Both the position numbers and the translations under genes were made by a program. Below, one piece after another: positions 1-64,000 of a DNA stretch of 64,000 bases (position 1 is its first letter; the number at the start of each line of letters is the position of its first letter). The DNA comes from Archangium sp. Its GTDB lineage: Bacteria; Myxococcota; Myxococcia; Myxococcales; Myxococcaceae. A model generated the notes under the pieces. The model did not search any database. It saw only the letters and a list, made by a program, of their open reading frames with translations, and had not been told where the DNA came from. The stretch is taken from the NCBI GenBank assembly GCA_030681645.1, contig JAUXRX010000025.1, forward strand, positions 186,001 to 250,000, in the 5' to 3' direction.

Positions 1-244
1 GGTGTTGGTCATCGGCGCCAACGACATCGTCAACCCGGGCGCCCTCGATGATCCGACGTCGAGCATCTACGGCATGCCGGTGCTCGAGGTGTGGAAGTCG
101 AAGCTGACCGTGGTGTTCAAGCGCGGCATGGCGGCCGGTTATGCCGGCGTCGAGAACCCGCTCTTCTATCTCGAGGGCACGCGCATGCTGTTCGGCGACG
201 CGAAGAAGTCAGTCGATGCGCTGGTCGCGGAAGTGAAGAAGTAG
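1..244 (+). CDS. pntB: NAD(P) transhydrogenase subunit beta, C-terminal end (5' partial)
   Basis: The gene enters from before the window; only the last 80 or so codons are present and the reading frame is open to the edge. The peptide contains [36 protein letters not shown] and [14 protein letters not shown], which are the signature of the NADP(H)-binding domain III at the C terminus of PntB. This membrane enzyme couples hydride transfer between NADH and NADP+ to proton translocation. The end at TAG is normal for the family. The subunit alpha gene would be expected upstream, outside the window. Identification is confident although only a fragment is visible. Confidence 0.93.
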
Positions 245-246
245 GT

Positions 247-318
247 CTCCCTCTCCCTGCGCCAGCGGGGAAAGGCGAACTCGCGCCTCGAGGGGAAGGA
301 GGGCCGGGGTGAGGGGCG
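247..318. repeat. Dispersed palindromic repeat, family A, copy 1
   Basis: The stretch begins with TCCCTCTCCCTGCGCCAGCG and ends with GGCCGGGGTGAGGGG. The same two ends recur at 660-703, 8115-8162, 26637-26678 and, as inverted pairs, at 32745-32874 and 63291-63396. It sits between the convergent pntB and a small membrane-protein gene, where it could act as a transcript end, but that role is not shown. Confidence 0.7.
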
Positions 319-329
319 AACCGGGCCGC

Positions 330-593
330 TCAGACCTTCCGAAGCATCGCGTAGCCGACGACGGCGGCGTGAAGCAGGGTGGCCAGCGGCGACAGGAAGA
401 GTCGCGACTGCCCACAATCGCCAATCGTCGCGCTCAGCCAGAACCCGGGGTGGATGAGCAGCACCACGACCCCGACGACTGCCCCGACCCGCGACAGCGA
501 CGAGCGAAGGGGAAGGCGGCGGATCACCGCCACGACGGTCAACGCGGCTGAGACGAGCAGGCAGACCCAACCCACCAGCGTCGACTGCCGCAT
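330..593 (-). CDS. Small hypothetical membrane protein
   Basis: An 87-residue product with three likely membrane segments, around residues 4-22 (after MRQST), 34-52 and 65-82, and a DCG motif in the loop before the last one. I do not recognise the family. The start is uncertain: the frame stays open upstream to 707, but that extension runs into repeat A copy 2, whose translation (LSLRSGERAGVRG) is a known artefact of this repeat, so the ATG at 593 is preferred. A CTG or TTG start between 593 and 660 would add another hydrophobic stretch. It lies just downstream of ilvE on the same strand. Confidence 0.5.
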   Translation of the reverse strand: MRQSTLVGWVCLLVSAALTVVAVIRRLPLRSSLSRVGAVVGVVVLLIHPGFWLSATIGDCGQSRLFLSPLATLLHAAVVGYAMLRKV

Positions 594-659
594 CGCAGCC
601 GCGGCGCCCGGCCCGCTGCAGGCCAGCGCCGCGCTGCTGCACAGGATGGGCAGCAGTGC

Positions 660-703
660 GCCCCTCACCCCGGCCCTCTCCCCGCTTCGCAAGGAGAGGG
701 AGA
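660..703. repeat. Dispersed palindromic repeat, family A, copy 2
   Basis: Reads CCCCTCACCCCGGCCCTCTCCCCGCTTCGC...GGAGAGGGAG, the reverse orientation of copy 1. It fills the gap between the ilvE stop and the small membrane-protein gene and stops a few bases short of the ilvE stop codon. Confidence 0.7.
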
Positions 704-706
704 ACA

Positions 707-1774
707 TCAGTCGATCGTCTGCAGCCAGCCGTGCTTGTCGGGCTTCACGCCGCGTTGGATCGCGCCGATCTCTTCGTACAGCTTCTGCGCCACCGGGCCG
801 GGCTTGCCGCCGTTGATCACCAGCTTCTCGCCCACGAAGGCCAGCTCACCCACCGGGCTGATCACCGCCGCCGTGCCCGTGCCGAAGACCTCCTTCAACG
901 TGCCGCTCTGGTTCGCCGCCTTGAGCTCCTTGATCGAGATTGGCCGCTCCTCGACCTCGAAGCCCATCTCCTTCGCCAGCACCAGCACCGAGTCGCGCGT
1001 CACGCCCGGAAGAATCGAATCAGACAGCGGCGGCGTCACCAGCGAGTTCCCGATCAGGAAGCACACGTTCATCGTGCCGACCTCCTCGACGAACTCGTGG
1101 TCCTTGCCGTCGAGCCAGAGCACCTGGTCGTAGCCTTCCTTCTTCGCCGTCATCGCCGACAACAGCGACGCCGCGTAGTTCGCGCCCGCCTTCGTCGCGC
1201 CCAGGCCACCGCGCGGCGCGCGCACGTCGTGGGTCTCGACCCAGATGCGCACCGCCTTGAGGCCCTTGCCGCCGAAGTAGCTGCCCGCGGGCGAGGCGAT
1301 CACGAAGTAGAGGTACTTCGTCGCCGGCCGCACCCCGAGGAACCCCTCGGTCGCGATCAAGGTGGGCCGCAGGTAGAGCGAGGTGCCTTCCGACTTCGGC
1401 ACCCAGTCCGCGTCGACCTTCACCAGCGCCTTCACCGCCGCTTCCATCTGCGCTTCGGTCGGCGTGGGCATGCACAGGCGCGGCGCCCCGTGCGCCATCC
1501 GCCTGGCGTGCTGCTCGGGCCGGAACAGGCGAATGTGGCCGTCGTCACCGCGGAAGGCCTTCGAGCCCTCGAACATCGCCTGGCCGTAGTGAAAGACGCC
1601 CGCGGCGGGGTCCATCTGGAAGGGCGCGTAGGGCTGAATGCGGGCGTCGAACCAGCCCTTCTCCGCCGAGTAGTCCATGGCGAAGAGGTGATCCGAGAAG
1701 AACTTCCCGAAGCCCAGCTCGGCCTCCGGAGGCTTCACTTTGGGGGTGGTGGTCTTCGTGATCCGGATGTCCAT
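707..1774 (-). CDS. ilvE: Branched-chain amino acid aminotransferase
   Basis: A 355-residue PLP enzyme of fold type IV that interconverts leucine, isoleucine and valine with their 2-keto acids, using 2-oxoglutarate/glutamate as partner. Family landmarks are FHYGQAMFEGSKAFR at residues 61-75, the PLP lysine in GATKAGANYAASL (Lys195), and the segment EVGTMNVCFLI followed by PPLSDSILPGVTRDSVL, which contacts the cofactor. Length and N-terminal extension fit the longer, eukaryote-like BCAT subgroup. The start at 1774 is fixed by a strong Shine-Dalgarno site at 1783-1790. No other valine/isoleucine genes are near, so it seems to be transcribed alone or with the small gene downstream. Confidence 0.95.
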   Translation of the reverse strand: MDIRITKTTTPKVKPPEAELGFGKFFSDHLFAMDYSAEKGWFDARIQPYAPFQMDPAAGVFHYGQAMFEGSKAFRGDDGHIRLFRPEQHARRMAHGAPRLCMPTPTEAQMEAAVKALVKVDADWVPKSEGTSLYLRPTLIATEGFLGVRPATKYLYFVIASPAGSYFGGKGLKAVRIWVETHDVRAPRGGLGATKAGANYAASLLSAMTAKKEGYDQVLWLDGKDHEFVEEVGTMNVCFLIGNSLVTPPLSDSILPGVTRDSVLVLAKEMGFEVEERPISIKELKAANQSGTLKEVFGTGTAAVISPVGELAFVGEKLVINGGKPGPVAQKLYEEIGAIQRGVKPDKHGWLQTID

Positions 1775-1782
1775 GGGGCGTA

Positions 1783-1790
1783 CTCCTCCC
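1783..1790 (-). promoter_or_regulatory. Ribosome binding site of ilvE
   Basis: Minus-strand GGGAGGAG, eight bases before the ATG at 1774. It confirms that start over in-frame alternatives. Confidence 0.7.
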
Positions 1791-1859
1791 CTCGGCAGCT
1801 ACTACGTGGCCCCTGACAGACCAAGGGCGCAGTACACCGGTACAGACGAACGCAGCGCG

Positions 1860-3233
1860 TCAGCACTCCACGATGTTGACGGCCAGGCCCCCGCGGGCGG
1901 TCTCCTTGTACTTCACGGACATATCAGCGCCGGTCGAGACCATCGTGGCGATGACCTTGTCCAGCGAGACCTTGTGCTTCCCGTCACCCGAGAGCGCCAG
2001 CCGGGCCGCGTTGATCGCCTTCACGCTGCCCATGGCGTTGCGCTCGATGCAGGGCACCTGCACCAGCCCGCCGATGGGGTCGCAGGTGAGGCCCAGGTTG
2101 TGTTCCATGCCGATCTCCGCGGCGTTCTCGACCTGCTCCGGGGTGCCCCCCATCACTTCGGCCAGGGCGCCGGCGGCCATCGAGCAGGCCACGCCCACCT
2201 CGCCCTGGCAGCCAACCTCCGCGCCCGAGATCGACGCGTTCTTCTTGTACAGCGCGCCGATCGCCGCGGCGGCGAGCAGGAAGCGCTGCGTGCCCTCGTC
2301 GTCGGCGTTGGGCACGAAGCGGCGGTAGTACTGCAGCACCGCGGGAATGATGCCGGCCGCGCCGTTCGTCGGAGCCGTCACCACCCTGCCCCCGGCCGCG
2401 TTCTCCTCGTTCACCGCGAGCGCCCAGAGGTTGACCCAGTCGATGATCACCAGCGGGTCGATCGCGCCGTGCGCTTCAGCCTTGAGCTTGCGCGACAGGG
2501 TGGCTGCGCGGCGCTTCACCTTGAGCCCGCCGGGGAGAATGCCCTCGCGCTCGCACCCGCGCCTCACGCACGCGTCCATGGCGGCGGCGATCTCCAGCAG
2601 GCCGGCGCGCACCTCGGCGGCGGGCCGCTGCGACTTCTCGTTCTCGAGCATCAGGGTCGAGATCGAGAGCCCGTGCGCGTTGCACTGGGTGAGCAGCGTG
2701 TCGCCGCTGGAGAACGGGTACGGCACCTGCGCGCTCGCCTGCTGGGCGCCGTCGCCCTCGGGCACGCCCTTGTCGTTGACCACGAAGCCGCCACCCACCG
2801 AGTAGAAGACGCGCTGCGAGAGGAGCTCCTCGCCCGCGAACGCGGAGAAGCGCATGCCGTTGCTGTGCAGCGGCAGCTTCTCGCGCCGGTGAAACGTGAT
2901 CGCGTCAGGCTTGAAGGTGACCTGCTGCTCCCCCAGCAGCGACAGCGAGCCCGCCGCGACGATCCGCTCCACCCGGCCCGGCGCGGTGTCGATGTCGACC
3001 GTGCGCGGCTCCTCACCCTCGAGGCCGAGCATCACCGCCAGATCGCTGCCGTGACCCTTCCCCGTGAAGGCCAGGGACCCGAACAGCTCGACCTTCACCG
3101 AGGTGACGCGGGGAAACAGGCCCCCTTCGCGCAGCCCCAGCGCGAAGCGGCGCGCCGCGTTCATCGGACCCACCGTGTGTGAGCTGGAAGGACCGATGCC
3201 GATCTTGAAGAGGTCGAAGACGCTGATGTGCAT
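1860..3233 (-). CDS. sdaA: L-serine dehydratase (single-chain, iron-sulfur)
   Basis: A 457-residue enzyme that deaminates L-serine to pyruvate and ammonia with a [4Fe-4S] cluster. The N terminus [20 protein letters not shown] is the hallmark of the beta domain of the SdaA/SdaB family. The C-terminal alpha domain has [15 protein letters not shown], then a [17 protein letters not shown] segment whose cysteines, with that of GCQGE, correspond to the cluster ligands in the E. coli enzyme. Both domains are fused in one chain and the length matches the usual 450-460 residues. The ATG at 3233 is the natural start since the motif begins there. Confidence 0.95.
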
Positions 3234-3295
3234 TGAAGGGCCCGTTCATAACGTGCCAACCCCTCCGCGCAGGGGCTCAATGGTGCCGCACCGAG

Positions 3296-3598
3296 TCATC
3301 TGAGCGAGGTGAGCACCTCCCCGGTCGAGCGGCTCATGCGTACGCCGCGCGCCGGCGGGAACTTCGCCAGGCCCTCGGCCCTCAGCTTCGGTGCGCTCTC
3401 CCGCTCGTACTTCGCGAAGGCGGCCGCGTCGGCGAAGAGATAGCGAACCTCGAACTCGAGCGGCGCGAGCTGCACCAGCAGGGCCTCCCGCGCGCCTCCC
3501 GCCCGGACCTCGTCGAGGTGGCCGTGCTGGAGCCAGGAAACCCACTCGGCGGCGACCGCCGCATCGTCGAACTCACCCGTCACCGTGTACGCGAACAT
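3296..3598 (-). CDS. DUF4286 family protein
   Basis: A 100-residue protein with the pattern of the DUF4286 family: an N-terminal YTVTGEF strand, WVSWLQHGHLDEVRAGGA, then VRYLFADAAAFAKYERESAP, which resembles small ferredoxin-fold (dimeric alpha/beta barrel) proteins. The biochemical role of the family is unknown. It begins with ATG at 3598 and is 62 bases upstream of sdaA on the same strand, so the two may be co-transcribed. Confidence 0.75.
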   Translation of the reverse strand: MFAYTVTGEFDDAAVAAEWVSWLQHGHLDEVRAGGAREALLVQLAPLEFEVRYLFADAAAFAKYERESAPKLRAEGLAKFPPARGVRMSRSTGEVLTSLR

Positions 3599-3624
3599 TC
3601 TCCAAGCCTAAACGAGACCGGCAC

Positions 3625-3705
3625 CGTTCACCCCGAGCGGGGTCGAGGGGCGACTTTCCGAGGAGCCTGGGAGCCCATCCCTCGACTCCGCTCGGGATGA
3701 ACGGG
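3625..3705. repeat. Dispersed inverted repeat, family B, copy 1
   Basis: Left arm CGTTCACCCCGAGCGGGGTC is followed by a spacer of about 27 bases and right arm CCCTCGACTCCGCTCGGGAT ending in GAACGG. The arms are near-complementary, so the unit can form a cruciform or RNA hairpin. It sits in the divergent space between the DUF4286 and TPR genes. Confidence 0.75.
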
Positions 3706-3755
3706 GGTTGGTTGGAACTCACAGACGGCAGGGCGCTGTGACATGTTCCCCAGCC

Positions 3756-5330
3756 ATGCGCTTCGCTCTCCTGGCCGTGCTGTCTGGAGCCGCCGCCGTC
3801 GCCGCGCCGCGGTCCCCTGTCGTGGCTTTCCTGCCCCCCTCGTCCCCCGACGCGTCGCTGCAACAGCTCGCGCTCCTGCTCGAGGCCCGCGCCTCCGAGC
3901 TGGTGGAAGAGACGAACAAGGTCAACGAGCTCCACCTGAAGCAGACCCTGCGCGCGATCCAGGAAGAGGGCTTCACCGGCGACCTGGGCGATCCGAAGAA
4001 CGCAGACGCGCTCCGCCAGGCCGTGGGGGCCGACCGGGCGGTGGCATTCTCGCTCGTCGCGGCGCCTGACGGCCTGGTGCTCGCGGGCGTGATGGTCGAC
4101 GGGAAGAAGCCGAAGCCCTTCTCCACGAAGCTGCCGAAGACCTGGTCGGGCGCGCTCGAGGTGGGCGCGCCGGCGCTGGCGAAGGCGATCCTCCCGGGCA
4201 TCGCCCTGGCGAAGAAGAGCAACGGCCAGCCCGGCTCCACCAGCGAGGAGGCCCTGCAGCAGCTCGGCGCCTGCTACCCGGTGGTGATGCGGCAGCCGCT
4301 GAGCGTCGACACGCCGTCGATCGTCGACCAGGCCGAGCTCGAGCGCGCCTCCGCCGCCTGTCAGAAGGCCGTCGAGCTCGATCCGAAGCTGCGCTTCGCC
4401 CACGCCACCGGCGCGCTGGCCCAGGCCATCATCGGCGGCGACGCCGCGGCCACGAAGGCGCTCGCCGCGCTGGGTGAGACCGACGACATGCTCGAGATCT
4501 ACACCCTGGCGCGCTTCTGGATGCTGACCCGCTACCAGTCGAACGAAGCGGGCGTGGCCTTCCTCACCGACGTGGTGAAGAAGCACCCCGGCGAGCTGCT
4601 CGCGCGCAGCTACCTGGGCGAGACCCAGTTCGCGCTGGGGGCCTGGGCCGACGCCGAGAAGACCTTCAACGAGTACGTGGCGCTCGCGCCGGCCTCCGCC
4701 TGGGCGTGGGGCCGGCTGAGCAAGGCGCTGGCGCGCCAGAACCGCCACGACGAGGCCGTGCTCGCCGCCAAGAAGGGCTTCGTGCTCTCGCCCACCAGCC
4801 CCGAGGCGCGGCTCGAGCTGGGCAGCCGGCTGATCGACGCGGGCAAGCCGGGCGAAGCCGAAGACATCCTCGAGCCGCTCTCGCGCGCGGTGCCGGTGCG
4901 GGGCGAGCACCTGCTGCGCCTGGGCTGGACCCACTGGCTGCAGTCGGAGATCGACGCCGCCCAGGCCTACTTCCAGCGCGCCCTCGACGTGTCCACCGCG
5001 CCCGGGGAGTGGCGCACCCGGGGGCGCGCCTCGTACGATCTCGCGCTCGTCGAGGCGAAGAAGGGCCGCAAGGACGCCGCGAAGGCCGCGCTGCGGGCCT
5101 CGATGCAGACCGGCTTCAAGTTCAAGGAGGTCGACCCCAGCCTGGTGGGCCTGGTGCGAGAGCTCGAGCGCGGCGACCTGGTGAAGGACGCGGGCAGCAC
5201 CGCCGCGGTTCCCCGGCCCAGCTTCCTGCCGCGCGAGGCGAGCCTCTTCCCCGTCGACGCCTACGGCGATCCTGATCCGAAGGCGAAGAAGCCGCCGGCG
5301 CCCGCGGGCCTGGTGCTCTACCGCTTCTGA
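3756..5330 (+). CDS. Exported tetratricopeptide-repeat protein
   Basis: A 524-residue protein starting with a short signal peptide (MRFALLAVLSGAAAVAA). Residues about 20-150 hold a domain with the pattern of periplasmic TolB-N/CsgG-like folds (VVAFLPPSSPDASLQQLA, ADRAVAFSLV). From about residue 190 there are TPR-like helical pairs with repeated alanines and acidic turns, for example LARSYLGETQFALGAWADAE, WAWGRLSKALARQNRHDEAV and ARLELGSRLIDAGKPGEAED. The ATG at 3756 is chosen because the signal peptide begins there. No enzymatic motif is seen; such proteins usually act as scaffolds. Its stop abuts the stop of the convergent next gene. Confidence 0.75.
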   Translation: MRFALLAVLSGAAAVAAPRSPVVAFLPPSSPDASLQQLALLLEARASELVEETNKVNELHLKQTLRAIQEEGFTGDLGDPKNADALRQAVGADRAVAFSLVAAPDGLVLAGVMVDGKKPKPFSTKLPKTWSGALEVGAPALAKAILPGIALAKKSNGQPGSTSEEALQQLGACYPVVMRQPLSVDTPSIVDQAELERASAACQKAVELDPKLRFAHATGALAQAIIGGDAAATKALAALGETDDMLEIYTLARFWMLTRYQSNEAGVAFLTDVVKKHPGELLARSYLGETQFALGAWADAEKTFNEYVALAPASAWAWGRLSKALARQNRHDEAVLAAKKGFVLSPTSPEARLELGSRLIDAGKPGEAEDILEPLSRAVPVRGEHLLRLGWTHWLQSEIDAAQAYFQRALDVSTAPGEWRTRGRASYDLALVEAKKGRKDAAKAALRASMQTGFKFKEVDPSLVGLVRELERGDLVKDAGSTAAVPRPSFLPREASLFPVDAYGDPDPKAKKPPAPAGLVLYRF

Positions 5331-5768
5331 TCAGGGCGCGAGCACACCGGCCAGGCGGGGGAACTCGAGCTTCACGTGCTCGTCCATCGCGCGCCGGAAG
5401 CCCGGCGACAGGTAGAGGCGCAGGAAGGGATCGAGCAGCCTGCCCAGCCCGTAGAACCCGGCGCAGATGGTGTGCGTCACCCGAGCGCCCTTCGGCGTGT
5501 CCTGGAACTCGAGCACCACGCGCACCAGGCCCAGCCACTTCCAGACCAGCTTCTTGCCGGGAATGAGCTCGGCCAGCACCCCGGTGCCCTTCACCCGGCG
5601 CTCGCCGACGTACTCGTCCATGAAGATCCGATGGCCGCTGATCCGGTAGTGCAGGTGCGTACCCGGCCACCAGCGCTGGTACTCGTGGTCGTCGCAGCGG
5701 AGGAAGAAGTCGGTGAGCTGTCTGCCGGTGACGCCGGGCACGGTGGTCGTGGTCTGGAGCGTGATCAT
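5331..5768 (-). CDS. SRPBCC (START/Bet v1-like) family protein
   Basis: A 145-residue protein with the SRPBCC pattern: MITLQTTTTVPGVTGRQLTDFFLR at the start, the WWPGTHLHYRI segment, a series of beta strands (VGERRVKGTGVLAELIPGKK, LVWKWLG, VVLEFQDTPKGARVTHTICAGF) and a long C-terminal helix region. These proteins have a deep hydrophobic pocket for lipid-like ligands; the ligand here is unknown. The ATG at 5768 fits. Its TGA directly abuts the stop of the TPR gene, so the two genes share the palindrome TGATCA at 5328-5333. Confidence 0.7.
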   Translation of the reverse strand: MITLQTTTTVPGVTGRQLTDFFLRCDDHEYQRWWPGTHLHYRISGHRIFMDEYVGERRVKGTGVLAELIPGKKLVWKWLGLVRVVLEFQDTPKGARVTHTICAGFYGLGRLLDPFLRLYLSPGFRRAMDEHVKLEFPRLAGVLAP

Positions 5769-5828
5769 GCGCGCACCTCCTCTGCGGAAGGTCGAGCATT
5801 CGTCGTGCCAGCGCAGATGCTGCGCCCG

Positions 5829-6686
5829 TCAGCCCGCCCGGCCGAGGCGAATGAAGCCGCGAACGATGCGGACGAGACCGACGCCAATCGCGCCCGTGGC
5901 GACCACGTAGCGGCCTCCCTCTGATGCGGCGGCCAGCGACACCACCGTCACGCCGATGCCCACCGCGAGGAGAATGCCTCCGACGAGGAAATCGGCGATC
6001 GGCGCCACCGGCTCCGCGGGCGCTGGCTGGAGCCCGGCGGCGGCCACCAGCGTCGGCGTGCTGGGGGCTCCCGCGACGGCCGCCTTCACCGCCAAGGCCG
6101 ACACCACCAGCGCCACCGCGTTGAACAGGCTCAGCAGCGGCATGGCGAGGCGGTACACGGAGTTGCGATAGAGGTCGATGGGCACGAGGTGCGCCATCGA
6201 GGCCAGGCTGAACGCCGAGCGCATCAGGGTGATCAACGCCACCGTCCCCAGCAGCGGCATCACCCACGCGTGCGTCTTCATCGCCAGGCGGACGAGGCAG
6301 AACAGCAGCAGGCCGCGCGCGACCAGGGAGAGCAGCGTCGAGGCGCCGTACAGGAGCTGGCTGAACGAGCCGAGCTCGAGCCCCATTCTCGGCGAGAGCA
6401 GGGTGGCCGCCAGGTCGACCAGCGAGTTGACGATGAAGGCCACGCCGGTCGCGCGCAGCAGCACCGGCTCGTCGACCGCGCCCGAGAGCTGGAAGAGCCC
6501 GACGACCAGCACGCCGACCGCCCCCAACCACAGCAGCTCCTGGATGAGGGGAAACGCGCCCACCGAGCTGCCCGGCGCCAGGAAGTTCACCGCGTACGAA
6601 AGCAACGTGAGCACCACGTTCGCGGCCAGCCCCCCCACCATCAGCACCGCCGCCGAGGAAGCGCGCGTCGAGTCGGTCACGTTCAT
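5829..6686 (-). CDS. Hypothetical multi-pass membrane protein
   Basis: A 285-residue product with about seven hydrophobic helices spread along its length, for example VLMVGGLAANVVLTLLSYAV, LLWLGAVGVLVVGLFQL, LLSLVARGLLLFCLVRLAM and FLVGGILLAVGIGVTVVSLA. I do not recognise the family. The frame is open to 6737, but that would overlap the divergent oxidase start at 6736; the ATG at 6686 (MNVTDSTRASSAAVLMV) leaves a 49-base divergent promoter space and is preferred. Confidence 0.6.
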   Translation of the reverse strand: MNVTDSTRASSAAVLMVGGLAANVVLTLLSYAVNFLAPGSSVGAFPLIQELLWLGAVGVLVVGLFQLSGAVDEPVLLRATGVAFIVNSLVDLAATLLSPRMGLELGSFSQLLYGASTLLSLVARGLLLFCLVRLAMKTHAWVMPLLGTVALITLMRSAFSLASMAHLVPIDLYRNSVYRLAMPLLSLFNAVALVVSALAVKAAVAGAPSTPTLVAAAGLQPAPAEPVAPIADFLVGGILLAVGIGVTVVSLAAASEGGRYVVATGAIGVGLVRIVRGFIRLGRAG

Positions 6687-6735
6687 GACCTGCAAGACAC
6701 CACGCTCGCCCGGCGCGTGCAGTAAAGAGGTGCCC

Positions 6736-8114
<1,379 letters not shown>

Positions 8115-8115
<1 letters not shown>

Positions 8116-8162
8116 CCCTCTCCCTCTCCCGGCGCAGCGGGGAGTGGGCCGGGGTGAGGGGC
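8115..8162. repeat. Dispersed palindromic repeat, family A, copy 3
   Basis: CCCTCTCCCTCTCCCGGCGCAGCGGGGAG followed by GGGCCGGGGTGAGGGG. It begins at the stop codon of the FAD oxidase and lies between two convergent genes. Confidence 0.7.
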
Positions 8163-8170
8163 CGAACGCT

Positions 8171-8629
8171 CTACGGGTTGCGCTCGCAGATGCCGAGCGG
8201 CACGCAGTCACCGTCGGGGCCACAGGGCAACGCGCAGTGGTAACCCGACGCGCAAGCGCTGTCCTCCGAGCACTTGGTCGGGGGCGGCACCGGCTTGCAC
8301 GAAGGCGCCTGGGCGCACACCCGCGGCGCGGGGCAGGGATCGTCGCAGTAGAACCGCTCGGGACAGTCAGCGTCGGCCCTGCACTGCGAGGGCAGCGGGC
8401 GGCACACGCCCGCGCTCGCGCACGCCTTCGGCGGGGCACACGGGGTGTCACACCAGGCACCCACGCCACACTCCTTGTCCTCGCTGCAGACCTGGATCGG
8501 GGGCACCGGGAGCGGCTTGTCTTCCCGGTTCACCGACAGCGACGAGCTGCTCGCGCCTTCCTCGTCAGCCGCCTCGACGCCCACGCCACAGCCGCTCAGG
8601 ATCAACAGACCGCACAGGATCTTCTTCAT
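8171..8629 (-). CDS. Cysteine-rich lipoprotein
   Basis: A 152-residue exported protein. The N terminus MKKILCGLLILSGCG is a lipoprotein signal with lipobox LSGC. The mature part has repeated cysteine blocks of about 30 residues, each like C-(S/R)-x-D-x-(E/D)-C...C-D-x-P-C...C-x-x-x-x-x-C, for instance CSEDKECGVGAWCDTPC and CRADADCPERFYCDDPC, and ends in a third block. This Cys-rich 'Dickkopf-like' repeat style is common in myxobacterial lipoproteins of unknown function. The ATG at 8629 is preceded by GAGGAGAAGG. Confidence 0.75.
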   Translation of the reverse strand: MKKILCGLLILSGCGVGVEAADEEGASSSSLSVNREDKPLPVPPIQVCSEDKECGVGAWCDTPCAPPKACASAGVCRPLPSQCRADADCPERFYCDDPCPAPRVCAQAPSCKPVPPPTKCSEDSACASGYHCALPCGPDGDCVPLGICERNP

Positions 8630-8802
8630 GACCTTCTCCTCATTGGTGGCCTGTCGCAGCAGGCGTTGGATGAGGGGTCTTCACTTCACGGTTGGTGCCA
8701 GCCGATGGCGACGCGCAAAGGCCGGCCAGCACGAGCGAGAGGACCCGGGCTGTCGACTGGCAGGCGACACTCACCGGGCAGGGCTGCGCCACCGTCGCCG
8801 CC

Positions 8803-8833
8803 GGGGCGACAGGGGCGACAGGGGCGACAGGGG
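8803..8833. repeat. Short tandem repeat (9-bp unit, about 3.5 copies)
   Basis: Three exact copies of GGGGCGACA and a partial fourth, in the 212-base space between the receiver-domain gene and the Cys-rich lipoprotein gene. It is upstream of the lipoprotein start, so copy-number change could alter that promoter. Nothing else is recognisable in this gap. Confidence 0.85.
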
Positions 8834-8841
8834 CGCGAAGC

Positions 8842-9822
8842 TCAGCCCATCGAGATGCGGTTCTTCTTCTTCGGAGGCGCGGGCAGCTCAGGCGCGGAGA
8901 AGCGATTACCGCCCGCCTCCTGCGCCTTCTTGAGCGCCTCGGTCGCCTGGCGCACCAGCCCGCCGAAGCTCACCTGCTCCTTCGGGTTCACCGACGGATC
9001 GAAGCTGGCGACGCCCACCGACACCGTGCCGTTCTGGAACGAGTCGAGCTTGCTCAGGCGGTCCACCACCCGCCCCGCCACCACCGTGCAGCCCTTGAGG
9101 GGCGTGTGGGGCAGGAAGAGGAGGTACTTGTCCTCGGCGAAGGGCATGGCCACGTCGATGTCGCGCAGCAGCACCGACAGCCCCTCGATCGCCTCCGAGC
9201 GAATGGCCGCGCGCTGGAACTCGGGCGCGCTCTCCCCGAGCGACTCGCCCAGCTTGTCGAGCGACACCAGCAGCACCGCCACCGGGTACTGGTAGCGCTT
9301 GCTGCGTTTGACCTCGAGCAGCATGTACTTCTTGAAGAAGGCCTCGTCGGGCGCGTTCACGCCCACCGGCGACAGCTTCGCCTTGAGGGCGGGCTTCGGC
9401 ACCGCGCTCTTGAGCTCGGCGAACTTCGCCTGCAGCCCGCGCAGCTGGGCGGCGAGCCCGTTGAGCCGGGTCACCGCCTGCACCATGGCCAGCACGTGGT
9501 GCTGCTTGAGCGGGCCCACCATGAAGCCCTCGACGCCAGCGGCCTTCGCCCGCTCGGGCGCGCGCTCCACCTCGGACGGAGGGTAGGCGAGGATGATCGC
9601 CGTCTCGGGCGCCTGCTTGCGCACCTGGGGGGCGAGGAGCTCCCCGTCGAACCTGTCTGACACCGCGGCGATGAGCACATCGGGCGCACGGGCCCGCACC
9701 ATCTGCACCGCCTCGTCGACGTAGGTCACCACCTGCACCTCGGCCCACCCGTCGAGGAACTTCCTCAGCGCGTTGGCGATGGGCAGCGACGGTTCGGCGA
9801 CGAGGATGCGGGGAAGGCTCAA
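8842..9822 (-). CDS. Receiver-domain protein with degenerate GGDEF-like domain
   Basis: A 326-residue protein. Residues 1-115 look like a response-regulator receiver (LPRILVAEPSLPIANALRKF at the start, a GVEGFMVGPLKQHHVL segment like beta5/alpha5), though the usual DD pair is not conserved. After a linker, residues 165-310 resemble a diguanylate-cyclase fold (FFKKYMLLEVKRSKRYQYPV, AEDKYLLFLPHTPLKGC, GTVSVGVASFD), but there is no GG(D/E)EF signature, so it should not make c-di-GMP. It starts with TTG two bases after the frr stop, so it is the last gene of the rpsB-frr transcription unit. Its role is unknown, perhaps as a signalling or scaffold protein. Confidence 0.7.
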   Translation of the reverse strand: MSLPRILVAEPSLPIANALRKFLDGWAEVQVVTYVDEAVQMVRARAPDVLIAAVSDRFDGELLAPQVRKQAPETAIILAYPPSEVERAPERAKAAGVEGFMVGPLKQHHVLAMVQAVTRLNGLAAQLRGLQAKFAELKSAVPKPALKAKLSPVGVNAPDEAFFKKYMLLEVKRSKRYQYPVAVLLVSLDKLGESLGESAPEFQRAAIRSEAIEGLSVLLRDIDVAMPFAEDKYLLFLPHTPLKGCTVVAGRVVDRLSKLDSFQNGTVSVGVASFDPSVNPKEQVSFGGLVRQATEALKKAQEAGGNRFSAPELPAPPKKKNRISMG

Positions 9823-9823
9823 C

Positions 9824-10387
9824 TCATACCTCGAGCACTTCCTTCTCCTTCTTGGCCACGACGTCGTCGATCTGCGCGATGCCGGCGTCGGTCTCTTTCT
9901 GCACCTTCTCGGTGGAGCGCTTGCTGTCGTCCTCGGTGATGACCTTGTCTTTCAGCAGCACCTTGAGCTTCTCGTTCGCGTCGCGGCGGTCGTTGCGAAT
10001 GGCGACCTTGTGCTCTTCGCCGGTCGCCTTCACCTGCTTGGCGATCTCCTTGCGGCGCTGCTCGGTCAGCGGCGGAATCGGCAGGCGGATGATCTCGCCG
10101 TCGTTCTGCGGCGTGAGGCCCAGGTTGGCCTCGAGGAGCGCCTTCTCGATGTCCTTCAAGATGCCCTTGTCCCAGGGCTTCACGGTGATCAGCCGCGGCT
10201 CGGGCACGGCGACAGCCGCGCACTGGGCCAGCGGGGTGGGCGTGCCGTAGTAGCTGACGCGCACGCCATCGAGCATCGCGGCGTTCGCGCGGCCGGTGCG
10301 GATCTTCGTCATCGACAACTTGAGCGCCTCGATCGAGCGCTTGATCTGCTCGCCGAGCGCCTTCACCGCATCATCATGGGCCGCCAT
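9824..10387 (-). CDS. frr: Ribosome recycling factor
   Basis: A 187-residue protein that, with EF-G, splits post-termination ribosomes. It has the family's coiled helical domain (IEALKLSMTKIRTGRANAAMLDGV) and conserved VSYYGTPTPL, KPWDKGILKDIEKALLEANLGLTPQNDGEIIRL (split here: PWDKGILKDIEKALL, LGLTPQNDGEIIRLP) and RRKEIAKQVKATGEEHKVAIRN. Length is standard. The ATG at 10387 follows GAGGAG. It lies 34 bases after pyrH, as in the conserved rpsB-tsf-pyrH-frr order, and is followed at once by the receiver/GGDEF-like gene. Confidence 0.97.
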   Translation of the reverse strand: MAAHDDAVKALGEQIKRSIEALKLSMTKIRTGRANAAMLDGVRVSYYGTPTPLAQCAAVAVPEPRLITVKPWDKGILKDIEKALLEANLGLTPQNDGEIIRLPIPPLTEQRRKEIAKQVKATGEEHKVAIRNDRRDANEKLKVLLKDKVITEDDSKRSTEKVQKETDAGIAQIDDVVAKKEKEVLEV

Positions 10388-10421
10388 GTTTGAACTCCTC
10401 GCTTTGGGGTTTGAAGCTGCT

Positions 10422-11171
10422 TCAGGCCATCACCGTCTCGGACGTGCCGACCAGGGTGCCGATGTCGCCGGGAGACAGCACCGCCCGCTGGATGTTGCCG
10501 CGGGTGGTCATGTCGAACACGACGATGGGGAGCTTGTTGTCCATGCACAGCGAGATGGCGGTGCTGTCCATCACGTTGAGCTGCTTCTTGAGCACGTCCA
10601 TGTACGTGACCGTGCGGTAGCGGCGCGCGTTCTTGTCCTTGCGCGGATCGCTGTCGTAGACGCCGTCGACCTTGGTCGCCTTGAGGATCACCTCGGCGTT
10701 GATCTCCATGGCGCGCAGCGAGGCCGCGGTGTCGGTGGTGAAGTACGGGTTGCCGGTGCCGGCGGCGAAGATGACGATGCGGCCCTTTTCCAGGTGCCGC
10801 ACCGCGCGCCGGCGGATGTAGGGCTCGGCGATCTGCTCCATCTTGATGGCAGAGAGCACCCGGGTGCTGCCGTTGAGCTTCTCGAGCGAGTCCTGCAGCG
10901 CCAGCGAGTTGATGCAGGTGGCGAGCATGCCCATGTAGTCGGCGCTCGCGCGGTCCATGCCCGTGGTGGCGCCCTGAACCCCGCGGAAGATGTTGCCGCC
11001 GCCGATGACGATGGCCACCTCGACGCCCGCGGCGCGCAGCTCCATCACCTCTTCAGCGATGCGCGAGAGCGTGCCTGCGTGGATGCCATACGTCTGGTCA
11101 CCCATCAGTGCTTCGCCCGACAGCTTCAGGAGGATCCGCTTGTAGCCGCCCGTCTTCGCTGGGGTGCCCAT
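10422..11171 (-). CDS. pyrH: UMP kinase
   Basis: A 249-residue hexameric kinase that phosphorylates UMP to UDP, essential for pyrimidine nucleotides. Motifs of the bacterial PyrH/aspartokinase fold are visible: [15 protein letters not shown] at the start, [16 protein letters not shown] (phosphate-binding), [20 protein letters not shown], and [20 protein letters not shown]. The ATG at 11171 gives the standard N terminus; a TTG at 11192 would add seven odd residues. It is the first host gene downstream of the RHS cassette and is separated from its usual partner tsf by that cassette, so its expression depends on read-through or on a promoter inside the cassette. Confidence 0.97.
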
Positions 11172-11245
11172 GACGGGGTGGAGGCTTACCAAATCGGGAT
11201 GGAGGCTGACGTGAAAGTTCGGAAGGCGGCCCCCTCGCGGATTAC

Positions 11246-12391
11246 CTACTGCAGGCAGTATTCGACGAAGCGGGTGGCGCCGCCGTCGGTCCTCGAACCG
11301 ACGATCAGGTTTCCTGACGCTGAGCCGCCATACAACGGAGGATAGTCCTCGGAGACGAACAGCCGCGCCAGCCTCCGCGGGGCCGCACCGTGCACGAGGG
11401 CCCAGACATTGACGTAGCCGTCCGCCTCGGCGGCCGCATCCCTGACGAGGAAGACGTCATCCAGGTCTGGAACTGCACCAATGAGCACCCAGCCCGCATC
11501 GTTCGACTCGACAGCGGCGTGGCCGCTTCCCCCGGCGGCATCGGTAATCCGCATGAGCTGCGTCGGGTCGGAGCCGAGGCAGACGAGATCAATCGAATCG
11601 CTCCGAGCGAACCGACAGTATTGAACCGAGGCGGTGATCGGGACCCCGCGCAGCTGAGACCCGACAAACAAGGCCAACCCCTGCTGAGGATTCCATTGGG
11701 TCAGGTATGCCGGCCCATCAGGGGTTGCCCGCGCGTCGACGCAGGAGTTGAAAGGGGCTGGCGTAGTCGTCACGCCGCCGTCGGCGCCGAGCTTCACGAG
11801 AGTGGCGGTCCTGCCGGAATCACCCAAACACACGGAGGCCTCATGCTCGGTGGAAGCGAGGCGCCCCTGAGCAAAGTCTCCAGGAAAGCTCGCCAGCAGG
11901 CGGCTGAGGCCTCGGGTTTCGAAGGTCGCGCCGGGAAAGTCGACAGACCTCAGTTCCGTCGGCCGCCCGGGTGTGGACCGCACGTAGAAGTAGCGAACCG
12001 CGTCAGGCCGAAGCCAGAAACCGACGAAGCCGAAGGAGGAGCCCGGCGGATGCACTTCCATCGGGCCGGTCGTGACGACTTCGGCCGTCAGGTCAGGCAC
12101 GAGCGCGTTGAACCGCATCAGCCAGACACCGGCACTCGTTCGCGGCATCGGTCCCGAAGACAAGTAATGACTGAAGAGGTTCGCCTCGCCGACGACGCGA
12201 GCGCACGGAGCCTGGGCAACCGGCTCCAGGCATCCCATGATGAGGATGCCAATCGCGAACAAACACCAGCATTGACGGCGGTAGACGTCGCGAGGAGTGG
12301 CATTCTTGAGACAGCGTGCTGGGCCGTTCACTCTCGCGCCTTCAACTCCTGCCGCTTCTTCCCTGCCAGCCAATCTCCAGTCCTTGATCAT
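11246..12391 (-). CDS. Hypothetical lipoprotein of the RHS cassette
   Basis: A 381-residue product with a long basic N region and a hydrophobic stretch [14 protein letters not shown], which looks like a lipobox ending at Cys54. The rest is beta-rich (for example [38 protein letters not shown]), perhaps a propeller-like fold, with scattered cysteines; no known family is recognised. The ATG at 12391 overlaps the previous stop as ATGA and has GGAGGGAG in front, so it is translated by coupling. GC looks lower than the flanking genes. It is the last gene of the inserted cassette before pyrH and may protect or anchor something related to the RHS protein; that is inference only. Confidence 0.7.
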
Positions 12392-12747
12392 GCTCCCTCC
12401 GCGAGTTTCTGCTTGACGGAGGCCAGCCAAGATCGCGCGGCGTCAGAAACTGAAGCTGCGTCAAAGGGAAGGGCGACGTGGACCAATCTCCGCAAGTCGA
12501 TCAGGCCTACTCGGATTGCCTCCCACTCAGCCGCCGAGCCCTCTATTCGAGCCAATTCGGGCAGGCACTTCTCGAGGCTATCGAGCTGCATGAGAAGTTC
12601 TGCGTGCGCCACCGGGTCGCCTAGTCGCTGTCGCCACTCAACGAAAGCCTCTGGGTTGGCTACAACGGCAATGAGGTTCATTCCGTTCATCAACGCTGAC
12701 GCAATGAACGAGGCGCGTTCCACAGCCGACAACCACTCACCTGACAT
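12388..12747 (-). CDS. Small protein directly downstream of RHS, candidate immunity protein
   Basis: A 119-residue, mainly helical and probably cytoplasmic protein (MSGEWLSAVERASFIASALM, then AHAELLMQLDSLEKCLPELA and IRVGLIDLRRLVHVALPFDA). No known family is recognised. The ATG at 12747 lies inside the last codons of the RHS gene (11-base overlap) and is preceded by AAGG with six-base spacing; longer upstream frames would run through the RHS gene and are less likely. A small gene coupled to the 3' end of an RHS toxin gene is the usual place and size for a cognate immunity protein, hence the suggestion. Function is not shown. Confidence 0.65.
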   Translation of the reverse strand: MSGEWLSAVERASFIASALMNGMNLIAVVANPEAFVEWRQRLGDPVAHAELLMQLDSLEKCLPELARIEGSAAEWEAIRVGLIDLRRLVHVALPFDAASVSDAARSWLASVKQKLAEGA

Positions 12748-15700
12748 CACACACCTTGAACTGAAGGCCACCAATGACGTGCATGACAAAAGCAGCACTT
12801 CCGTCAGCGCAAACATACGTACAGAAGAGCTTAAACAGCACAACAGGACTGCTGCAACCAAGGCACGAACCCCTGCCGCACTCCACGAGAGTGCACCGAC
12901 ACCCCGCACCACCACACAGGATGGTCGATGCGCACCCCATGGTAACGCAAGTCCAGAAATCCCTCACTGGGGGTGCTTCACCCGAGGGATCAACATGCTT
13001 GGCCGGACTACTGTATGCATATGCGTAAGCAGGCATAGGCATTCCAGTTCTCGGTGTCTGCCATACGCTTTCGGCCCTCTGCAGCATCGGCTCGCCTGAG
13101 AAATACCGGCCGGTCGCGGGCTCGTAGTGCCGGTTCCAGTTGTAATAGGGCCCCTGCGCGAGAATCAGCCCAGAGAGCGCGTCCTCGTACTGCCCGGGGA
13201 AGCGCAGCGGCTGCTCGAGGTGCGCGCCGTCGCCATCGACGTCCGTCTCGAGCCGCTCCACGTCGCCGAACGGCCGGTAGTCTGCGCGCCACACCGTCAC
13301 GCCCAGCTCGTTCGTCAGCCGAACCGGCGTGCCCAGTCTGTCGTTGTGGAAGTAGAAGATGTCGCCTTGGAGTTCACCGATTCCAGGGGCTGGCGGAGGC
13401 TCTGCCTGCGGGCCTTGCCCGTCACAACCCACCAACGTCAACACCAGCGCCGCCAGCGCCCCGCGCCCGTTGCGCCTGCGCAGCAGCACTGCCAGCAACA
13501 CGAGCGCCGCGAGCGAGCCAGACAGCCCACCACCTGACGAGGTGCAACCCAGCGGCGTGGTGGGGCTGCGCAGCGCCTTCCCCGGCCTCAGCGCCACCAC
13601 CGTCAGCGGCTCGCCGTCCAGGTAGACGTACGCGCGCTCGACTTCGCCGGCCTTCGACACCTCCGCGAGCAACTCGCCCGACGCGCCGCGGAGTTCCCAC
13701 GTCTCCTTGCCCGCCACGTTCGCGTACACGCGCCGGTTGGCCTCGTCGTAGCGGAAGGTGGCCATGGTGGCCCTCGCCGCGTCTTCACACGGCGGCGTGG
13801 TGGACGACACCTGCGCGCCGCTGCGCACCACCGTCTCCACCTGCACCAGCCGCTGCCGCGCGTCGTAGCGGTAGCACATGGTGTTGTGGATGCGCGGCGT
13901 CGAGAGCGGCTCCGCGGGGCCCTGAGCCAGGACGAAGGCGGGAATCTCCACCGTCACCGAGGTGACGGCCCCGTTCGCGTCGTGCGTGTACCGCCACGTG
14001 GGGTCGTTCTCCACGGCCTGCCGCACGTTCGCCTTCTCGGCGAGCCCCGCCAGCGTGTCGAGCAAGTCCAAGTCCACTGGGCCGAAGTCTACTCCTGATG
14101 CGCGCCGCGCGAGGTAGGCCGCCATCGTCGTCGCGAAGTCCACCCCGCCTCGCCTCGTCCCGGCCAGCACCCCCAGCAGCGACGGCGTGGGCACGCTGTA
14201 CTTCTCCATCCACGCACGGAGTTGCTCCAGCACCGCGAGGAGCCGGTTGTGTGCATCCGCCGCGCCGAGGGTGGGCGCGTCTCTTACGAGGCGCTTCGCT
14301 TCGCGCGCCACCGCCTTCCACTCCGCGTCGAGGCGGGCCAGCTCCCTCGGGCTCCTCGTCGCGCAGAAGGGCAGCCCTCCATCCAGCGCGACACCCGCGT
14401 CGGCCTGGCCACCACTTCCGCTGCCGCCGCGTCCGCTCCCTCCGCTTCCGGCGCCGCCCCGCCCACTGCCTCCTTTCCCGCGATGCCCACCCCCACGTCC
14501 GCTGCCGCCATGCCCGCGTCCGCGGTCGTCATCGTCTTCGGCTTCGTCGTCATCATCATCGCTGGTTCCGCGTGGCAGCCCACCATCGACGGCGACGCAC
14601 AGCCCGCCGACGGGCGGGTCGATGACGGCGCGCAGCAAGTCGTTGGCGGGCACGTCCCCACGGCCACCGGGCGCGCTGCGCAAGTCGAACACGGACACGT
14701 ACTGCTTCGTGCCGTTGCGCACCTTCAGCAGCCGGTTGCCCACCTCGTCGTAGGAATACGTCTCCGAGAAGATCGCGGCCGTCGCAGACCCCGTGATGGC
14801 CGCGCTCGTGAGGCGGTGCTCCTCGTCGTAGCCGTACAGTCGGCTGCGGGCCACGTCTCCGCTCTCGGTGGCCAGCCTCACGTCGCCCGTCGGCTTCAAC
14901 TCGTAGGCGAGGTTGACGGGTCCACCGCGCACGTCGGTGCGCCGGCCGAGCAGGTCCTCCCCGAAGGTGCTGGCCACCCCGTTGCCGCGCGTGAGGCTGC
15001 GCACCCCGCCGCCGAAGGGGTAGTGCGTGACGCCGCTCGCCAGCGTCACGCCTCCGAAGCGCACCTCGCTCAGCGTCTCATCGAGGCCCTTGTCCAGCTC
15101 CAGCACCGGCGGGCGACTCGCGCCCGTCTGCCGCGGGTACTCCAGCGAGGCCAGCGCCCCACCGGGGTGGTACGTGCGCGCGAGCGGCAGCGTCGTGGCC
15201 AGGCCGCTCAGCGTGGACTGCTCGCTCTGCAGCCGCCCCGCGCCATCCCAGGTGAGGCTCCTCGCGCCGCCCGGGAAGCTGACCGAGCTGAGCCGCCCCT
15301 TAGCGTGACTGCCGCTGTCGTAGCCGTACGTGACGAGCGGCGTGTCGGAGACGATGAAGAAGGTCTCCGGCTGGCACACCGGCGGGGATCCCGGCGCGCC
15401 GGGGATGCAGCTGCCCGGGATCGAGCCGTACACCGTGTGGAATTCCCCGGTGGGCCGGCGCAGCGCGTCGTACGTGTAGCGGAGCTCAGCGTTGGCCCGC
15501 GCGTGGCTCTCCGTCTTCATGAAAGTCAGCGCCCCGTCGGCGGCGTAGCCGTAGCGGGTGGTGCCGCTGTTGGGCGTCGTCACCTCGAGCGTCTGGCCGA
15601 AGTCGTCGAAGAAGTAGCGGGTGGGGTTGCCGTTGGCGTCGATGACTTCCGCCAGGTTGTCCATCACGTCGTAGCCGTACTGGGTGAAGGGCGGCGCGGG

Positions 15701-18637
15701 CTGCCCGCCCACGCGCCGCAGCGTCCTGCGCATCCGGCCGAAGCCGTCGTACTCGAAGGCGCTCACCCGCCCGCCCTCGTCGGTCGACTGCGTCAGCACG
15801 CCGTGGTGGTACTCGAAGCTCTTCCACACGCTGGAGTCGAGGCCGTACTCGCGCGTCACCCGGTGCGCTTCGTCGTAGTCGCGCTGCGCCTGCCTCGTGA
15901 GGGCACCGCTCGCGTCATACGTCTGCTCGAGCAGCACGTTGCCGCCGAGGTCGAAGGTGCGGTGCTGGCGCTGCAGCACGGCCGCTCCGAGGGCGACGGG
16001 CCCGCGCCACGTCACGTCTTCCAGCCGCCCGAAGGCGTCGTAGCTGGAGTGGATGGTGACGAGCGACGGCAGCGTCACCTTGCTCGGCTTGTTCCCCGCC
16101 GCGTATTCGGTGCGCGTCACCGCGCCGTCGGGGCCCATCACCATCGTCACACGGCCCTGGAGGTCGAACTCGTACGCCGTCACCTCGTTGTTGGCGTTGA
16201 CGATGCGCGTGGGCCGGCCGGTGAAGTGGTAGCGCTCGAACGTCGTCGTGAGGGCGAGCAGGCCCTCGCCGCGCGTCGTCGCCCTGAGCAGCCCCGCACG
16301 CAGTTCGTCCGTGTCGTCCGCCGGCCAGTACGCGTACGTCACGGGCACGCCGTCAGGCCCGTCGCTGCGAATCAGCCGTCCGAGGCCGTCGTACCTGAAG
16401 TGCGTCACCCTGAAGCCATCAACGACTCGGCATAGGAAGCGCGTGGGCGCCTCGTTGGGAATGGTGGGGCTGCCGGCGCGGGGCTCATCGACGCCCTCTC
16501 GGCACTGATGCGCAGGGTCGTCATCGTCGTAGTCTGAGACGGAGACCTTCACGCCCGAGTTGCCGGGCTGCGTGGTGAGGGTAGGCCTGCGCACCAGCGG
16601 GTGCTGGTACGCGAAGGTGAGGACGCGCTCGGGGGAGACGCCCCACACGCCGGCCTGCTCGTCGCGCTGTCGCTCGCCGGTGGGCCGGCCGAAGCGGTAC
16701 GGGTCCAGCACGCCGCTGCCGAAGGTGAAGAGTGAGGTCGTCAGTCCCTGTCGCAGTTGGGCGATGACAGGCACGACGTTGTCGAGCGGGTGCGTGTCCC
16801 AGACACGCGCGACGCTGCTGCCGCAGCCGCACGTCTCGCCTACGCTCTGCACGCGGTTGAACTGCGTGTTGACTTCGCGTGTGTGGCTCACTGTCACGGC
16901 TGGAGAGAACGCGCTGCGCACACTGACGGAGAGCATCCTCGTCGGCTCGCTCTGCGGCGTGAAGGTGAAGCTCAGCGACTCGGTCGCAGACTCCGAGGTC
17001 GTCGCCAGCACGCCCAGACCCGAGACTCGCTGGTACTGGTGGCGCTCCACCGTCTTGCCAGCTTCATCGATGACTTCTGCCAGGCGCATCGGGCCCGTCT
17101 CCACGGCGACGTACCGGAAATGGAACAGGGTGCGCATCCCCGCTGAGTGGCAGGCGTCGCTCGCCCCTGGGAGAGGAGCTTCGGGCGCGCAGATGTCCGT
17201 GAGGTGGCCGGCGCCATCCAGCAGCACCCGGGCGACCGTGGTTTCGACGGAGCCCGCCGTGGCCACCAGGTCGGTGCGCGTCGCCGAGTAGCGGTGGAGC
17301 GCGACGCTCCTTGGTCCCTGGCTCAGCCCCTTGCGGCTCGGAGTCGTCGTGGGCGCGCCTGGCGCAGGGAAGAAATACCGCTGCTCGTTCCCCGCGAGGT
17401 CTCGCAACCCGGCGAAGGCGCCCGACGAAGAGAAGAGCGCCGTGCTGCCGTCCTCGAAGACGACGCGCGGCGCGACCGTCTGGCTTCCGGGGCAGGGGGA
17501 CTGAGGGCAAAGCTCAATGCCGCCGCTCGTCGCGAGGTAGAAGCCGAGGTTGGCGCCGCCCAGCGATCGCGTGAAGAGCGTCGCGTCGGGCAAGCTGCCA
17601 CCCTCAAGGGCCGCTGTGGCCGGAAGCGGAAACTGCGAAGCGATGCCCACGTCGCTCCAGTACATCGCCTTCGCTGGGCCGGTGGTGACTCGCTGCTCGG
17701 TGTTGAGCGTCCACCCGATGCCGAGCTCGCCCTGGAGCAGGTTGCGGCTGTTGTAGGTGATGGCCAGGCGAAGCGGCGTGCCCGCCGGCGTCGCCAGCGA
17801 CACCAACTCGAGCGGACCGAAGGACATGTTGCCCGTCGTCATGCTGACAGGCTGGCCCGCTACGTCGACGCATAAGGGTCCGCCACGGGGACCACTAGCT
17901 GGGCCGCCGCCGCGACCACCTCTCGGAAAATCCGGCTCGGTGCAATCGTTGTCGACGGTGCCGTCGCAGTCGTTGTCGACTCCATCGCAGACTTCCGCCG
18001 CGCGGATCTTCCGGCCCACACAGTTGATGTCGCCGTTTGGCGAACAGGTCGGCTGTCCACGCACACACACTTCGGGGGCGAGTGGGCACCAAGGGTCGGC
18101 AGGAGGGTTGTTGGGCACTCCGTCGCAGTCGAGGTCCAGTCCTTCGCAGGTCTCGGAGGTCTTTGAGACGCTGCAAGCGCCCCACTCGGAGCCGATCGGT
18201 ACCTTCGCCCCATTCACCATTGGGAGGCAGGTCTGCGTGCCCCTTCCGCACGCACCTAACTCAGGGCAAGGACGCGTCGCACCCGGCGTGCAGGGCCAGG
18301 CCGCGCACCCAGAACATGTTGAACTCACGGGCGCAGAGTTATCGCAGAAGGCTTCGCTGCAAGTTCCCGTGCTCGGGCCGCCGCACTGGCTGAGGCAGCT
18401 CCCGGCAATCTTCACACCGCTGCAGGTGTAGCCGCAGACCTCAGCAAGATTGATACTCCCGGGCTGTCCCGGCGCCGACTGCCTGTCGATGCATCTGCTT
18501 GTCGAACCGGTGCATAGCTGCGCGAACGCGGTGGTGGACGTCGTCGCACAGACGCACCAGACCATCAGTACAGCTCGGAACGACGAACAAGCGACCCTCG
18601 AGCAACGACCAACGACCCCCGTCCGCGCCTGTGTCAA
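12737..18637 (-). CDS. Giant RHS-repeat protein, possible polymorphic toxin
   Basis: A 1966-residue protein. The N terminus has a signal-like stretch (AVLMVWCVCATTSTTAFA) and a cysteine-rich region with MopE-type metal-binding motifs (CDGVDNDCDGTVDNDC). Then come YD/RHS repeats from about residue 270 to 1690, such as YDAFGRLEDVTWRG, YEFDLQGRVTMVMGPDG and YDEVGNRLLKVRNG. An acidic then Gly-rich low-complexity insert lies at about 1359-1416. At 1696-1737 there is an internal MYXO-CTERM-like segment joined to a lipobox. The RHS core follows (FHNDRLGTPVRLTNE, RFPGQYEDALSGL, YEPATGRYF, VDPSGE), then an 80-residue cysteine-rich tip. The TTG at 18637 is chosen because GAGG precedes it; the frame is open to 18694. 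RHS shells usually encapsulate a C-terminal toxin. Confidence 0.9.
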   Translation of the reverse strand: MTQARTGVVGRCSRVACSSFRAVLMVWCVCATTSTTAFAQLCTGSTSRCIDRQSAPGQPGSINLAEVCGYTCSGVKIAGSCLSQCGGPSTGTCSEAFCDNSAPVSSTCSGCAAWPCTPGATRPCPELGACGRGTQTCLPMVNGAKVPIGSEWGACSVSKTSETCEGLDLDCDGVPNNPPADPWCPLAPEVCVRGQPTCSPNGDINCVGRKIRAAEVCDGVDNDCDGTVDNDCTEPDFPRGGRGGGPASGPRGGPLCVDVAGQPVSMTTGNMSFGPLELVSLATPAGTPLRLAITYNSRNLLQGELGIGWTLNTEQRVTTGPAKAMYWSDVGIASQFPLPATAALEGGSLPDATLFTRSLGGANLGFYLATSGGIELCPQSPCPGSQTVAPRVVFEDGSTALFSSSGAFAGLRDLAGNEQRYFFPAPGAPTTTPSRKGLSQGPRSVALHRYSATRTDLVATAGSVETTVARVLLDGAGHLTDICAPEAPLPGASDACHSAGMRTLFHFRYVAVETGPMRLAEVIDEAGKTVERHQYQRVSGLGVLATTSESATESLSFTFTPQSEPTRMLSVSVRSAFSPAVTVSHTREVNTQFNRVQSVGETCGCGSSVARVWDTHPLDNVVPVIAQLRQGLTTSLFTFGSGVLDPYRFGRPTGERQRDEQAGVWGVSPERVLTFAYQHPLVRRPTLTTQPGNSGVKVSVSDYDDDDPAHQCREGVDEPRAGSPTIPNEAPTRFLCRVVDGFRVTHFRYDGLGRLIRSDGPDGVPVTYAYWPADDTDELRAGLLRATTRGEGLLALTTTFERYHFTGRPTRIVNANNEVTAYEFDLQGRVTMVMGPDGAVTRTEYAAGNKPSKVTLPSLVTIHSSYDAFGRLEDVTWRGPVALGAAVLQRQHRTFDLGGNVLLEQTYDASGALTRQAQRDYDEAHRVTREYGLDSSVWKSFEYHHGVLTQSTDEGGRVSAFEYDGFGRMRRTLRRVGGQPAPPFTQYGYDVMDNLAEVIDANGNPTRYFFDDFGQTLEVTTPNSGTTRYGYAADGALTFMKTESHARANAELRYTYDALRRPTGEFHTVYGSIPGSCIPGAPGSPPVCQPETFFIVSDTPLVTYGYDSGSHAKGRLSSVSFPGGARSLTWDGAGRLQSEQSTLSGLATTLPLARTYHPGGALASLEYPRQTGASRPPVLELDKGLDETLSEVRFGGVTLASGVTHYPFGGGVRSLTRGNGVASTFGEDLLGRRTDVRGGPVNLAYELKPTGDVRLATESGDVARSRLYGYDEEHRLTSAAITGSATAAIFSETYSYDEVGNRLLKVRNGTKQYVSVFDLRSAPGGRGDVPANDLLRAVIDPPVGGLCVAVDGGLPRGTSDDDDDEAEDDDDRGRGHGGSGRGGGHRGKGGSGRGGAGSGGSGRGGSGSGGQADAGVALDGGLPFCATRSPRELARLDAEWKAVAREAKRLVRDAPTLGAADAHNRLLAVLEQLRAWMEKYSVPTPSLLGVLAGTRRGGVDFATTMAAYLARRASGVDFGPVDLDLLDTLAGLAEKANVRQAVENDPTWRYTHDANGAVTSVTVEIPAFVLAQGPAEPLSTPRIHNTMCYRYDARQRLVQVETVVRSGAQVSSTTPPCEDAARATMATFRYDEANRRVYANVAGKETWELRGASGELLAEVSKAGEVERAYVYLDGEPLTVVALRPGKALRSPTTPLGCTSSGGGLSGSLAALVLLAVLLRRRNGRGALAALVLTLVGCDGQGPQAEPPPAPGIGELQGDIFYFHNDRLGTPVRLTNELGVTVWRADYRPFGDVERLETDVDGDGAHLEQPLRFPGQYEDALSGLILAQGPYYNWNRHYEPATGRYFSGEPMLQRAESVWQTPRTGMPMPAYAYAYSSPAKHVDPSGEAPPVRDFWTCVTMGCASTILCGGAGCRCTLVECGRGSCLGCSSPVVLFKLFCTYVCADGSAAFVMHVIGGLQFKVCDVR
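13426..13552 (-). other. Internal MYXO-CTERM-like segment fused to a lipoprotein-type signal
   Basis: Within the RHS frame, residues 1696-1737 read LGCTSSGGGLSG, a hydrophobic run (SLAALVLLAVLL), RRRNGRG, a second hydrophobic run (ALAALVLTLVGC) and DGQ. The first half has the shape of the myxobacterial C-terminal sorting tag (Cys-Ser-Gly, membrane span, Arg cluster). The second half looks like the start of a lipoprotein. Both are in one open frame with no stop between them. Confidence 0.7.
14390..14570 (-). repeat. Low-complexity acidic/glycine-rich insert in RHS
   Basis: The encoded residues go from an Asp/Glu run (DDDDDEAEDDDD) to short Gly-Ser-Arg repeats (GHGGSGRGGGHRGKGG, GSGGSGRGGSGSGG). 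At DNA level this is a run of imperfect GGC/GGA-rich tandem units. It interrupts the RHS repeats and probably forms a flexible surface loop. Confidence 0.75.
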
Positions 18638-18732
18638 TCGCCCCCCTCGGTTGATGGACGAGCAGCATCGCCCACCAGCCCAAGAGTCAATCAAGTGCCC
18701 AATGTGCGCGCGCGACCACAGCGCGATCTGAA

Positions 18733-19794
18733 TCAGGCCTTGCCGGTGCCCAGCGTCGCCGCGACGTCAGCCGCGAGGTCGCCCTTCACCTTCTCGATGC
18801 CCTCGCCCACTTCGATGCGGGCCACGCGGCCCACGGTGAGCGTGGTGCCGAGCTTCTTACCGGCGTCGGCGATGACGTCCTTGATCTTCTGCTTGTCGTC
18901 CTTCACCCAGAGCTGATCGACGAGGCAGTTGTTCTCGTAGAACTTCTCGATCTTGCCCGCGATGATCTTGTCCCACATCGCCTCGGGCTTGGTGACCTGC
19001 TCGCGCTTGATGATCTGCGTGAGGGGCACCTTCTCGAGCTTGCCGCTGATCTCGACCATCAGCTTCTCGGCGTCTTCCGAGCGGAGCACGCCGGTGCGGG
19101 CCGGGCCGTCCTTGATGGTGATCTTCCAGGTGTTGGCCAGCTCGTACTTGTAGCTGGCCTTCTCGAGCTCGAGCACGTCTGCGGGCACCTGCTCGCGGCT
19201 GACGTACGCGGGCTTCATCGCGGCCGACTGCATCGCCAGCTCGGTGGCCAGCGCCTTCGCGTCGGCGTGGTTGCTGCCGAGCACCTCGACCAGCGCCGCG
19301 ATGCGGTTGTTCGAGTGCAGGTAGCTGCCCAGCACGCCGTTGCCCTCGACCTGGAAGCGGGCGAAGCGGCGCACGGTGAGGTTCTCGCCGATGGTGGCGA
19401 TCTTCTCGGTGATCAGCTCCTTCACCGGCTTGCCGCTCTCGTGAGGCTGCGCGTGCAGGGCGTCGACGTCGCTGGGGTTGTGCTGCGCGACGTGCTTCAC
19501 CAGGTTCGCGGTGAGGGTGACGAAGTCGGCGTTGCGCGCCACGAAGTCGGTCTCGGAGTTGACCTCGACGATGGCGCCGAGCTTCCCGTCGTCCGACATC
19601 ATCAGGCCCACCAGGCCCTCGGCGGCGACGCGCGCGCCCTTCTTGGCGGCAGAGGCGACGCCCTTCTTGCGCAGCCATTCCTCGGCCTTCACGAAGTCGC
19701 CCGCCGACTCGGTCAGCGCCTTCTTGCAGTCCATCATGCCCGCGCCGGTCTTCTCGCGGAGTTCCTTCACCATCGCAGCGCTGATCTCAGCCAT
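18733..19794 (-). CDS. tsf: Elongation factor Ts
   Basis: A 353-residue nucleotide-exchange factor for EF-Tu. The N-terminal UBA-like domain (ELREKTGAGMMDCKKALTES) and the core motif VEVNSETDFVARNADF are exact for the family, as are MKPAYVSREQVPADV and ARIEVGEGIEKVKGD near the end. It is longer than the 283 residues of E. coli EF-Ts; most of the excess is a stretch of about 60 residues between VPADV (near 205) and GKIEKFYEN (near 275). The ATG at 19794 is preceded by AAGGAG. It follows rpsB as expected, but the RHS gene, not pyrH, comes next. Confidence 0.96.
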   Translation of the reverse strand: MAEISAAMVKELREKTGAGMMDCKKALTESAGDFVKAEEWLRKKGVASAAKKGARVAAEGLVGLMMSDDGKLGAIVEVNSETDFVARNADFVTLTANLVKHVAQHNPSDVDALHAQPHESGKPVKELITEKIATIGENLTVRRFARFQVEGNGVLGSYLHSNNRIAALVEVLGSNHADAKALATELAMQSAAMKPAYVSREQVPADVLELEKASYKYELANTWKITIKDGPARTGVLRSEDAEKLMVEISGKLEKVPLTQIIKREQVTKPEAMWDKIIAGKIEKFYENNCLVDQLWVKDDKQKIKDVIADAGKKLGTTLTVGRVARIEVGEGIEKVKGDLAADVAATLGTGKA

Positions 19795-19884
19795 GTCATT
19801 GCTCCTTCAATTGAATTTCGAAGATTGGAATTGAAACGAACGAAGCGCCGACTCGGCTTTTGAATGCGCGAGCCGACGCTTCCC

Positions 19885-19918
19885 GTGAACCCCTCGACTT
19901 CGCTCGGGGTGAACGGTG
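19885..19918. repeat. Dispersed inverted repeat, family B, copy 2 (one arm)
   Basis: CCCCTCGACTTCGCTCGGGG followed by TGAACGG, in the 128-base space between rpsB and tsf. Only the right-arm form is present, so it may be a truncated unit. It lies within the transcribed operon. Confidence 0.65.
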
Positions 19919-19922
19919 GTGC

Positions 19923-20882
19923 TTACTCGGCCTTCGCAGCCTCGGCGGCGGCAGGCGCCTCGGTGACGGCAGCGGCGACAGCCTCGCCCTCGGTGGCGGC
20001 AGGCTCGACGGGCTCGAGCGACGTTCCGCCCTTGTGCTCGACGACCGGACCACGACCCTCGCGGCGCGGCGCGCGGCGGCGGGAATCATCACCCGCACCA
20101 CTGCGGCCCTCGTGACGGCGGCGCTCTTCCTGCGCGTCGCGATCGGCGGCGCCAGAAGCGCGGTACCGCGCGGCACCTTCGATGGCGGCGTCGGCGATCT
20201 TGCCCGTGAAGAGCTTGATCGAGCGGATCGCGTCGTCGTTGCCCGGGATCACGTAGTCGATGCCTTCGGGATCGCAGTTGGTGTCGACCAGGCCGATCAC
20301 CGGAATGCCGAGGCGGTTGGCCTCGTGCACGGCGAGCGCTTCCTTCTTGGGGTCGATCACGAAGACCGCGCCGGGGAGGCGGCTGGTGTTCTTGATGCCG
20401 CCCAGGTTCTTCTCGAGCTTCTCGCGCTCACGCTCGAGGCCCGCGACTTCCTTCTTGGGCAGGCGGGCGTAGGTGCCGTCTTCCGACATCGTCTCGATCG
20501 CCTTGAGGCGGTCGATGCCCTGCTTGATGGTCTTGAAGTTGGTGAGCGTGCCGCCCAGCCACCGGTTGGTCACGTGGTACTGCGCCGACCGCGACGCCTC
20601 TTCACGCACCACGTCCTGCGCCTGCTTCTTGGTGCCGACGAAGAGCACCGAGCCACCGCGCGCGGTGACGTCAGAGACGAAGCGCAGGGCCGCACGGGCC
20701 AGCACGACGGTCTTCTGGAGGTCGATGATGTAGATGCCGTTGCGGGCGCCAAAGATGTACGGCTTCATCTTCGGGTTCCAGCGCTTGGTCTGGTGACCGA
20801 AGTGCACTCCGGCCTCCAGCATCTGGCGCATCGTGATGCCGCCGGCGGGGGCCATCTGCTGCTGCTGCTCAGTCTCGCTCAT
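19923..20882 (-). CDS. rpsB: Ribosomal protein S2 with acidic C-terminal extension
   Basis: A 319-residue protein. Residues from [20 protein letters not shown] to about 250 form the canonical S2 core ([93 protein letters not shown]). The last 70 or so residues are a charged Arg-rich then Ala/Glu-rich tail absent from E. coli S2. The ATG at 20882 ([15 protein letters not shown]) is chosen; AAGGA lies ten bases upstream. First gene of the rpsB-tsf operon, with a 190-base leader. Confidence 0.97.
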
Positions 20883-20942
20883 GGTTGCTACGTCCTTACG
20901 TGCTGCTTTGGTTGTGATCCGCCACGTGCCCGTTTCCACTTC

Positions 20943-20964
20943 GGTTCTCTCGACGAGAGAAACC
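20943..20964 (-). promoter_or_regulatory. Hairpin in the rpsB leader
   Basis: The minus strand reads TTTCTCTCGTCGAGAGAA, an eight-pair perfect stem with a one-base turn (so the real loop opens a pair or two). It is in the presumed 5' untranslated region, 60-80 bases before the rpsB start. S2 operons are often autoregulated through leader structures, so this could be part of one, but no known leader family was matched. Confidence 0.4.
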
Positions 20965-21079
20965 TCCGGCATCGACTCTCGACCCCATGTCGGGAGCACC
21001 GCGGCCGGCGTGGCACGTGTGAGTATTTTTGCTGCCGCCCCACCCCGCCTGTCCGAGCGCGAAAGAGGGACGCGGAGGC

Positions 21080-21108
21080 GTGTAACAGACGCTTCCGATC
21101 GATCGCAA
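21080..21108 (-). promoter_or_regulatory. Candidate rpsB promoter
   Basis: TTGCGA (minus strand, 21103-21108) and TTACAC (21080-21085) are 17 bases apart. The -10 box is poor, so this is a weak prediction. It would give a leader of about 190 bases. Confidence 0.3.
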
Positions 21109-21127
21109 GCTTTCAGCAGGCGCAGAT

Positions 21128-22027
21128 TCAGCGCTCGAACACGAGCGGCAGCGTCACCCGGCTCTGGCTCGCGCGTCTCGGAAACGCGTGCTTTTCCAGG
21201 GCCTTACGAGCAGCCGCGAGCAGTCGGCGTCGACCCGCGGCGTGCTCGGGGACCGTGCGCGTGGTGTCGGCCAGCGTGCGCAGCTCGCGAACGCGACCGG
21301 CGGCCGTGACGGTGAAGCCCAGCGAGAGCAGCCCGGCGAGCGGAAGGCCGGCCTGGAGCACGGGCCCGATCGCCCCGGTGACCTCGCCGATCGCGTCGCC
21401 CAGGGCCTTCTCGGGGAGCGGTCCCTCGATGAACGGCCGGGGCTGCACGAACCAGCCGTGGATCACCAGGCGGCCTTCGGTGGGGTCCATCGAGCCGTCG
21501 ACGCGGCGCACGCCGTGAGGGATGCGGGGGTCGAACGCCACCAGCCGGTTGAAGCGGGCCGGCACTTCGTCGAGGAGCTCGGGCTCTTCCACGGCGCGGG
21601 TGCTCACGAAGCCGCGCCAGAAGTCGAGCACCTCGTCACGCATCAGCAGCGTCTCGCCGCCGCGGAAGGTGCGCTTGCTCCAGTTCGTGAGGGAGAAGAC
21701 GAAGGCGACCGGACCGTGCGGGAGATCGCCGTGCAGCCGCTGCTCGCAGCCGTTCACGTAGCAGCTCAGCCACGGAGGCGAGACGTCGTGGCAGCCCAGC
21801 GTGCGCCGGCCCCACCAGACGAGGCGCTGGTGAAAGGCGTCGTAGGTCTTCTTCGGGAAGTACTCCCAGGCCGGGGTCCGCAGCGCCGTGTACTGGTCGC
21901 GCACGTTCCACAGGTCCCACACGAAGCGATCGGCGGTGGCGCGGCGGGGGTCGGCGAAGCGCGCGTCGAAGTGCGAGCGCAGCGCCTGGGCCTCGTCCGC
22001 GAAGTGGTCGACGACGAGCAGCCTCAC
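21128..22027 (-). CDS. 2OG-Fe(II) oxygenase-like protein with C-terminal beta-strand domain
   Basis: A 299-residue protein. Residues 60-200 have the pattern of prolyl-hydroxylase-type 2-oxoglutarate oxygenases: [20 protein letters not shown] carries a possible His-x-Asp iron ligand pair (HGD), followed by [20 protein letters not shown] and [16 protein letters not shown] with the distal His. Residues 230-299 ([20 protein letters not shown]...) resemble the short TonB/AgmX-like C-terminal domain found in myxobacterial proteins. The GTG at 22027 is the start. Substrate unknown. It lies upstream of rpsB in the same orientation. Confidence 0.65.
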
Positions 22028-22035
22028 TCGCGTGA

Positions 22036-22065
22036 GCCCCTCGACGCCGCTCGGGGTGAACGGGG
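22036..22065. repeat. Dispersed inverted repeat, family B, copy 3 (one arm)
   Basis: GCCCCTCGACGCCGCTCGGGG followed by TGAACGGGG, filling the 43-base gap between the MopE-repeat gene and the oxygenase gene. Confidence 0.65.
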
Positions 22066-22070
22066 CCGGC

Positions 22071-25000
22071 TCAATTGCACGTGAGCGTGCTCGAGAACGT
22101 CCCCACCGGCGTCGACCCGCTGCCCGAATAGAACAGCTTCCCGAACGATGCCCAGTGGGTGAAGCCGCTCTTGTCGCCGGGCCGGCACGCAGGGTCCGCC
22201 GCGCACGCGCCTGACGTGGCTGACAGCTCGACCTCGGAGCCGCCCGGCGTGCGGTTGCCGAGCAGATCGAGCGTGCGCGTCATCACCTGCTTCTTGAACG
22301 TCGACGGGTCCGCCACGTAGCGGATCGCCGAGAGCCAGAGCCCGGTGGCCGACGCGCTGGTGCGCGGCCGCGCGATCGAGTCGACCCCGTTCTGCGTGCC
22401 GTATTCGAAGTACGCGAAGTTGTAGAACGGGTCGTTGGTGAGCCAGAACTGCAGGTCGGCCCGCGGCGTGGTCGCCCCCGAGTCCTTCATCACGTAGGCG
22501 ATCAGGTACTGGTCCGCGCTCGCCGAGTCCTTGAAATAGGTCAGGTCGGGCTCGGTGAGCACGCGCGGCGCGGTCTCGGTGTCGGCCACGGTCTCGGCGT
22601 CCTTCACCGTGCCGTTCTCGTTGACCCGGAAGAAGTTGAGGCTGGTCGAGGTGCTCAGGTACGCGATGGCGATGCGCCGCTGCGTCGCGGTCGACACGCA
22701 CGTCTGGGAAGACAGCCAGTCCACGTGCGCCGAGTCTGCGCCCACGCCCGCCACCGCCGTCGCTGAAGGCGAGATGGTGGTCGAGGTGAGCACCGTCGAC
22801 GCGCAGCCCGGGGCGCGCAGCTCCCAGGCGCCCGCGATGTTGCACGCCTCGACCTGCGCCATCTTGATGCCCGTGCCGTTCTCTCTCCACACCAGCACCA
22901 CGCGGCGCCCGTTGCCCCGCACCACGCGCAGCGAGTCGAGCGTCTGGCTGGTCGACCCCACGAACTGCGTGTACCGGTACGTGCGCTGGGTGCCGTTCGA
23001 GTCGGCGTAGTAGAGGTCGATCTCCGAGTTGTTGTACGACCAGATGCCCGCCGCGATGAAGCCGTCGCCCGCCTGGGCGAAGTCCACGTCGGAGTACGAG
23101 AGCGAGGTGATCGATGTACTCCCGCCCGCGGGCAGGCCCGCCGTATCGAGCCGCTGGAAGGTGATGCCGCTGGCGCCCACGCCCATCAGCAGCGCGCCGC
23201 CGGCGAGCGCATCGGTGCCCGTGCCGTTGGCCCCGCCCGCGCAGCTGGCGGCCGAGTAGTAATAGGGGCGCACCTCGAGGTCCTGGAACGCCGTGGTGCT
23301 CACGTTGGTGGTGCTGGTGATCACCGGCTCATCCACGATGCCGTCGCAGTCGTTGTCCGTGCCGTCGCACGCCGCGGCCGTCGGGCTGCCCGGCGTCGCG
23401 TTGCAGACCACCGCGGTGCCGCCGCCGTTGCACACCTGCACGCCGCTGCGCGCGCACGCGCCCACGCCCGAGGTGCACGCGGTGCCCAGGCCCACGTAGC
23501 CCTCGTCGGTGCTCCCGTTGCAGTTGTCGTCGAGGCCGTTGCAGGTCTCCGCACCCGGCGCGACGTTGCGCACGCAGGTGACGGTGGCCGCCTGGCAGGT
23601 GAGCGTGCCGGGCGCGCAGACGCCCGACTGGCCGGTGCTGCACGCGCCGCCGCCGCCGGGGTTGCCCTCGTCGATGCCCGCTGCACAGTTGTCATCGACG
23701 CCGTTGCACAGCTCAGACGCGGTGGGCTTGATGGCCGAGTTGCCGTCGTTGCAGTCGGTGTTGTTGGTGACACGGCCCGCGACCGGTCCGCACGAGACGA
23801 TCGCCGACGAGGTCGTCGCGCCGAAGCCGTCGGTGTCGCCGTCGGTGTAGTAGCTCTGCGTGGGCAGCCCTTCGTCGATGCCGCCGGTGCAGTTGTCGTT
23901 GATGCCGTTGCAGACCTCGGCCACGCCCGGGCGGATGTTGAGGTTGGCGTCGTTGCAGTCGAGGTTGTTGGTCACCTTCCCGCTCACCGCCGCGCAGGAC
24001 GTCTGGGCCAGCGCGCCCGTCGCGCCGTAGCCGTCTCCGTCGACGTCCGGGTAGTAGCTGAGCACCGAGAGGCCCTCGTCGATGGCCACGTCACAGTCGT
24101 CGTCGATGCTGTTGCAGATCTCGGTGGCGGTGGGCTTCACCGCGGCGTTGAGATCGTTGCAGTCGCTGCTGTTGGTGACGCGCCCGGCGATCGCGCTGCA
24201 CGAAGCCTGGGCCACCGAGCCCGACGCGCCGAAGCCATCGCCGTCGCTGTCGACGTAGTAGTTCTGCGTCGCCACGCCGTTGTCGATGAGGGTGTCGCAG
24301 TTGTCGTCGACGCCGTTGCACATCTCGGCCGCGCCCGGCAGCACGGTGGCGTTGGCGTCGTTGCAGTCGTCGTTCGAGGTGACGCGCCCGGCGACCGGAC
24401 CACACGAGGCCTGCGCCACCGAGCCCAGCCGCCCGCGCCCGTCGGAGTCGGCGTCAGGGTAGTAGTTCTGCGTGGGCAGCCCTTCGTCGATGCCGCCAGC
24501 GCAGTTGTCGTCGACCCCATTGCAGGTCTCGGCCCGCGACGGGTTCACCGCGGCGTTCGCGTCGTTGCAGTCGGTGCGGTTGGTGACGCGCCCGGCGATG
24601 GGCGTACAGCTGGACTGGGCCGTGGCGGCGGCCGAGCCGAAGGTGTCACCGTCTCCATCGGGGTAATAGTTGACGAAGGTGAGGCCCTCGTCGGTCTGGC
24701 CGTCGCAGTCGTCGTCGACCGCGTTGCAGGTCTCGGGCGCCATCGGCTTCACCGCCGGGTTGGCGTCGTTGCAGTCCTGGCTGTTGGTGACCTTGCCCGA
24801 CACCGGCGCGCAGGCTGACTGCGGCGTGGCCGTCGAGGCGCCGAAGCCGTCTCCGTCACCGTCGGTGTAGTACTGCGCGAAGGTCAGGCCGTTGTCGGTG
24901 CCACCCGCGCAGTCGTCGTCGACGCCGTTGCAGAGCTCGGTGGCGGTCGGCCGCACCTGCGCCGAGGCGTCGTTGCAGTCGGTGGTGTTGGTCACCTTGC

Positions 25001-25970
25001 CCGGCACGGCGATGCAGGACGACTGGGCCATCGAGCCGGTGGCGCCGAAGCCGTCGCCGTCCATGTCGGGGTAGTACGAGATGAAGGTGAGCCCTTCGTC
25101 GATCTGCGTGTCGCAGTCGTCATCGGCGCCGTTGCACGTCTCGGGCGCGCCCGGCTTCACCGTGGCGATGGCGTCGTTGCAGTCACTGTCGTTGTCGACC
25201 TTGCCCGGCATCGGCGCGCAGCTGCTCTCGGACTGCGCGGACGCGTCGCCGAAGCCATCACCATCGACGTCGGGGTAGTAGTTGGTGAAGGCGATGCCGT
25301 TGTCCATCTGGCCGTCGCAGTTGTCGTCGACCTTGTTGCAGAGCTCGACCGCGCCCGGCTTGATGGTCGGGTTGTTGTCGTTGCAGTCGCCCGGGTTGCT
25401 CACCCGGCCCTGCACGGACGTCTGGCACGAGTTCATCGGCGCCGAGCTGGCCGCGCCGAAGCCGTCGCCGTCAGCGTCCGTGTAGAAGTCCTGGAAGGGG
25501 AGGCCGTTGTCGCGCGTGCCGTCGCAGTCTTCGTCGACGCCGTTGCAGATCTCGGCCTGGCCCGGGCGGATCGCGGGATCCTGATCGTTGCAGTCGCCTG
25601 ACTGCGTGACGCTGCCCATCGGAGGGCCCTTGCAGCCTTCGCCGGTCCGCGTGTCGCCGACGCCGTCGCCGTCTTCGTCGCGGTAGTACGCGACCACGGG
25701 GAGCCCTTCGTCGATCTGCTGGTTGCAGTTGTCGTCGACGCCGTTACAGACCTCGAGCGCCCCCGGGTACGCGACGGGATCGCGATCGTTGCAGTCGACC
25801 ACCGCTTCCAGCGCGCAGTCGCCGGTGCCGGAAAAGCCGTCGCCGTCGTTGTCGAGGCAGACGCTGGTGGGCAAGGGCGTCGAGCCCGCGTCGACGACGG
25901 GAGAAAGAGGCGTCTCTTTTCCACACGCGCTGAGCGCGAGGGCAATGCAGACCGCGAGACTGCGAGTCAT
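22071..25970 (-). CDS. Large MopE-repeat (putative metal-binding) lipoprotein
   Basis: A 1299-residue exported protein. The signal MTRSLAVCIALALSACG has lipobox LSAC. Residues about 45-850 contain eleven modules of roughly 67 residues, each with a DCND box, a P-G-x-x-E-x-C-N-G-x-D-D-(N/D)-C box and a YYxDxDGDGFG acidic loop, followed by two shorter modules, thirteen C-N-G-x-D-D-C boxes in all. This is the copper-binding MopE/PF11617 style; the DGDG loops also suit calcium. The last 400 residues are beta-rich, without repeats, and probably form a propeller-like domain. The ATG at 25970 is chosen because the lipoprotein signal begins there. Confidence 0.85.
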   Translation of the reverse strand: MTRSLAVCIALALSACGKETPLSPVVDAGSTPLPTSVCLDNDGDGFSGTGDCALEAVVDCNDRDPVAYPGALEVCNGVDDNCNQQIDEGLPVVAYYRDEDGDGVGDTRTGEGCKGPPMGSVTQSGDCNDQDPAIRPGQAEICNGVDEDCDGTRDNGLPFQDFYTDADGDGFGAASSAPMNSCQTSVQGRVSNPGDCNDNNPTIKPGAVELCNKVDDNCDGQMDNGIAFTNYYPDVDGDGFGDASAQSESSCAPMPGKVDNDSDCNDAIATVKPGAPETCNGADDDCDTQIDEGLTFISYYPDMDGDGFGATGSMAQSSCIAVPGKVTNTTDCNDASAQVRPTATELCNGVDDDCAGGTDNGLTFAQYYTDGDGDGFGASTATPQSACAPVSGKVTNSQDCNDANPAVKPMAPETCNAVDDDCDGQTDEGLTFVNYYPDGDGDTFGSAAATAQSSCTPIAGRVTNRTDCNDANAAVNPSRAETCNGVDDNCAGGIDEGLPTQNYYPDADSDGRGRLGSVAQASCGPVAGRVTSNDDCNDANATVLPGAAEMCNGVDDNCDTLIDNGVATQNYYVDSDGDGFGASGSVAQASCSAIAGRVTNSSDCNDLNAAVKPTATEICNSIDDDCDVAIDEGLSVLSYYPDVDGDGYGATGALAQTSCAAVSGKVTNNLDCNDANLNIRPGVAEVCNGINDNCTGGIDEGLPTQSYYTDGDTDGFGATTSSAIVSCGPVAGRVTNNTDCNDGNSAIKPTASELCNGVDDNCAAGIDEGNPGGGGACSTGQSGVCAPGTLTCQAATVTCVRNVAPGAETCNGLDDNCNGSTDEGYVGLGTACTSGVGACARSGVQVCNGGGTAVVCNATPGSPTAAACDGTDNDCDGIVDEPVITSTTNVSTTAFQDLEVRPYYYSAASCAGGANGTGTDALAGGALLMGVGASGITFQRLDTAGLPAGGSTSITSLSYSDVDFAQAGDGFIAAGIWSYNNSEIDLYYADSNGTQRTYRYTQFVGSTSQTLDSLRVVRGNGRRVVLVWRENGTGIKMAQVEACNIAGAWELRAPGCASTVLTSTTISPSATAVAGVGADSAHVDWLSSQTCVSTATQRRIAIAYLSTSTSLNFFRVNENGTVKDAETVADTETAPRVLTEPDLTYFKDSASADQYLIAYVMKDSGATTPRADLQFWLTNDPFYNFAYFEYGTQNGVDSIARPRTSASATGLWLSAIRYVADPSTFKKQVMTRTLDLLGNRTPGGSEVELSATSGACAADPACRPGDKSGFTHWASFGKLFYSGSGSTPVGTFSSTLTCN
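23338..25860 (-). repeat. Tandem coding repeats of the MopE-like gene
   Basis: About eleven diverged units of around 200 bp, each encoding DCND...CNGxDDxC...DGDGFG. The periodic GTCGTTGCAGTC and GTCGTCGAC strings on the plus strand mark them. Recombination between units could change repeat number. Confidence 0.85.
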
Positions 25971-26094
25971 CGGGAATCCTTGGGAGTTGCCACCCTGTAC
26001 CCGATGGCGGGAGGTGTGGGCAAACCCGCGACCCGGGTCTGTGTCACCCCGTTGAATCACCAGTCAACACGGGGTGTTGCGATACAAGGCCCGG

Positions 26095-27678
26095 GTGCCC
26101 CGGGTGCTCTTCATCGAGAACCACGACTCGTTTTCGTGGAACGTCATCGACGCCCTGCCCTTCGCGCGCGGGCAGATCGAGGTGCTCGGGCCGGCCGAAG
26201 CGTGGGCCGCGCTGGATCATTCAGAGGTCGTGGTGATGGGCCCAGGCCCGACCGATCCGATGCGCGCGGGGTTGATCGACCTGGTGCGCGAGGTGGCCCG
26301 CCGGAGGCTGCCGTTCCTCGGCGTGTGCCTGGGGCATCAAGCGCTCGGCCTCGCGTTCGGCGCGAGGCTGGTCCGTTCAGCACCGGCGCACGGCAAGCGG
26401 GCCACCGCACACTTCTCGAACTTCGCGGGGCTCGAAGGGCCCGTCGAGGTGATGCGCTACCACTCCCTGTCGCTGACCGAAGTCGCGTCGCCGCTCAAGG
26501 TGATGGCCTCGCTCGCGGACGGCACGGTGATGGCGATCGAGCACGAGTCGTTGCCGATGGCGGGCGTGCAGTTCCACCCCGATTCGTTCGGAACGCCGAG
26601 GGGCCGCGACCTGCTCGCAAACTGGTTCAAGAGATCCCCTCTCCCTGCGCAGCGGGGAGAGAGTCAGGGTGAGGGGCCACTTCCAACCCCATCGACACCA
26701 CTGAAGCTCTCCACCCTGTTGAGCCGCGATGACTTCGCCCTGCTGGGGCCAGGTTTCTCAACCCACGGCCACTGGACGCTGCTCGAAGACCTCCACGAAG
26801 GTGATGGAGCCCTCTGGTACGCGAGCGCAGAATCGAAAACGCCCACCCGCCTCGCCGGTCGAGCCACCACCGTCGAGCCGATCTTCGATGTCCCCGCACA
26901 CCCGCTGCGTCCCCGCCTCGACGAGACCGGCTTCCTCGAAGGCGTCTCCACCATCCGCGAACACATCGCCGCGGGCGACGTCTACCAGGTCAACCTCACG
27001 CTCCGCGCCCAGCTCGACTGCCCCACCGGAGCCGCGCTCCTCACCACGCTCTGCCGCACCGCCGTGCCCCGCTTCGCCGCCTGGGTGAAGACGCGCGCGA
27101 CGGGCGAGCTGGTCTCCGCCAGCCCCGAGCTGTTGGTGGAGACGCGCGATCGCTGGATCCACGTCGAGCCGATGAAAGGCACCGCGCCGCCCGCGCAGCG
27201 CGCCTGGCTCGAGGCGAGCGAGAAGGACCGCGCCGAGCTGGCGATGATCACCGATCTCCTGCGCGACGATCTGCACCGGCTCTGCGTGCCCTGCTCGGTG
27301 CACGTGCGCAACGAGCGGCGCATGATCGAGCTCCCCTACGTGGTGCAGGCGGTGGCGGACGTCGAAGGCGAGCTCGAGGCAGGCACGACGCTGCAGCAGG
27401 TGCTCGACGTGGTGCACCCCGGGGGCTCGGTGACCGGCGCGCCCAGGGAAGCCGCGCTCGAAGACATCGCGATGCTCGAGCGGGACCCGCGAGGCGCCTA
27501 CTGCGGCACGCTGGGGCTCGAGGCAGACGGGGCAGCGCGCTTCGCGCTCCTCATCCGCACGGCCGAGCGGCGCGGCGCCGGCTGGAGCTACGGCGTGGGC
27601 AGCGGCATCACCTGGGACTCCGACCCACACGCCGAGCTCGACGAGGTGCGCCTCAAGCTCGGCGCGCTGGGGCCCTGA
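26095..27678 (+). CDS. pabB: Fused aminodeoxychorismate synthase (PabA-PabB)
   Basis: A 527-residue bifunctional enzyme making 4-amino-4-deoxychorismate for folate synthesis. Residues 1-180 are a class I glutamine amidotransferase: FIENHDSFSWN, VVMGPGPTDP, the nucleophile in GVCLGHQALGLAFG (Cys near 78), and VQFHPDSFG, where the catalytic Glu of the usual HPE is Asp. Residues about 290-527 are the chorismate-binding domain (AGDVYQVNLT, VEPMKGTAPP, DLLRDDLHRLC, HPGGSVTGAP, YCGTLGL, YGVGSGITWDSDP). PMKGTAP favours PabB over TrpE. The linker at residues 181-195 is encoded by repeat A. The GTG at 26095, behind AAGG, is preferred over GTG 26074. Confidence 0.9.
   Translation: MPRVLFIENHDSFSWNVIDALPFARGQIEVLGPAEAWAALDHSEVVVMGPGPTDPMRAGLIDLVREVARRRLPFLGVCLGHQALGLAFGARLVRSAPAHGKRATAHFSNFAGLEGPVEVMRYHSLSLTEVASPLKVMASLADGTVMAIEHESLPMAGVQFHPDSFGTPRGRDLLANWFKRSPLPAQRGESQGEGPLPTPSTPLKLSTLLSRDDFALLGPGFSTHGHWTLLEDLHEGDGALWYASAESKTPTRLAGRATTVEPIFDVPAHPLRPRLDETGFLEGVSTIREHIAAGDVYQVNLTLRAQLDCPTGAALLTTLCRTAVPRFAAWVKTRATGELVSASPELLVETRDRWIHVEPMKGTAPPAQRAWLEASEKDRAELAMITDLLRDDLHRLCVPCSVHVRNERRMIELPYVVQAVADVEGELEAGTTLQQVLDVVHPGGSVTGAPREAALEDIAMLERDPRGAYCGTLGLEADGAARFALLIRTAERRGAGWSYGVGSGITWDSDPHAELDEVRLKLGALGP
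26637..26678. repeat. Dispersed repeat, family A, copy 4, inside pabB
   Basis: CCCTCTCCCTGCGCAGCGGGGAGAGAGTCAGGGTGAGGGG lies in frame within the coding sequence and is translated as SPLPAQRGESQGEGP, exactly between the amidotransferase and chorismate-binding domains. Confidence 0.8.
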
Positions 27679-27709
27679 CCCCTGTGCGGGGGAGAGGGCG
27701 AACCAGAGC

Positions 27710-28360
27710 TCACCTCGTCAACACGACATGCGTGGCCTGCCCCGACGCGACGTGCTCGGTGCACTTGTAGCCGAGGCTCACCGCGTCGATGCCGGAGAGG
27801 AGGTGCTCGCCCCGGCCAAGGAGCACGGGGGAAATCGCGAGGTGGAGCTCATCGATGAGCCTGGCACTCAGGTACTGGCGAATGGTCGCCGCGCCACCGC
27901 CGAGGCGAACGTCCTTCCCCTTCGCCGCGTCCTTCGCCCGCTCCAGCGCCGCGTGGATGCCATCGGTGACGAAGTGGAACGTGGTCCCGCCCTCCATGGT
28001 GATGGGCGCGCGCGCGTGGTGGGTGAGGACGAAGACGGGCACGTGGTACGGCGGGTTCGCGCCCCACCACCCCTTCCACCCGTCGTCCGCCCACGGGCCC
28101 CGCGATGGCGCGAACATGTTGCGGCCCAGGATCCAGGCCCCCACGTTCTCGAAGCCGCGCACCATGAAGTCGTCGTCCACACCGGCGCCGGCGTCGCTGG
28201 TCTGCGCCGAGGCGTGCATCTTCTGGAAGGTGCGGGTGCCGAAGGCCCACGTGTGCAGCGCGGGGCCTTCGACGCCCAGGGGATTTTCCAGCGACTGGTC
28301 GGGACCGGCGCCGTACCCGTCGATGGAGATTGAGAATGAGTTGACGCGAAGCCTCGACAT
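27710..28360 (-). CDS. Dihydrofolate reductase family protein (RibD C-terminal domain)
   Basis: A 216-residue protein of the RibD-C/bacterial bifunctional deaminase-reductase fold. It starts with RVNSFSISIDGYGAGPDQS, then FENVGAWILGRNMFAP, VFVLTHHARAPITMEGGTTF, a nucleotide-binding KDVRLGGGAATIRQYL and LIDELHLAISPVLLGRGEHL, all standard for the family of NADPH-dependent reductases. The ATG at 28360 (MSRLRV) is the start; upstream frame belongs to antisense or neighbouring sequence. Many members of this family are of unknown substrate. It sits 11 bases after the Uma2 gene on the same strand. Confidence 0.85.
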   Translation of the reverse strand: MSRLRVNSFSISIDGYGAGPDQSLENPLGVEGPALHTWAFGTRTFQKMHASAQTSDAGAGVDDDFMVRGFENVGAWILGRNMFAPSRGPWADDGWKGWWGANPPYHVPVFVLTHHARAPITMEGGTTFHFVTDGIHAALERAKDAAKGKDVRLGGGAATIRQYLSARLIDELHLAISPVLLGRGEHLLSGIDAVSLGYKCTEHVASGQATHVVLTR

Positions 28361-28371
28361 GACGCGGTCTC

Positions 28372-28974
28372 TTAGCGCTTGAGCTTGAGGAACGCGCGAA
28401 CCGCCTTCGACTGATCTTCCATCGATGCGTGTTTGGCGAGCCGCCCGAGCTCGAGCGAAGGGAGCAGCGTGCTGCGGGCGGAGCGAACGAAGGTCGAGCC
28501 GCGCAACACGTGGGCGCTGATCACACCCCGATCCCACACCCAGACCTCCTTCACGCCGAGCGCCGCGTAGATGGGCAGCTTCTCGATGCCACCCCCGGTC
28601 CAGCGCACTTCGATCGCGAGGTCGGGGACCCTGCGGCCAGCACGAACGCCGACCAGGTAGCACTCGTCGGGCTCGACGATGACCTCCTCCGTGGCGCTCT
28701 CGAGCGTCCACGAGCCAGCACCCTGAAGATCGACGCCGTGGACCAGGGCCCACCCCTCGAGCAGGCGCGCGATGTTCGTCTTGATGAACTCGTGATTCCA
28801 CGAAGGCGACATGATCTCGAAGACCCCACCCGAATACGCCATCCGGCTGCCCGACCTGTCGCCGCGAGCCTTCAGCATCGCGCGCGCCGCGCGCCATGAG
28901 CCCAGGGGCATCGCCACCACGTGGTCGATGGTCCTCCAGTCGAGCGATGGGGCCTTGGCGAGCTGCTTCAACAT
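28372..28974 (-). CDS. Uma2-family PD-(D/E)xK nuclease-like protein
   Basis: A 200-residue protein with the DUF820/Uma2 pattern: MAYSGGVFEIMSPSWNHEF, IVEPDECYLVG, RVPDLAIEVRWTGGGIEKL and IYAALGVKEVWVWDRG. The VPDLAIEV block and the K of IEKLPIY place it in the restriction-endonuclease-like fold. These proteins are often found in many copies in cyanobacteria and myxobacteria without a known role. The ATG at 28974 is in position. It is upstream of and probably co-transcribed with the RibD-C gene. Confidence 0.8.
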   Translation of the reverse strand: MLKQLAKAPSLDWRTIDHVVAMPLGSWRAARAMLKARGDRSGSRMAYSGGVFEIMSPSWNHEFIKTNIARLLEGWALVHGVDLQGAGSWTLESATEEVIVEPDECYLVGVRAGRRVPDLAIEVRWTGGGIEKLPIYAALGVKEVWVWDRGVISAHVLRGSTFVRSARSTLLPSLELGRLAKHASMEDQSKAVRAFLKLKR

Positions 28975-29016
28975 GAGCGGAGTCTTTCGGTCGCCTGCGG
29001 AGGTGTCAACCGAGGG

Positions 29017-30192
29017 CTACGCCGGTTCGTCCGGCTGCTGCACGAACCCGTCAGAGACCTGCTCTGCGATGAGCGCGCAGATCTCGCGAGCTGCCGTCTT
29101 CGTCGGGCGCTCCTTGATCACCGGATCATCCGACGGGTCTCCCAGCCGCAGCAGGTAGCCGGTCCCTCCCGCGCGAATCGCCCAGCGCCGGCCATCAGGG
29201 TGGTGAAACACGCTCCACGGCGCCTGGCTCGCCGCGGCCGGCACCTTCACCGCGAGCGAGTCGGGGATCTGCGTCGCCCGCGCGAGATCGAAGAACGCGT
29301 ACAGCCACTGCGCCGAGGGCAGCGCCGACAGCAGGATGTTCGACAACACCGTGGCGCGCGCGCCGAGAGGGAGCGTGACGACCGCGCGCCGCACATCGAC
29401 CTGCACCGAGCCACCGCGCTCGTCGTGCAACGTGACGAGCTCGCCACCGTCGGGCCGGCTCACCAGGTCGGCGCGCTCGGAAGGCGTGGGGTAGTCGACG
29501 ATCACCTCGCCCAGGCGAACGCGCCAGAACACGTTCACGCCCCACGCCCCGCGAAACAGCAGGTGACGCAGCGGGCCCGTGCCTTCGGGCCAGGTCGCGG
29601 CGAAGAACGTCTCGGTCACCGCGTGCGTCATCAGCTCGATGAAGCCGAGCGTGGTGAGCCCCGCTTCGGTGGCATCGCGCTCGACCCGGCGGGCCACGTC
29701 GGCGCGCACGCTCACGTCGGCGTCCGAGCTGCCGCCCCACCCGGGATCGACCGGCGCGCGCAGCCACTTCGGTGGAGGCTCTCGCTCGAGCAGCCTCCCC
29801 GCGCTCATCGCGCCGTCGGCCGCGAAGGTGACGCTGCCGCAGCGCTCGCCTTCCGCCTCGGAGTGCGTCGCGAACACGTCGAGCCGGCGGGCCCCGACGT
29901 CGAACAGGTACACGTAGCAGGTGTTGCCGGTGTCCTTCGGGCTCACCGGCAGGCCGTCGGTCTTCTCGTTGTTCAGGAGCGACGACCACCCGCGCGGCGC
30001 CGCGTCGATCACCTGCTTGACCACCTGCGGGAGGTTGCCCTTGAACCGCAGCACGCGGGCGAGCAGTTCCTCGCCGAGGCCGTCAGGCTGGCCGTCCCAG
30101 TGGTGGTACACGCCGCGCCACGCGCGGTCCTTCACGTTGGCCGGTGCGGCCCCGCTCTCCAGGTAGACGCCGATGCCGCCGGGGGTCGACAT
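29017..30192 (-). CDS. Hypothetical protein (391 residues)
   Basis: No signal peptide or membrane segment is seen. The N terminus reads MSTPGGIGVYLESGAAPANV and includes WRGVYHHWDGQPDGLGEELL near residue 30, a pattern seen in proteins that report values per sample, then NTCYVYLFDVGARRLDVFAT. The middle (RRVERDATEAGLTTLGFIEL, LGEVIVDYPTPSERADLV) and C-terminal part (WSVFHHPDGRRWAIRAGG) have no recognised match. The ATG at 30192 is clear. The gene stands alone between the Uma2 gene and a family B repeat. I cannot assign a function. Confidence 0.6.
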   Translation of the reverse strand: MSTPGGIGVYLESGAAPANVKDRAWRGVYHHWDGQPDGLGEELLARVLRFKGNLPQVVKQVIDAAPRGWSSLLNNEKTDGLPVSPKDTGNTCYVYLFDVGARRLDVFATHSEAEGERCGSVTFAADGAMSAGRLLEREPPPKWLRAPVDPGWGGSSDADVSVRADVARRVERDATEAGLTTLGFIELMTHAVTETFFAATWPEGTGPLRHLLFRGAWGVNVFWRVRLGEVIVDYPTPSERADLVSRPDGGELVTLHDERGGSVQVDVRRAVVTLPLGARATVLSNILLSALPSAQWLYAFFDLARATQIPDSLAVKVPAAASQAPWSVFHHPDGRRWAIRAGGTGYLLRLGDPSDDPVIKERPTKTAAREICALIAEQVSDGFVQQPDEPA

Positions 30193-30229
30193 CTAGAGTC
30201 CGTTCACGTCGAGCGCCCACGCTTGGCGG

Positions 30230-30275
30230 AAGTCGCCCCTCGACTCCGCTGGGGATGAACGGTGTTGCGCCATTT
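30230..30275. repeat. Dispersed inverted repeat, family B, copy 4
   Basis: GCCCCTCGACTCCGCTGGGGATGAACGGTG, continuing into GCGCCATTTCGATCAG. The ATTTCGATCA end is shared with copy 7 near 60790, which defines one boundary of the element. The ORF-free gap between the flanking genes contains only this. Confidence 0.7.
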
Positions 30276-30278
30276 CGA

Positions 30279-30974
30279 TCAGTTCCGCGCCGGCGAGCGC
30301 ATGAACTTCAAGTGCAGGTCGATGAGCCACGCGTCACCCACCCGTGCGCGCTCGCGGCCACAGTTTCCCTGCCCGTCGCAGCGCACGTCGACGGTGAAGG
30401 TCACTGGCAAGGCGCGCTCGGCCAGGCCTTCCAGTTCGCCCGCGCCCACGCGGCGATCACCGTCGCGATCGAACCAGAGCCGCAAGCCCGCGTGCGCGGG
30501 ATCTTTCGCCGAGACGAGCCCATCGCCGTCGGCATCGAGCGCAGCCAGCGCCTCGAAGCCATTCACCGCGCGGTGATCGGCCACGCGCGTGAACGAGCCG
30601 AACAGCTCACGGCCGCTCGAGATCTGACCGTCACCGCCGAGATCGCGCACCAACCACGCCGTCTGCGCGTCGGGCCAGGCCGAGAAGATCGGCTGACCCG
30701 GCTCGAACTCGAAGCGGCCGGAGGCGGGACGCAACGAGAGCTCCGGAGTGGTGCTGAACACGAGCGGCGTGCCCTCACCGGCCGAGGGACGCCCGAGGCG
30801 CCGCTGCACGAAGCGCGGGCTCGCGCCCTTCACCCTCGGTGGCTTCGGCGGCTTCACCAGCGGCAGCGGCGCGTTCTCCCGCACCTGCTCGGCAGCAGGC
30901 TTCTTCGGCACATCCGTCGCCCACGCCGACAGCGACAGCAGCGAGGCCAGCGTGAGAGCATCTCGAGCGCGCAT
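30279..30974 (-). CDS. Exported EF-hand protein
   Basis: A 231-residue protein with a signal peptide (MRARDALTLASLLSLSAWA) and a Pro/Lys-rich linker. The body has three DxDxDG loops: DLGGDGQISSGRELFG, LDADGDGLVSAKDPA and FDRDGDRRVGAGELEG, the pattern of EF-hand-like calcium sites. It ends with a beta segment containing CDGQGNCG. Probably a calcium-binding envelope protein. The ATG at 30974 overlaps the start codon of the divergent gene by two bases. Confidence 0.75.
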   Translation of the reverse strand: MRARDALTLASLLSLSAWATDVPKKPAAEQVRENAPLPLVKPPKPPRVKGASPRFVQRRLGRPSAGEGTPLVFSTTPELSLRPASGRFEFEPGQPIFSAWPDAQTAWLVRDLGGDGQISSGRELFGSFTRVADHRAVNGFEALAALDADGDGLVSAKDPAHAGLRLWFDRDGDRRVGAGELEGLAERALPVTFTVDVRCDGQGNCGRERARVGDAWLIDLHLKFMRSPARN

Positions 30975-32304
30975 GTGCCCCGCACTCTCCCTCGCCCTGC
31001 TGTCGTTGGTCCAGAGCGGGTGGCAGGTCGAACAGACGCCGCTCGTCGCCGCGCCCTGGGAGGTCGTCTCGGTCACCCCGGTCGACGACGAGACGATCGG
31101 AGTGGTCGCCACGCTGGCGCCCGACGCCGGGGCGCCGCTGGCGTACGCGGTGTTCCTCGCGAAAGGTGGCGCCGCGCCGGCGCTGCTCCATCGATCAACC
31201 CTCGAGCTGCACGAGATGACCGGCACCGGTACCGGCTTCACCATCTCGGCCGCGCGCGACGCGGGGCCGGGCGAGGTCTTCAGGGTGCGCCTCGGCGCCG
31301 CGCCTGCGCTGGTGTCGCTGGGCCGGCCCGAGACGATGGTGAAGGGCGTGAGCTGCGACGACGCGGTCACCGACTGCGTCTTCACCTTCGAGGAAGAGCC
31401 CGCCAGGCGCTGGAAGGGCGGCGTGCTCACCCCGCTCTTCACGCTCTCGGAAGCCGAGCGCGCGGACTTCGAACCGTGGGGCGCGGCGATGCGGCCTGGC
31501 GGCGGCGTGGTGGCCCTCGGCATTCCCGGCGCCACCCTGATCCTCTCGCTCGACAGCGGGAAGGTGACGGCGCTGCGCGGCGCCCTCACGCTCTCGCGCC
31601 CCTCGCTGGCGGCGCTGATGAAGGAGCTCGCGAGCAAGCCCGCGCTGCGTGAGAAATGGGATCACGCCGCGGACACCTGCAACGCCACCCCGATGGGCTG
31701 GAGAGGCGCGAACCCGCACGTCGTCCTGGCGAGCGCGGGCGAAGAGTTCGCCGGCAACGAGTGTGCGCTCAGCCCGTCCGAGTTCGAGTTCGAGCAGGCG
31801 ACCGGAAAACGAAAGCCGCTCCCTCCCTATCCGTGGGACGTCCTCGACTGCCCGGTCGGCGGCTGGACCTCGAAGCTCGGCACCATGGTGACCGACTGCG
31901 ATGACCCCGACGCACGCATCAGGCGGCTGAAGCGACCGGGCAAGCCCAGCCCCCCGAGAGACCCCGACCCACCCGACCGCGATCTCCCCGAGGCCGTGGC
32001 GTTGAGCGCGACCGAGATCTTCGTGATGGAGCCCCTGCCGAAGCACCCCTACACCTGGTACCGCGTCGCGCCGAAGCCCCGCGACCCCGAGCTCGACGAC
32101 CCCACGCCACCGAAGGGCGGCCTCACCTTCTACGTCGACGGTCCCAGCGTGCTCACCTTCGTGCCGAAAGGCGTGGTGGTGGAGAAGGTGGCCGACTGGC
32201 GCTTCGGCGAAGCGCTCTTCGTGCACGCCCTGCGCGACGACTGGCACCTGATCAACCCCACCGAGACCACATGGGCCCTGATACGACTCACGTCGACGCC
32301 ATGA
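30973..32304 (+). CDS. Hypothetical exported protein (443 residues)
   Basis: Begins with a probable signal peptide (MCPALSLALLSLVQSG). The first half is beta-rich with repeated short strands (WEVVSVTPVDDETIGVVATL, GPGEVFRVRLGAAPALV), compatible with a propeller; the second half has paired cysteines (GVSCDDAVTDC, DTCNATPMGW, DCPVGGW) and a proline-rich hinge (KPSPPRDPDPPDRDLP). No known family is recognised. The start codon shares two bases with the opposite gene's start, so both genes must use the same small promoter space or overlapping transcripts. Its end overlaps the next start as ATGA. Confidence 0.65.
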   Translation: MCPALSLALLSLVQSGWQVEQTPLVAAPWEVVSVTPVDDETIGVVATLAPDAGAPLAYAVFLAKGGAAPALLHRSTLELHEMTGTGTGFTISAARDAGPGEVFRVRLGAAPALVSLGRPETMVKGVSCDDAVTDCVFTFEEEPARRWKGGVLTPLFTLSEAERADFEPWGAAMRPGGGVVALGIPGATLILSLDSGKVTALRGALTLSRPSLAALMKELASKPALREKWDHAADTCNATPMGWRGANPHVVLASAGEEFAGNECALSPSEFEFEQATGKRKPLPPYPWDVLDCPVGGWTSKLGTMVTDCDDPDARIRRLKRPGKPSPPRDPDPPDRDLPEAVALSATEIFVMEPLPKHPYTWYRVAPKPRDPELDDPTPPKGGLTFYVDGPSVLTFVPKGVVVEKVADWRFGEALFVHALRDDWHLINPTETTWALIRLTSTP

Positions 32305-32744
32305 CTCCGCTCCTCGAAGCGCCTCCAACCCTGGTCGACCCTGCGAGCGGCACCCGCGCGTGGTTCTTCGACGAGGTGTGCACCGTGGTCGATCAGACCG
32401 TGGGCAACATGACCGCGGAGGTCGCCGCCTTCCTCACCGGGCCGGTGGAGGCCGAGGTGCAGCGCCGCTACGTGAGCGCGGGGAAGAAGGTGCGCTTCGT
32501 GCACGACTGGCGCAGCTGCACCACCTACGACTCGAAGGCGCGCGAGCAGCTGATCGACTGGGGCCGGAAGTCACGAAGCCACGTGCAGCAGATCTCGGTG
32601 CAGCTCTCGAAGGACGCGTCGCCGTTCATCCGCATCGCGGCGGCGACGGGCATCAGCGTGCTGCGCGTCACCCGCATGCCGATCGAGCTCGTGGAAGACC
32701 TTCGCCCGATCGTCCACGAGCTGTCCAAACTGACCCCCTCCTGA
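32301..32744 (+). CDS. Hypothetical protein, possibly STAS/SpoIIAA-like
   Basis: A 147-residue cytoplasmic protein starting at the ATG that overlaps the preceding stop (ATGA), so translationally coupled. The pattern of strand VRFVHDWRSCTTYDSKAREQ, helix LIDWGRKSRSHV, strand QQISVQLS and helix SPFIRIAAATGISVL resembles STAS-fold anti-sigma antagonists or the SpoIIAA-like family, but the phosphorylated serine motif is not obvious. I am unsure of the family. Repeat A copies follow it directly. Confidence 0.6.
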   Translation: MTPLLEAPPTLVDPASGTRAWFFDEVCTVVDQTVGNMTAEVAAFLTGPVEAEVQRRYVSAGKKVRFVHDWRSCTTYDSKAREQLIDWGRKSRSHVQQISVQLSKDASPFIRIAAATGISVLRVTRMPIELVEDLRPIVHELSKLTPS

Positions 32745-32874
32745 AAACCTCTCCCTGCGAAAAGCGGGGAGAGGTCGGCCGCAGGCCGGGTGAGGGGCGC
32801 TTGTGCGCTTCGGGGCTGCGCGCGATCTGCCCCTCACCCCGGCCCTCTCCCCGCTTCGCAGGGAGAGGGAGAGA
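32745..32874. repeat. Family A repeat as a complete inverted pair (copies 5 and 6)
   Basis: CTCTCCCTGCG...GCGGGGAGAGGTCGGCCGCAGGCCGGGTGAGGGGCG is followed by a 30-base loop and then CCCCTCACCCCGGCCCTCTCCCCGCTTCGCAGGGAGAGGGAG, its near reverse complement. The pair could fold into one long hairpin. It fills the gap between two convergent genes. A nearly identical arrangement lies at 63291-63396. Confidence 0.85.
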
Positions 32875-32878
32875 GACG

Positions 32879-34522
32879 CTAGCGACGAGGCGGCGGCGGC
32901 TTCACCGGAGGCCGCGCCCCGCTCGCGGGAGCACCCGGCGCCGGCTTGCGAGGCGCGTTGAGCGGGTTGGGCTTGATGGCGGTGGAGTTGCCGTCGACGT
33001 CGAGCGCGTCTTCACTCACCTCGACGCTGTTCTCTTCCTGGTGCTGGGCTTCTTCGTCGCCGGTCTCGCGCGCGGACTCCGGTGCGGGCTTCTTCGCCAA
33101 CAGCGGGTTGCGGGTGGGCGGCGGCGTGGCGTCGTTGCTGCTCTGCGCCGGCCGGGTGGGGGGCAGCGACTGCTGCGAGGGCCGCGAAGGCGGCTGCGCC
33201 GGGCGGGCCTGGGGCGTGGGCCCCGCTGGAGCCGGCGGCGCGCTCTTGCCCGCGGCCTTCGCCTTCGCCTCGGCCTTGAGCTTGAGCTCGAAGGCCTTCA
33301 TCTCGTCGTGCACCGAGTCGGGATCGGGGATGTGCTTCTCGCGGTACTTGAGCGACGGCGCCCAGTGCGTCTGCACCCCTTCGCCGAGGCCGTGGATCAA
33401 CGGCGGCACGGGCAGCCCGTACGTGCGCGGATCGAAGAACTCGTCGGTGAGATCCTCGAAGCCGTAGGCGCGGGCCTTGGCGAGGAACGACGGGAGAATG
33501 CCCGTGGGCGCGTGGTAGCCGAGAATGCGCCCGTCCTCGTCCTTGGTGACGGGGATGAACAGCCAGAGGTCCTGCGTGCGGTAGTCGCCCTTCTCGTTGA
33601 GCGGCTGCACCTCGGAGATGGCGATGGTCTTGCGGCTGCCGTCCTGCAGGCGCTCGCAGCAGACGACGAAGTTGATGGCCGAGGCCACCTGCGCGCGCAC
33701 GGCGACCATGGGCAGCTCGACGCCTGACATGAGGCACAACGACTCGAGGCGGCGCAGCGAGTCGGTGGGGGTGTTGGCGTGCACGGTGGCCATCGAGCCG
33801 CCGTGGCCGGTGTTCATAGCCTGCATCAGGTCGAAGGCCTCACCGCCGCGCACTTCGCCGACCACGATGCGGTCGGGGCGCAGACGCAGGGCCGACATGA
33901 GCAGGTGACCCATCGTCACCTCGCCCTTGCCGAACTTGTCGGGCGGGCGCGACTCGAAGGGCACCAGGTGGCTCTGCTGCAGCTGGAGCTCGGCGGAGTC
34001 CTCGATGGTGAGGATCCGCTCCTCGTCGGGGATGAGGCTGGAGAGGATGTTGAGCAGCGTGGTCTTGCCCGAGCCGGTGCCGCCCGACACGAGCATGTTC
34101 AGCTTCACCATGACCGCCGCTTCGATCAGCCGCACCATCTGCGGGGTGATCGACCCGAAGTTCACCAGGCTCTGGGGGGTGAGCTTGTCCTTGAAGAACT
34201 TGCGGATGGAGATCGTGGTGCCCTTGCGCGCGATCGGCGGGAGCACCACGTGAATGCGGCTGCCGTCGGGGAGGCGGGCGTCGAGGCGGGGCCGCTCTTC
34301 GGTGAGCATGCGGCCGACGAACTGGGCCATGTTGCGCGCGGCGCCCAGGAGGCCTTCCTCGGAGAAGAAGGCGTCGGTCTTGGTCAGCTTGCCCTTCCGC
34401 TCGATCCAGATGTCGGTCGGACCGTTGATCATGATCTCGGAGACGGCCTCGTCATCGAGATAGGCCAGGACGGGCTTCAAGAAGGCCCGGAGCGACTCTG
34501 TGTACATCGTTGAGACGGACAT
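32879..34522 (-). CDS. cpaF: CpaF/TadA-type secretion ATPase with proline-rich tail
   Basis: A 547-residue hexameric ATPase of the type II/IV secretion (Flp pilus) superfamily. N domain: LDDEAVSEIMINGPTDIWIE and RPRLDARLPDGSRIHVVLPP. The Walker A is GGTGSGKTTLLN near residue 146, the Asp/Glu box RILTIEDSAELQL, the Walker B region LRPDRIVVGEVRGGEAFDLM, and GHGGSMATVHANTP. After about residue 370 there is a long Pro/Ala/Gln-rich, probably disordered tail. The ATG at 34522 (MSVSTMYTES) is used. No cpaB, tadB, tadC or pilin genes are in the window, so its partners must be elsewhere. Confidence 0.85.
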   Translation of the reverse strand: MSVSTMYTESLRAFLKPVLAYLDDEAVSEIMINGPTDIWIERKGKLTKTDAFFSEEGLLGAARNMAQFVGRMLTEERPRLDARLPDGSRIHVVLPPIARKGTTISIRKFFKDKLTPQSLVNFGSITPQMVRLIEAAVMVKLNMLVSGGTGSGKTTLLNILSSLIPDEERILTIEDSAELQLQQSHLVPFESRPPDKFGKGEVTMGHLLMSALRLRPDRIVVGEVRGGEAFDLMQAMNTGHGGSMATVHANTPTDSLRRLESLCLMSGVELPMVAVRAQVASAINFVVCCERLQDGSRKTIAISEVQPLNEKGDYRTQDLWLFIPVTKDEDGRILGYHAPTGILPSFLAKARAYGFEDLTDEFFDPRTYGLPVPPLIHGLGEGVQTHWAPSLKYREKHIPDPDSVHDEMKAFELKLKAEAKAKAAGKSAPPAPAGPTPQARPAQPPSRPSQQSLPPTRPAQSSNDATPPPTRNPLLAKKPAPESARETGDEEAQHQEENSVEVSEDALDVDGNSTAIKPNPLNAPRKPAPGAPASGARPPVKPPPPRR

Positions 34523-34549
34523 GGAGCCGCCGATGCTACCGTGCTTTTC

Positions 34550-35182
34550 ATGGCTACGAAGAAGGCGGGCGGTTCGAAGAAGTCGAAATCGGCAGTCAAG
34601 GTGAAGCCGAAGGCCCCCCCGACCGTGGAGGTGGAGGCGGCGCCGTCGTCCCCCACCCTCCCGTTCGAGATCGACCCTCAGAAGATCGAAGCGTCGTTGA
34701 ACAAGTTGAAGGACCAGGTGGTGACGCTGGCCAAGAAGGGCCGCTACACCAAGGTGCGCTTCAAGTTCCGCGGCAAGCAGCTGTTGCCCGACATTCCCCT
34801 CGCCGCCGTGGTGGCCGTGGAAGGCGCGACCTTCTACTGGGCGGGCATCTTGCGCGCGCTCGTCTTCACCCTGGCGGGCCGCACGCTCATCGACGTCGAG
34901 CTGGTGAACGACTCCGAGAAGCGGCTGGCGAAGGGGAAGGAAGCGCTGCTCTCGGGCGATCTCGAGGAAGCGCTGGCCGCCTTCCGCCAGGCGCAGGACA
35001 TGGACGACGAGAACCCGGCGGTGCACCTGAACTTAGGCATCGCGCTCAAGCTCAAAGGCGATCATCCTGCGGCCCGCACGGCGCTCGAGCGCTGCCGCGA
35101 GCTGGACCCCAAAGGGCCGACGGCCCACGAAGCCGAACGACTGCTCAAGACCCTCACGACTGCGATGGTGGTGGCCCCGTGA
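34550..35182 (+). CDS. TPR-containing protein with basic N terminus
   Basis: A 210-residue protein. It opens with a lysine-rich stretch (MATKKAGGSKKSKSAVKVKP), then a domain of about 80 residues (YTKVRFKFRGKQLLPDIPLA, YWAGILRALVFTLAGRTLID), and ends in two TPR-like motifs (AKGKEALLSGDLEEALAAFR, VHLNLGIALKLKGDHPAART). No signal peptide. It is divergent from cpaF with only 27 bases between starts, and its stop overlaps the next start as GTGA. Confidence 0.7.
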   Translation: MATKKAGGSKKSKSAVKVKPKAPPTVEVEAAPSSPTLPFEIDPQKIEASLNKLKDQVVTLAKKGRYTKVRFKFRGKQLLPDIPLAAVVAVEGATFYWAGILRALVFTLAGRTLIDVELVNDSEKRLAKGKEALLSGDLEEALAAFRQAQDMDDENPAVHLNLGIALKLKGDHPAARTALERCRELDPKGPTAHEAERLLKTLTTAMVVAP

Positions 35183-35856
35183 AGAGACTCCTCTGGCTGA
35201 CCCTGCTGGCTGGCTGTGCCTCTGGACCGCGTCCGGTCCCCTCGAGCGCGACGGCGGCCGAGCGCCTCTCGCTGGCCGAGAGCGCCCTGATCGGCGGGAA
35301 GAACGTCACCGGCACCTTCGAGATCGACTCGAAGGGCGAGAACGCGGCGCACCTGACCGGCACCCTCGAGCTCATCGACGGCAACGCCATGCACCTGGTG
35401 GCCGAGGGCAACTTCAAGTCAGACCCGGTGCAGCTCGAGCTCGACTCGCGCGACCCGGCGGGCATCGTGCGCACCACCACCAAGGGGCCGTCGGTGTCGT
35501 CGCATCGCGACCCACCTGCCGACAAGCTGCGTGAATCGGTGGGCCTGGGGCTCGCGCGCATGGGGCTGCTGCACAACCTGGCCCTGCTCTCGCTCGACCA
35601 GCCGCTGGAGAAGACCGGCGGCGGCTTCGCCGAATGGGTGAAGGCGACCGCGCCGAAGGACGGCGCCAGCGAGACGGTGAACGGCGAGGCGTGCAAGCGC
35701 GTCGAGTTCGGCGTCGAGGTCGAGGGGCAGAAGATGGGCGAGGCCTCGGTGTGCATCGCCGACGCGACCGGGCTGCCGCTGCAGCGGACCTCGACCATCC
35801 ACTTTCCCACCGGCGACATGACTCTCTCTGAGACGTTCAAGTGGCAGATGAAGTAG
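35179..35856 (+). CDS. Hypothetical lipoprotein (LolA-like beta fold?)
   Basis: A 225-residue protein that begins with the GTG overlapping the previous stop. The N terminus VKRLLWLTLLAGCASG is a lipoprotein signal with lipobox LAGC. The mature part is beta-rich (KNVTGTFEIDSKGENAAHLT, GTLELIDGNAMHLVAEGNFK, CKRVEFGVEVEGQKM, TSTIHFPTGDMTLSETF), resembling LolA/LolB-type or LppX-like lipid-binding folds; this is only a shape comparison. Translationally coupled to the TPR gene. Confidence 0.7.
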   Translation: MKRLLWLTLLAGCASGPRPVPSSATAAERLSLAESALIGGKNVTGTFEIDSKGENAAHLTGTLELIDGNAMHLVAEGNFKSDPVQLELDSRDPAGIVRTTTKGPSVSSHRDPPADKLRESVGLGLARMGLLHNLALLSLDQPLEKTGGGFAEWVKATAPKDGASETVNGEACKRVEFGVEVEGQKMGEASVCIADATGLPLQRTSTIHFPTGDMTLSETFKWQMK

Positions 35857-35873
35857 TGCTGCGCCCCTGAGGA

Positions 35874-35959
35874 GTTCAGCCGGGTCGATGCCGTCGGGAC
35901 ACCGGGGGCGCTTCTGCTTCATGCCGCCGGTGGCCCGACGGTGATCGACCCGGCTGAAC
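35874..35959. repeat. Long perfect-like hairpin upstream of the MFS gene
   Basis: Left arm GTTCAGCCGGGTCGATGCCG and right arm (reverse complement) GTTCAGCCGGGTCGATCACC continue inwards to give a stem of about 36 base pairs with a loop near 35909-35922. The right arm ends two bases before the ribosome binding site (AGGGAGAAGG). No T tract follows, so it is not a standard terminator; it could be a processing site, a small mobile remnant or a translational control element. Confidence 0.85.
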
Positions 35960-35970
35960 GAGGGAGAAGG

Positions 35971-37266
35971 ATGGCGTCTCGTAAGGCCGGGCTCAGCTTC
36001 ATCGTCGTCACGCTCTTCCTCGACATCCTGGGGATAGGGCTGATCATCCCCATCCTCCCCAGGCTGGTGGAGAGCTTCGTGGGCAACGACCCCACCCGGG
36101 GCGCGTTCTTCGTGGGGGCGCTCGCGTCGGTCTACGCCGCGATGCAGTTCGTCTTCTCGCCCATCATGGGCAGCCTGTCGGATCGTTACGGGCGCCGCCC
36201 GGTGCTGCTGATCTCGTTGTTCGGCTCGGGCTTCGACTACGTGCTGCTCGCCTTCGCGCCGTCGCTGGCGTGGTTCTTTCTGGGGCGGGTGGTGGCGGGC
36301 GTGTGCGGGGCGTCGATCGGCACGGCCGCGGCGTACATCGCCGACGTGAGCCCGCCCGAGAAGCGCGCCCAGAACTTCGGCCTCATCGGCATGTCGTTCG
36401 GCCTGGGCTTCGTCGCGGGCCCGCTGCTCTCGGCGTTCCTCGGCGGCGTGGAAATGCCGCTGCCCCACTTCATCGCCGAGCTGACCGGGTACTCCACGCT
36501 GGCCGGCATCCGCTTTCCCTTCGTGGTCGCCGCCTGCCTCGCCTTCGGCAACGCGATGTACGGCCTGTTCGTGTTGCCCGAATCGCTCGACCCCGCGCAT
36601 CGCCGGCCGTTCTCGTGGGGGCGCGCCAACCCCATCGGCACCCTGTCCGCGCTGACGAAGTACCCGGTGGTGCTGGGCCTCGCCTTCACCCTGTTCCTCA
36701 TGGGCGTGGCGCAGCGCGCGCTCGAGAGCACGTGGGTGCTCTTCACCGAGCACCGCTTCGCCTGGTCGATCAAGGACACGGGCATCTCGCTGGCCGTGGT
36801 GGGGCTGACGGCGGCGATCGTCCAGGGCGGGCTGGTGCGGCGGGTCATTCCGATGCTGGGTGAACGCCGCGCGCTCACCACGGGCATCGTCATCTCGAGC
36901 ATCGCCTACCTGCTCTACGGTCTGGCACCCGCGGGGTGGATGCTCTACGTCTTCCTCATCTTCGGTGCGCTCGGAGGCATCGCGGGCCCCGCCGCCCAGG
37001 GGCTCATGTCCAAGGCCGTGCCCGCCAACGAGCAGGGCATGCTGCAGGGCGGCCTCGCCAGCGTCACCAGCATCACCAACGTGCTGGGGCCGCTCATCGC
37101 CACCAACCTCTTCGGCTACTTCATCAGCGACGCGGCGCCGGTGCGGGTGCCGGGCGCCGCCTTCTTCGCGGGCACCATCTTGCTGCTCTGCGCGCTGGTG
37201 GCGGCGCGCCACACCTTCGCGAAGGTGCCGCCTACTTCTTCTTCGGTGCCTCCGGCTTCGCCTTGA
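35971..37266 (+). CDS. MFS transporter, TCR/Tet family
   Basis: A 431-residue integral membrane drug-proton antiporter with about 12 membrane helices. Landmarks of the TetA-like drug:H+ antiporter-1 group are LGIGLIIPILPRLVESFVG, the loop motif GSLSDRYGRRPVLL, GRVVAGVCGASIGTAAAYIA and GLIGMSFGLGFVAGPLLSAF. The ATG at 35971 directly follows AGGGAGAAGG, which decides it. The substrate is not predictable. Its 3' end overlaps the opposite DUF2330 gene by 35 bases. A long hairpin precedes the ribosome binding site. Confidence 0.87.
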   Translation: MASRKAGLSFIVVTLFLDILGIGLIIPILPRLVESFVGNDPTRGAFFVGALASVYAAMQFVFSPIMGSLSDRYGRRPVLLISLFGSGFDYVLLAFAPSLAWFFLGRVVAGVCGASIGTAAAYIADVSPPEKRAQNFGLIGMSFGLGFVAGPLLSAFLGGVEMPLPHFIAELTGYSTLAGIRFPFVVAACLAFGNAMYGLFVLPESLDPAHRRPFSWGRANPIGTLSALTKYPVVLGLAFTLFLMGVAQRALESTWVLFTEHRFAWSIKDTGISLAVVGLTAAIVQGGLVRRVIPMLGERRALTTGIVISSIAYLLYGLAPAGWMLYVFLIFGALGGIAGPAAQGLMSKAVPANEQGMLQGGLASVTSITNVLGPLIATNLFGYFISDAAPVRVPGAAFFAGTILLLCALVAARHTFAKVPPTSSSVPPASP

Positions 37267-38629
37267 GCCCCAGCTCGGGCACGTCGGACCGCAGGTAGCT
37301 GTCGAAGGCCGCGCTCAGCTTCTTGCTCGCGGCCTGGGTTCCGGCGGCGCCGGCGAGCGGGCTCCCCGCGGCGATGAAGCCCTGCGCCAGCGCGTACTGG
37401 CGGTAGCACTGGCTCGGGTCGAAGGGCTTGCGCACGATGTACCGGCCCTGGAACCGGTTGTCCTTCGCGGGGCCCGTCTTCGGGACCTCGGGAATGCCCC
37501 CGGCGATCGGCTCGGCGGCCTTGAACACGAGATCGTCGGCGAGCGTGTCCTTCGTGTACCGCAGGTGCAGCCGGGTGATGGTCGCGGCCGAGGCGAACTT
37601 CGCCACGTCTTCATCGGTCTTCAGGCCCGGCATCACGTCGGCGCCCAGGTACTTCGCCAGCGGATCGTCGACGGGGCTGGGCGGCGGGCAGGGATCGCAG
37701 GTCACGCCGTAGATGCCGCCGCCCTGCATCACCGTCGGAGGAGGCAACGCGCCCTTCCAGGCGAACTCGGTGATCGCCGCGCCCCCGGTAGCCTTGAAGG
37801 TGCGGCCCAGCAGCTCGGCGTAGAAGCCGCCGAACTCCGCCTGCACCGCGGGCTTGAGCTGCAGGTTGCTGGGCACGAAGGCGTTCTGCCGGTTGGCCAG
37901 CTCGAAGCGCGTCTTCGCGATGACGTGGACGATGAGGTCCTGCTCTCCGCTGCTGTTGACCAGCCCCAGGCGCACCGGCAGCTCGAACTTCTCGCTGTCG
38001 TAGAAGAAGCGCAGCGGCGAGAGCACCGCCCTGCCGTCGACGAAGGTGACCTTCTTCGTGTTGACCCGCGCCACGAAGAACTTCCAGTTGTTCTGGACGT
38101 ACGGCTTCAGCAGAGGCTCGGCGTTGGGCGGGATCTTGTACTTCTCTTCCTTGAGCCAGATGTCGAGGCCGAGCGCGTCCTTCGCCGAGAGAATGACGAC
38201 CTCGTACTCACCGACCTCGAACTTCGCCTCGACCTTCACGCCGAGATCCTTCTTCGGGCGGGGCGGCCCGCCCTCGTCGGCCATGGACGACTTCTCGTAC
38301 ACCCGGTCATCCGGCGGGCACGCGCCCGGCTCGTACTCCTCGACCAGGCGGGGCGAGGCGATGGTGTCGATGCGCTCGAACACGGTCTTCGGCAGCGTCT
38401 TGACGTTCTCCTTCTTGAGCACCACCGGCACGGGGATGACGAGGGCGAAGTCTTCGGGCGGGCCCCGGTAGTTGTTCTGCATCGAGAGCACCGTGCGGGT
38501 GCCGTCGCGCATCAGCACCACCATGGTGGCGTCGTTGAAGAGCGAGGCGCCCGCGCTCGAGACGTAAAAGCCGCAGAAGGCGTGAGCAGCGGCAGAGCAC
38601 AGCGTCAAGGCCAGCAGGAGGGCGCGCAT
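37232..38629 (-). CDS. DUF2330 family exported protein
   Basis: A 465-residue protein with a signal peptide (MRALLLALTLCSAAAHAFCG) and the DUF2330 pattern: CGFYVSSAGASLFNDATMVV, DGTRTVLSMQNNYRGPPEDF, ALVIPVPVVLKKENVKTLPK, VFERIDTIASPRLVEEYEP and YGVTCDPCPPPSP. The family is widespread in myxobacteria and is secreted or periplasmic; its function is unknown. The C-terminal Lys-rich end (KAKPEAPKKK) is encoded opposite the end of the MFS gene. The ATG at 38629 is the start. Confidence 0.85.
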   Translation of the reverse strand: MRALLLALTLCSAAAHAFCGFYVSSAGASLFNDATMVVLMRDGTRTVLSMQNNYRGPPEDFALVIPVPVVLKKENVKTLPKTVFERIDTIASPRLVEEYEPGACPPDDRVYEKSSMADEGGPPRPKKDLGVKVEAKFEVGEYEVVILSAKDALGLDIWLKEEKYKIPPNAEPLLKPYVQNNWKFFVARVNTKKVTFVDGRAVLSPLRFFYDSEKFELPVRLGLVNSSGEQDLIVHVIAKTRFELANRQNAFVPSNLQLKPAVQAEFGGFYAELLGRTFKATGGAAITEFAWKGALPPPTVMQGGGIYGVTCDPCPPPSPVDDPLAKYLGADVMPGLKTDEDVAKFASAATITRLHLRYTKDTLADDLVFKAAEPIAGGIPEVPKTGPAKDNRFQGRYIVRKPFDPSQCYRQYALAQGFIAAGSPLAGAAGTQAASKKLSAAFDSYLRSDVPELGLKAKPEAPKKK

Positions 38630-38688
38630 GGGTCGGGCAGGATACCCCCAGTTGCCTTGCTGTCGGGTGCTCGGTTAGAGCCCCCGGC

Positions 38689-39288
38689 ATGGATATGCGG
38701 CAATACGTCAGGAACACCCGCGGTCGGATGTTCGAGAGCGACTTCCTCGAGTTCTTCTCGAAGGTTCACCCCCGCACCCCCTTCGTGTTCTGGATCCCGG
38801 TCGCCAGCACCGTGCTCGGCTACTCGCTGTACCAGGGCCTCACCACGCCGCTGGAGGCCGTCGCGGTCTTCCCGCTCGGCTTCTTCACCTGGCAGCTGCT
38901 CGAGTACTGGATCCACAAGAAGATCTTCCACACCTGGCCCGGCCCCACCGCGCACGGCTTCCACCACACCTACCCCGACGACGACACCCGGCTGGTGATG
39001 CCGCTGACCATCAGCATCGCGCTCGCGTCGATCATCGGCGGCGGGCTCTACTTCCTGGGCCGCCCCGACCTCACCATCCCCTTCTGGACCGGGCTGGTGT
39101 TCGGCTACCTCTGGTACGACTTCCTCCACTGGTCGACGCACCACCGCGAGCCGATCACGGCCTGGGGCAAGCGGCTGCGCGCGCACCACCTCGCCCACCA
39201 CTTCGGCGACCCCGACAAGAACTTCGGCATCAGCCACATGTGGATGGACAGGGTGCTGGGCTCCCTGATGAAGCGCGAATCGAAGTGA
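38689..39288 (+). CDS. Sterol desaturase/fatty acid hydroxylase family protein
   Basis: A 199-residue membrane enzyme with di-iron histidine boxes: LEYWIHKKIFHTWPGPTAHG, FHHTYPDDD, YDFLHWSTHH and AHHLAHHFGDPDKNFGISHM. This is the FA_hydroxylase pattern, introducing a hydroxyl group into a lipid acyl chain. Four hydrophobic segments are visible (for example FVFWIPVASTVLGYSLYQGL, FFTWQLLEYW). The ATG at 38689 is used. Its stop overlaps the start of the SCO gene, so both are co-translated. Confidence 0.85.
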   Translation: MDMRQYVRNTRGRMFESDFLEFFSKVHPRTPFVFWIPVASTVLGYSLYQGLTTPLEAVAVFPLGFFTWQLLEYWIHKKIFHTWPGPTAHGFHHTYPDDDTRLVMPLTISIALASIIGGGLYFLGRPDLTIPFWTGLVFGYLWYDFLHWSTHHREPITAWGKRLRAHHLAHHFGDPDKNFGISHMWMDRVLGSLMKRESK

Positions 39289-39947
39289 GCATCGCTTCAC
39301 CCCACAGCGGCCGGCTGCCTGCGGTGCAGCTCAAGGTGGCGATCTACAGGCGGCCCCTGCTGTGGGTGAGCCTGCTGTTGCTGCTCATCGCCGGGCTCGT
39401 CGTCTACCGGGTGGTCGCGCCGCGCGAGTCGCTGCTGGTGCAGCTGCCCGTGCTCTCGACCGTGCCCGCCTTCGCGTTCGTCGATCAGTCGGGCGCGGCG
39501 TTCGGCTCGGACTCGCTCAAGGGCAGGGTCTGGGTGGCGAACTTCATCTTCACCCGCTGCCCCAACATCTGCCCCAAGTTCACCGCCAAGATGGGCACCC
39601 TGCAGGATCGCAGCGCTCAGCAGCTCCCCGCCCTGGGCCTGGTCAGCTTCACCGTCGACCCCGAGCACGACACGCCCGAGGTGCTCACGGCCTACGGCGA
39701 GAAGCACCACGCCGACTTCAAGCGCTGGCACTTCCTGCGCGGTGAGCGCCCCGAGCTCGAGCGCGTCATTCGCAACGGCATGCTGCAGCCGATGGATCCC
39801 GGTGACGGGAAGGACCTCAACACCGTCGTGCACGGCAGCTACTTCGCGCTGGTCGACGCGCAGCTGCAGGTGCGCGGGGTGTACCGCTTCAGCGAGCCGG
39901 GCTCGGTCGATGAAGTGTTGCGCGACGCGAAGCTGCTGCTCCCCTAG
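39285..39947 (+). CDS. SCO1/SenC family protein
   Basis: A 220-residue protein with one N-terminal membrane anchor (PLLWVSLLLLLIAGLVVYRV) and a periplasmic thioredoxin-like domain. The copper-binding motif CPNIC in NFIFTRCPNICPKFTAKM, the VDPEHDTPEVLTAYG segment and the distal histidine in VVHGSYFALVD are all present. SCO proteins deliver copper to the CuA site of cytochrome oxidase or act as redox factors. The GTG at 39285 overlaps the preceding stop (GTGA). No oxidase genes are next to it here. Confidence 0.88.
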   Translation: MSIASPHSGRLPAVQLKVAIYRRPLLWVSLLLLLIAGLVVYRVVAPRESLLVQLPVLSTVPAFAFVDQSGAAFGSDSLKGRVWVANFIFTRCPNICPKFTAKMGTLQDRSAQQLPALGLVSFTVDPEHDTPEVLTAYGEKHHADFKRWHFLRGERPELERVIRNGMLQPMDPGDGKDLNTVVHGSYFALVDAQLQVRGVYRFSEPGSVDEVLRDAKLLLP

Positions 39948-39956
39948 ATTCGCGGC

Positions 39957-40250
39957 ATGACCAGGTTCCTCGCGCTGGGCGCCGTGCTCCTGCTGCTCGA
40001 CGTGTTCCCCGGTGGCTGCGGCTGTAACCCTCCGCGGCCTCCTTCCACGCTCGCCGGCCCCTGCCAGAGCACGTGCGACTGCGACGCCAGCATGAACGCG
40101 CCCATCAGGTGCCCGGGCCGGTGGGAATGCAACGCGGAGAAGATCTGCGAGTACTCGTGCTTCGAGTCGTGCGAGGCCGATGGCGGGTGCGCCACCGCGG
40201 GCAAGAGCTGCACCGACTCGTTCTGCAAGTCGGCGATCAGCTGCCCGTGA
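39957..40250 (+). CDS. Small cysteine-rich lipoprotein
   Basis: A 97-residue exported protein; signal MTRFLALGAVLLLLDVFPGG is followed by CGCNPP. The mature part has about 14 cysteines arranged in CxxxCxC and CxxxC spacing (CQSTCDCDAS, CEYSCFESC, CTDSFCKSA), a small disulphide-rich protein of the myxobacterial type. Function unknown. Starts ten bases after the SCO stop. Its stop abuts the stop of the convergent beta-barrel gene in a TGATCA palindrome. Confidence 0.7.
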   Translation: MTRFLALGAVLLLLDVFPGGCGCNPPRPPSTLAGPCQSTCDCDASMNAPIRCPGRWECNAEKICEYSCFESCEADGGCATAGKSCTDSFCKSAISCP

Positions 40251-41111
40251 TCACAGCTGCAGCTTGAGGGTGAGCGAGAGCAGCTGGCCCCGCGCGCCGT
40301 CCAGCTCGTGGCGGTAGGCGAAGTCGATGCCGCTGCCCTCGGAGAACCACCCCACACCCGCCGAGATGTACTGGTGGTTGGCGATGCCGTCGAACTGGTA
40401 CCCGATGCGAATCGGGAAGGTCTGGGCGATCAGCCACTCGACGCCGGCGTGGTACGCCAGCCGCGGGATCACCTGGCCTGCGACGATCTGGTTGAAGTCC
40501 ATGCGCAGGTCGAACGCGGGGGTGAGCTGCCCGAGGATCTGCACCGCCGCCGAGGCCACGAAGTAGCGGGTGATCTCGGGGTTGTAGACGTGAATGAGGT
40601 TGTGACCCGAGAAGCCCAGGGTGAGCCACGACACGGGCTTGGCGATCAGCCCGGCGTTGATGGTGATCGAGTTGGCCGCCTTCGGCCCCACCAGCACGTG
40701 GTGCCGGGTGGTGAAGCCCAGGTGAATGAGATCACCGAAGGCGTAGGCCAGCGAGACCGTGGTGATGTGCCCGAAGGTCCGCCCCTCGGGCCTGGCGAAG
40801 GTCGCGAAGTGGTACGAGATGCCCATCGAGAGCGGGTTGGTGGAATCAGCCACCGCCAGCGAGCCGAAGCCGAAGCCCTGGGGCACGTCCCACGAGCCGG
40901 TCGCCTCGATCTGGTAGCGCTTGTAGAGCGAGAGCCCCGCGGGGTTTCCACCGATCGTCTCGGCGCCGTAGCCCAGCGCTTCGTACGCCCCGCCCATCGC
41001 CATGTTCCGCGAGCTCTGCAGGTCGCGCAGATCGGGCCCGGCGACGCTGTCGACCTGGGCCGACGCCACCGACGACGCGAGAATCAGCAGGAGCGTGAAG
41101 TTTCTGTCCAC
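40251..41111 (-). CDS. Outer-membrane beta-barrel protein (PorV/OMPP1-like)
   Basis: A 286-residue exported protein with signal peptide (NFTLLLILASSVASAQ). The body shows SSRNMAMGGAYEALGYGAET and GGNPAGLSLYKRYQIEATGS, the N-terminal pattern of the PorV/FadL-like 14-stranded barrel family, and regular amphipathic strands up to the C-terminal LLSLTLKLQL ending in a hydrophobic residue. The start is GTG at 41111. Members transport hydrophobic molecules or take part in secretion. No neighbour suggests a specific cargo. Confidence 0.72.
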   Translation of the reverse strand: MDRNFTLLLILASSVASAQVDSVAGPDLRDLQSSRNMAMGGAYEALGYGAETIGGNPAGLSLYKRYQIEATGSWDVPQGFGFGSLAVADSTNPLSMGISYHFATFARPEGRTFGHITTVSLAYAFGDLIHLGFTTRHHVLVGPKAANSITINAGLIAKPVSWLTLGFSGHNLIHVYNPEITRYFVASAAVQILGQLTPAFDLRMDFNQIVAGQVIPRLAYHAGVEWLIAQTFPIRIGYQFDGIANHQYISAGVGWFSEGSGIDFAYRHELDGARGQLLSLTLKLQL

Positions 41112-41188
41112 CGTGGGTCCAACCTCTACTACGGCTTGGGCATGTCTCTGAGTAATGTGCCGCGCGTCATGCCTGTTCAGGTCACCCC

Positions 41189-41917
41189 ATGAAGGCCGCG
41201 TTTCTCGCGTTGATCGTTGCCTACATCATGCCGTCGTACGGCGTGCTCAAGCGGTTTGCCAGTGAGCGCGATGGGTTGAGCGTGTCGAACCTCAAGGCCG
41301 ACGGGGTCGCGGCGGTGGCGCCGGTGCTGGCGAAGGACGTTTCGGCGCTGATGGGGATCACCTGGAACAGCGGGGAGCTGATGCTCAACGCCTCGCTGGC
41401 GGTCCGATTCCCGGGGCGTTGCAGGCTCGAGCTGTCGTCTGGCGAGACCACCAAGGTGCTGGCCGCCACCTCGACGAGCGGAAAGAGCCGCAGCGAAGGC
41501 GGCGACGTGGCGGCGTTGAGGGTCGGCCTCGAGCAGGCCTGCGCCCTCCTGTCGATCAAGTCGTCGGAAGACGGAGCCACCCGCGAGGCGGTCTCGAAGT
41601 ACCTCAACGGCATGAAGGTCGACCTGAAACAGGTCGGGTTGGCGCGCTTCAACGGCACCGTGAGCTACCTGATCGGCCAGAAGGCCGACGGCCAGGCACA
41701 GGTGTGGATCTACAAGGACCGCTTCCTGCCCTCGCGCCTCAAGTACACCGACGACGCCGGCACCCCGTGGGACGTGCGCTTCTCGGACTACAGCTCGCAG
41801 GCGACCGGGGAGATGTGGCCGCGCGTGCTCGAGATCTACAAGGGCAACGAGGCGCAGCTGCGCGTGATGATCCTCAACGCCGACGCGAAAGCAGACCTCT
41901 CGAACGTGAAGTTCTGA
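41189..41917 (+). CDS. Hypothetical exported protein (242 residues)
   Basis: Starts with a hydrophobic N terminus (MKAAFLALIVAYIMPSYG), probably a signal peptide or anchor. The rest is beta-rich with helices (LMLNASLAVRFPGRCRLELS, VGLEQACALLSIKSSEDGAT, VWIYKDRFLPSRLKYTDDAG, DVRFSDYSSQATGEMWPRVL), similar in shape to LolA-like outer-membrane lipoprotein carriers, though I cannot claim membership. It lies six bases before the PriA gene. Confidence 0.6.
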   Translation: MKAAFLALIVAYIMPSYGVLKRFASERDGLSVSNLKADGVAAVAPVLAKDVSALMGITWNSGELMLNASLAVRFPGRCRLELSSGETTKVLAATSTSGKSRSEGGDVAALRVGLEQACALLSIKSSEDGATREAVSKYLNGMKVDLKQVGLARFNGTVSYLIGQKADGQAQVWIYKDRFLPSRLKYTDDAGTPWDVRFSDYSSQATGEMWPRVLEIYKGNEAQLRVMILNADAKADLSNVKF

Positions 41918-41922
41918 GCGAA

Positions 41923-44178
41923 GTGTTGGACGAAGCCCCCAGCCCGTTCGCGTTCGTCGCCGTCGGGCGGCCCGTGCGCGGCGAGTTCACCTACTCCGTG
42001 CCCCCCGAGCTGCTGGGCCAGCTCAAGCCGGGGCAGCGCATTCGGGTGCCGTTCGGGCGCTCGGTCACGCTGGGTTTCTACCTCGCGCCCGCGCCGCAGC
42101 CGCCGCCCGAGGTGGTGAAGAAGCTGCGCCCCATCGAGCGCATCCTCGATCCCGAAGCGGCGTTTCCACCCGACGTGGTCGAGCTGATCCGCTTCGCCGC
42201 GAACCACTACCGCTACCCGCTCGGTGAAGCGCTGCGGGGCGCGCTGCCGCCGGGCCTGACCAAGGCAGACGACGGGAAGACGGCGAAGGCCGACGTGACC
42301 GTCTTCGCGCGCTCGCTGCCCGCCGCCACGCTCGAGCCGCTCACCCGCGCGCCCGCGCAGCACGCGACCCTGAGCTACCTGCTCGCGGTCGGGGGCCGCG
42401 CCCCGGTGGAAGAGATCGCCCACGCCATCCCCGGCGCGAAGGAGAACCTGAAGAAGCTGGCCGCGCGCGGCTTCGTAGCCCTCGAGGAAGAGAAGGTGGT
42501 GCACGGCATTCGTGAGGGCCTGCAGCAGTCGCGGCCCGACGCGCTGACGCCCGAGCAGGAGATCGCCGTCGCCACGCTGACGAAGTCGCTCGACGCGGGC
42601 GGCTTCGCGCCGTTCCTGCTCCATGGCGTGACCGGCAGCGGCAAGACCGAGGTGTACCTGCGCCTGGTCGAGCGCGCGCTCGAGCTGGGCAAGGGGGCGC
42701 TCATTCTCGTGCCGGAGATCGCCCTCACCCCGCAGCTGGTGGGGCGCTTCCGCAGCCGCTTCGGGCAGAACGTGGCGCTGCTGCACTCGGCGCTGAAGGA
42801 TCGCGAGCGGCTGCGCCACTGGCAGGAACTGCGCGCCGGCACGGTGAAGCTCGCGGTCGGGGTGCGCAGCGCCATCTGGGCGCCGGTGCCCAACCTCGGC
42901 ATCGTGGTGGTCGACGAGGAGCACGATCCCTCCTTCAAGCAGGAAGAGAAGCTGCGCTACCAGGCGCGTGACCTGGCGGTGATGCGGGCCAAGCAGGCGG
43001 GGGCGATGGTGGTCCTGGGCAGCGCCACCCCGTCACTCGAGACCTGGGAGAACGCGCGCAAGGGCCGCTATGGGTTGGTGACGCTCACCAAACGCGTGGA
43101 CGACCGCCCCATGCCCACGCTGGAGCTGGTGGACCTGCGCCTCGAGCGCCCGCGCACGCCGGAGACGAGAGGCACCGAGCCGCCGATGCTCTCGCCCACG
43201 CTGCGCACCGCGATCGGCCAGACGTTGGACAAGAAACAGCAGGTCATCCTCTTCCTCAACCGGCGCGGGCACTCGACGTTCATCGTGTGCGAGGTGTGCG
43301 GGCAGTCGATCCGCTGCGAAGACTGCGACGTGTGCCTCACGCACCACCTCTCGGCCCGGCAGCTGCAGTGTCACTACTGCGGCCGGGGGAGCCCGGTGCC
43401 GAAGGCCTGCCCCTCGTGCTCGGGGCCGATGCTCGAGCTGGGCGTAGGCACCGAGCGCATCGAGGCCGAGGTGGCCGACGCGTTCCCCACCGCCCGCATC
43501 GCCCGGCTCGATCGCGACGCGGCGTCCTCGGCCGAGAAGCTCACCGACATGCTCGCGGCCTTCGCGCGCCGCGAGCTCGACATCCTGGTGGGCACGCAGA
43601 TGGTGGCGAAGGGCCACGACTTCCCCGGGGTAACGCTGGTGTGCGTGGTGATGGCCGACTCGGCGCTCACGCTGCCCGACTTCCGCGCGGGCGAGCGCAC
43701 CTTTCACCTGCTCACCCAGGTCGCAGGGCGCGCGGGCCGCGGCAAGGACCCCGGGCGCGTGCTGGTGCAGAGCTACAACCCCGAGGCCGCGCCGATCGCG
43801 CGCATGCTGCAGAACGACTACGCGCGGTTCTCCGAAGAAGAGCTCAGGCGCCGGGTTCAGCTCGCCTGGCCACCGACGACGCGCATGGTGGCGATCCGCA
43901 TCGACAGCGAGTCGGCCGATCTCACCATCCGCGTGGCGAAGCAGCTGGCGAAGGTCGCCGAGCGCAACCTGCCCCCGCCGTCGCGGGGCGTGCGCATGCT
44001 GGGTCCCGCGCCCGCGCCGATCGCCCGCATCAAGGGCAAGACGCGCTGGCAACTGGTGCTCAAGGCGCCGACCCACACCGCCATGTTCCGCACCCTCGAC
44101 GCGATCGAGGCGGCCATGGCCGAGCTGCCGTCAGCGGTCCGGGTGGTGATCGACGTCGACCCCGCCGCGATGCTCTGA
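41923..44178 (+). CDS. priA: Primosomal protein N', DNA helicase
   Basis: A 751-residue replication-restart helicase. The N-terminal 3'-binding domain has FTYSVPPELLGQLKPGQRIR and VPFGRSVTLGFYL; the helicase core has LLHGVTGSGKTEVYL (Walker A, around residue 236), VVVDEEHDPSFKQ (DEEH box), LGSATPSLETWEN and QVAGRAGRGKDPG (motif VI). Eight cysteines of the zinc module are in CEVCGQSIRCEDCDVC and CHYCGRG...CPSCSG. The start is GTG 41923 or TTG 41926; no good ribosome site is seen. The length matches the family. Confidence 0.95.
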   Translation: MLDEAPSPFAFVAVGRPVRGEFTYSVPPELLGQLKPGQRIRVPFGRSVTLGFYLAPAPQPPPEVVKKLRPIERILDPEAAFPPDVVELIRFAANHYRYPLGEALRGALPPGLTKADDGKTAKADVTVFARSLPAATLEPLTRAPAQHATLSYLLAVGGRAPVEEIAHAIPGAKENLKKLAARGFVALEEEKVVHGIREGLQQSRPDALTPEQEIAVATLTKSLDAGGFAPFLLHGVTGSGKTEVYLRLVERALELGKGALILVPEIALTPQLVGRFRSRFGQNVALLHSALKDRERLRHWQELRAGTVKLAVGVRSAIWAPVPNLGIVVVDEEHDPSFKQEEKLRYQARDLAVMRAKQAGAMVVLGSATPSLETWENARKGRYGLVTLTKRVDDRPMPTLELVDLRLERPRTPETRGTEPPMLSPTLRTAIGQTLDKKQQVILFLNRRGHSTFIVCEVCGQSIRCEDCDVCLTHHLSARQLQCHYCGRGSPVPKACPSCSGPMLELGVGTERIEAEVADAFPTARIARLDRDAASSAEKLTDMLAAFARRELDILVGTQMVAKGHDFPGVTLVCVVMADSALTLPDFRAGERTFHLLTQVAGRAGRGKDPGRVLVQSYNPEAAPIARMLQNDYARFSEEELRRRVQLAWPPTTRMVAIRIDSESADLTIRVAKQLAKVAERNLPPPSRGVRMLGPAPAPIARIKGKTRWQLVLKAPTHTAMFRTLDAIEAAMAELPSAVRVVIDVDPAAML

Positions 44179-44224
44179 GCCAGGTGCCGTTGCGCCAATC
44201 GCAGTGCCACTTCAGTATCACTTC

Positions 44225-44482
44225 ATGCGCACCGAACTCGTGACGACCCTGAAGCGAAAGGCGACCCGCCTCCTCGCTGACCTCGAGCGCACGAGGCGCC
44301 CCATCGCCATCACCCAGCACGGCATCCCGAGCGCGTATCTCGTCGACGTGGGGACGTGGGACGCCCTTCAGGACCGCCTGCGCCTGCTCGAAGGCATCGC
44401 TCGCGGTGAGCGCGCCTTCGAAGAGGGCCGCGTGATGACGCATGCCCAGGCACGCCGCCGGATGGCGCGATGGCTCAAATAG
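44225..44482 (+). CDS. Phd/YefM-type antitoxin
   Basis: An 85-residue protein. MRTELVTTLKRKATRLLADL and RRPIAITQHGIPSAYLVDVG are the N-terminal DNA-binding part of the Phd/YefM family; the C-terminal ERAFEEGRVMTHAQARRRMA is the flexible toxin-binding tail. The ATG at 44225 is preferred over a GTG at 44204 since the family begins there. A direct repeat of CACTTCA precedes the start and may be an operator. It overlaps the toxin gene by 13 bases. Confidence 0.85.
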   Translation: MRTELVTTLKRKATRLLADLERTRRPIAITQHGIPSAYLVDVGTWDALQDRLRLLEGIARGERAFEEGRVMTHAQARRRMARWLK

Positions 44483-44769
44483 TCTGGACCGAGCCCGCGC
44501 TCAGCGACCTGGACGCGATCGCCGACTACATCGCGGTGGACAAACCCTCTGCCGCCCGAGAACTCGTCGCACGTGTCTTCGCCCTCGTGGCCCAACTGGC
44601 CGATTTTCCAAAATCAGGTTCGCGCCCACGCGGGCTGCGCGACTCGCGCTACCGGCAAATCGTCGAGCCACCGTGCAGAGTGTTCTTTCGGCTCGAGGGC
44701 GAACAGGTCGTGATCCTGCACGTGATGAGAAGCGAGCAGCGGCTGCGACGATCGAAGCTGAACCGTTGA
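44470..44769 (+). CDS. ParE/RelE family toxin
   Basis: A 99-residue protein with the ParE/RelE fold: IVWTEPALSDLDAIADYIAV at the N terminus, LVAQLADFPKSGSRPRGLRD in the middle, YRQIVEPPCRVFFRLEGEQV and a C-terminal basic end (RSEQRLRRSKLNR). Such toxins attack DNA gyrase (ParE) or mRNA (RelE); which one cannot be told from sequence. The overlap with the antitoxin gene shows a coupled module. Confidence 0.88.
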   Translation: MAQIVWTEPALSDLDAIADYIAVDKPSAARELVARVFALVAQLADFPKSGSRPRGLRDSRYRQIVEPPCRVFFRLEGEQVVILHVMRSEQRLRRSKLNR

Positions 44770-44821
44770 CGGCCACCAGCCGTGAAACGATCCGCGCGCG
44801 GCGTGTGTCAGAACCCACGCC

Positions 44822-45745
44822 TTGATCGCCCTGCTCTTGATGCTGCTGGCACAGACCCCGAAGGTGAGCGGCCCCGAGTGCGGGCCGCTGCAGAAGAGCC
44901 CGCCCTTCATGCGCTCCATTCCTCCAGGTACGTGGGGGCAGTTGAAGCCCACGCAGCAGGGGGTGCTGATCGCCGGTGACTCGCCGTGGGGCACTCACGT
45001 GCACGCTGCGGGGCCGTCGTACTCGTTCGTCTCGGGCGCCTTCACGCCCTGGTTTCCCTACGTCTGGCCCGGGGGCCCGCAGCCGGCGCAGCAGCTCCGC
45101 GGTCCCGAGGTGGCCCGGGTGGGAGCGCAAGCCCTGACGCCAAGCCAGCCCAACGCGTTCGGGCTCACGAAGCCGGCCTACCTCGTCGAGGTGAAGGTGA
45201 ACGGCGGCCACGGCAACGACACGGCGCGCGAGTTCGTGCTCTCGGACCTGCGCCTGCTCGACGGCACGCCCGCGTTCCCGTGGCAGCTGTCCGACGTGCT
45301 CGCCTCGCTGCACGCGCGCTATCGATCGTGCCTGCAGAAGCGCGAGTTCGACCTGGACGCCGCGGCAAGGCGGGCCGCCGCACGGCTGGCCCAGAGAGCA
45401 CGCCCCCCGCGGGGAGCCCGCGCGATGCCACCTCAGCCAGACCTCACCGGCGAGAGCATCTACGTAACCTGGGACGAGCCGAAGCAGTCGCTGTCGGTCG
45501 TCTTCTCGAGCGAGCGCACCGGCTCGCGGTGCTTCGCCCGCGAGGTGCGCGTGCAGCCGCCCGGCTGTCCTCCCGGTGCGCCCTGCCTCCCCGGCTACGA
45601 CGAGACCATCACCGCCTGTGCCAGGTACGGCGTGCAGAGCGGCTTCGAGTTCGTGGTCGACGCGAAGGGCGCGCGGGCCGTCTCGTTCCTGCCGCCAGCA
45701 TATTCGGAGCAGGAAGCGAGCTTCCCGCCCAGCGACCCCTGGTGA
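44822..45745 (+). CDS. Hypothetical exported protein (307 residues)
   Basis: A TTG start gives a short signal peptide (LIALLLMLLAQTPKVSG). The protein has a cysteine-containing N terminus, an FTPWFPYVWPGGPQPAQQLR stretch, a cluster of Arg/Ala (FDLDAAARRAAARLAQRARP) and a C-terminal Cys-rich part (CFAREVRVQPPGCPPGAPC). No known family is recognised. It has no obvious partners; the next gene follows 45 bases later on the same strand. Confidence 0.6.
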   Translation: MIALLLMLLAQTPKVSGPECGPLQKSPPFMRSIPPGTWGQLKPTQQGVLIAGDSPWGTHVHAAGPSYSFVSGAFTPWFPYVWPGGPQPAQQLRGPEVARVGAQALTPSQPNAFGLTKPAYLVEVKVNGGHGNDTAREFVLSDLRLLDGTPAFPWQLSDVLASLHARYRSCLQKREFDLDAAARRAAARLAQRARPPRGARAMPPQPDLTGESIYVTWDEPKQSLSVVFSSERTGSRCFAREVRVQPPGCPPGAPCLPGYDETITACARYGVQSGFEFVVDAKGARAVSFLPPAYSEQEASFPPSDPW

Positions 45746-45790
45746 ACGGGCGGTCTGAAATTGGACCCCACCGCAGCCCTGTAGGAACGT

Positions 45791-48700
45791 GTGGCATCCG
45801 CAATGGCCGCGCCCCCCATTCTCCTCGTCGCTGACGATCTCTCAGTGATCGCCTCGGTCAAGCGCGTGCTCGCCCGCGAGGGCTACGAGTGCGTGCTGGC
45901 CACCAGCGCCGCGGACGCCGTCATCGCCTTCGGCCACCTGCTGCCCGGCCTCATCCTCCTGCAGCCCTCGGTGGAGAGCGATCGCGGCGGTGTGCTGCTC
46001 GAGGAACTGCAGGGCCACCCCGACGCGAAGCTCTTGCGCGTGCTGCTGCTGGGCGAGACGATCCCCGGCTTCGCCTGGCCGGTGGTGCCGCTGCCGCTCG
46101 ACCCCGACTACTTCCGCAGCGCCCTCGACGAGAACATCCGCACCACCGATGAAGCCGGCTCGTGGTCGGTGCTCGAGACGCAGGAACCGTCGGGCCCGCC
46201 GCCCGTCGTCGACGAGGCGCCGCACGAGCCCGACGCCTGGCGCGCCACCAGCCCTCAGGAGGTCGGCCAGGAGGAAGCCGCCGGCCAGGAAGTGCCAGAG
46301 CCGCAGACGATCGCCCCCGATCCCACCCCGCCCGAGCCGAACCTGCCCGGCCCCGTACCCGACGCGCTCGAAGAGCGGCTCTTCGGCGATCTCGCCGCCG
46401 ACGTCGAAGCGTCCGCGATGCAGTCGGTCGAATCGTCGCTCCCCCAACCTGTCGACGACGACGAAGAGCTGACCCGCCTCGAAGATGAGGTGCGCGCCGA
46501 GGCCCAGCGCCGCCGCCAGTCGCGGGAAGCCCGCGCGGTGACGGTGAAGCCGGCGCCCGCGCCCGCTCCCGAGGTGGAGCTCACCAGCACGCCGCAGGCC
46601 GCAGGCGAAGACTCCTTCGAGAGCCTCTCGGAAACGCCGGCTGCCCCGCCGTCCCGCGCCAACGAAGTGCTCGCCCGCGCCGAGCAGATGGTGCTCGAGA
46701 GCCGGGCCCAGAGCGAGGCCCAGCAGCGCGCCGAAGAAGCCGACGTGAAGGCGCTGCGCGAAGAGGCGTCCACCGCCACCCGGCGCGCCGAACACGCCGA
46801 GGAGCTGGTGCGCACCGAGCGTGACGCCCGCAGCGCCTCGGAGGAGCAGGTCTACACCCTGCGCGACGAGCTGCAGAAGCTCACCGCCGACGTCGCCAAC
46901 GAGCGCGAGCTGAGCCGGGTGCGTCACGAGAACGAGCTCGAGACGCTCAAGGCCGACGCCGACGCCGCGCGCGAGGCGAACGAGGCCCGCTTCCAAACCG
47001 AGGCGAAGAAGCGCGCCGACGCCGAGCGCGCCCTCGCCGATGAGCAGGAGCGCCTGGCCGGTCTCGAGGCCGAGCTCGAAGACTCCTCGGCCCAGGTCGC
47101 CGCCGCCCGCGCCGAGGCGAACAAGCGCGCCGTCCTCGAAGAACAGCTCGCCCTCGCGAACACCAGGGTGGCGACGCTCGAGGCCCAGGTCGCCGAGCTG
47201 CAGGTGATCGCCGCCGTCGCCACCGAAGAACAGGCGAAGCGCCAGGCCCTCGAGGAAACCCTCGCCGAGCGTGACGCGAAGGTGGCCGAGCTGACCCGGT
47301 CGCTCGAGACCGCGCGTGGCGATGCCGACGCCGCGCTCGCCCTGGCCAACGAGATCGAGCTCGAGCGGCAGAAGCTCGAAGAGACGAAGGCCCAGCTCAC
47401 CCTCACCGAGCAGCACCTCGCCGAGGCCCGCCAATCACGCGACGAGGCGCAGGCCGAGATGTTGACCCTCGAGGGTGCCCGCGACTCGCTGCAGACCCAG
47501 CTCGCCGAGGCGCAGGGCCGCATGGAGGCGCTCCAGGCCGACGTCACCAGCGCCTCGGAGCTGCTCGAAGACACCGCCAAGGAACGCGACACCCTGCGCG
47601 CCCGGGTGGCCACCCTCGAGCCGTACCCGCCGCTCGTCGAGAAGCTGGGCGCCGAGCTCGACGCCGAGACGCGCCGCCGCACGGGCCTCGAGGCCGAGCT
47701 GGAAGACGCGCAGCGCTCGCTCGAGTCCACCCGCACCCGCGCCGAGTCGCTCGAGGCCACGGCCGTGCTCGCCAGCGAGAAGGTGAAGGTGCTCGAGGCG
47801 CGCGAGGTGATGTCGCTGACCCTGCCGGGGAAGAGCCCCGTCGGCGTGGCGCGGCACGGCTCGGTCGACATCGAGGGCCTGGCCCGGGTCGTCTCCCAGC
47901 TGGTGCTGGGCAACGCCGAGGCGCGGCTCGAGCTGGGCACCACCGGCGGCACGCGCATGCTCTGGTTCAAGCGCGGGCAGATCATCGCGGCCGAGTCGTC
48001 GCTCGATCACGAGGGCCTCATCAGCCGCGCGCGGCGCGACGGCCTCATCGACACCAGGCAGGACGCCGAGCTGCGCATGCTCAAGGGCGCCACCCCGCGC
48101 GAGCAGCTCGAGGCGCTCAAGGCGCGCGGCTTCATTCGCGACATCGAGTCGGTGCCGCTGGTGCAGCGCTACACCGAGCAGGTCGCCCTCGACGCCTTCA
48201 CCGAAGAGCAGACGCTCTACCGGGTGGTGGAGGAAGCGCCGAAGCCCGACGTGCTGCTCGCCACCGTGCCCCGCCCCACCCTGCCCATGCTGGCCGAATC
48301 GTTGCGCCGCGCCGTCGCGCCCGACGTGATGCTCGAGCGGCTGGGGGGAGGAGAGGCCGTGGCCGTCGCCACCGACTCCGAGCTCGACCTGCGCGCGCTG
48401 GGGTTCTCCGAGCGCGAGCGCAAGATGATCACCTGGGTCGACGGCGAGGCGACCATCGAAGACCTCTCGCTCGCGTCGGGGCTCAAGCCCGATCTCGCCT
48501 TCCGCGCCCTGCTGGTGGCGAAGCTGCTGGGCATCATCGAGACCAGGCCCGGGGTGAAGAAGCCGTCTGAGCCGAACTCGGGCCAGCTCGATCTGCACCG
48601 CCTCGAGGCCAAGTTCGACGAGGTGCAGGACGCGGACTACTTCACCATCCTCGGGCTCTCCCGCGCCGCCGGCACTGAAGACGTGCGCCGCGCCTTCCAG

Positions 48701-48859
48701 CGCCTGGCGCAGGAGTTCGACCCCCTGCGCTTCTCCGGCCACCCCGATCCGTCGATCCAGCAGCGCGCCCAGGTGGTGGCCAACCTGCTCGAAGAGGCCG
48801 CCCGGGCGCTGGAAGACGAACGGCGGCGGGTCGAGTACGCGCGGCACCTCCTCGACTGA
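45791..48859 (+). CDS. Large REC / coiled-coil / DUF4388 / J-like protein
   Basis: A 1022-residue protein of chimeric layout. Residues 8-115 resemble a response-regulator receiver (PPILLVADDLSVIASVKRVL; GLILLQPSVESDRGG). Then a Pro/Glu-rich linker (130-285) and a very long coiled coil (about 285-670). Residues 673-790 are a DUF4388 domain (SVDIEGLARVVSQLVLGNAE, RMLWFKRGQIIAAESSLDHE). Residues 948-1022 look like a J domain (DYFTILGLSRAAGTEDVRRA, FQRLAQEFDPLRF) with FDP replacing the HPD. Probably a cell-polarity or motility scaffold, by analogy to myxobacterial DUF4388 proteins. The GTG at 45791 follows AGGA; ATG 45803 is an alternative. Confidence 0.8.
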   Translation: MASAMAAPPILLVADDLSVIASVKRVLAREGYECVLATSAADAVIAFGHLLPGLILLQPSVESDRGGVLLEELQGHPDAKLLRVLLLGETIPGFAWPVVPLPLDPDYFRSALDENIRTTDEAGSWSVLETQEPSGPPPVVDEAPHEPDAWRATSPQEVGQEEAAGQEVPEPQTIAPDPTPPEPNLPGPVPDALEERLFGDLAADVEASAMQSVESSLPQPVDDDEELTRLEDEVRAEAQRRRQSREARAVTVKPAPAPAPEVELTSTPQAAGEDSFESLSETPAAPPSRANEVLARAEQMVLESRAQSEAQQRAEEADVKALREEASTATRRAEHAEELVRTERDARSASEEQVYTLRDELQKLTADVANERELSRVRHENELETLKADADAAREANEARFQTEAKKRADAERALADEQERLAGLEAELEDSSAQVAAARAEANKRAVLEEQLALANTRVATLEAQVAELQVIAAVATEEQAKRQALEETLAERDAKVAELTRSLETARGDADAALALANEIELERQKLEETKAQLTLTEQHLAEARQSRDEAQAEMLTLEGARDSLQTQLAEAQGRMEALQADVTSASELLEDTAKERDTLRARVATLEPYPPLVEKLGAELDAETRRRTGLEAELEDAQRSLESTRTRAESLEATAVLASEKVKVLEAREVMSLTLPGKSPVGVARHGSVDIEGLARVVSQLVLGNAEARLELGTTGGTRMLWFKRGQIIAAESSLDHEGLISRARRDGLIDTRQDAELRMLKGATPREQLEALKARGFIRDIESVPLVQRYTEQVALDAFTEEQTLYRVVEEAPKPDVLLATVPRPTLPMLAESLRRAVAPDVMLERLGGGEAVAVATDSELDLRALGFSERERKMITWVDGEATIEDLSLASGLKPDLAFRALLVAKLLGIIETRPGVKKPSEPNSGQLDLHRLEAKFDEVQDADYFTILGLSRAAGTEDVRRAFQRLAQEFDPLRFSGHPDPSIQQRAQVVANLLEEAARALEDERRRVEYARHLLD

Positions 48860-48907
48860 TCAGGCAGCCAAGGGCGCGGAATTACGTCGTTCCCCGGGCT
48901 GCATCGT

Positions 48908-48936
48908 TTGCGTGTTGGGGCCTGAGGCGTTAAACA
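48908..48936 (+). promoter_or_regulatory. Candidate def promoter, possibly leaderless
   Basis: TTGCGT and TAAACA separated by 17 bases end just ten bases before the def ATG. If real, the transcript would start at or next to the start codon, and no Shine-Dalgarno site is seen there. Weak prediction. Confidence 0.3.
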
Positions 48937-48945
48937 GATTCTGCA

Positions 48946-49515
48946 ATGGTTCACGAAATTCTGGTCTGGCCGAACCCGGTCCTCAAGCAGAAGGCGCACC
49001 CTGTCGCGAAGGTGGACGACAGCATCCGCCAGCTCATCAAGGACATGTTCGAGTCGATGTACGCGGCTGACGGTGTCGGCCTCGCCGCGCCCCAGATCGG
49101 CGTGCTCAAGAACATCATCGTGCTCGACACCACGCCGCGGCAGCCCACCTCGAAGGCCGTGGCGATGGTGAACCCCGAGATCCTCACCCTCGAGGGCAAG
49201 TGCACCTACAAAGAGGGCTGCCTCTCGGTGCCCGGCGAAGCCGAAGACGTCGAGCGCGCCGCCATCGTCACCGCGCGCTACCTCGATGAAGAGGGGGTGG
49301 AGCAGACCATCACCGCCGACGGCCTGCTGGCGATCGCGATTCAGCACGAGTGCGATCACCTGAAGGGCGTGATGTTCGTCGACCACATCTCGGCGCTGAA
49401 GCGGGAGATCATTCGCAAGCGCATGAAGAAGATCCAGGCCTCGATGGAAGAGGACAAGGAAGACGAAGCCCCGAGCGGCAAGTCGGCCCGCAAGTCCCAG
49501 GCCGAGCTGCGCTGA
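48946..49515 (+). CDS. def: Peptide deformylase
   Basis: A 189-residue metalloenzyme that removes the formyl group from nascent proteins. The three signature motifs are present: GVGLAAPQIG (residues 44-53), EGCLSVPG with the metal-binding cysteine, and QHECDHLKG with the HExxH-type ligands. The C-terminal 35 residues (SMEEDKEDEAPSGKSARKSQ) form a charged tail beyond the usual 150-170 residues. The ATG at 48946 is natural. It is convergent with nth. Confidence 0.96.
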   Translation: MVHEILVWPNPVLKQKAHPVAKVDDSIRQLIKDMFESMYAADGVGLAAPQIGVLKNIIVLDTTPRQPTSKAVAMVNPEILTLEGKCTYKEGCLSVPGEAEDVERAAIVTARYLDEEGVEQTITADGLLAIAIQHECDHLKGVMFVDHISALKREIIRKRMKKIQASMEEDKEDEAPSGKSARKSQAELR

Positions 49516-49517
49516 CC

Positions 49518-49553
49518 TCCGAGCGGAGTCCGCGCCCCGTTCACCCCGAGCGG
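49518..49553. repeat. Dispersed inverted repeat, family B, copy 5 (truncated)
   Basis: CTCCGAGCGGAGTCCGCGCCCCGTTCACCCCGAGCGG lies between the def and nth stops; it has both the CGAGCGGAGTC and CGTTCACCCCGAGCGG elements of the repeat but in altered order. Confidence 0.5.
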
Positions 49554-50225
49554 CTACGGCTTCTTCTTCTTCTTCACGCCCTTCTTCGGGCACAAATCGG
49601 CCACCACGCAGCGGTGACACTCGGGCCGCTGGGCGTCGCAGCACCTTCGCCCGTGCCAGATGATCAGCTGGTGCGCCTTGAACCAGAGCTCCTCGGGGAA
49701 GACCCTGCGCAGATCCGATTCGACGTCGTCGGGATCGCTCTTCGTCGAGAGCCCCAGGCGCTTCGAGAGCCGGAGGATGTGGGTGTCGACCGGGAACGCG
49801 TGCTCGGCCCCGAGGTGAATGGTGACCACCCCCGCGGTCTTGTTGCCGACGCCGGGCAGCTCGGCGAGCTCGGCGCGCGAGGTGGGCACTTCCCCGCCGT
49901 GGCGCTCCGTCAACACCTGGCCGAGCTTCACCAGGTTCTTCGACTTGTTCCGGAACAACCCGACCGTCTTGATGTACCCCTCGACCTCGGCGGTGGTGGC
50001 CTGCGCGTAGTCAGCCGCGGTGGGGAAGCGGGCGAAGAGCGCGGGCGTCACCAGGTTCACGCGCTTGTCGGTGGTCTGCGCGGACAGCGCGACCGCCACC
50101 ACCAGCTCGAGCGGGTTCCGGTAGTCGAGCTCGATCTTCGCCTCGGGCATCGCGCCATCGAGCCGGGTGATGATCTCCACCGCCCGGGCCCGCTTCTGCT
50201 CCACGGGCTCTCGCTTCGTCGCCAT
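49554..50225 (-). CDS. nth: Endonuclease III (DNA glycosylase/AP lyase)
   Basis: A 223-residue base-excision repair enzyme acting on oxidised pyrimidines. Seen: the helix-hairpin-helix AELPGVGNKTAGVV with catalytic lysine, the catalytic aspartate in FPVDTHILRLSKRL, and the [4Fe-4S] cysteines spaced C-x6-C-x2-C-x5-C in CDAQRPECHRCVVADLC. The C terminus is a Lys run (KKGVKKKKKP). The ATG at 50225 (MATKREPVEQ) is chosen; longer frames are only upstream noise. Confidence 0.96.
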   Translation of the reverse strand: MATKREPVEQKRARAVEIITRLDGAMPEAKIELDYRNPLELVVAVALSAQTTDKRVNLVTPALFARFPTAADYAQATTAEVEGYIKTVGLFRNKSKNLVKLGQVLTERHGGEVPTSRAELAELPGVGNKTAGVVTIHLGAEHAFPVDTHILRLSKRLGLSTKSDPDDVESDLRRVFPEELWFKAHQLIIWHGRRCCDAQRPECHRCVVADLCPKKGVKKKKKP

Positions 50226-50289
50226 GGGGCCTCCAAACCCCAGAGCCGCCGGCTGAAGCAATGGAGATCGTCGTGGTAGTGTCGAGGCC

Positions 50290-51159
50290 GTGCTGCGCGG
50301 TCTCGTCATCACTGCCCTGATGGTCGGCTGCGCCACCACCCCTCTGCCCAGAATGACCTTCGAAGAGGCGACCGGGCACCCGGCGCCGCCTGCCGAGAGC
50401 GCGCCCGGCCTCGACGGGCCGCTGGCCCGCTTCCTCGCCTCGGCCCGGAAGATCCGCATGGCTGCGCCGGTCGGAGCGCCCATGCCCGCCTCGCAGGCCC
50501 GCGCGTGGGACCTGCTGCTCGACGACGCCGAGTCCTTCATCACCCGCAAGGCCGACGCGCAGTGGACGACGGACGCGGTGCGCGGGCGGTTGCAGCTCGA
50601 GGCCGAGTTCCAGACCGACGCCCGCACGTTCGGCGACATCCCTCCCGGGCTGGCCGAGCGCGTGCCCCGAACGCTGCGGGCCCTCTCGAGGCGCATCACC
50701 GCGCTCACCACCCGCGCCCGCCAGGTCGACCCGCGGCGCTTCCGCTGGCCGGTCTCGCCGCTGGTGGTGTCGTCGCCCTACGGCTCCCGCATTCACCCCA
50801 TCGCAGGCGAGGCCCGCTTTCACGCGGGCATCGATCTCGAGGTGCCGCTCGAGCAGCCCGTGCGCGCGGCCGAGGTGGGCACGGTGGTGTTCAGCGCGTG
50901 GAACGGCGCCCACGGAAAACAGATCGAGCTCCAGCACGACGCGCACTGGGCCACCCGCTACAGCCACCTCGACGTGCTGCTGGTGCGGCCGGGCACGGTG
51001 GTGAAGAAGGGCCAGGTCATCGGCCTCTCGGGGCAGACGGGCCTCGCCACCGGGCCTCACGTGCACTTCGAGCTGCGCCGCGATGGCGACGCGCTCGACC
51101 CCGAGGTGTTCCTGCAGCTGCCGGCCACCGGCCCCACCATCATCTCCGAGCGGCCATGA
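50290..51159 (+). CDS. M23 family metallopeptidase lipoprotein
   Basis: A 289-residue protein with lipoprotein signal LRGLVITALMVGCATT (GTG start at 50290). The C-terminal half is a LytM domain: VSSPYGSRIHPIAGEARFHA with the zinc His, GIDLEVPLEQPVRA, ATRYSHLDVLLVRPG and TGPHVHFELRRDG. It should cleave peptidoglycan crosslinks or regulate amidases, in the envelope. The N-terminal helical part (SQARAWDLLLDDAESFITRK) is a likely spacer. Its stop overlaps the start of the next gene as ATGA. Confidence 0.9.
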   Translation: MLRGLVITALMVGCATTPLPRMTFEEATGHPAPPAESAPGLDGPLARFLASARKIRMAAPVGAPMPASQARAWDLLLDDAESFITRKADAQWTTDAVRGRLQLEAEFQTDARTFGDIPPGLAERVPRTLRALSRRITALTTRARQVDPRRFRWPVSPLVVSSPYGSRIHPIAGEARFHAGIDLEVPLEQPVRAAEVGTVVFSAWNGAHGKQIELQHDAHWATRYSHLDVLLVRPGTVVKKGQVIGLSGQTGLATGPHVHFELRRDGDALDPEVFLQLPATGPTIISERP

Positions 51160-51551
51160 CCGGCGTGCTCGAGCAGTTGCAGCAGCTCGCCTTTCACCGC
51201 GCCTCGCCCGCCGAGGCGAACACCGCGATCGACGAGACGCGCGCGCAGCGCTCGGCGGACTCGGGGTCCGAGGCGGTCAGCTACGAGGTCGCGCTGCCGG
51301 CCCTGGGGCCCGACGAGTTCCTCACCACCCGGGTGTTGCCGAAGCTCGTCTACTTCCTCGACTGCCGCGGGGTGAAGGTGCCCGGCAGCGGCGGCGTGTT
51401 CGTCTCGATGTTCACGACCGACGGGCTGCTCTTCGTCGAGGGGGGGCCGATGGTCGAGGTGCTCGCCCGCGCACGCTCGCTCACGCTGGCCGAGGTGGTG
51501 CGCCGCTACGGCGCCGACGGCAAGGGCGACCCCCCGCTGCTCGGCGGATGA
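51156..51551 (+). CDS. Hypothetical protein (131 residues)
   Basis: Translationally coupled to the M23 peptidase gene (ATGA overlap). The sequence has short alternating segments (MTGVLEQLQQLAFHRASPAE, EVALPALGPDEFLTTRVLPK, LVYFLDCRGVKVPGSGGVFV, SMFTTDGLLFVEGGPMVEVL). No signal peptide and no recognised family. The tight coupling suggests a role linked to the peptidase but I cannot say which. Confidence 0.6.
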   Translation: MTGVLEQLQQLAFHRASPAEANTAIDETRAQRSADSGSEAVSYEVALPALGPDEFLTTRVLPKLVYFLDCRGVKVPGSGGVFVSMFTTDGLLFVEGGPMVEVLARARSLTLAEVVRRYGADGKGDPPLLGG

Positions 51552-51562
51552 AGGCCCGCAAG

Positions 51563-51593
51563 ACAAAAGGCCCCGGGCAATCGCCCGAGGCCT
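51563..51593 (-). terminator. Rho-independent terminator of the HU gene
   Basis: Minus-strand GGCCTCGGGCGATTGCCCGGGGCC, a ten-pair stem with one wobble, followed by TTTTGTCTT. It lies 27 bases after the HU stop. Confidence 0.85.
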
Positions 51594-51619
51594 CGAGTGC
51601 GGCAGAACCCGAGAAACGC

Positions 51620-51889
51620 TCAGAGCGTGTTCTTGAGCTCCTTCGCGGGGCGGAAGCCGATGGTCTTGGTGGCCTTCAGCTTCATGATCTCGTTGGTCTG
51701 CGGGTTGCGGATCTTGCGCGCCTTGCGGGTGCGGATGGTCCAGGTCCCGAAGCCCGGGTAGCTGAAGCGGCTGTCCTTCTTCACTGCGCCGCCGATGTTG
51801 TCGAAAACAACGTCGATGAGCTCCGCGGCCGACTTCTTGGTCAGCCTGGTCTGCTCAGCAACCGCCTCAACGAGCTCTGCCTTGGTCAT
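51620..51889 (-). CDS. hup: HU family DNA-binding protein
   Basis: An 89-residue histone-like protein that bends and compacts DNA. TKAELVEAVAEQTRLTKKSA at the N terminus, SYPGFGTWTIRTRKARKIRN (the beta-arm region) and IGFRPAKELKNTL at the C terminus are all family features. The ATG at 51889 follows GGGAG. It has its own promoter candidate (51935-51964) and terminator, so it is monocistronic. The divergent beta-helix lipoprotein shares the upstream region with two palindromes. Confidence 0.95.
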   Translation of the reverse strand: MTKAELVEAVAEQTRLTKKSAAELIDVVFDNIGGAVKKDSRFSYPGFGTWTIRTRKARKIRNPQTNEIMKLKATKTIGFRPAKELKNTL

Positions 51890-51934
51890 GTGTGCTCCCT
51901 CCCGTTCGCGACGGCCCCGCCGCGAAGGCGGCAG

Positions 51935-51964
51935 GAGATAGCAAAGCCGGAGAGCGCAAGTCAA
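51935..51964 (-). promoter_or_regulatory. Candidate HU promoter
   Basis: TTGACT (minus strand, 51959-51964) and TATCTC (51935-51940) separated by 18 bases; the -35 is close to consensus. The leader would be about 40 bases. Confidence 0.5.
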
Positions 51965-51991
51965 TGTAATACATACAGAATTCGGCGAATT
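51964..51991. promoter_or_regulatory. Two adjacent palindromes upstream of HU
   Basis: ATGTAATACAT (51964-51974) and AATTCGGCGAATT (51979-51991) are both perfect palindromes, centred 16 bases apart. The first overlaps the last base of the -35 box. They look like a tandem operator, AT-rich against the high-GC background, shared between HU and the divergent gene. Confidence 0.5.
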
Positions 51992-52048
51992 TCGATGTCT
52001 GATCTGAAGGATCAGGCCCGCGATCGGCGGGCGCCGCCAAGTTCGCGA

Positions 52049-53521
52049 ATGAGGCCGGGAAATCGCCTCGCGCGTGATCGGAGTCTGCGCTTTTCCGATC
52101 TGGCCGTCGCCCTCTTCCTGCTGGTGGTCGGGTGTGTGCGCGTGCCCGAGCCCGTCGTGCGCGAGGAAGTACACCGGGTGGAGGTCTGGGTCGACGCCTT
52201 TTCCCCGGCCGGTGGTGACGGCACGCCCGCGCGGCCGCTGAAGACGGTGCCCGAGCCGGTGCCCATGGGCGCCGTCGTTCACCTCCGCTCGGGCCTCTAC
52301 GCCGGGCCCTTCGTGCTGGGTGACGGCGCGCGCCTCGAGGGCCTGGGCGAGGTGGTGCTCACGGGTGAGGCCGGCCAGACGGTGGTCACCGCGGCGAACG
52401 CGACGCTCGACGGCCTCTCGGTGCAGGGCGGCGCGATCGGGCTCGAGGCGGGGCCCGGCGTGGTGGTGACGCGCGCGCACTTCAGCGGCCAGCGGCAGCG
52501 GGCGGTGGTGGTGCACGGCTCGCTCACCATGTCCGAGGCACGGCTCGAGGCGAGCGTGGAAGGCATCGACGGCGTGTCGGTGGACCGGGGTGCCTCGCTC
52601 GAGCTGACCAGCACGAAGTTCACCGGCGGGTTCAGGCGCGCAGTGCTGAGCGAGGGCGGCACGCTCACCCTGCGCTCGGTGTCGGGCGAGGGGCCGAAGA
52701 CCCTGGTGCACGCGCTCGACGCGACCAGCCGCCTCGAGAACCTGAGGTCGGTGCTCGGCAGCGGCCCGGCCCTCTTCTTCGCGGGCGGCAGGCTGCACCT
52801 CGTCGGCGCCGAGCTGATCGGACACGAATATTCGGTTCAGCTCTCGCGCGGCGTCGACGCCACTCTCTCGAACCTGCAGGCGCGCGACGCGCTGGAAGGC
52901 TGCCTCTCCGCGATCGCCTCGAAGCTGAGCCTCTCCGCGTCGTCCTTCACCGGGTGTGGGCCGCTCGGCGCGCTCACGCTGCAGGACAGCCGGGTGCAGG
53001 TCAAAGACGTCGAGATCACCTCCTCACGCGAGCTGGGCATCTTCGCCAAGCGGGGCACGCTGGGCCTGCTCGACGTTCGTATCTCGAAGATCTCCGCTGA
53101 CAGGGAAGGCTGGTTGGGAGACGCACTCCACGTCAGGGACGGCGTCGTGGTGACCTCGCTGGGGAGCCTCACCCTCAGCGACCTCGGCGGCAGCGGCCTG
53201 TTCGCCAGCGCCTTCGCCGAGGTCCACCTCGGGGCGGTCTCGGTCGAGCGCGCCCGCGCTTCGGCGCTGTTCGTCGAGCGCGGCGCGACGGTGAGCATCC
53301 GCGCGCTGCTGGTGCGTGGCGGTGGCGGGCCGGCCGTGGTGGTGCCGGACCGGGCGAGCGTCGAGCTCGAGTCGCTGTCCGTCTCTGGTGGAAACGAGAT
53401 GCCCGTGTACGCCGAGTGCCAGGCGGGCGCGCAGGTGGTGCTGGGCCGGCTCGAGTCGACGGTGCAGCAGCTTCCCAGCCTCTGCGTGCTCAACCCCGCG
53501 GGCGCGCGAATCAGGCCGTGA
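52049..53521 (+). CDS. Exported right-handed beta-helix lipoprotein
   Basis: A 490-residue protein with a signal (RFSDLAVALFLLVVGC, lipobox VVGC) and a DUF1565-like motif VDAFSPAGGDGTPARPLKTV, the start of a pectate-lyase-type beta-helix. The body has many short parallel coils with hydrophobic spacing (TVVTAANATLDGLSVQGGAI, GLEAGPGVVVTRAHFSG, LTLRSVSGEGPKTLV). No catalytic residues were noted; likely a surface or adhesion protein. The start could be the ATG at 51995 or at 52049; the latter gives a better signal length. It overlaps the 3' end of the opposite hydrolase gene by 11 bases. Confidence 0.75.
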   Translation: MRPGNRLARDRSLRFSDLAVALFLLVVGCVRVPEPVVREEVHRVEVWVDAFSPAGGDGTPARPLKTVPEPVPMGAVVHLRSGLYAGPFVLGDGARLEGLGEVVLTGEAGQTVVTAANATLDGLSVQGGAIGLEAGPGVVVTRAHFSGQRQRAVVVHGSLTMSEARLEASVEGIDGVSVDRGASLELTSTKFTGGFRRAVLSEGGTLTLRSVSGEGPKTLVHALDATSRLENLRSVLGSGPALFFAGGRLHLVGAELIGHEYSVQLSRGVDATLSNLQARDALEGCLSAIASKLSLSASSFTGCGPLGALTLQDSRVQVKDVEITSSRELGIFAKRGTLGLLDVRISKISADREGWLGDALHVRDGVVVTSLGSLTLSDLGGSGLFASAFAEVHLGAVSVERARASALFVERGATVSIRALLVRGGGGPAVVVPDRASVELESLSVSGGNEMPVYAECQAGAQVVLGRLESTVQQLPSLCVLNPAGARIRP

Positions 53522-54584
53522 GGCGCTTCACGTTCGCCTCGAGGAACGTGCGAATCACCGGGTACACCTCGACGTGCGCCTGCATGCCGACGATCAGGTC
53601 GCCGTGGCCGTATTCCGCCGAGTGCCCGTACGATCTGCCGAACAGCTCGAGCTGCCGCACCGGCGCGGTGAGCAGGTCGAAGTACTCGCGCGTGGTGTCG
53701 GGGGGCGCCAGGAAGTCGACCGTGCCGCCGATCACCAGCGTGGGCGCGGTGAAGGCCGGCAGCCCCTCTCGGTAGTCGCGCGACCCGTCCATCGAGCGGA
53801 ACGCGCCGTTGCGCAGCCAGTCTTCGATCTGCCGCAGCACGCCCTTCCACATCGGCGCGAACACGTTGGCGATGAGGAAGCGCTGGGTGACCGGGTCCAT
53901 GTTGCGGAGGTTGGCGGTGGTGCGCGCGATCGACGGCGGCCTCGTCCACCCGGCCAGCGGCGCAATGAAGCGCAGCAACGTCGCGTCGAACTGACCCCAC
54001 ACCGACGCCATGCGCGCCAGCCGCACCAGCCCCGGCATGCGCGTGGGCAGCTTGAGGAACACCGGCGAGCCGATGGTCACCAGCGCGGCTAATCGGTCCT
54101 TCAAGGTGGACGACGAGGCCGCGAGCGCCACCAGCCCGCCCAGCGAGTGGCCGACCCACACCACCTGCTTCGTGCCCGCATGCGCGCAGACCGCGTCGAC
54201 CAGCGCGGGCAGATCGAAGTTCACGTGATCGTCGAAGCTCGCGTCCCACGGGCCTTCGTCGGGCGCGCGCGAGGCGCCTGCGCCCCGCAGATCGACGGAG
54301 TAACAATCGAAGCCCGCTTCCGAGAGGAACTTCGCGAGGTTCTGGTCACCTCGGAATTCCATGAACGAGTGGTTGTTCGCCAGGCCATGGCAGAGCACGA
54401 CGGGGAAGGCGTAGCGCCGCGTCACCGCGGGCCGATGCCAGGCCACCACCGTCCACCCGTCAGCGGTGGGCACCTCGAGGCGCACCAGGCCCTCGTCGAG
54501 CGCGTACCACCACGAGACGAAGGCAAGGTCGAGCGCCAGGATCAGGGCCGCGCCCAGAAGGATGATCAGCCACACGCCGCGCAT
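53511..54584 (-). CDS. Alpha/beta hydrolase
   Basis: A 357-residue protein with an N-terminal membrane segment (MRGVWLIILLGAALILALDL) and an alpha/beta hydrolase domain: VVLCHGLANNHSFMEF (oxyanion strand), VVWVGHSLGGLVALAA with the nucleophilic serine, APTLVIGGTVDFLAPPDTTR with the Asp, and a C-terminal HSAEYGHGDLIVG with the His. Probably a membrane-anchored lipase or esterase. The ATG at 54584 is used. Divergent from pssA, separated by a 107-base gap in which I see no further gene. Confidence 0.85.
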   Translation of the reverse strand: MRGVWLIILLGAALILALDLAFVSWWYALDEGLVRLEVPTADGWTVVAWHRPAVTRRYAFPVVLCHGLANNHSFMEFRGDQNLAKFLSEAGFDCYSVDLRGAGASRAPDEGPWDASFDDHVNFDLPALVDAVCAHAGTKQVVWVGHSLGGLVALAASSSTLKDRLAALVTIGSPVFLKLPTRMPGLVRLARMASVWGQFDATLLRFIAPLAGWTRPPSIARTTANLRNMDPVTQRFLIANVFAPMWKGVLRQIEDWLRNGAFRSMDGSRDYREGLPAFTAPTLVIGGTVDFLAPPDTTREYFDLLTAPVRQLELFGRSYGHSAEYGHGDLIVGMQAHVEVYPVIRTFLEANVKRLTA

Positions 54585-54691
54585 GATGCAGGCTGGTATG
54601 GTCCGCCGTCCATGATCCGCAGGGTCGCCCCGGTCGCTCCAGCCGTTTCCGCCTGTCTTGCGCGGCGTTCCGCTGCTATCGGCTCCAGTTC

Positions 54692-55528
54692 ATGAAGCTG
54701 CGCGACCTGATGTTCGTGTTGCCCAACCTCTTCACGGTCTCGTCGATCTTCTGCGGCTTCTACGCGATGACGCTGTGCACGGGGGAAGCGGGGCCCACCC
54801 AGCTCTACCAGGCGGCGATCGCGATCTTCTTCGGCATGTTCTTCGACGCGTTCGACGGCCGCGTCGCCCGGCTCACCAAGACCCAGAGCCTCTTCGGCCA
54901 GGAGCTCGACTCGCTCGCCGACGTGGTGTCCTTCGGCGCGGCGCCCGCGCTGCTGGTGTGGAAGTGGGCGCTCAACGGGCTGGGCATCGTGGGCGTGCTC
55001 GCGGCCTTCCTCTTCGCGGCGTGCGGGGCGCTGCGCCTGGCGCGCTTCAACGTGCTGGCCATCAAGTCGCCCCACGGCGGCGCCTCGAACTTCTTCGTGG
55101 GCATGCCCATTCCCTTCGCGGCGTGCGGCGTGATCGCCATGATCATCGCCTTCGAAAACGCGCGCGGCGGCGTGCTCCCCAGCGAGGCCCGCTGGCCCGT
55201 GCTGGGCATCACCGTGTTCCTCGCGCTGCTGATGGTGTCCACCGTGCGCTACCGCACCTTCAAGGACGTCAAGCCGAGCCCGAAGACCGCGGTGGTGCTG
55301 CTGGGCATCATCGTCACCGGCGTGGTGGTCGGCGTGCTCTCGCACCCGGCGTGGGTGCTGGTCACCTACTTCGGCCTCTACCTGCTCTCCGGGCTGGTCG
55401 AGTCGGCCCTGATGCTGCGCAAGTACCTCTTCGAGAAGCGCGCGGCGGCCAGCTCCATCGCCGACGTGATCGACGAGGACGAAGACGAGAAGGACGAAGA
55501 CGACGTCGAGGACGAAGACGTGCTCTGA
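54692..55528 (+). CDS. pssA: CDP-diacylglycerol-serine O-phosphatidyltransferase
   Basis: A 278-residue inner-membrane enzyme making phosphatidylserine, the precursor of phosphatidylethanolamine. The CDP-alcohol phosphatidyltransferase motif is complete: FFDAFDGRVARLTKTQSLFG followed by QELDSLADVVSFG, giving the two Mg-binding Asp pairs. MKLRDLMFVLPNLFTVSSIF is the usual N terminus. About eight membrane segments. It ends in an acidic tail (DEDEDEKDEDDVEDED), uncommon in this family. The ATG at 54692 is chosen. 28 bases before cinA. Confidence 0.92.
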   Translation: MKLRDLMFVLPNLFTVSSIFCGFYAMTLCTGEAGPTQLYQAAIAIFFGMFFDAFDGRVARLTKTQSLFGQELDSLADVVSFGAAPALLVWKWALNGLGIVGVLAAFLFAACGALRLARFNVLAIKSPHGGASNFFVGMPIPFAACGVIAMIIAFENARGGVLPSEARWPVLGITVFLALLMVSTVRYRTFKDVKPSPKTAVVLLGIIVTGVVVGVLSHPAWVLVTYFGLYLLSGLVESALMLRKYLFEKRAAASSIADVIDEDEDEKDEDDVEDEDVL

Positions 55529-55556
55529 GACCGGGGGCTGGGCTACACCCACCCTC

Positions 55557-56798
55557 GTGCGCATCGAGACCATCTGCACCGGCGACGAGCTCCTCACGGG
55601 GCTGACCAGCGACACGAACAGCCGCTTCTTCCAGGAAGCGCTGCTCGATCGCACGGGCCTCACCGTGCGGCGCGGCGCGGTGGTGGGCGACGATCGCCAG
55701 GACATCATCGACGCGATCGACCTGGCCGTCTCGCGGGCCGACGTGGTGCTGGTGTCGGGCGGCCTGGGGCCGACGTCCGACGATCTCACCGCGGAGTGTG
55801 CGGCCTCGGCGGCAGGCGTGCCCCTGGTGCAGAGCGAAGAGGCGCTGCGCCACATCGAGGAGCGCTTCAAGGCGCGCGGCATCGTGCTGTCCGACAACAA
55901 CCGCCGCCAGGCGCTGGTGCCCCGGGGCGCCGAGGTGGTGCTCAACACCGAAGGCAGCGCGCCGATGTTCATCCAGTCGCGTGGAGGGTGCGTGCTCTTC
56001 TTCGTGCCCGGCGTGCCGCGCGAGTACCGCTACCTCGTCGGTGAGCACGTGGTGCCGCGCATCGCCGCGCGCAAGGTCACCACCGAGGTGCGGAAGCTGG
56101 CGCTGCTCAAGACCGTGGGCCTGCCCGAGTCGCACCTCGACGAGCGCGTGCGCCCGCTGGCCGCGAAGTACCCGCAGGTGCTCTTCGGCTTCCGCACCCA
56201 CCCGCCCGAGAACCACTTGAAGCTGCTCGCCACCGGCGCGACCGAAGCCGAGGCAAACGAGCTGCTCGAGCGCGTGGTCGCAGAGGCGCGCGTGGTGCTG
56301 GGGCCCACCTGCTTCGGGCGCGACGCGCAGACCCTGCCGGGCGTGGTGCTGGCGCGGCTCGAGGAGCGCAAGGAGTTCCTCGCGCTGGCCGAGAGCTGCA
56401 CCGGCGGGATGATGGCCGAGCAGCTGACCTCGCAGCCCGGCGCGAGCGAGTCGTTCTACGGCTGTGCCTGCACCTACCGGGAAGAGGCGAAGACGAAGTG
56501 GGCGGGCGTGCCCGAGGGGCTGCTGGCGCAGTTCGGCGCGGTGTCCTCGGAGAGCGCCGAGGCGATGGCCAGGGGCGTGCGCGAGAGCACCGGCGTGCAG
56601 TGGGCCGTGAGCACCACCGGCTGGGCCGGGCCGGGGGGCGGAGACGCGGAGAACGCGGTGGGCACCGTGTACATCGGCATCGCCGGGCCTTCGGGCGTCA
56701 CGGTGCACAAGCACCGGTTTCACGGCGATCGCGAGCGGGTGCGCAGCTTCGCCAGCGCCACCGCGCTCGATCTGCTCCGCAAGCAGCTTCAGGGTTGA
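55557..56798 (+). CDS. cinA: Competence/damage-inducible protein CinA
   Basis: A 413-residue two-domain protein. The N-terminal MoCF_biosynth/CinA domain has IETICTGDELLTGLTSDTNS and DVVLVSGGLGPTSDDLTAEC; the C-terminal domain has LAESCTGGMMAEQLTSQPGA, VSSESAEAMARGVRESTGV and STTGWAGPGGGDAENAVGTV. It acts in pyridine nucleotide recycling (nicotinamide mononucleotide deamidase) and ADP-ribose cleavage. GTG start at 55557, directly after pssA. Length is standard. Confidence 0.93.
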   Translation: MRIETICTGDELLTGLTSDTNSRFFQEALLDRTGLTVRRGAVVGDDRQDIIDAIDLAVSRADVVLVSGGLGPTSDDLTAECAASAAGVPLVQSEEALRHIEERFKARGIVLSDNNRRQALVPRGAEVVLNTEGSAPMFIQSRGGCVLFFVPGVPREYRYLVGEHVVPRIAARKVTTEVRKLALLKTVGLPESHLDERVRPLAAKYPQVLFGFRTHPPENHLKLLATGATEAEANELLERVVAEARVVLGPTCFGRDAQTLPGVVLARLEERKEFLALAESCTGGMMAEQLTSQPGASESFYGCACTYREEAKTKWAGVPEGLLAQFGAVSSESAEAMARGVRESTGVQWAVSTTGWAGPGGGDAENAVGTVYIGIAGPSGVTVHKHRFHGDRERVRSFASATALDLLRKQLQG

Positions 56799-56805
56799 GC
56801 ACGGC

Positions 56806-56877
56806 CCCCGTTCGTCCCGATGGCCGACCGACCCTCCAGGCCTGAACGGGACCTCGACTTCGCCCGGGCCGAACGGT
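56806..56877. repeat. Dispersed inverted repeat, family B, copy 6 (diverged)
   Basis: CCCGTTCGTCCCGATGGCC...CCTGAACGGGACCTCGACTTCGCCCGGGCCGAACGG lies in the gap between cinA and the membrane protein gene. It is a weak match to copies 1 and 7 but with the same arm order. Confidence 0.55.
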
Positions 56878-56890
56878 TTAAGACGGCCCC

Positions 56891-58444
56891 ATGAGTCAGC
56901 CGCTCGCCGCGCCCACGAACGCCCCGGGTCCCCAGGCCGCCCTCGGCTCCGCCGTGCGGCTCTGGCTGCAGGCCTACCGGGTCGAGGTCACGCTCTTCGC
57001 CGTCGCCTTCTTCGTGCTCGCGGCCTTCAGCGCCCAGCGCTTCTGGCGCCAGAGCGCCGCCCCGCACTTCGTCTACCAGAGCAAGGCGTGGCTCGAGGGC
57101 CGGTCCGACATCGACCCTGAGGTGCTCCCGAACCTGGAGGACTGGGCGTGCGTGCGCGACCTGGGCGGCAAGAAGGTGCGCTGCGAGGGCCAGCCGCTGC
57201 CTGGCGATCGCTGGTACTCGTCGTTCCCCTGGTTCCCCGCGGTGGTGATGCTGCCGTTCGTGGTGGTCAATGGGTACCAGTTCAACGACACCAGCTTCGG
57301 CGTGATCGTCGGTGCGCTCGCGGTGGCGCTCTTCTTCGCGTTGCTGCGGGTGATCAAGAACACCGAGGGCACCAGGACCTCGGTGATGGACGACGCGCTG
57401 ACCTCGCTGCTGCTCGGCTTCGGCACGTTGTTCTTCTACGCGGCGATCCGCGGCGAGGTGTGGTTCTCGGCCGAGGTGATGGGCGTGGCCCTCACCGCCC
57501 TCTACCTGCGCAACGCCGTGGGCGCGCGGCGGCCGGTGCTGGCCGGCCTGTTCTGGTCGATGGCGGTGATGACGCGCACCCCGCTCTTCTTCACCGGGCT
57601 GTTCCTCTTCCTCGAGGTCGCCGCGCCCGAGCGGGGCACGCGCCTCGCGCAGCTCAAGGCGTTCTTCCGGGCGCCGGGCGAGAAGCTGAAGGTGCTGGGC
57701 CGCTTCGTGATGGGCGCGGCGCCCCTCGGCGTGCTGGCCGCCGGTTACAACCTGACCCGCTTCGGCAGCCTCACCGAGTTCGGGCACCGCTTCTTCTTCA
57801 ACAACCGCGTCAACCGCGACATCGACACGTTCGGCCTGTTCAACCTGCACTACCTGACCCGCAACCTCGACGCGGCCTTCCTCAAGCTGCCGCTGATCGG
57901 GAAGAACCCGGTGATGCTCGGCTACGACGCCTGGGGCCTGTCGCTCTTCATCACCCTGCCCCTGCTCGCGCTCTGCTTCGTGCCGGCCGCGCAGCAGAAG
58001 CGGGCGCTGCAGCTGGTGGGGGCGTTCGTGGGCCTGCTCCTCGCCTCGGCGATGTTCGCCCCGCTGCCTCCGCCCGCGGGTGAGCCGCCGATCGGCTGGC
58101 GCCCGGTCGCGCTGTGGCTGCTCTTCGCCCTGGTGCTGGCGTTCATCGCGTGGAGCGCCTGGCAGTGGGCGACCTCGAAGGACGCGCCGCGGCTGCTGGT
58201 GCCGGTGCTGCTGACGCTGCTGGCGTGCATGCTGCCGGGGCTCGCCTACCAGAACACCGGCTACGCGCAGTTCGGGTTCCGCTTCAGCCTCGACTACACA
58301 CCCTACCTGCTGCTGCTCATTCCGCTCGCGGGCTGGAGCTGGAAGAAGCCGCTGCCGATGACCCTGGCGCTGCTGTCGATCGCCGCGAACTTCTGGGGCG
58401 CGGTCGGCTTCCGCGGGTACACCGAGCTGGTGCGCGGCTGGTGA
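56891..58444 (+). CDS. Multi-pass membrane protein (GT-C glycosyltransferase-like)
   Basis: A 517-residue protein with about 12 hydrophobic segments, starting at the ATG 56891. VEVTLFAVAFFVLAAFSAQR is the first helix. A long extracytoplasmic loop (HFVYQSKAWLEGRSDIDPEV, PGDRWYSSFPWFPAVVM) follows, as in GT-C (PMT/ArnT-like) enzymes, and the C-terminal YAQFGFRFSLDYTPYLLLLI is typical of such 'DUF2029-like' proteins. The exact sugar donor or acceptor cannot be told. Its stop overlaps the start of the DUF1285 gene. Confidence 0.7.
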   Translation: MSQPLAAPTNAPGPQAALGSAVRLWLQAYRVEVTLFAVAFFVLAAFSAQRFWRQSAAPHFVYQSKAWLEGRSDIDPEVLPNLEDWACVRDLGGKKVRCEGQPLPGDRWYSSFPWFPAVVMLPFVVVNGYQFNDTSFGVIVGALAVALFFALLRVIKNTEGTRTSVMDDALTSLLLGFGTLFFYAAIRGEVWFSAEVMGVALTALYLRNAVGARRPVLAGLFWSMAVMTRTPLFFTGLFLFLEVAAPERGTRLAQLKAFFRAPGEKLKVLGRFVMGAAPLGVLAAGYNLTRFGSLTEFGHRFFFNNRVNRDIDTFGLFNLHYLTRNLDAAFLKLPLIGKNPVMLGYDAWGLSLFITLPLLALCFVPAAQQKRALQLVGAFVGLLLASAMFAPLPPPAGEPPIGWRPVALWLLFALVLAFIAWSAWQWATSKDAPRLLVPVLLTLLACMLPGLAYQNTGYAQFGFRFSLDYTPYLLLLIPLAGWSWKKPLPMTLALLSIAANFWGAVGFRGYTELVRGW

Positions 58445-58920
58445 TGACCACGCCTCGCTGGCACACGCGTGAAGACAGCGGGCTGCGGATCGACAGGCGT
58501 GGCCGCTGGTGGCACGACGACGAGCCGGTGGAGCACCCGAACATCATCGAGGCCTTCAACCGCGGCCTGCGGGTGATGGAAGACGGGCGCTACCAGCTGC
58601 ACTTCGGCGGCGACTGGTGCTTCGTGAAGGTCGAGCAGTGCGCCTTCACCGTGGTGGCGGTGGACGAAGCCGAGGGCGAGCGGCTGTCGGTGCGGTTGTC
58701 TGATCGCACCGCCGAGTGGCTCGACCTCTCGAGCCTCACCGAAGACGACGAAGGCGTGGTGGTGGCGAAGGTGAAGGAAGGCAAGGCGCTGGCGCGGTTC
58801 TCGCGCGAGGCGCAGTTCCAGTTCGCCGAACGGCTGGAAGAGGTCGACGGCCGCCTCTCGGTGCGGGTGGGGAAGTCCCTCGTGCCTGTCTCCCTTTCCC
58901 CCGGCATGGCAGCGCGGTGA
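58444..58920 (+). CDS. DUF1285 family protein
   Basis: A 158-residue cytoplasmic protein matching DUF1285: LRIDRRGRWWHDDEPVEHPN, FNRGLRVMEDGRYQLHFGGD, WCFVKVEQCAFTVVAVD, and a C-terminal strand region (AQFQFAERLEEVDGRLSVRV). The function of the family is unknown. The ATG at 58444 shares a base with the previous stop, and its own stop overlaps the next start (GTGA), so the three genes are translated together. Confidence 0.8.
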   Translation: MTTPRWHTREDSGLRIDRRGRWWHDDEPVEHPNIIEAFNRGLRVMEDGRYQLHFGGDWCFVKVEQCAFTVVAVDEAEGERLSVRLSDRTAEWLDLSSLTEDDEGVVVAKVKEGKALARFSREAQFQFAERLEEVDGRLSVRVGKSLVPVSLSPGMAAR

Positions 58921-59489
58921 TCTTCGCGGCGCTCGCAGCGGCCTGGGTCGCCGCGGTGCCGACGGACACCCGGGGCACGAGCGGTGACCTCCCGCGCGCT
59001 GCCGCCCCCCTGCGCCACGACCTCCGCGTGCGCGCCGGCGTGGGCGCGGGCGTGGTGTTCGCGCTCTCGAATGACCAGCCCAGCGGGGGCATCGGCCTGA
59101 ACGCCGAGCTCGGCTTCACCATCGACGATCGCGTCGCGCTGCTGCTGCACCTCGAGGTGGGCACCGCGGTGCTCACCGTCATCGGCTCGGGCGGCGTCGT
59201 GGCAGAGGTCGCCCTGGGCGAACACTTCGGCGTGGGCTGGGGGGTGGCCGCCAGCGGCTGGAGGCCCAGCGGGAGTCTGCCGGGTGGCTTCTACGGCCTC
59301 ACCTTCCCGCTGAGGCTGCACTTCTCACCCCAGGCGCGAGGTGCGCACGACCGGGCCAGGCGAGGACTTCTCATCGGGCTGCAGGTCTCGCCCGGGGTCA
59401 GCCTCCAGCCGGCGTCGTTCTACGAAGGGCGCCCTCCCGCCCCCGCCGCCTTCACCGCCGCGCTGAGCTTCACCTACGCCGTCTGGTGA
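58917..59489 (+). CDS. Hypothetical exported protein, small beta-barrel type
   Basis: A 190-residue product from GTG 58917, overlapping the DUF1285 stop. The first 16 residues (VIFAALAAAWVAAVPT) look like a signal peptide. The rest has alternating hydrophobic strands (LRVRAGVGAGVVFALSNDQ, IGLNAELGFTIDDRVALLLH, LEVGTAVLTVIGSGGVVAEV, FTAALSFTYAVW at the end), the pattern of a small outer-membrane beta-barrel. Function unknown. Confidence 0.65.
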   Translation: MIFAALAAAWVAAVPTDTRGTSGDLPRAAAPLRHDLRVRAGVGAGVVFALSNDQPSGGIGLNAELGFTIDDRVALLLHLEVGTAVLTVIGSGGVVAEVALGEHFGVGWGVAASGWRPSGSLPGGFYGLTFPLRLHFSPQARGAHDRARRGLLIGLQVSPGVSLQPASFYEGRPPAPAAFTAALSFTYAVW

Positions 59490-59535
59490 GGTCTTCGCCC
59501 GCACCTTCCTCGGTGTTTGGCGCGGCGCTGCTAGA

Positions 59536-60669
59536 TTGCTCCTCGTGCTGCCGCTCGTCGTGTTCGCCGTCCTCGCTGCTGATGCAGGCGTTCCCCTTCC
59601 CCCCGCTGATGACGCCGTCGACGCCGGCATCCCCTCGCAGCGGCTCAACGCCCAGCCGCTCGCCCGCAAGGTCGACGACGAACGGGTCGAGCGCGTGCTC
59701 GCCTCGCTCTCGGCTCGCGAGCGCGCCGGCCAGCTGATCCTCGCCTACCCGCAGATCGATCGGGTCGGCCCGGTCGAGGTCGGCGGGATCCTCTTCGTGG
59801 GCAACGCGCTCAAGAACATCGCGAAGGCCAAGGAGAAGATCGACGCCGCGCGCGTGCGTTCGAAGATTCCCCCCTTCGTGTCGGTGGACATGGAAGGCGG
59901 CCCGTCGAACCGCATGAAGAGCGTGCGTTCGCTCCGCACGATGCCCCCGGCGCGCGAGCTGGCCACCATGGAGGACGCCGAGGTGAAGCGCTGGGGCCGC
60001 CGCGTCGGCGAGGCGATGAAGGCGGTCGGCCTCAACCTCAACCTCGCCCCGGTGCTCGACGTCGCGCCGAGCGGGCACATGGAGCGCAACGGCCGCAGCT
60101 TCAGCGGCGACCCCGAGGTAGTGGTGAGGAAGGCCGTGGCGTACTCGCGCGGGCTGCTGGAGGCCGGCGTCGTGCCGATCGGCAAACACTTCCCCGGCTA
60201 TGGCGACACCGACGGCGACAGCGATCACGCCCTGGTGACGAGCGACTGGCCGCGGGAGCGGGTCTTCGCCGAGGCCGGCGTCTTCGTGCGCGCGAAGGAA
60301 TCGCTGGGCGGGGTGATGCTCGCCAACGTGGTGTACGCGGCCGTCGACGACAAGCCGGCGATCCTGAGCGCGAAGCTGGTGGCGCGCGTGCACGAGCAGG
60401 ACTGGCTCGCGGTGACCGACGACATCTCGATCGCCCTGCTGGCCGACGCCATCGGGGGCACCAGCGAAGACGTGCTGGTGCAGTCCTTCCTCGCGGGGAA
60501 CGACCTGCTCCTCACCACCGCCCCGCCCGACTGGAACAAGGGCATCGACTACATCGGCATCCTCGCCCGGCTCGCCGAGCGCGACGAGGTGGCGAAGAAG
60601 CAGCTCGACGAGAGCTGCCGCCGGGTGCTGCGCCTCAAGGATCGAATGGGGCTCCTCGACGGGCTGTGA
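59536..60669 (+). CDS. nagZ: Glycoside hydrolase family 3 (NagZ-like) protein
   Basis: A 377-residue protein with a short signal peptide (LLVLPLVVFAVLAADAG) and a GH3 domain: ARERAGQLILAYPQI, PPFVSVDMEGGPSNRM, LNLNLAPVLDVAP, GVVPIGKHFPGYGDTDGDSD with the dyad His, and WLAVTDDISIALLADA with the nucleophile Asp. Beta-N-acetylhexosaminidases of this type recycle peptidoglycan sugars. Oddities are KHFPGYG for the more usual KHFPGHG, and the export signal, since NagZ is usually cytoplasmic. The TTG at 59536 is the start; GTG 59545 is an alternative. Confidence 0.85.
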   Translation: MLLVLPLVVFAVLAADAGVPLPPADDAVDAGIPSQRLNAQPLARKVDDERVERVLASLSARERAGQLILAYPQIDRVGPVEVGGILFVGNALKNIAKAKEKIDAARVRSKIPPFVSVDMEGGPSNRMKSVRSLRTMPPARELATMEDAEVKRWGRRVGEAMKAVGLNLNLAPVLDVAPSGHMERNGRSFSGDPEVVVRKAVAYSRGLLEAGVVPIGKHFPGYGDTDGDSDHALVTSDWPRERVFAEAGVFVRAKESLGGVMLANVVYAAVDDKPAILSAKLVARVHEQDWLAVTDDISIALLADAIGGTSEDVLVQSFLAGNDLLLTTAPPDWNKGIDYIGILARLAERDEVAKKQLDESCRRVLRLKDRMGLLDGL

Positions 60670-60675
60670 AGCACC

Positions 60676-60791
60676 CTCGAAATAGGGCTCGCCCCCCGTT
60701 CCTCCCGAGCGGAGTCGAGGGATGGGCGCCCAAGCTCGCAGGAAGACGCCCTCGACTCCGCTCGGGGTGAACGGTGATCGCTATTTCGATC
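60676..60791. repeat. Dispersed inverted repeat, family B, copy 7 (complete)
   Basis: Outer arms TCGAAATAG and CTATTTCGA bracket inner arms CGTTCCTCCCGAGCGGAGTC and CCTCGACTCCGCTCGGGGTG. This is the best-preserved unit in the window and defines its ends. It fills most of the 154-base gap between the GH3 and aspartyl-protease-like genes; nothing else is seen there. Confidence 0.8.
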
Positions 60792-60823
60792 AACCCACTG
60801 GGGACAGGCGCTACACGGGGCCC

Positions 60824-61654
60824 ATGCACCGCGTGCCGCTGCTCCTGCTCGTCCTCTGCGCCTGCCGGACGATCACCCCTGCCGCCCCCCCGCCCAGCGC
60901 GGTGTGGGAAGCGCCCATCGTCTTCGAGGCCGGTGGCCGCCCGTCCGCCCTGCCGCTGGTGCAGGTGATCATCGGCGGCCAGCCCGCGCTGCTGGTGCTC
61001 GACACCGGCGCGGCTGAGACCACCCTGCAGGCCTGGTTCGTGAAGTCGCTCGAGAAGGAGCCGACCGAGAGCGAAGGTCACCGCGTGGTGGAGCTCGCGC
61101 TGCAGCTCGGTGGCACCACCACCACCGCGAAGTGGCGCCTGGTGGAGACCGACCCTGCCCAACGGGAGCTGGGCATCGCCGGCACGCTCAGCCCCCACCA
61201 CGCCGTCGACAAGGGCGCGGTGGCCATCGACTTCCCCCGCAAGCGGCTCTTCGCCCTCGACGGCAAGCCCAACGCCTGGCTGCGCTGGCTCGACGAGCGC
61301 TCGCCGAAGGGCCAGGTCGAGGCGCTGCCCCGCACGGCGCCCTTCGGTGGCCGGCTTCACGTGATGACCCGCGTCGGAGATGGGCGCGAGGTCTCGACCC
61401 GCCTCGCGTCGGGCGAGGAGCGCTCGAGCTACGCCGCGGGCCTGTTCGACGCGAAGCTGGTCGCCGACGGCCAGCACGTCTCAGGCCTCCACCTGCGGGT
61501 GGGCCAGTCGGAGTTCGGCCCGCTCGACGTGCTGATCGCGCCGGTCGAAGAGAAGGTCGAAGGGCGCCTGGGCATGGACGTGCTCCGGGGCACGGTGTTG
61601 CTGGTGCCGGTGCACGAGCTGCACCCGATCTGGTTCATGACGCCGCGCGAATGA
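60824..61654 (+). CDS. Retropepsin-like aspartyl protease lipoprotein
   Basis: A 276-residue protein with a lipoprotein signal (MHRVPLLLLVLCAC). PLVQVIIGGQPALLVLDTGA followed by AETTL is the active-site D-T-G of the retropepsin-like (gag-pol-asp-type) family; a second half-site is suggested by GRLGMDVLRGTVLLVPV. Bacterial proteins of this type are exported peptidases or peptide-binding domains. The ATG at 60824 is used. Its stop overlaps the start of the acyltransferase gene, as ATGA. Confidence 0.75.
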   Translation: MHRVPLLLLVLCACRTITPAAPPPSAVWEAPIVFEAGGRPSALPLVQVIIGGQPALLVLDTGAAETTLQAWFVKSLEKEPTESEGHRVVELALQLGGTTTTAKWRLVETDPAQRELGIAGTLSPHHAVDKGAVAIDFPRKRLFALDGKPNAWLRWLDERSPKGQVEALPRTAPFGGRLHVMTRVGDGREVSTRLASGEERSSYAAGLFDAKLVADGQHVSGLHLRVGQSEFGPLDVLIAPVEEKVEGRLGMDVLRGTVLLVPVHELHPIWFMTPRE

Positions 61655-62562
61655 GCACGCCTCCCCCGCCGCTCCACAAGAGAGTGAAGCGCTTCGTGCG
61701 CTACCTCTTCATCCGCGCGTGCCTGCTGCCGTTGCAGCTGCTGCCGCTGCGGGTGGCGTCGTGGCTGGGCGAACGCGCCGGGCTCTTCGCCTTCACCTTC
61801 GTGCGCTCGCAGCGGCGCAAGGCGCTCGCGTCGATCACCACCGCGTACCCCCAGAAGACCGGGGCCGAGCACCTGCAGCTCGCGCGCGAGTCGTTCCGGC
61901 ACCTGGGGCGCTCGGTGATGGAGATGGTCTGCATCCGCCAGTTCGACGCCCGGCGGCACGAGCTGGTGGAGTGGGTGCCCGAGGCGCGCGCCGCGATGGA
62001 CTCGGCGCTCGCGCGCGGGAAGGGCGTGGTCTTCGTCACCGGCCACGTGGGCAACTGGGAGCTGCTCGCCCGCTACGTCGCCCTCGAGGACTACCCCGCC
62101 GCGGTCATCGGCAAGGAGCTGAGCGACTCGCGCACCACGAAGCTGGTCGAGCGCTTCCGCGCGTCGGGGAAGCTGCGGGTGATCTGGCGCGGCAGCCAGG
62201 GCGCCGCGAAGGAGATGCTGCGCGCGCTCAAGGGCAACTCCATCCTGGGCATCCTGATCGACCAGGACACGAAGGTGCAGTCGGTGTGGGTGCCGTTCTT
62301 CGGCAAGCTCGCCAAGACGCCGCGGGCGGCCGCCGACCTGGCGCTCCGCACGGGCGCGGTGCCCATGCTCGGGTTCTGCACCCGGGTGGGTCCGCTGCGC
62401 TACCGCATCACCATGGAAGAGGTCGCGCTGCCCGCGCTGAAGGGCGAGGAAGCCGTCACGGCGCTCACCGCCGAGCTCACCCGCGGCATCGAGGCGCAGA
62501 TCCGCGCGCACCCGGAGCAGTGGGTGTGGATTCACCAGCGCTGGAAGTCGCCGCCACCATGA
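61651..62562 (+). CDS. Lysophospholipid/lipid A acyltransferase (LpxL/HtrB-like)
   Basis: A 303-residue inner-membrane acyltransferase. The H-x4-E/D catalytic motif is VTGHVGNWELLARY, followed by GILIDQDTKVQSVWVPFFG and TPRAAADLALRTGAVPMLGF, matching the LpxL/HtrB family which adds secondary acyl chains to lipid A. One N-terminal hydrophobic helix (FIRACLLPLQLLPLRVASWL). Coupled to the protease-like gene before it and to modA after it (both ATGA). Confidence 0.9.
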   Translation: MSTPPPPLHKRVKRFVRYLFIRACLLPLQLLPLRVASWLGERAGLFAFTFVRSQRRKALASITTAYPQKTGAEHLQLARESFRHLGRSVMEMVCIRQFDARRHELVEWVPEARAAMDSALARGKGVVFVTGHVGNWELLARYVALEDYPAAVIGKELSDSRTTKLVERFRASGKLRVIWRGSQGAAKEMLRALKGNSILGILIDQDTKVQSVWVPFFGKLAKTPRAAADLALRTGAVPMLGFCTRVGPLRYRITMEEVALPALKGEEAVTALTAELTRGIEAQIRAHPEQWVWIHQRWKSPPP

Positions 62563-63290
62563 GAGCGTTCGTCCTGCTCGTCTTCCTGGCGGGCTGTCGC
62601 AGCTCGGCCCCCGTGCCGCTGCGCGTGGCGGCCGCGTCGGATCTCACCGAGGCCTTCACCGAGCTGGGGGCGCGCTTCGAGGCCGAGACGAAGACGAAGG
62701 TGGTGTTCTCGTTCGGCTCGTCGGGCCTGCTCGCGAAACAGCTCGCCGAGGGTGCGCCTTTCGACGTCTTCGCGGCGGCCAACGCGAGCTTCGTGGACGA
62801 CGTCATCCAGGCCGGCGCGTGCGACGGCGCGACGAAGCAGAAGTACGCGCGCGGCCGGCTCGCGGCCTGGAGCCTCGCGGGCGCCCTGCCCTCGCTCGAG
62901 TCGATCGCCGACGCGGGGAACCGGCGCATCGCGCTGGCCAACCCCGAGCACGCGCCGTACGGCCGGGCGGCGAAGGAAGCACTCGAACACGCGGGCCTGT
63001 GGAAACGCCTCGAGCCCCGCGTGGTGTACGCAGAGAACGTGCGCCAGGCGCTGCAGCTCGCGCAGACGGGAAACGCCGAGGTGGCGCTGGTCGCGTACTC
63101 GAACGTGATCAACCGCACCGACGGCGTGAAGCTGCTGATCGACCCGTCGCTCTACGCGCCCATCGAGCAGTCCCTGGTGCGCTGCCAGCGGGGCGCGCAG
63201 CCGGAAGCAGCGAAGCGCTTCCTCGAGTTCCTCGTCACCGACGAGTCGCGAGCCTTGCTGGAGCGGTCGGGGTTCACCCATGGCGACTAA
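62559..63290 (+). CDS. modA: Molybdate-binding periplasmic protein ModA
   Basis: A 243-residue lipoprotein (RAFVLLVFLAGCRSS) of the ModA/PBP2 type. LRVAAASDLTEAFTELGARF and VVFSFGSSGLLAKQLAEGAP are the family's N-terminal motif, then FDVFAAANASFVDDV, IALANPEHAPYGRAAKEALE and GNAEVALVAYSNVI. The substrate could also be tungstate. The ATG overlaps the acyltransferase stop. No modB or modC follow; repeat A and a minus-strand gene come next, so the ABC partners must be elsewhere. Confidence 0.9.
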   Translation: MRAFVLLVFLAGCRSSAPVPLRVAAASDLTEAFTELGARFEAETKTKVVFSFGSSGLLAKQLAEGAPFDVFAAANASFVDDVIQAGACDGATKQKYARGRLAAWSLAGALPSLESIADAGNRRIALANPEHAPYGRAAKEALEHAGLWKRLEPRVVYAENVRQALQLAQTGNAEVALVAYSNVINRTDGVKLLIDPSLYAPIEQSLVRCQRGAQPEAAKRFLEFLVTDESRALLERSGFTHGD

Positions 63291-63396
63291 CCTCTCCCTG
63301 CGCAGCGGGGAGAGGTCGGCCGCAGGCCGGGTGAGGGGCGCTCTTGAGCGATCGGCCCCTCACCCCAGCCCTCTCCCCGCTTCGCAGGGAGAGGGA
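63291..63396. repeat. Family A repeat as a complete inverted pair (copies 7 and 8)
   Basis: CCTCTCCCTGCGCAGCGGGGAGAGGTCGGCCGCAGGCCGGGTGAGGGGCG, a short loop, then CCCCTCACCCCAGCCCTCTCCCCGCTTCGCAGGGAGAGGGAG. It matches 32745-32874 nearly base for base in the arms. It starts at the modA stop and ends just before the stop of the opposite gene. Confidence 0.85.
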
Positions 63397-63398
63397 GC

Positions 63399-64000
63399 TC
63401 AGGGACCTGCGTCTGCCCCGCCGTCGGGCAACACGACGGGCGCCTCGATGAAAGGTGGCGGATCGTAGTTGCCGCTCCGCGAGCCCGTGTAGCCCGTCTC
63501 GAACGTGACCGTCGCCCCAGCGAGGATGGGGCCGAACGCGCAGCCACCCGCCCAGCCGAGGAACACCTTCCCCTCCTTGATGCCGTCGACCTTCGCGCCG
63601 GGCGGAATGACGAGCCGGGTGATCGGCACGAGCGAGCAGTCGACTCCCCCGTCTGCGAGGAAACCGGGCGGAACGCCGCCGTCCGAGCCGCCATCCGACG
63701 TACCCGCATCGGCCACGCCCGCGTCGAGCGAGCACACCCGCCCTGCCATGGAGCGCGGTTCCATCGTCGTCTGCGTGCTCTCCCCGGTCCGCGAGAAGCG
63801 GCCTCCCGCAAGCGAGATCGAGATGGCCGCGCAGCTCCCCGCAGAGCCGCCCTGCGCGCCGAGCCCGAGGATGAACCTGTCGTCCTGGTTGTGATCGACG
63901 AGCCCCGCCAGCGACGCGGCGCGGACGCCGGCATCCAGCGTGTGCTGCGTGTCGTTCACCACCACCAGCTTCTGCAGGTCGAGCCGGCTCGACTTGAGAT
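63399..64000 (-). CDS. Hypothetical protein, 5' end beyond the window (partial)
   Basis: At least 200 codons are visible and the frame runs off the window edge with no stop, so the gene begins upstream on the minus strand. Visible features: LVDHNQDDRFILGLGAQGGS (an Asp-rich loop), a Gly/Ser/Asp-rich hinge (DAGVADAGTSDGGSDGGVPP), VPITRLVIPPGAKVDGIKEG and a C-terminal stretch with GWAGGCAFGPILAGATVTFE. The DAG/DGG-rich hinge is typical of myxobacterial secreted proteins. No known family recognised. Confidence 0.55.
   Translation of the reverse strand, partial: LKSSRLDLQKLVVVNDTQHTLDAGVRAASLAGLVDHNQDDRFILGLGAQGGSAGSCAAISISLAGGRFSRTGESTQTTMEPRSMAGRVCSLDAGVADAGTSDGGSDGGVPPGFLADGGVDCSLVPITRLVIPPGAKVDGIKEGKVFLGWAGGCAFGPILAGATVTFETGYTGSRSGNYDPPPFIEAPVVLPDGGADAGP

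Follow-up and report, generated by a model that had tools for sequence, protein, structure and literature searches.

Large Rhs proteins with a signal peptide are a known kin-discrimination class of the myxobacteria, and the M. xanthus proteins Rhs4 and Rhs5, which act in contact-dependent kin killing, are ca 4000 residues long and encoded on Mx-alpha prophages (PMC10433427). In Rhs-CT/RhsI modules, a variable tip begins past a DPxGL motif and a small gene lies directly downstream (PMC3150448), while bacterial Teneurin-like proteins, which are enriched in Myxococcota, combine a YD shell with a C-terminal toxin and a downstream immunity gene (PMC13018210). Internal MYXO-CTERM motifs are reported to be rare; an example is MXAN_5598, adjoining ftsA-ftsZ, where an adhesin region is joined to an OmpA-type barrel (PMC11980579).

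The Rhs protein described here shares with Rhs4 and Rhs5 a length above 1500 residues, a signal peptide, YD/RHS repeats and a polymorphic C-terminus, and by analogy it may share their contact-dependent killing. However, it has only ca 1966 residues, is encoded at a seam between core genes with no phage gene seen adjacent, and contains an internal MYXO-CTERM. It resembles the Rhs-CT/RhsI modules in its tip and downstream small gene, but the motif is DPSGE and neither tip nor small gene has detectable relatives. The YD shell, the presumed C-terminal toxin and the candidate immunity gene downstream recall the Teneurin-like proteins, although their defining FN-plug and NHL domains were not detected in a Pfam sequence scan. 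With MXAN_5598 it has in common an internal MYXO-CTERM in a large, presumed surface protein at an essential gene cluster; here, in contrast, the signal parts the shell from the core and tip. An Rhs cassette at a permissive site is ordinary in kind, and the locus has one unusual architectural feature.

The analysed stretch of 64 kb, called the window below, belongs to a draft assembly of 10.2 Mb in 66 contigs with an estimated contamination of 6.66%. On its minus strand follow rpsB (19923-20882; NCBIfam TIGR01011, 339 bits), tsf (18733-19794; TIGR00116, 291 bits), the Rhs gene (12737-18637), a 119-aa gene (12388-12747), a 381-aa lipoprotein-like gene with the lipobox IMGC (11246-12391), pyrH (10422-11171; TIGR02075, 335 bits) and frr (9824-10387; TIGR00496, 221 bits). 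The gene order and these identities confirm that an RHS cassette stands between tsf and pyrH, as the first-pass annotation had it. The block measures 7.4 kb and consists of three overlapping genes on one strand. The Rhs reading frame runs uninterrupted from a TTG codon at 18637, with the Shine-Dalgarno sequence GAGGGGGG at 18641-18648 ahead of it, to its TGA stop at 12737. Within the 3' end of the Rhs gene, at 12747, begins the 119-aa gene (an overlap of 11 nt), and the lipoprotein-like gene starts at 12391 in an ATGA overlap with the 119-aa gene. Because the reading frames overlap, the three genes look translationally coupled.

We consider it probable that a polymorphic-toxin cassette entered this lineage and settled at the boundary between rpsB-tsf and pyrH-frr, where it displaced the terminator of tsf and left the promoter element of pyrH in place. 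The insertion, the gene coupling and the domain make-up are observed directly, and the boundary nature of the site is given by the sequence features discussed below.

From its TTG start, the Rhs protein comprises a probable Sec signal peptide, MTQARTGVVGRCSRVACSSFRAVLMVWCVCATTSTTAFA (18521-18637, assigned by inspection), MopE-like Cys motifs, DUF6531, YD/RHS repeats, an Rhs-associated core and the tip. It matches PF05593 (E 3.6e-30), PF03527 (6.5e-12), PF20148 (9.3e-10) and PF11617 (1.5e-6) in Pfam, and TIGR01643 and TIGR03696 above their NCBIfam cut-offs. The core (12980-13279, residues 1806-1905, TIGR03696 46.8 bits) has DPSG at its end. The variable tip that follows (12740-12979), 80 residues long and Cys-rich, is the presumed toxin, as judged from its composition and from comparison with the one homologue found (in genome G015); the two proteins are conserved through DPxG and their tips are unlike. 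The Rhs protein does not fit the type of a T6SS PAAR-Rhs effector: no PAAR domain was found in it by a Pfam scan (E 0.1), and the N-terminus is signal-peptide-like instead. Between the YD repeats and the core there is an Asp- and Gly-rich low-complexity stretch with a helical-looking region (13895-14569), which is found in the G015 homologue too. Elsewhere in the genome, a contig end (G000:C46:1-2000, L119) carries repeated fragments of an Rhs core with different tips, resembling an array of orphan tips, and a similar tip array is seen in G002:C582 (L121).

The host ORFs of the window have a GC3 of 0.91 ± 0.04. The Rhs core is at 0.89, while the N-terminal part of the Rhs gene is at 0.73, the tip at 0.55, the 119-aa gene at 0.66 and the lipoprotein gene at 0.75, the last two also under the host value. 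The earlier observation that the block ends are lower in GC than the Rhs core is thus borne out by the GC3 profile. There is a sharp break near 13,050, just ahead of the tip, where GC3 falls from 0.88 to 0.54. A frameshifted tip was considered and rejected, since codon periodicity is no better in the alternative frames, and a foreign tip is therefore preferred. The tip and the immunity candidate are of foreign composition.

The tip, the 119-aa protein and the lipoprotein gave no Pfam or PHROG match. AlphaFold models from single sequences are all-helical but of low confidence for the 119-aa protein (pLDDT 64) and unusable for the 381-aa lipoprotein (pLDDT 33). By its layout, the 119-aa gene is a candidate for, and probably encodes, the immunity protein, and we infer by analogy that the pair forms a contact-delivered toxin with its immunity protein. 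The cassette would accordingly comprise a surface Rhs toxin, its cognate immunity candidate and an accessory lipoprotein. The Rhs protein would be exported via its signal peptide and displayed on the cell surface, the variable tip would be delivered to neighbouring cells upon contact, and the overlapping 119-aa protein would shield the producer. Toxicity, immunity, surface display and co-transcription with tsf are in this way all put forward by inference.

Points against the cassette explanation are that the tip is short (80 aa) and matches no known toxin, that no match to an immunity family was obtained with the 119-aa protein, and that the termini of the block bear no signature of entry. The shortness of the tip, its many cysteines and its dissimilarity to known toxins would also suit an Rhs protein that is mainly a surface adhesin or a social-motility factor, with a degenerate or structural tip. 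An Rhs gene of M. xanthus influences motility and predation (PMC10433427), and MYXO-CTERM is a mark of surface proteins. However, a low-GC variable tip that runs straight into a small overlapping gene is the arrangement classically seen in toxin and immunity pairs (PMC3150448), and we regard the adhesin alternative as unlikely.

We now consider the MYXO-CTERM itself (13472-13549; GCTSS, a TM helix and RRR), which occupies residues 1716-1741, counted from the TTG at 18694. The excised segment scores 25 bits against TIGR03382 (cut-off 15.85) and 22.9 bits against TIGR03901 (cut-off 20). It is not at the extreme C-terminus: more than 240 residues lie beyond it, the Rhs core among them. After the sequence RRRNGRG comes a second hydrophobic segment (13424-13462, assigned by inspection) that ends in a lipobox-like LVGC, and then the core. 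In the G015 homologue the arrangement is alike, with 19.2 and 20.1 bits for the two models, again above the cut-offs, and with ASTC as the counterpart of LVGC. When 28 distinct core regions of Rhs proteins were examined across the analysed loci, a strong hydrophobic segment at that place was seen in only four, namely the window Rhs, the G015 homologue and two from a metagenome contig. In the latter contig (L131, JAPLJI010000176.1, 11253-16142), tandem ORFs with Rhs ends each follow a TM hairpin with a basic loop, a layout similar to the internal MYXO-CTERM region of the window Rhs.

The genome encodes the myxosortase MrtX (NF040593, 318 bits against a cut-off of 180; G000:C66), which, with MYXO-CTERM and the phylum of the relatives, points to a myxobacterium. 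Since the signal is conserved in the G015 homologue and a myxosortase is present, processing into two lipid-anchored parts is suggested. A speculative and, in our estimate, rather improbable elaboration is that MYXO-CTERM and lipobox form a double site for myxosortase and signal peptidase II, at which the precursor would be cut into a shell and a core-and-tip part, each with a lipid anchor of its own. Such a two-part surface toxin could move by outer-membrane exchange, with its expression tied to growth via read-through from rpsB-tsf. A reading on a par with processing is that the hairpin aids the passage of the tip across membranes. If the protein is processed, the internal sorting signal would tie the surface pathway of myxosortase to polymorphic toxins, and such a link was found in none of the literature searched.

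Next, the insertion can be compared with the empty site. Here tsf and pyrH are 7.54 kb apart, whereas only 78-82 bp separate them in G004, the nearest relative (91% identity in Tsf); other short gaps are 88 bp (G005), 112 bp (G018) and 108 bp (G022). In the alignment with G004, homology ends at TTCAGAT, just past the tsf stop, and restarts at TTTGGTAAGCC (from 11193), ahead of pyrH. The block has thereby replaced ca 50 bp of the site, terminator hairpin included, and the pyrH −10-like element TAAGCC (11183-11188), which corresponds to that of the relatives, is kept. A relative of the Rhs protein, searched for with pieces of 257 and 370 aa, occurs in two of 195 Myxococcota genomes, counting the present one; these searches use one genome per species, so that strains can be missed. 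The other one, in G015, is 44% identical over the full length and does not lie at the tsf-pyrH seam. A search of 49 other genomes gave no relative of the 119-aa gene or of the 381-aa lipoprotein. A scan of contigs with patterns drawn from the Rhs alignment, which were poor ones, returned mostly weak MopE matches and no close homologue, and plasmid blastn and a scan of viral contigs gave no match.

The block is a lineage-specific acquisition, probably later than the split from the nearest sampled relative. The comparison of the junction, in which close relatives do not have the block in common, thus supports the first-pass annotation in its view of a toxin-like Rhs cassette in host orientation that was acquired in the present lineage. 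Its further suggestion of a mobile unit found no such backing: the block ends share no target-site duplication of at least 9 nt, they have no terminal inverted repeats and no end-to-end inverted pair, and no recombinase was seen in the block or in the neighbouring proteins that were scanned. The loss of ca 50 bp would fit illegitimate recombination or a homology-assisted replacement.

We turn now to the site itself. Other bacteria commonly have tsf-pyrH-frr as a cluster (PMC2837039), so the earlier expectation of one operon was reasonable in general. It held that the mobile cassette lies inside an rpsB-tsf-pyrH-frr operon, could drive pyrH and frr by read-through, and would be entrenched because its loss would disturb essential genes. 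In the relatives, however, the spacer after tsf contains a hairpin with a T-rich tract, for instance a 19-bp stem and TTTTTTT in G005, and the fold z-scores range from −1.7 to −6.8 (G005 −6.8, G004 −4.5, G001 −3.9). Upstream of pyrH, a −10-like element (TASAAG, TASAAC or TAAG(G/C/T)C, with S being G or C) is found in 33 of 37 distinct regions, versus 4% of shuffles. It mostly lies 7-26 nt ahead of the start (63 nt in one case), and in 19 of the 33 it is accompanied by TTG at a spacing of 17-18 nt. We take this element to resemble the −10 of M. xanthus vegA.

The arrangement of the two gene pairs points in the same direction. Five genomes (G050, G056, G061, G065 and G068) have rpsB-tsf on one strand and pyrH-frr on the other, and in G047, G052, G055 and further genomes the pairs occupy separate contigs. 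The pairs are 4.1 kb apart in G054 and close in G051 and G057; in the sister families they are often apart, and this holds for most families of the same order. As far as can be told with promoters and terminators called from sequence only, rpsB-tsf and pyrH-frr would be two transcription units in this clade. Since the insertion falls exactly at the seam of the two pairs, the gene order would be split without an operon being broken, and the description of a cassette inside a translation operon is not supported for this clade.

Some evidence is in favour of a joint transcript. All genes are on one strand, the tsf-Rhs spacer (18638-18732) has no terminator hairpin (fold z −1.09), and a sequence search gave no convincing terminator between the lipoprotein gene and pyrH, so that a long transcript is possible. 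Because the insertion replaced the terminator, read-through from tsf into the toxin cassette is plausible. On the other hand, the retained pyrH promoter-like element, the terminators at the relatives' seam, the pairs on opposite strands and the many other occupants of the seam described below all speak against the operon interpretation, which we judge to be quite unlikely. The related claim that the cassette would be hard to lose is not supported either: with the proximal promoter element of pyrH retained and a variety of occupants accepted at the seam, gene order by itself is no ground for expecting entrenchment.

Returning to the preferred reading of a cassette settled between two units, we note that new genes have repeatedly come to lie at the tsf-pyrH seam within this myxobacterial family. 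The gap exceeds 400 bp in ten other family genomes (G001, G002, G007, G010, G015, G028, G037, G039, G043 and G045) plus the present one, this being a count of genomes and not of tree-based independent events. The neighbouring gaps remain short in these genomes, with less than 400 bp for rpsB-tsf (within the family) and less than 90 bp for pyrH-frr. The occupants differ: G039 has a VTT-domain membrane protein, G045 a gene of the metallo-beta-lactamase fold together with a LysR regulator, G043 two genes in reverse orientation that resemble LemA and HtpX by a reading of their translations, and G002 two other genes. That the junction is an assembly chimera of misjoined repetitive Rhs genes, as a draft with 6.66% contamination and several other Rhs loci might invite, is highly improbable, given that the 119-aa gene, the lipoprotein and this form of Rhs are single-copy in the genome, that homology to the empty site of G004 extends on both flanks as far as the insertion, that other genomes have inserts at the same seam, and that the contig continues through host genes on either side.

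A broken gene order is thus not necessarily a broken operon, and the series of seams offers natural material on how genes enter between essential units. A gene of 70-80 aa is common to the tsf-pyrH gaps of G007 and G010 (L046, L052) and is possibly an older resident. Just upstream of rpsB, the gene at 22071-26060 encodes a giant protein that looks secreted and contains 13 metal-binding motifs of the MopE type; its position is kept in several relatives. Finally, the Tsf protein (18733-19794) has 353 residues versus 293 positions in the family model; the additional residues in its middle are shared with close relatives only, and most other family genomes match just the ends of the protein.

What the first reader, a model, noticed from the sequence alone, without database searches (positions are those of the whole stretch)
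13426..13552. MYXO-CTERM-like tag and lipoprotein signal fused back to back inside the RHS protein
Residues about 1696-1737 read as a C-terminal myxobacterial sorting tag (LGCTSSGGG, membrane span, RRR) that leads without a stop into a second hydrophobic run ending in LVGC, a typical lipobox. The RHS core domain and Cys-rich tip follow. This looks like two ancestral genes, one ending in the sorting tag and the next starting as a lipoprotein, joined into one frame. A GTG codon in the Leu-rich run (before LLRRRNGRG) could even serve as an internal start for a separate lipoprotein carrying the RHS core and tip. If the tag is processed, the tip would be detached from the shell.
Basis: partly seen in the sequence, partly recalled or inferred. 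Interest (0 to 1): 0.75.

Follow-up and report, generated by a model that had tools for sequence, protein, structure and literature searches.

The report
Cut-and-anchor hairpin inside RHS protein
A large secreted myxobacterial protein of the RHS family carries, inside its folded shell, a surface-sorting tag followed at once by a lipoprotein signal, so that one gene may yield two separately lipid-anchored chains; the pair of signals is conserved in two relatives and resembles a wider, little-described class of myxobacterial polyproteins.

Summary
On the minus strand at window 13424-13549 the RHS protein reads GCTSSGGG-TM-RRRNGRG-TM-LVGC. The first half passes NCBIfam TIGR03382 (19.0 bits, cut-off 15.85) and just misses TIGR03901 (15.4 and 19.2 bits, cut-off 20). 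The second half fits a lipobox. Two full-length relatives keep the same order with both cysteines and RRR invariant, although the membrane spans and linkers differ. The segment is a 77-residue insertion in a strand-to-strand loop: 60 of 62 RHS-core places in 195 phylum genomes lack it. So a join of two unrelated genes is not the best reading, and the proposed GTG internal start is not conserved. Wider evidence supports the mechanism: of 42 MYXO-CTERM hits read in this genome, 5 are internal, and all 5 are followed at once by a second export signal. One such polyprotein keeps this junction in 25 of 25 spanning loci. The genome encodes MrtX, Lgt and LspA. Most likely the hairpin is excised by myxosortase and LspA, leaving a two-chain RHS shell with lipids at the seam. 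Processing is inferred. Internal MYXO-CTERM is in print for MXAN_5598; the tag-plus-lipobox form was not found in my searches.

The parts
12737..18637 (-). RHS protein, 1966 aa from TTG 18637 (open frame from 18694)
   Evidence: PF05593, PF03527, PF20148 DUF6531, PF11617 MopE; YD repeats and RHS core
18521..18637 (-). N-terminal signal peptide, ...ATTSTTAFA|Q (type I-like)
   Evidence: sequence: one of only three strongly hydrophobic runs; L009 and L036 also begin with a signal peptide
14021..14524 (-). Gly-rich linker (14408-14524) and helical domain (14021-14356), a second insertion shared by the three hairpin-bearing proteins and absent from the four insert-free relatives aligned
13364..13594 (-). 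whole inserted segment (77 aa) between two shell strands
   Evidence: loop of about 10 aa in the insert-free relative, model
13472..13549 (-). internal MYXO-CTERM-type tag: GCTSSGGG + hydrophobic span + RRR
   Evidence: TIGR03382 19.0 bits, above cut-off; TIGR03901 19.2 bits in genome search, just below cut-off 20; invariant G, C, S, G, G, RRR in three orthologues
13424..13480 (-). second export signal RRRNGRGALAALVLTLVGC with lipobox LVGC (13424-13435)
   Evidence: fits a PS51257-like core pattern (pattern recalled), also met by L009 and its truncated tail, not by L036 (STC)
13259..13360 (-). PF03527 RHS motif, start of the part behind the hairpin
12980..13279 (-). RHS repeat-associated core (TIGR03696, 46.8 bits)
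13082..13111 (-). first half of the RHS aspartyl autoprotease motif, here GRYFSGEPML with Glu for Asp
   Evidence: Asp in 55 of 57 readable RHS places, Glu only in the two hairpin-bearing ones (16 of the 55 read by eye)
12740..12979 (-). Cys-rich C-terminal tip, different in each relative
   Evidence: no NCBIfam family
12388..12747 (-). 119-aa ORF overlapping the RHS stop; candidate partner or immunity gene (inference)
   Evidence: the ORF itself was not scanned against Pfam (one search scanned overlapping frames)

Best explanation
The segment is a cut-and-anchor hairpin. The RHS shell is exported through Sec by its N-terminal signal peptide until the internal MYXO-CTERM span stops transfer with RRR in the cytoplasm. 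The second span then re-starts transfer (N-in, C-out) and exports the RHS core and tip. Lipid is added at both cysteines; myxosortase MrtX cuts behind Cys1698 and LspA cuts before Cys1738, so the roughly 40-residue hairpin is removed. [quoted passage not shown] Shown: sequence, model matches, conservation, insertion site, presence of MrtX, Lgt and LspA. Inferred: topology, lipidation, both cuts, surface location, persistence of the two-chain complex.
For: Tag passes TIGR03382. Order GC-TM-RRR-TM-Cys kept in 3 of 3 orthologues: window, L009 (groundwater MAG) and G015. These spans and the N-terminal signal peptide are the only strongly hydrophobic runs in three proteins of about 2000 aa. Of 43 TIGR03901 hits in the genome, 42 were read: 5 internal, and all 5 are followed at once by a second hydrophobic signal. 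A CARDB/Ig polyprotein keeps tag + second signal in 25 of 25 loci whose match spans the junction (30 loci fetched); 20 of the 22 read by alignment end in Ala-Gln, like a signal peptidase I site. MrtX 317.9 bits vs cut-off 180, LspA 98.5 vs 73.95, Lgt 141.4 vs 118.9. PMC11980579 (abstract, Introduction, part 1 of Discussion and search passages read): MrtX cuts TraA's MYXO-CTERM, also in E. coli, and an internal MYXO-CTERM is proposed to be processed.
Against: TIGR03901 is below cut-off in both tests. The tag has one Cys, whereas the paper ties TraA cleavage to conserved cysteines (plural) and describes a generic GCGC motif. L036's second signal ends STC, which does not fit the lipobox pattern. 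Asp follows the window's lipobox Cys, which in E. coli favours inner-membrane retention (recalled). Both spans are short (about 11-15 residues). Only three full-length examples exist, so conservation rests on a small sample.
Confidence: 0.55

Rival explanations
1. Uncut anchor: the two spans form a stable helical hairpin that simply tethers the exported RHS protein to the inner membrane; neither signal is processed.
For: TM-basic loop-TM is a good re-entrant anchor by the positive-inside rule; TIGR03901 below cut-off; L036 lacks a canonical lipobox.
Against: An anchor needs no invariant GC(S/T)S-G-G motif or terminal Cys, yet these are among the few invariant positions while the spans drift. 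Internal tags elsewhere in the genome are followed by cleavable-looking signals.
Confidence: 0.22
2. Half-processed: only one signal works, e.g. the lipobox/LspA cut in the window and L009, or only MrtX, leaving one chain end with an uncut membrane span.
For: In L036 the lipobox fails and VLA-STC could be a signal peptidase I site instead; L009's truncated second copy keeps the lipobox half but not the tag.
Against: Tag and final Cys are kept together in all three full-length proteins.
Confidence: 0.13
3. Two genes joined, with internal initiation still making a separate lipoprotein.
For: For another polyprotein of the genome (adhesin + TraB-like) split and fused homologues both exist; the CARDB polyprotein looks like a fused tandem pair.
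Against: RHS strands on both sides are contiguous in relatives; L036 has no start codon between tag Cys and RRR; no Shine-Dalgarno seen in the window; no split RHS homologue among 62 places. One signal peptide + RHS core frame, G038, has a different layout and no tag.
Confidence: 0.07
4. Neutral or decaying insertion without function.
For: Found in only three proteins.
Against: Frame open over about 2000 codons and motif kept at 47-62% identity in three genomes of different origin.
Confidence: 0.03

Closest known systems
MXAN_5598 of Myxococcus xanthus (internal MYXO-CTERM; PMC11980579, Discussion part 1 and search passages read)
   Same: A MYXO-CTERM motif inside a long protein; proposed there to be processed and to stem from a fusion of two genes.
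   Different: There the tag separates an adhesin from a beta-barrel/OmpA part, two different domains. Here it lies inside one RHS shell and is followed by a lipobox. The sections and passages I read do not mention a second signal behind the tag.
Ordinary MYXO-CTERM proteins such as TraA
   Same: Cys signature, membrane span, arginines, N-terminal signal peptide, MrtX in the genome.
   Different: Tag is internal, single-Cys, below the TIGR03901 cut-off; 244 residues follow it.
RHS polymorphic toxins with aspartyl autocleavage (Tse5, Rhs1; PMC10684867, PMC8636562, passages read)
   Same: YD-repeat shell, RHS core, variable tip; fragments stay together after autocleavage in Rhs1.
   Different: First catalytic Asp is Glu and the DPxG context is lost in the hairpin-bearing group; a membrane-linked pair of sorting signals sits in front of the core.
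SitA lipoprotein toxins of myxobacteria (PMC8546572, start of abstract and passages read)
   Same: If cut, the C-terminal product would be a lipoprotein with a polymorphic tip.
   Different: The word Rhs does not occur in that paper's main text; delivery by outer membrane exchange is untested here.

Membership tests
MYXO-CTERM sorting tag | Signature with invariant Cys, membrane span, Arg cluster | tested here: met
   GCTSSGGG-LSGSLAALVLLAVLL-RRR; TIGR03382 19.0 bits over 15.85; all three elements in 3 of 3 orthologues
MYXO-CTERM sorting tag | Score over the TIGR03901 cut-off (20 bits) | tested here: not met
   15.4 bits on the excerpt, 19.2 bits in genome search
MYXO-CTERM sorting tag | C-terminal position | tested here: not met
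   244 residues follow
MYXO-CTERM sorting tag | N-terminal signal peptide on the same protein and a myxosortase in the genome | tested here: met
   (signal peptide by sequence and hydropathy, no SignalP run); MrtX NF040593 317.9 bits
MYXO-CTERM sorting tag | Cys-dependent cleavage by MrtX and surface location | not testable with these tools
   needs experiment
Bacterial lipoprotein signal (lipobox) | Basic n-region, hydrophobic run, PS51257-like core ending in Cys (pattern recalled) | tested here: inconclusive
   met in window and L009, not in L036
Bacterial lipoprotein signal (lipobox) | Start of the polypeptide | tested here: not met
   internal, residue 1738 of 1966
Bacterial lipoprotein signal (lipobox) | Lgt and LspA encoded | tested here: met
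RHS / YD-repeat protein | YD repeats, PF03527 and RHS-associated core over cut-off | tested here: met
   Foldseek best hits Tse5, RhsA, Tse15, on a low-confidence model
RHS / YD-repeat protein | Aspartyl autoprotease motif DPxG...DPxG | tested here: not met
   first half reads EPML; second DPSG present

The most novel reading that the evidence does not exclude
Myxobacteria use a general polyprotein module, sorting tag plus signal peptide back to back, to make two separately anchored surface proteins from one reading frame. In this RHS family the module has been placed inside a single folded shell, so that myxosortase and LspA, instead of the altered Asp autoprotease, cut the shell before the core and leave a two-chain toxin-like cage held by lipids at the cut, or free a lipoprotein core plus tip for transfer between cells.
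Probability: 0.35. Interest if true: 0.85.

Novelty: new variant of a known kind. Interest (0 to 1): 0.62.

Why it matters
How the signal-peptide-bearing Rhs proteins of myxobacteria are held on the cell and delivered is unsettled (PMC10433427, passages read, places them 'likely' on the surface). This segment names a concrete anchor and two enzymes to test, in a pathway (MrtX) shown experimentally in a 2025 paper (PMC11980579). It also suggests that internal MYXO-CTERM tags are not stray: in this genome all five that I found stand directly before a second export signal, and one such junction is conserved in 17 genera (my count of the genus labels for the 25 spanning loci). That points to membrane-cut polyproteins as a regular way of making paired surface proteins.

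Tried and rejected
Chance or artefact: rejected because the same order recurs in two other genomes and the spans are the only strongly hydrophobic runs. Two other places had a hydrophobic stretch upstream: G067:C1:1622704, a short frame not examined further, and G038:C79:30482, a signal peptide directly before an RHS core with no tag in the printed frames. Several of the 62 frames are short fragments with little sequence upstream, and five could not be read at the protease motif. Internal GTG start: not conserved. Split RHS homologues: none found. RNA element: no Rfam match in 11000-19000.

Led nowhere: the AlphaFold model of the window protein was poor (mean pLDDT 53.6, pTM 0.30); only the insert-free relative gave a usable model (65.3, 0.58). 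Neighbouring ORFs 11249-12430 and 12391-12915 had no Pfam family. Literature searches with MYXO-CTERM + RHS (two papers listed, one of them read in passages, nothing on this), sorting signal + internal signal peptide + polyprotein (none) and CTERM + tandem etc. (titles and abstract starts only, nothing relevant) do not prove absence; Haft's earlier in silico myxosortase paper (recalled, cited by PMC11980579) did not appear or 40 and was not read, and no supplement was read. Genome searches score only part of each genome's candidates, so more members may exist. My regular-expression sorting of fused and split TraB-like frames was noisy (several matches fell in unrelated frames), so no count is taken from it.

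Full report
What is there. The gene is on the minus strand, frame 12737-18694, 1985 aa from the first TTG; the likelier start is TTG 18637 with GAGGGGGG just upstream, giving 1966 aa. It has a signal peptide, a MopE-like motif, DUF6531, RHS repeats, a Gly-rich linker with a helical domain, more RHS strands, the segment in question, the RHS core and a Cys-rich tip. The segment reads ALRPGKALRSPTTPL-GCTSSGGG-LSGSLAALVLLAVLL-RRRNGR-GALAALVLTLVGC-DGQ.

Test of the tag. The excerpt starting at the segment scores 19.0 bits with TIGR03382 (cut-off 15.85) and 15.4 with TIGR03901 (cut-off 20). In the genome-wide search TIGR03901 gives 19.2 bits. So it is a MYXO-CTERM-type tag by one curated model and a near miss by the other. 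The second signal fits a PS51257-like lipobox core (pattern recalled) in the window and in L009, not in L036.

Relatives. A scan of the genome-contig collection gave seven loci, of which only L009 (Deltaproteobacteria MAG NC_groundwater_1658) showed the hairpin. Searches of 60 relatives and 145 order genomes added one more, G015; searches of 195 phylum and 147 class genomes with the three-sequence alignment added no further full-length match. The three full-length proteins share GC(S/T)S.G.G, RRR and the final Cys, while TM1 (2 of 15 invariant) and the linker after the Cys (1 of 20) are free to vary; the flanking RHS parts are invariant at 28 of 58 and 54 of 94 positions. At a threshold of mean hydropathy 2.2 over 11 residues each protein has exactly three runs: signal peptide, tag span, second span.

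Insertion, not an ordinary feature. PF03527 was found at 62 places in 34 of 195 phylum genomes. All 62 were read around the motif; 2 have the hairpin, the window and G015. In insert-free relatives the two flanking strands are joined by a short loop, e.g. YIWLDGRPLAQIEYPGPAGSTEG-YTYYLHVDH. AlphaFold of such a relative (L010, mean pLDDT 65.3, pTM 0.58) puts this loop at 645-654 between strands 638-644 and 655-661, in blocks with pLDDT about 77-79. The window's own model is poor, but there too the insert lies between strands 884-891 and 969-973. The hairpin-bearing proteins also share a second insertion (Gly linker plus helices) that the four insert-free relatives aligned lack.

The tag class in the same genome. 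TIGR03901 gave 43 hits at E<=1. I read 42 (one, C62:437522, was not held). Thirty-seven have fewer than 100 residues behind them. Five are internal: the RHS protein; C62:391065, a 2080-aa CARDB/Ig protein that looks like a tandem pair and ends in a second tag; C47:437036, a 2985-aa adhesin with a TraB-like OmpA half; C61:12037; and C25:76590. All five are followed at once by a second hydrophobic run; four of these end like a signal peptidase I site, only the RHS one in a lipobox (judged by eye).

Conservation of such junctions. The C62 junction was searched in 145 order genomes: 30 had a match at E<=1e-10. Of the 30 loci fetched, five matches begin behind the junction; in the other 25 the tag and second signal are both present (22 read by alignment, three more found by pattern). 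In the 22, the Cys is present 22 of 22 and the second signal ends in Ala-Gln 20 of 22 (counted by eye). The C47 second half matched in 108 of 145 genomes, many as frames of 600-700 aa whose match begins near the second signal; several begin with Met and a signal peptide (e.g. L217, L224, L225, L234); long fused frames also occur. So in that family a gene join is well supported.

Enzymes. The genome has a myxosortase MrtX (L156, NF040593, 317.9 bits, cut-off 180), LspA (98.5 bits, cut-off 73.95) and Lgt (141.4 bits, cut-off 118.9).

Protease motif. In RHS toxins the tip is cut off by an aspartyl protease with motif DPXGX18DPXG, and changing either Asp stops the cut in Tse5 (PMC10684867, passages). 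At the first Asp, 55 of 57 readable places of the 62 have Asp (39 by script, 16 by eye); the two with Glu are the window and G015. L009 and its truncated tail also have Glu. Whether Glu works is unknown. It fits, but does not prove, that another cut has taken over.

Mechanism. By the positive-inside rule the hairpin places both ends outside and the arginines inside. The tag is then presented to MrtX as in TraA and the lipobox to Lgt and LspA as in any lipoprotein. The published model says lipid first, then MrtX cut (PMC11980579, Discussion part 1), and proposes that an internal tag is processed. In Rhs1 the fragments stay together after autocleavage (PMC8636562, passages), so a two-chain shell is plausible here. 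None of these steps has been shown for this protein.

Novelty. Internal MYXO-CTERM is known from MXAN_5598 and 'rare cases' (PMC11980579). A tag plus lipobox inside one RHS shell, and the rule that internal tags are followed by a second export signal, were not found; absence from print is not proven. I rate it a new variant of a known kind.

Noticed in passing
window 9827-20999 (-): The RHS gene and two small ORFs interrupt the rpsB-tsf-pyrH-frr gene order: S2 19926-20999, EF-Ts 18736-19794, then RHS, then an amino-acid-kinase family gene in the pyrH position 10425-11192 and RRF 9827-10387.
   Followed up: partly
window 11246-12391 (-): ORF starting in ATGA overlap with the 119-aa ORF, with a lipoprotein-like start (IGILIMGC); possible partner of the RHS system.
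   Followed up: no
L009:9834-10961 (+): Second, truncated RHS tail with a very similar core but another tip; it keeps the lipobox half (WLSAGC) and has lost the tag, as in displaced tip cassettes.
   Followed up: partly
G000:C62:388365-391148 (L133): 2080-aa CARDB/Ig protein that looks like two similar proteins in one frame, each ending in a MYXO-CTERM-like tag, with a signal peptide between.
   Followed up: yes
G000:C61:12037 (L192) and C25:76590 (L199): Two similar shorter polyproteins with internal single-Cys tag plus signal peptide.
   Followed up: no
L131 (G038:C79): A 372-aa frame with a signal peptide directly in front of an RHS core and tip.
   Followed up: no
own genome, MYXO-CTERM hits: Many terminal tags read GCGC or similar with two Cys, whereas four of the five internal ones have a single Cys (GCSS, GCTS, GCSV); C47 is the exception. 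May mark a tag subtype (not counted).
   Followed up: no
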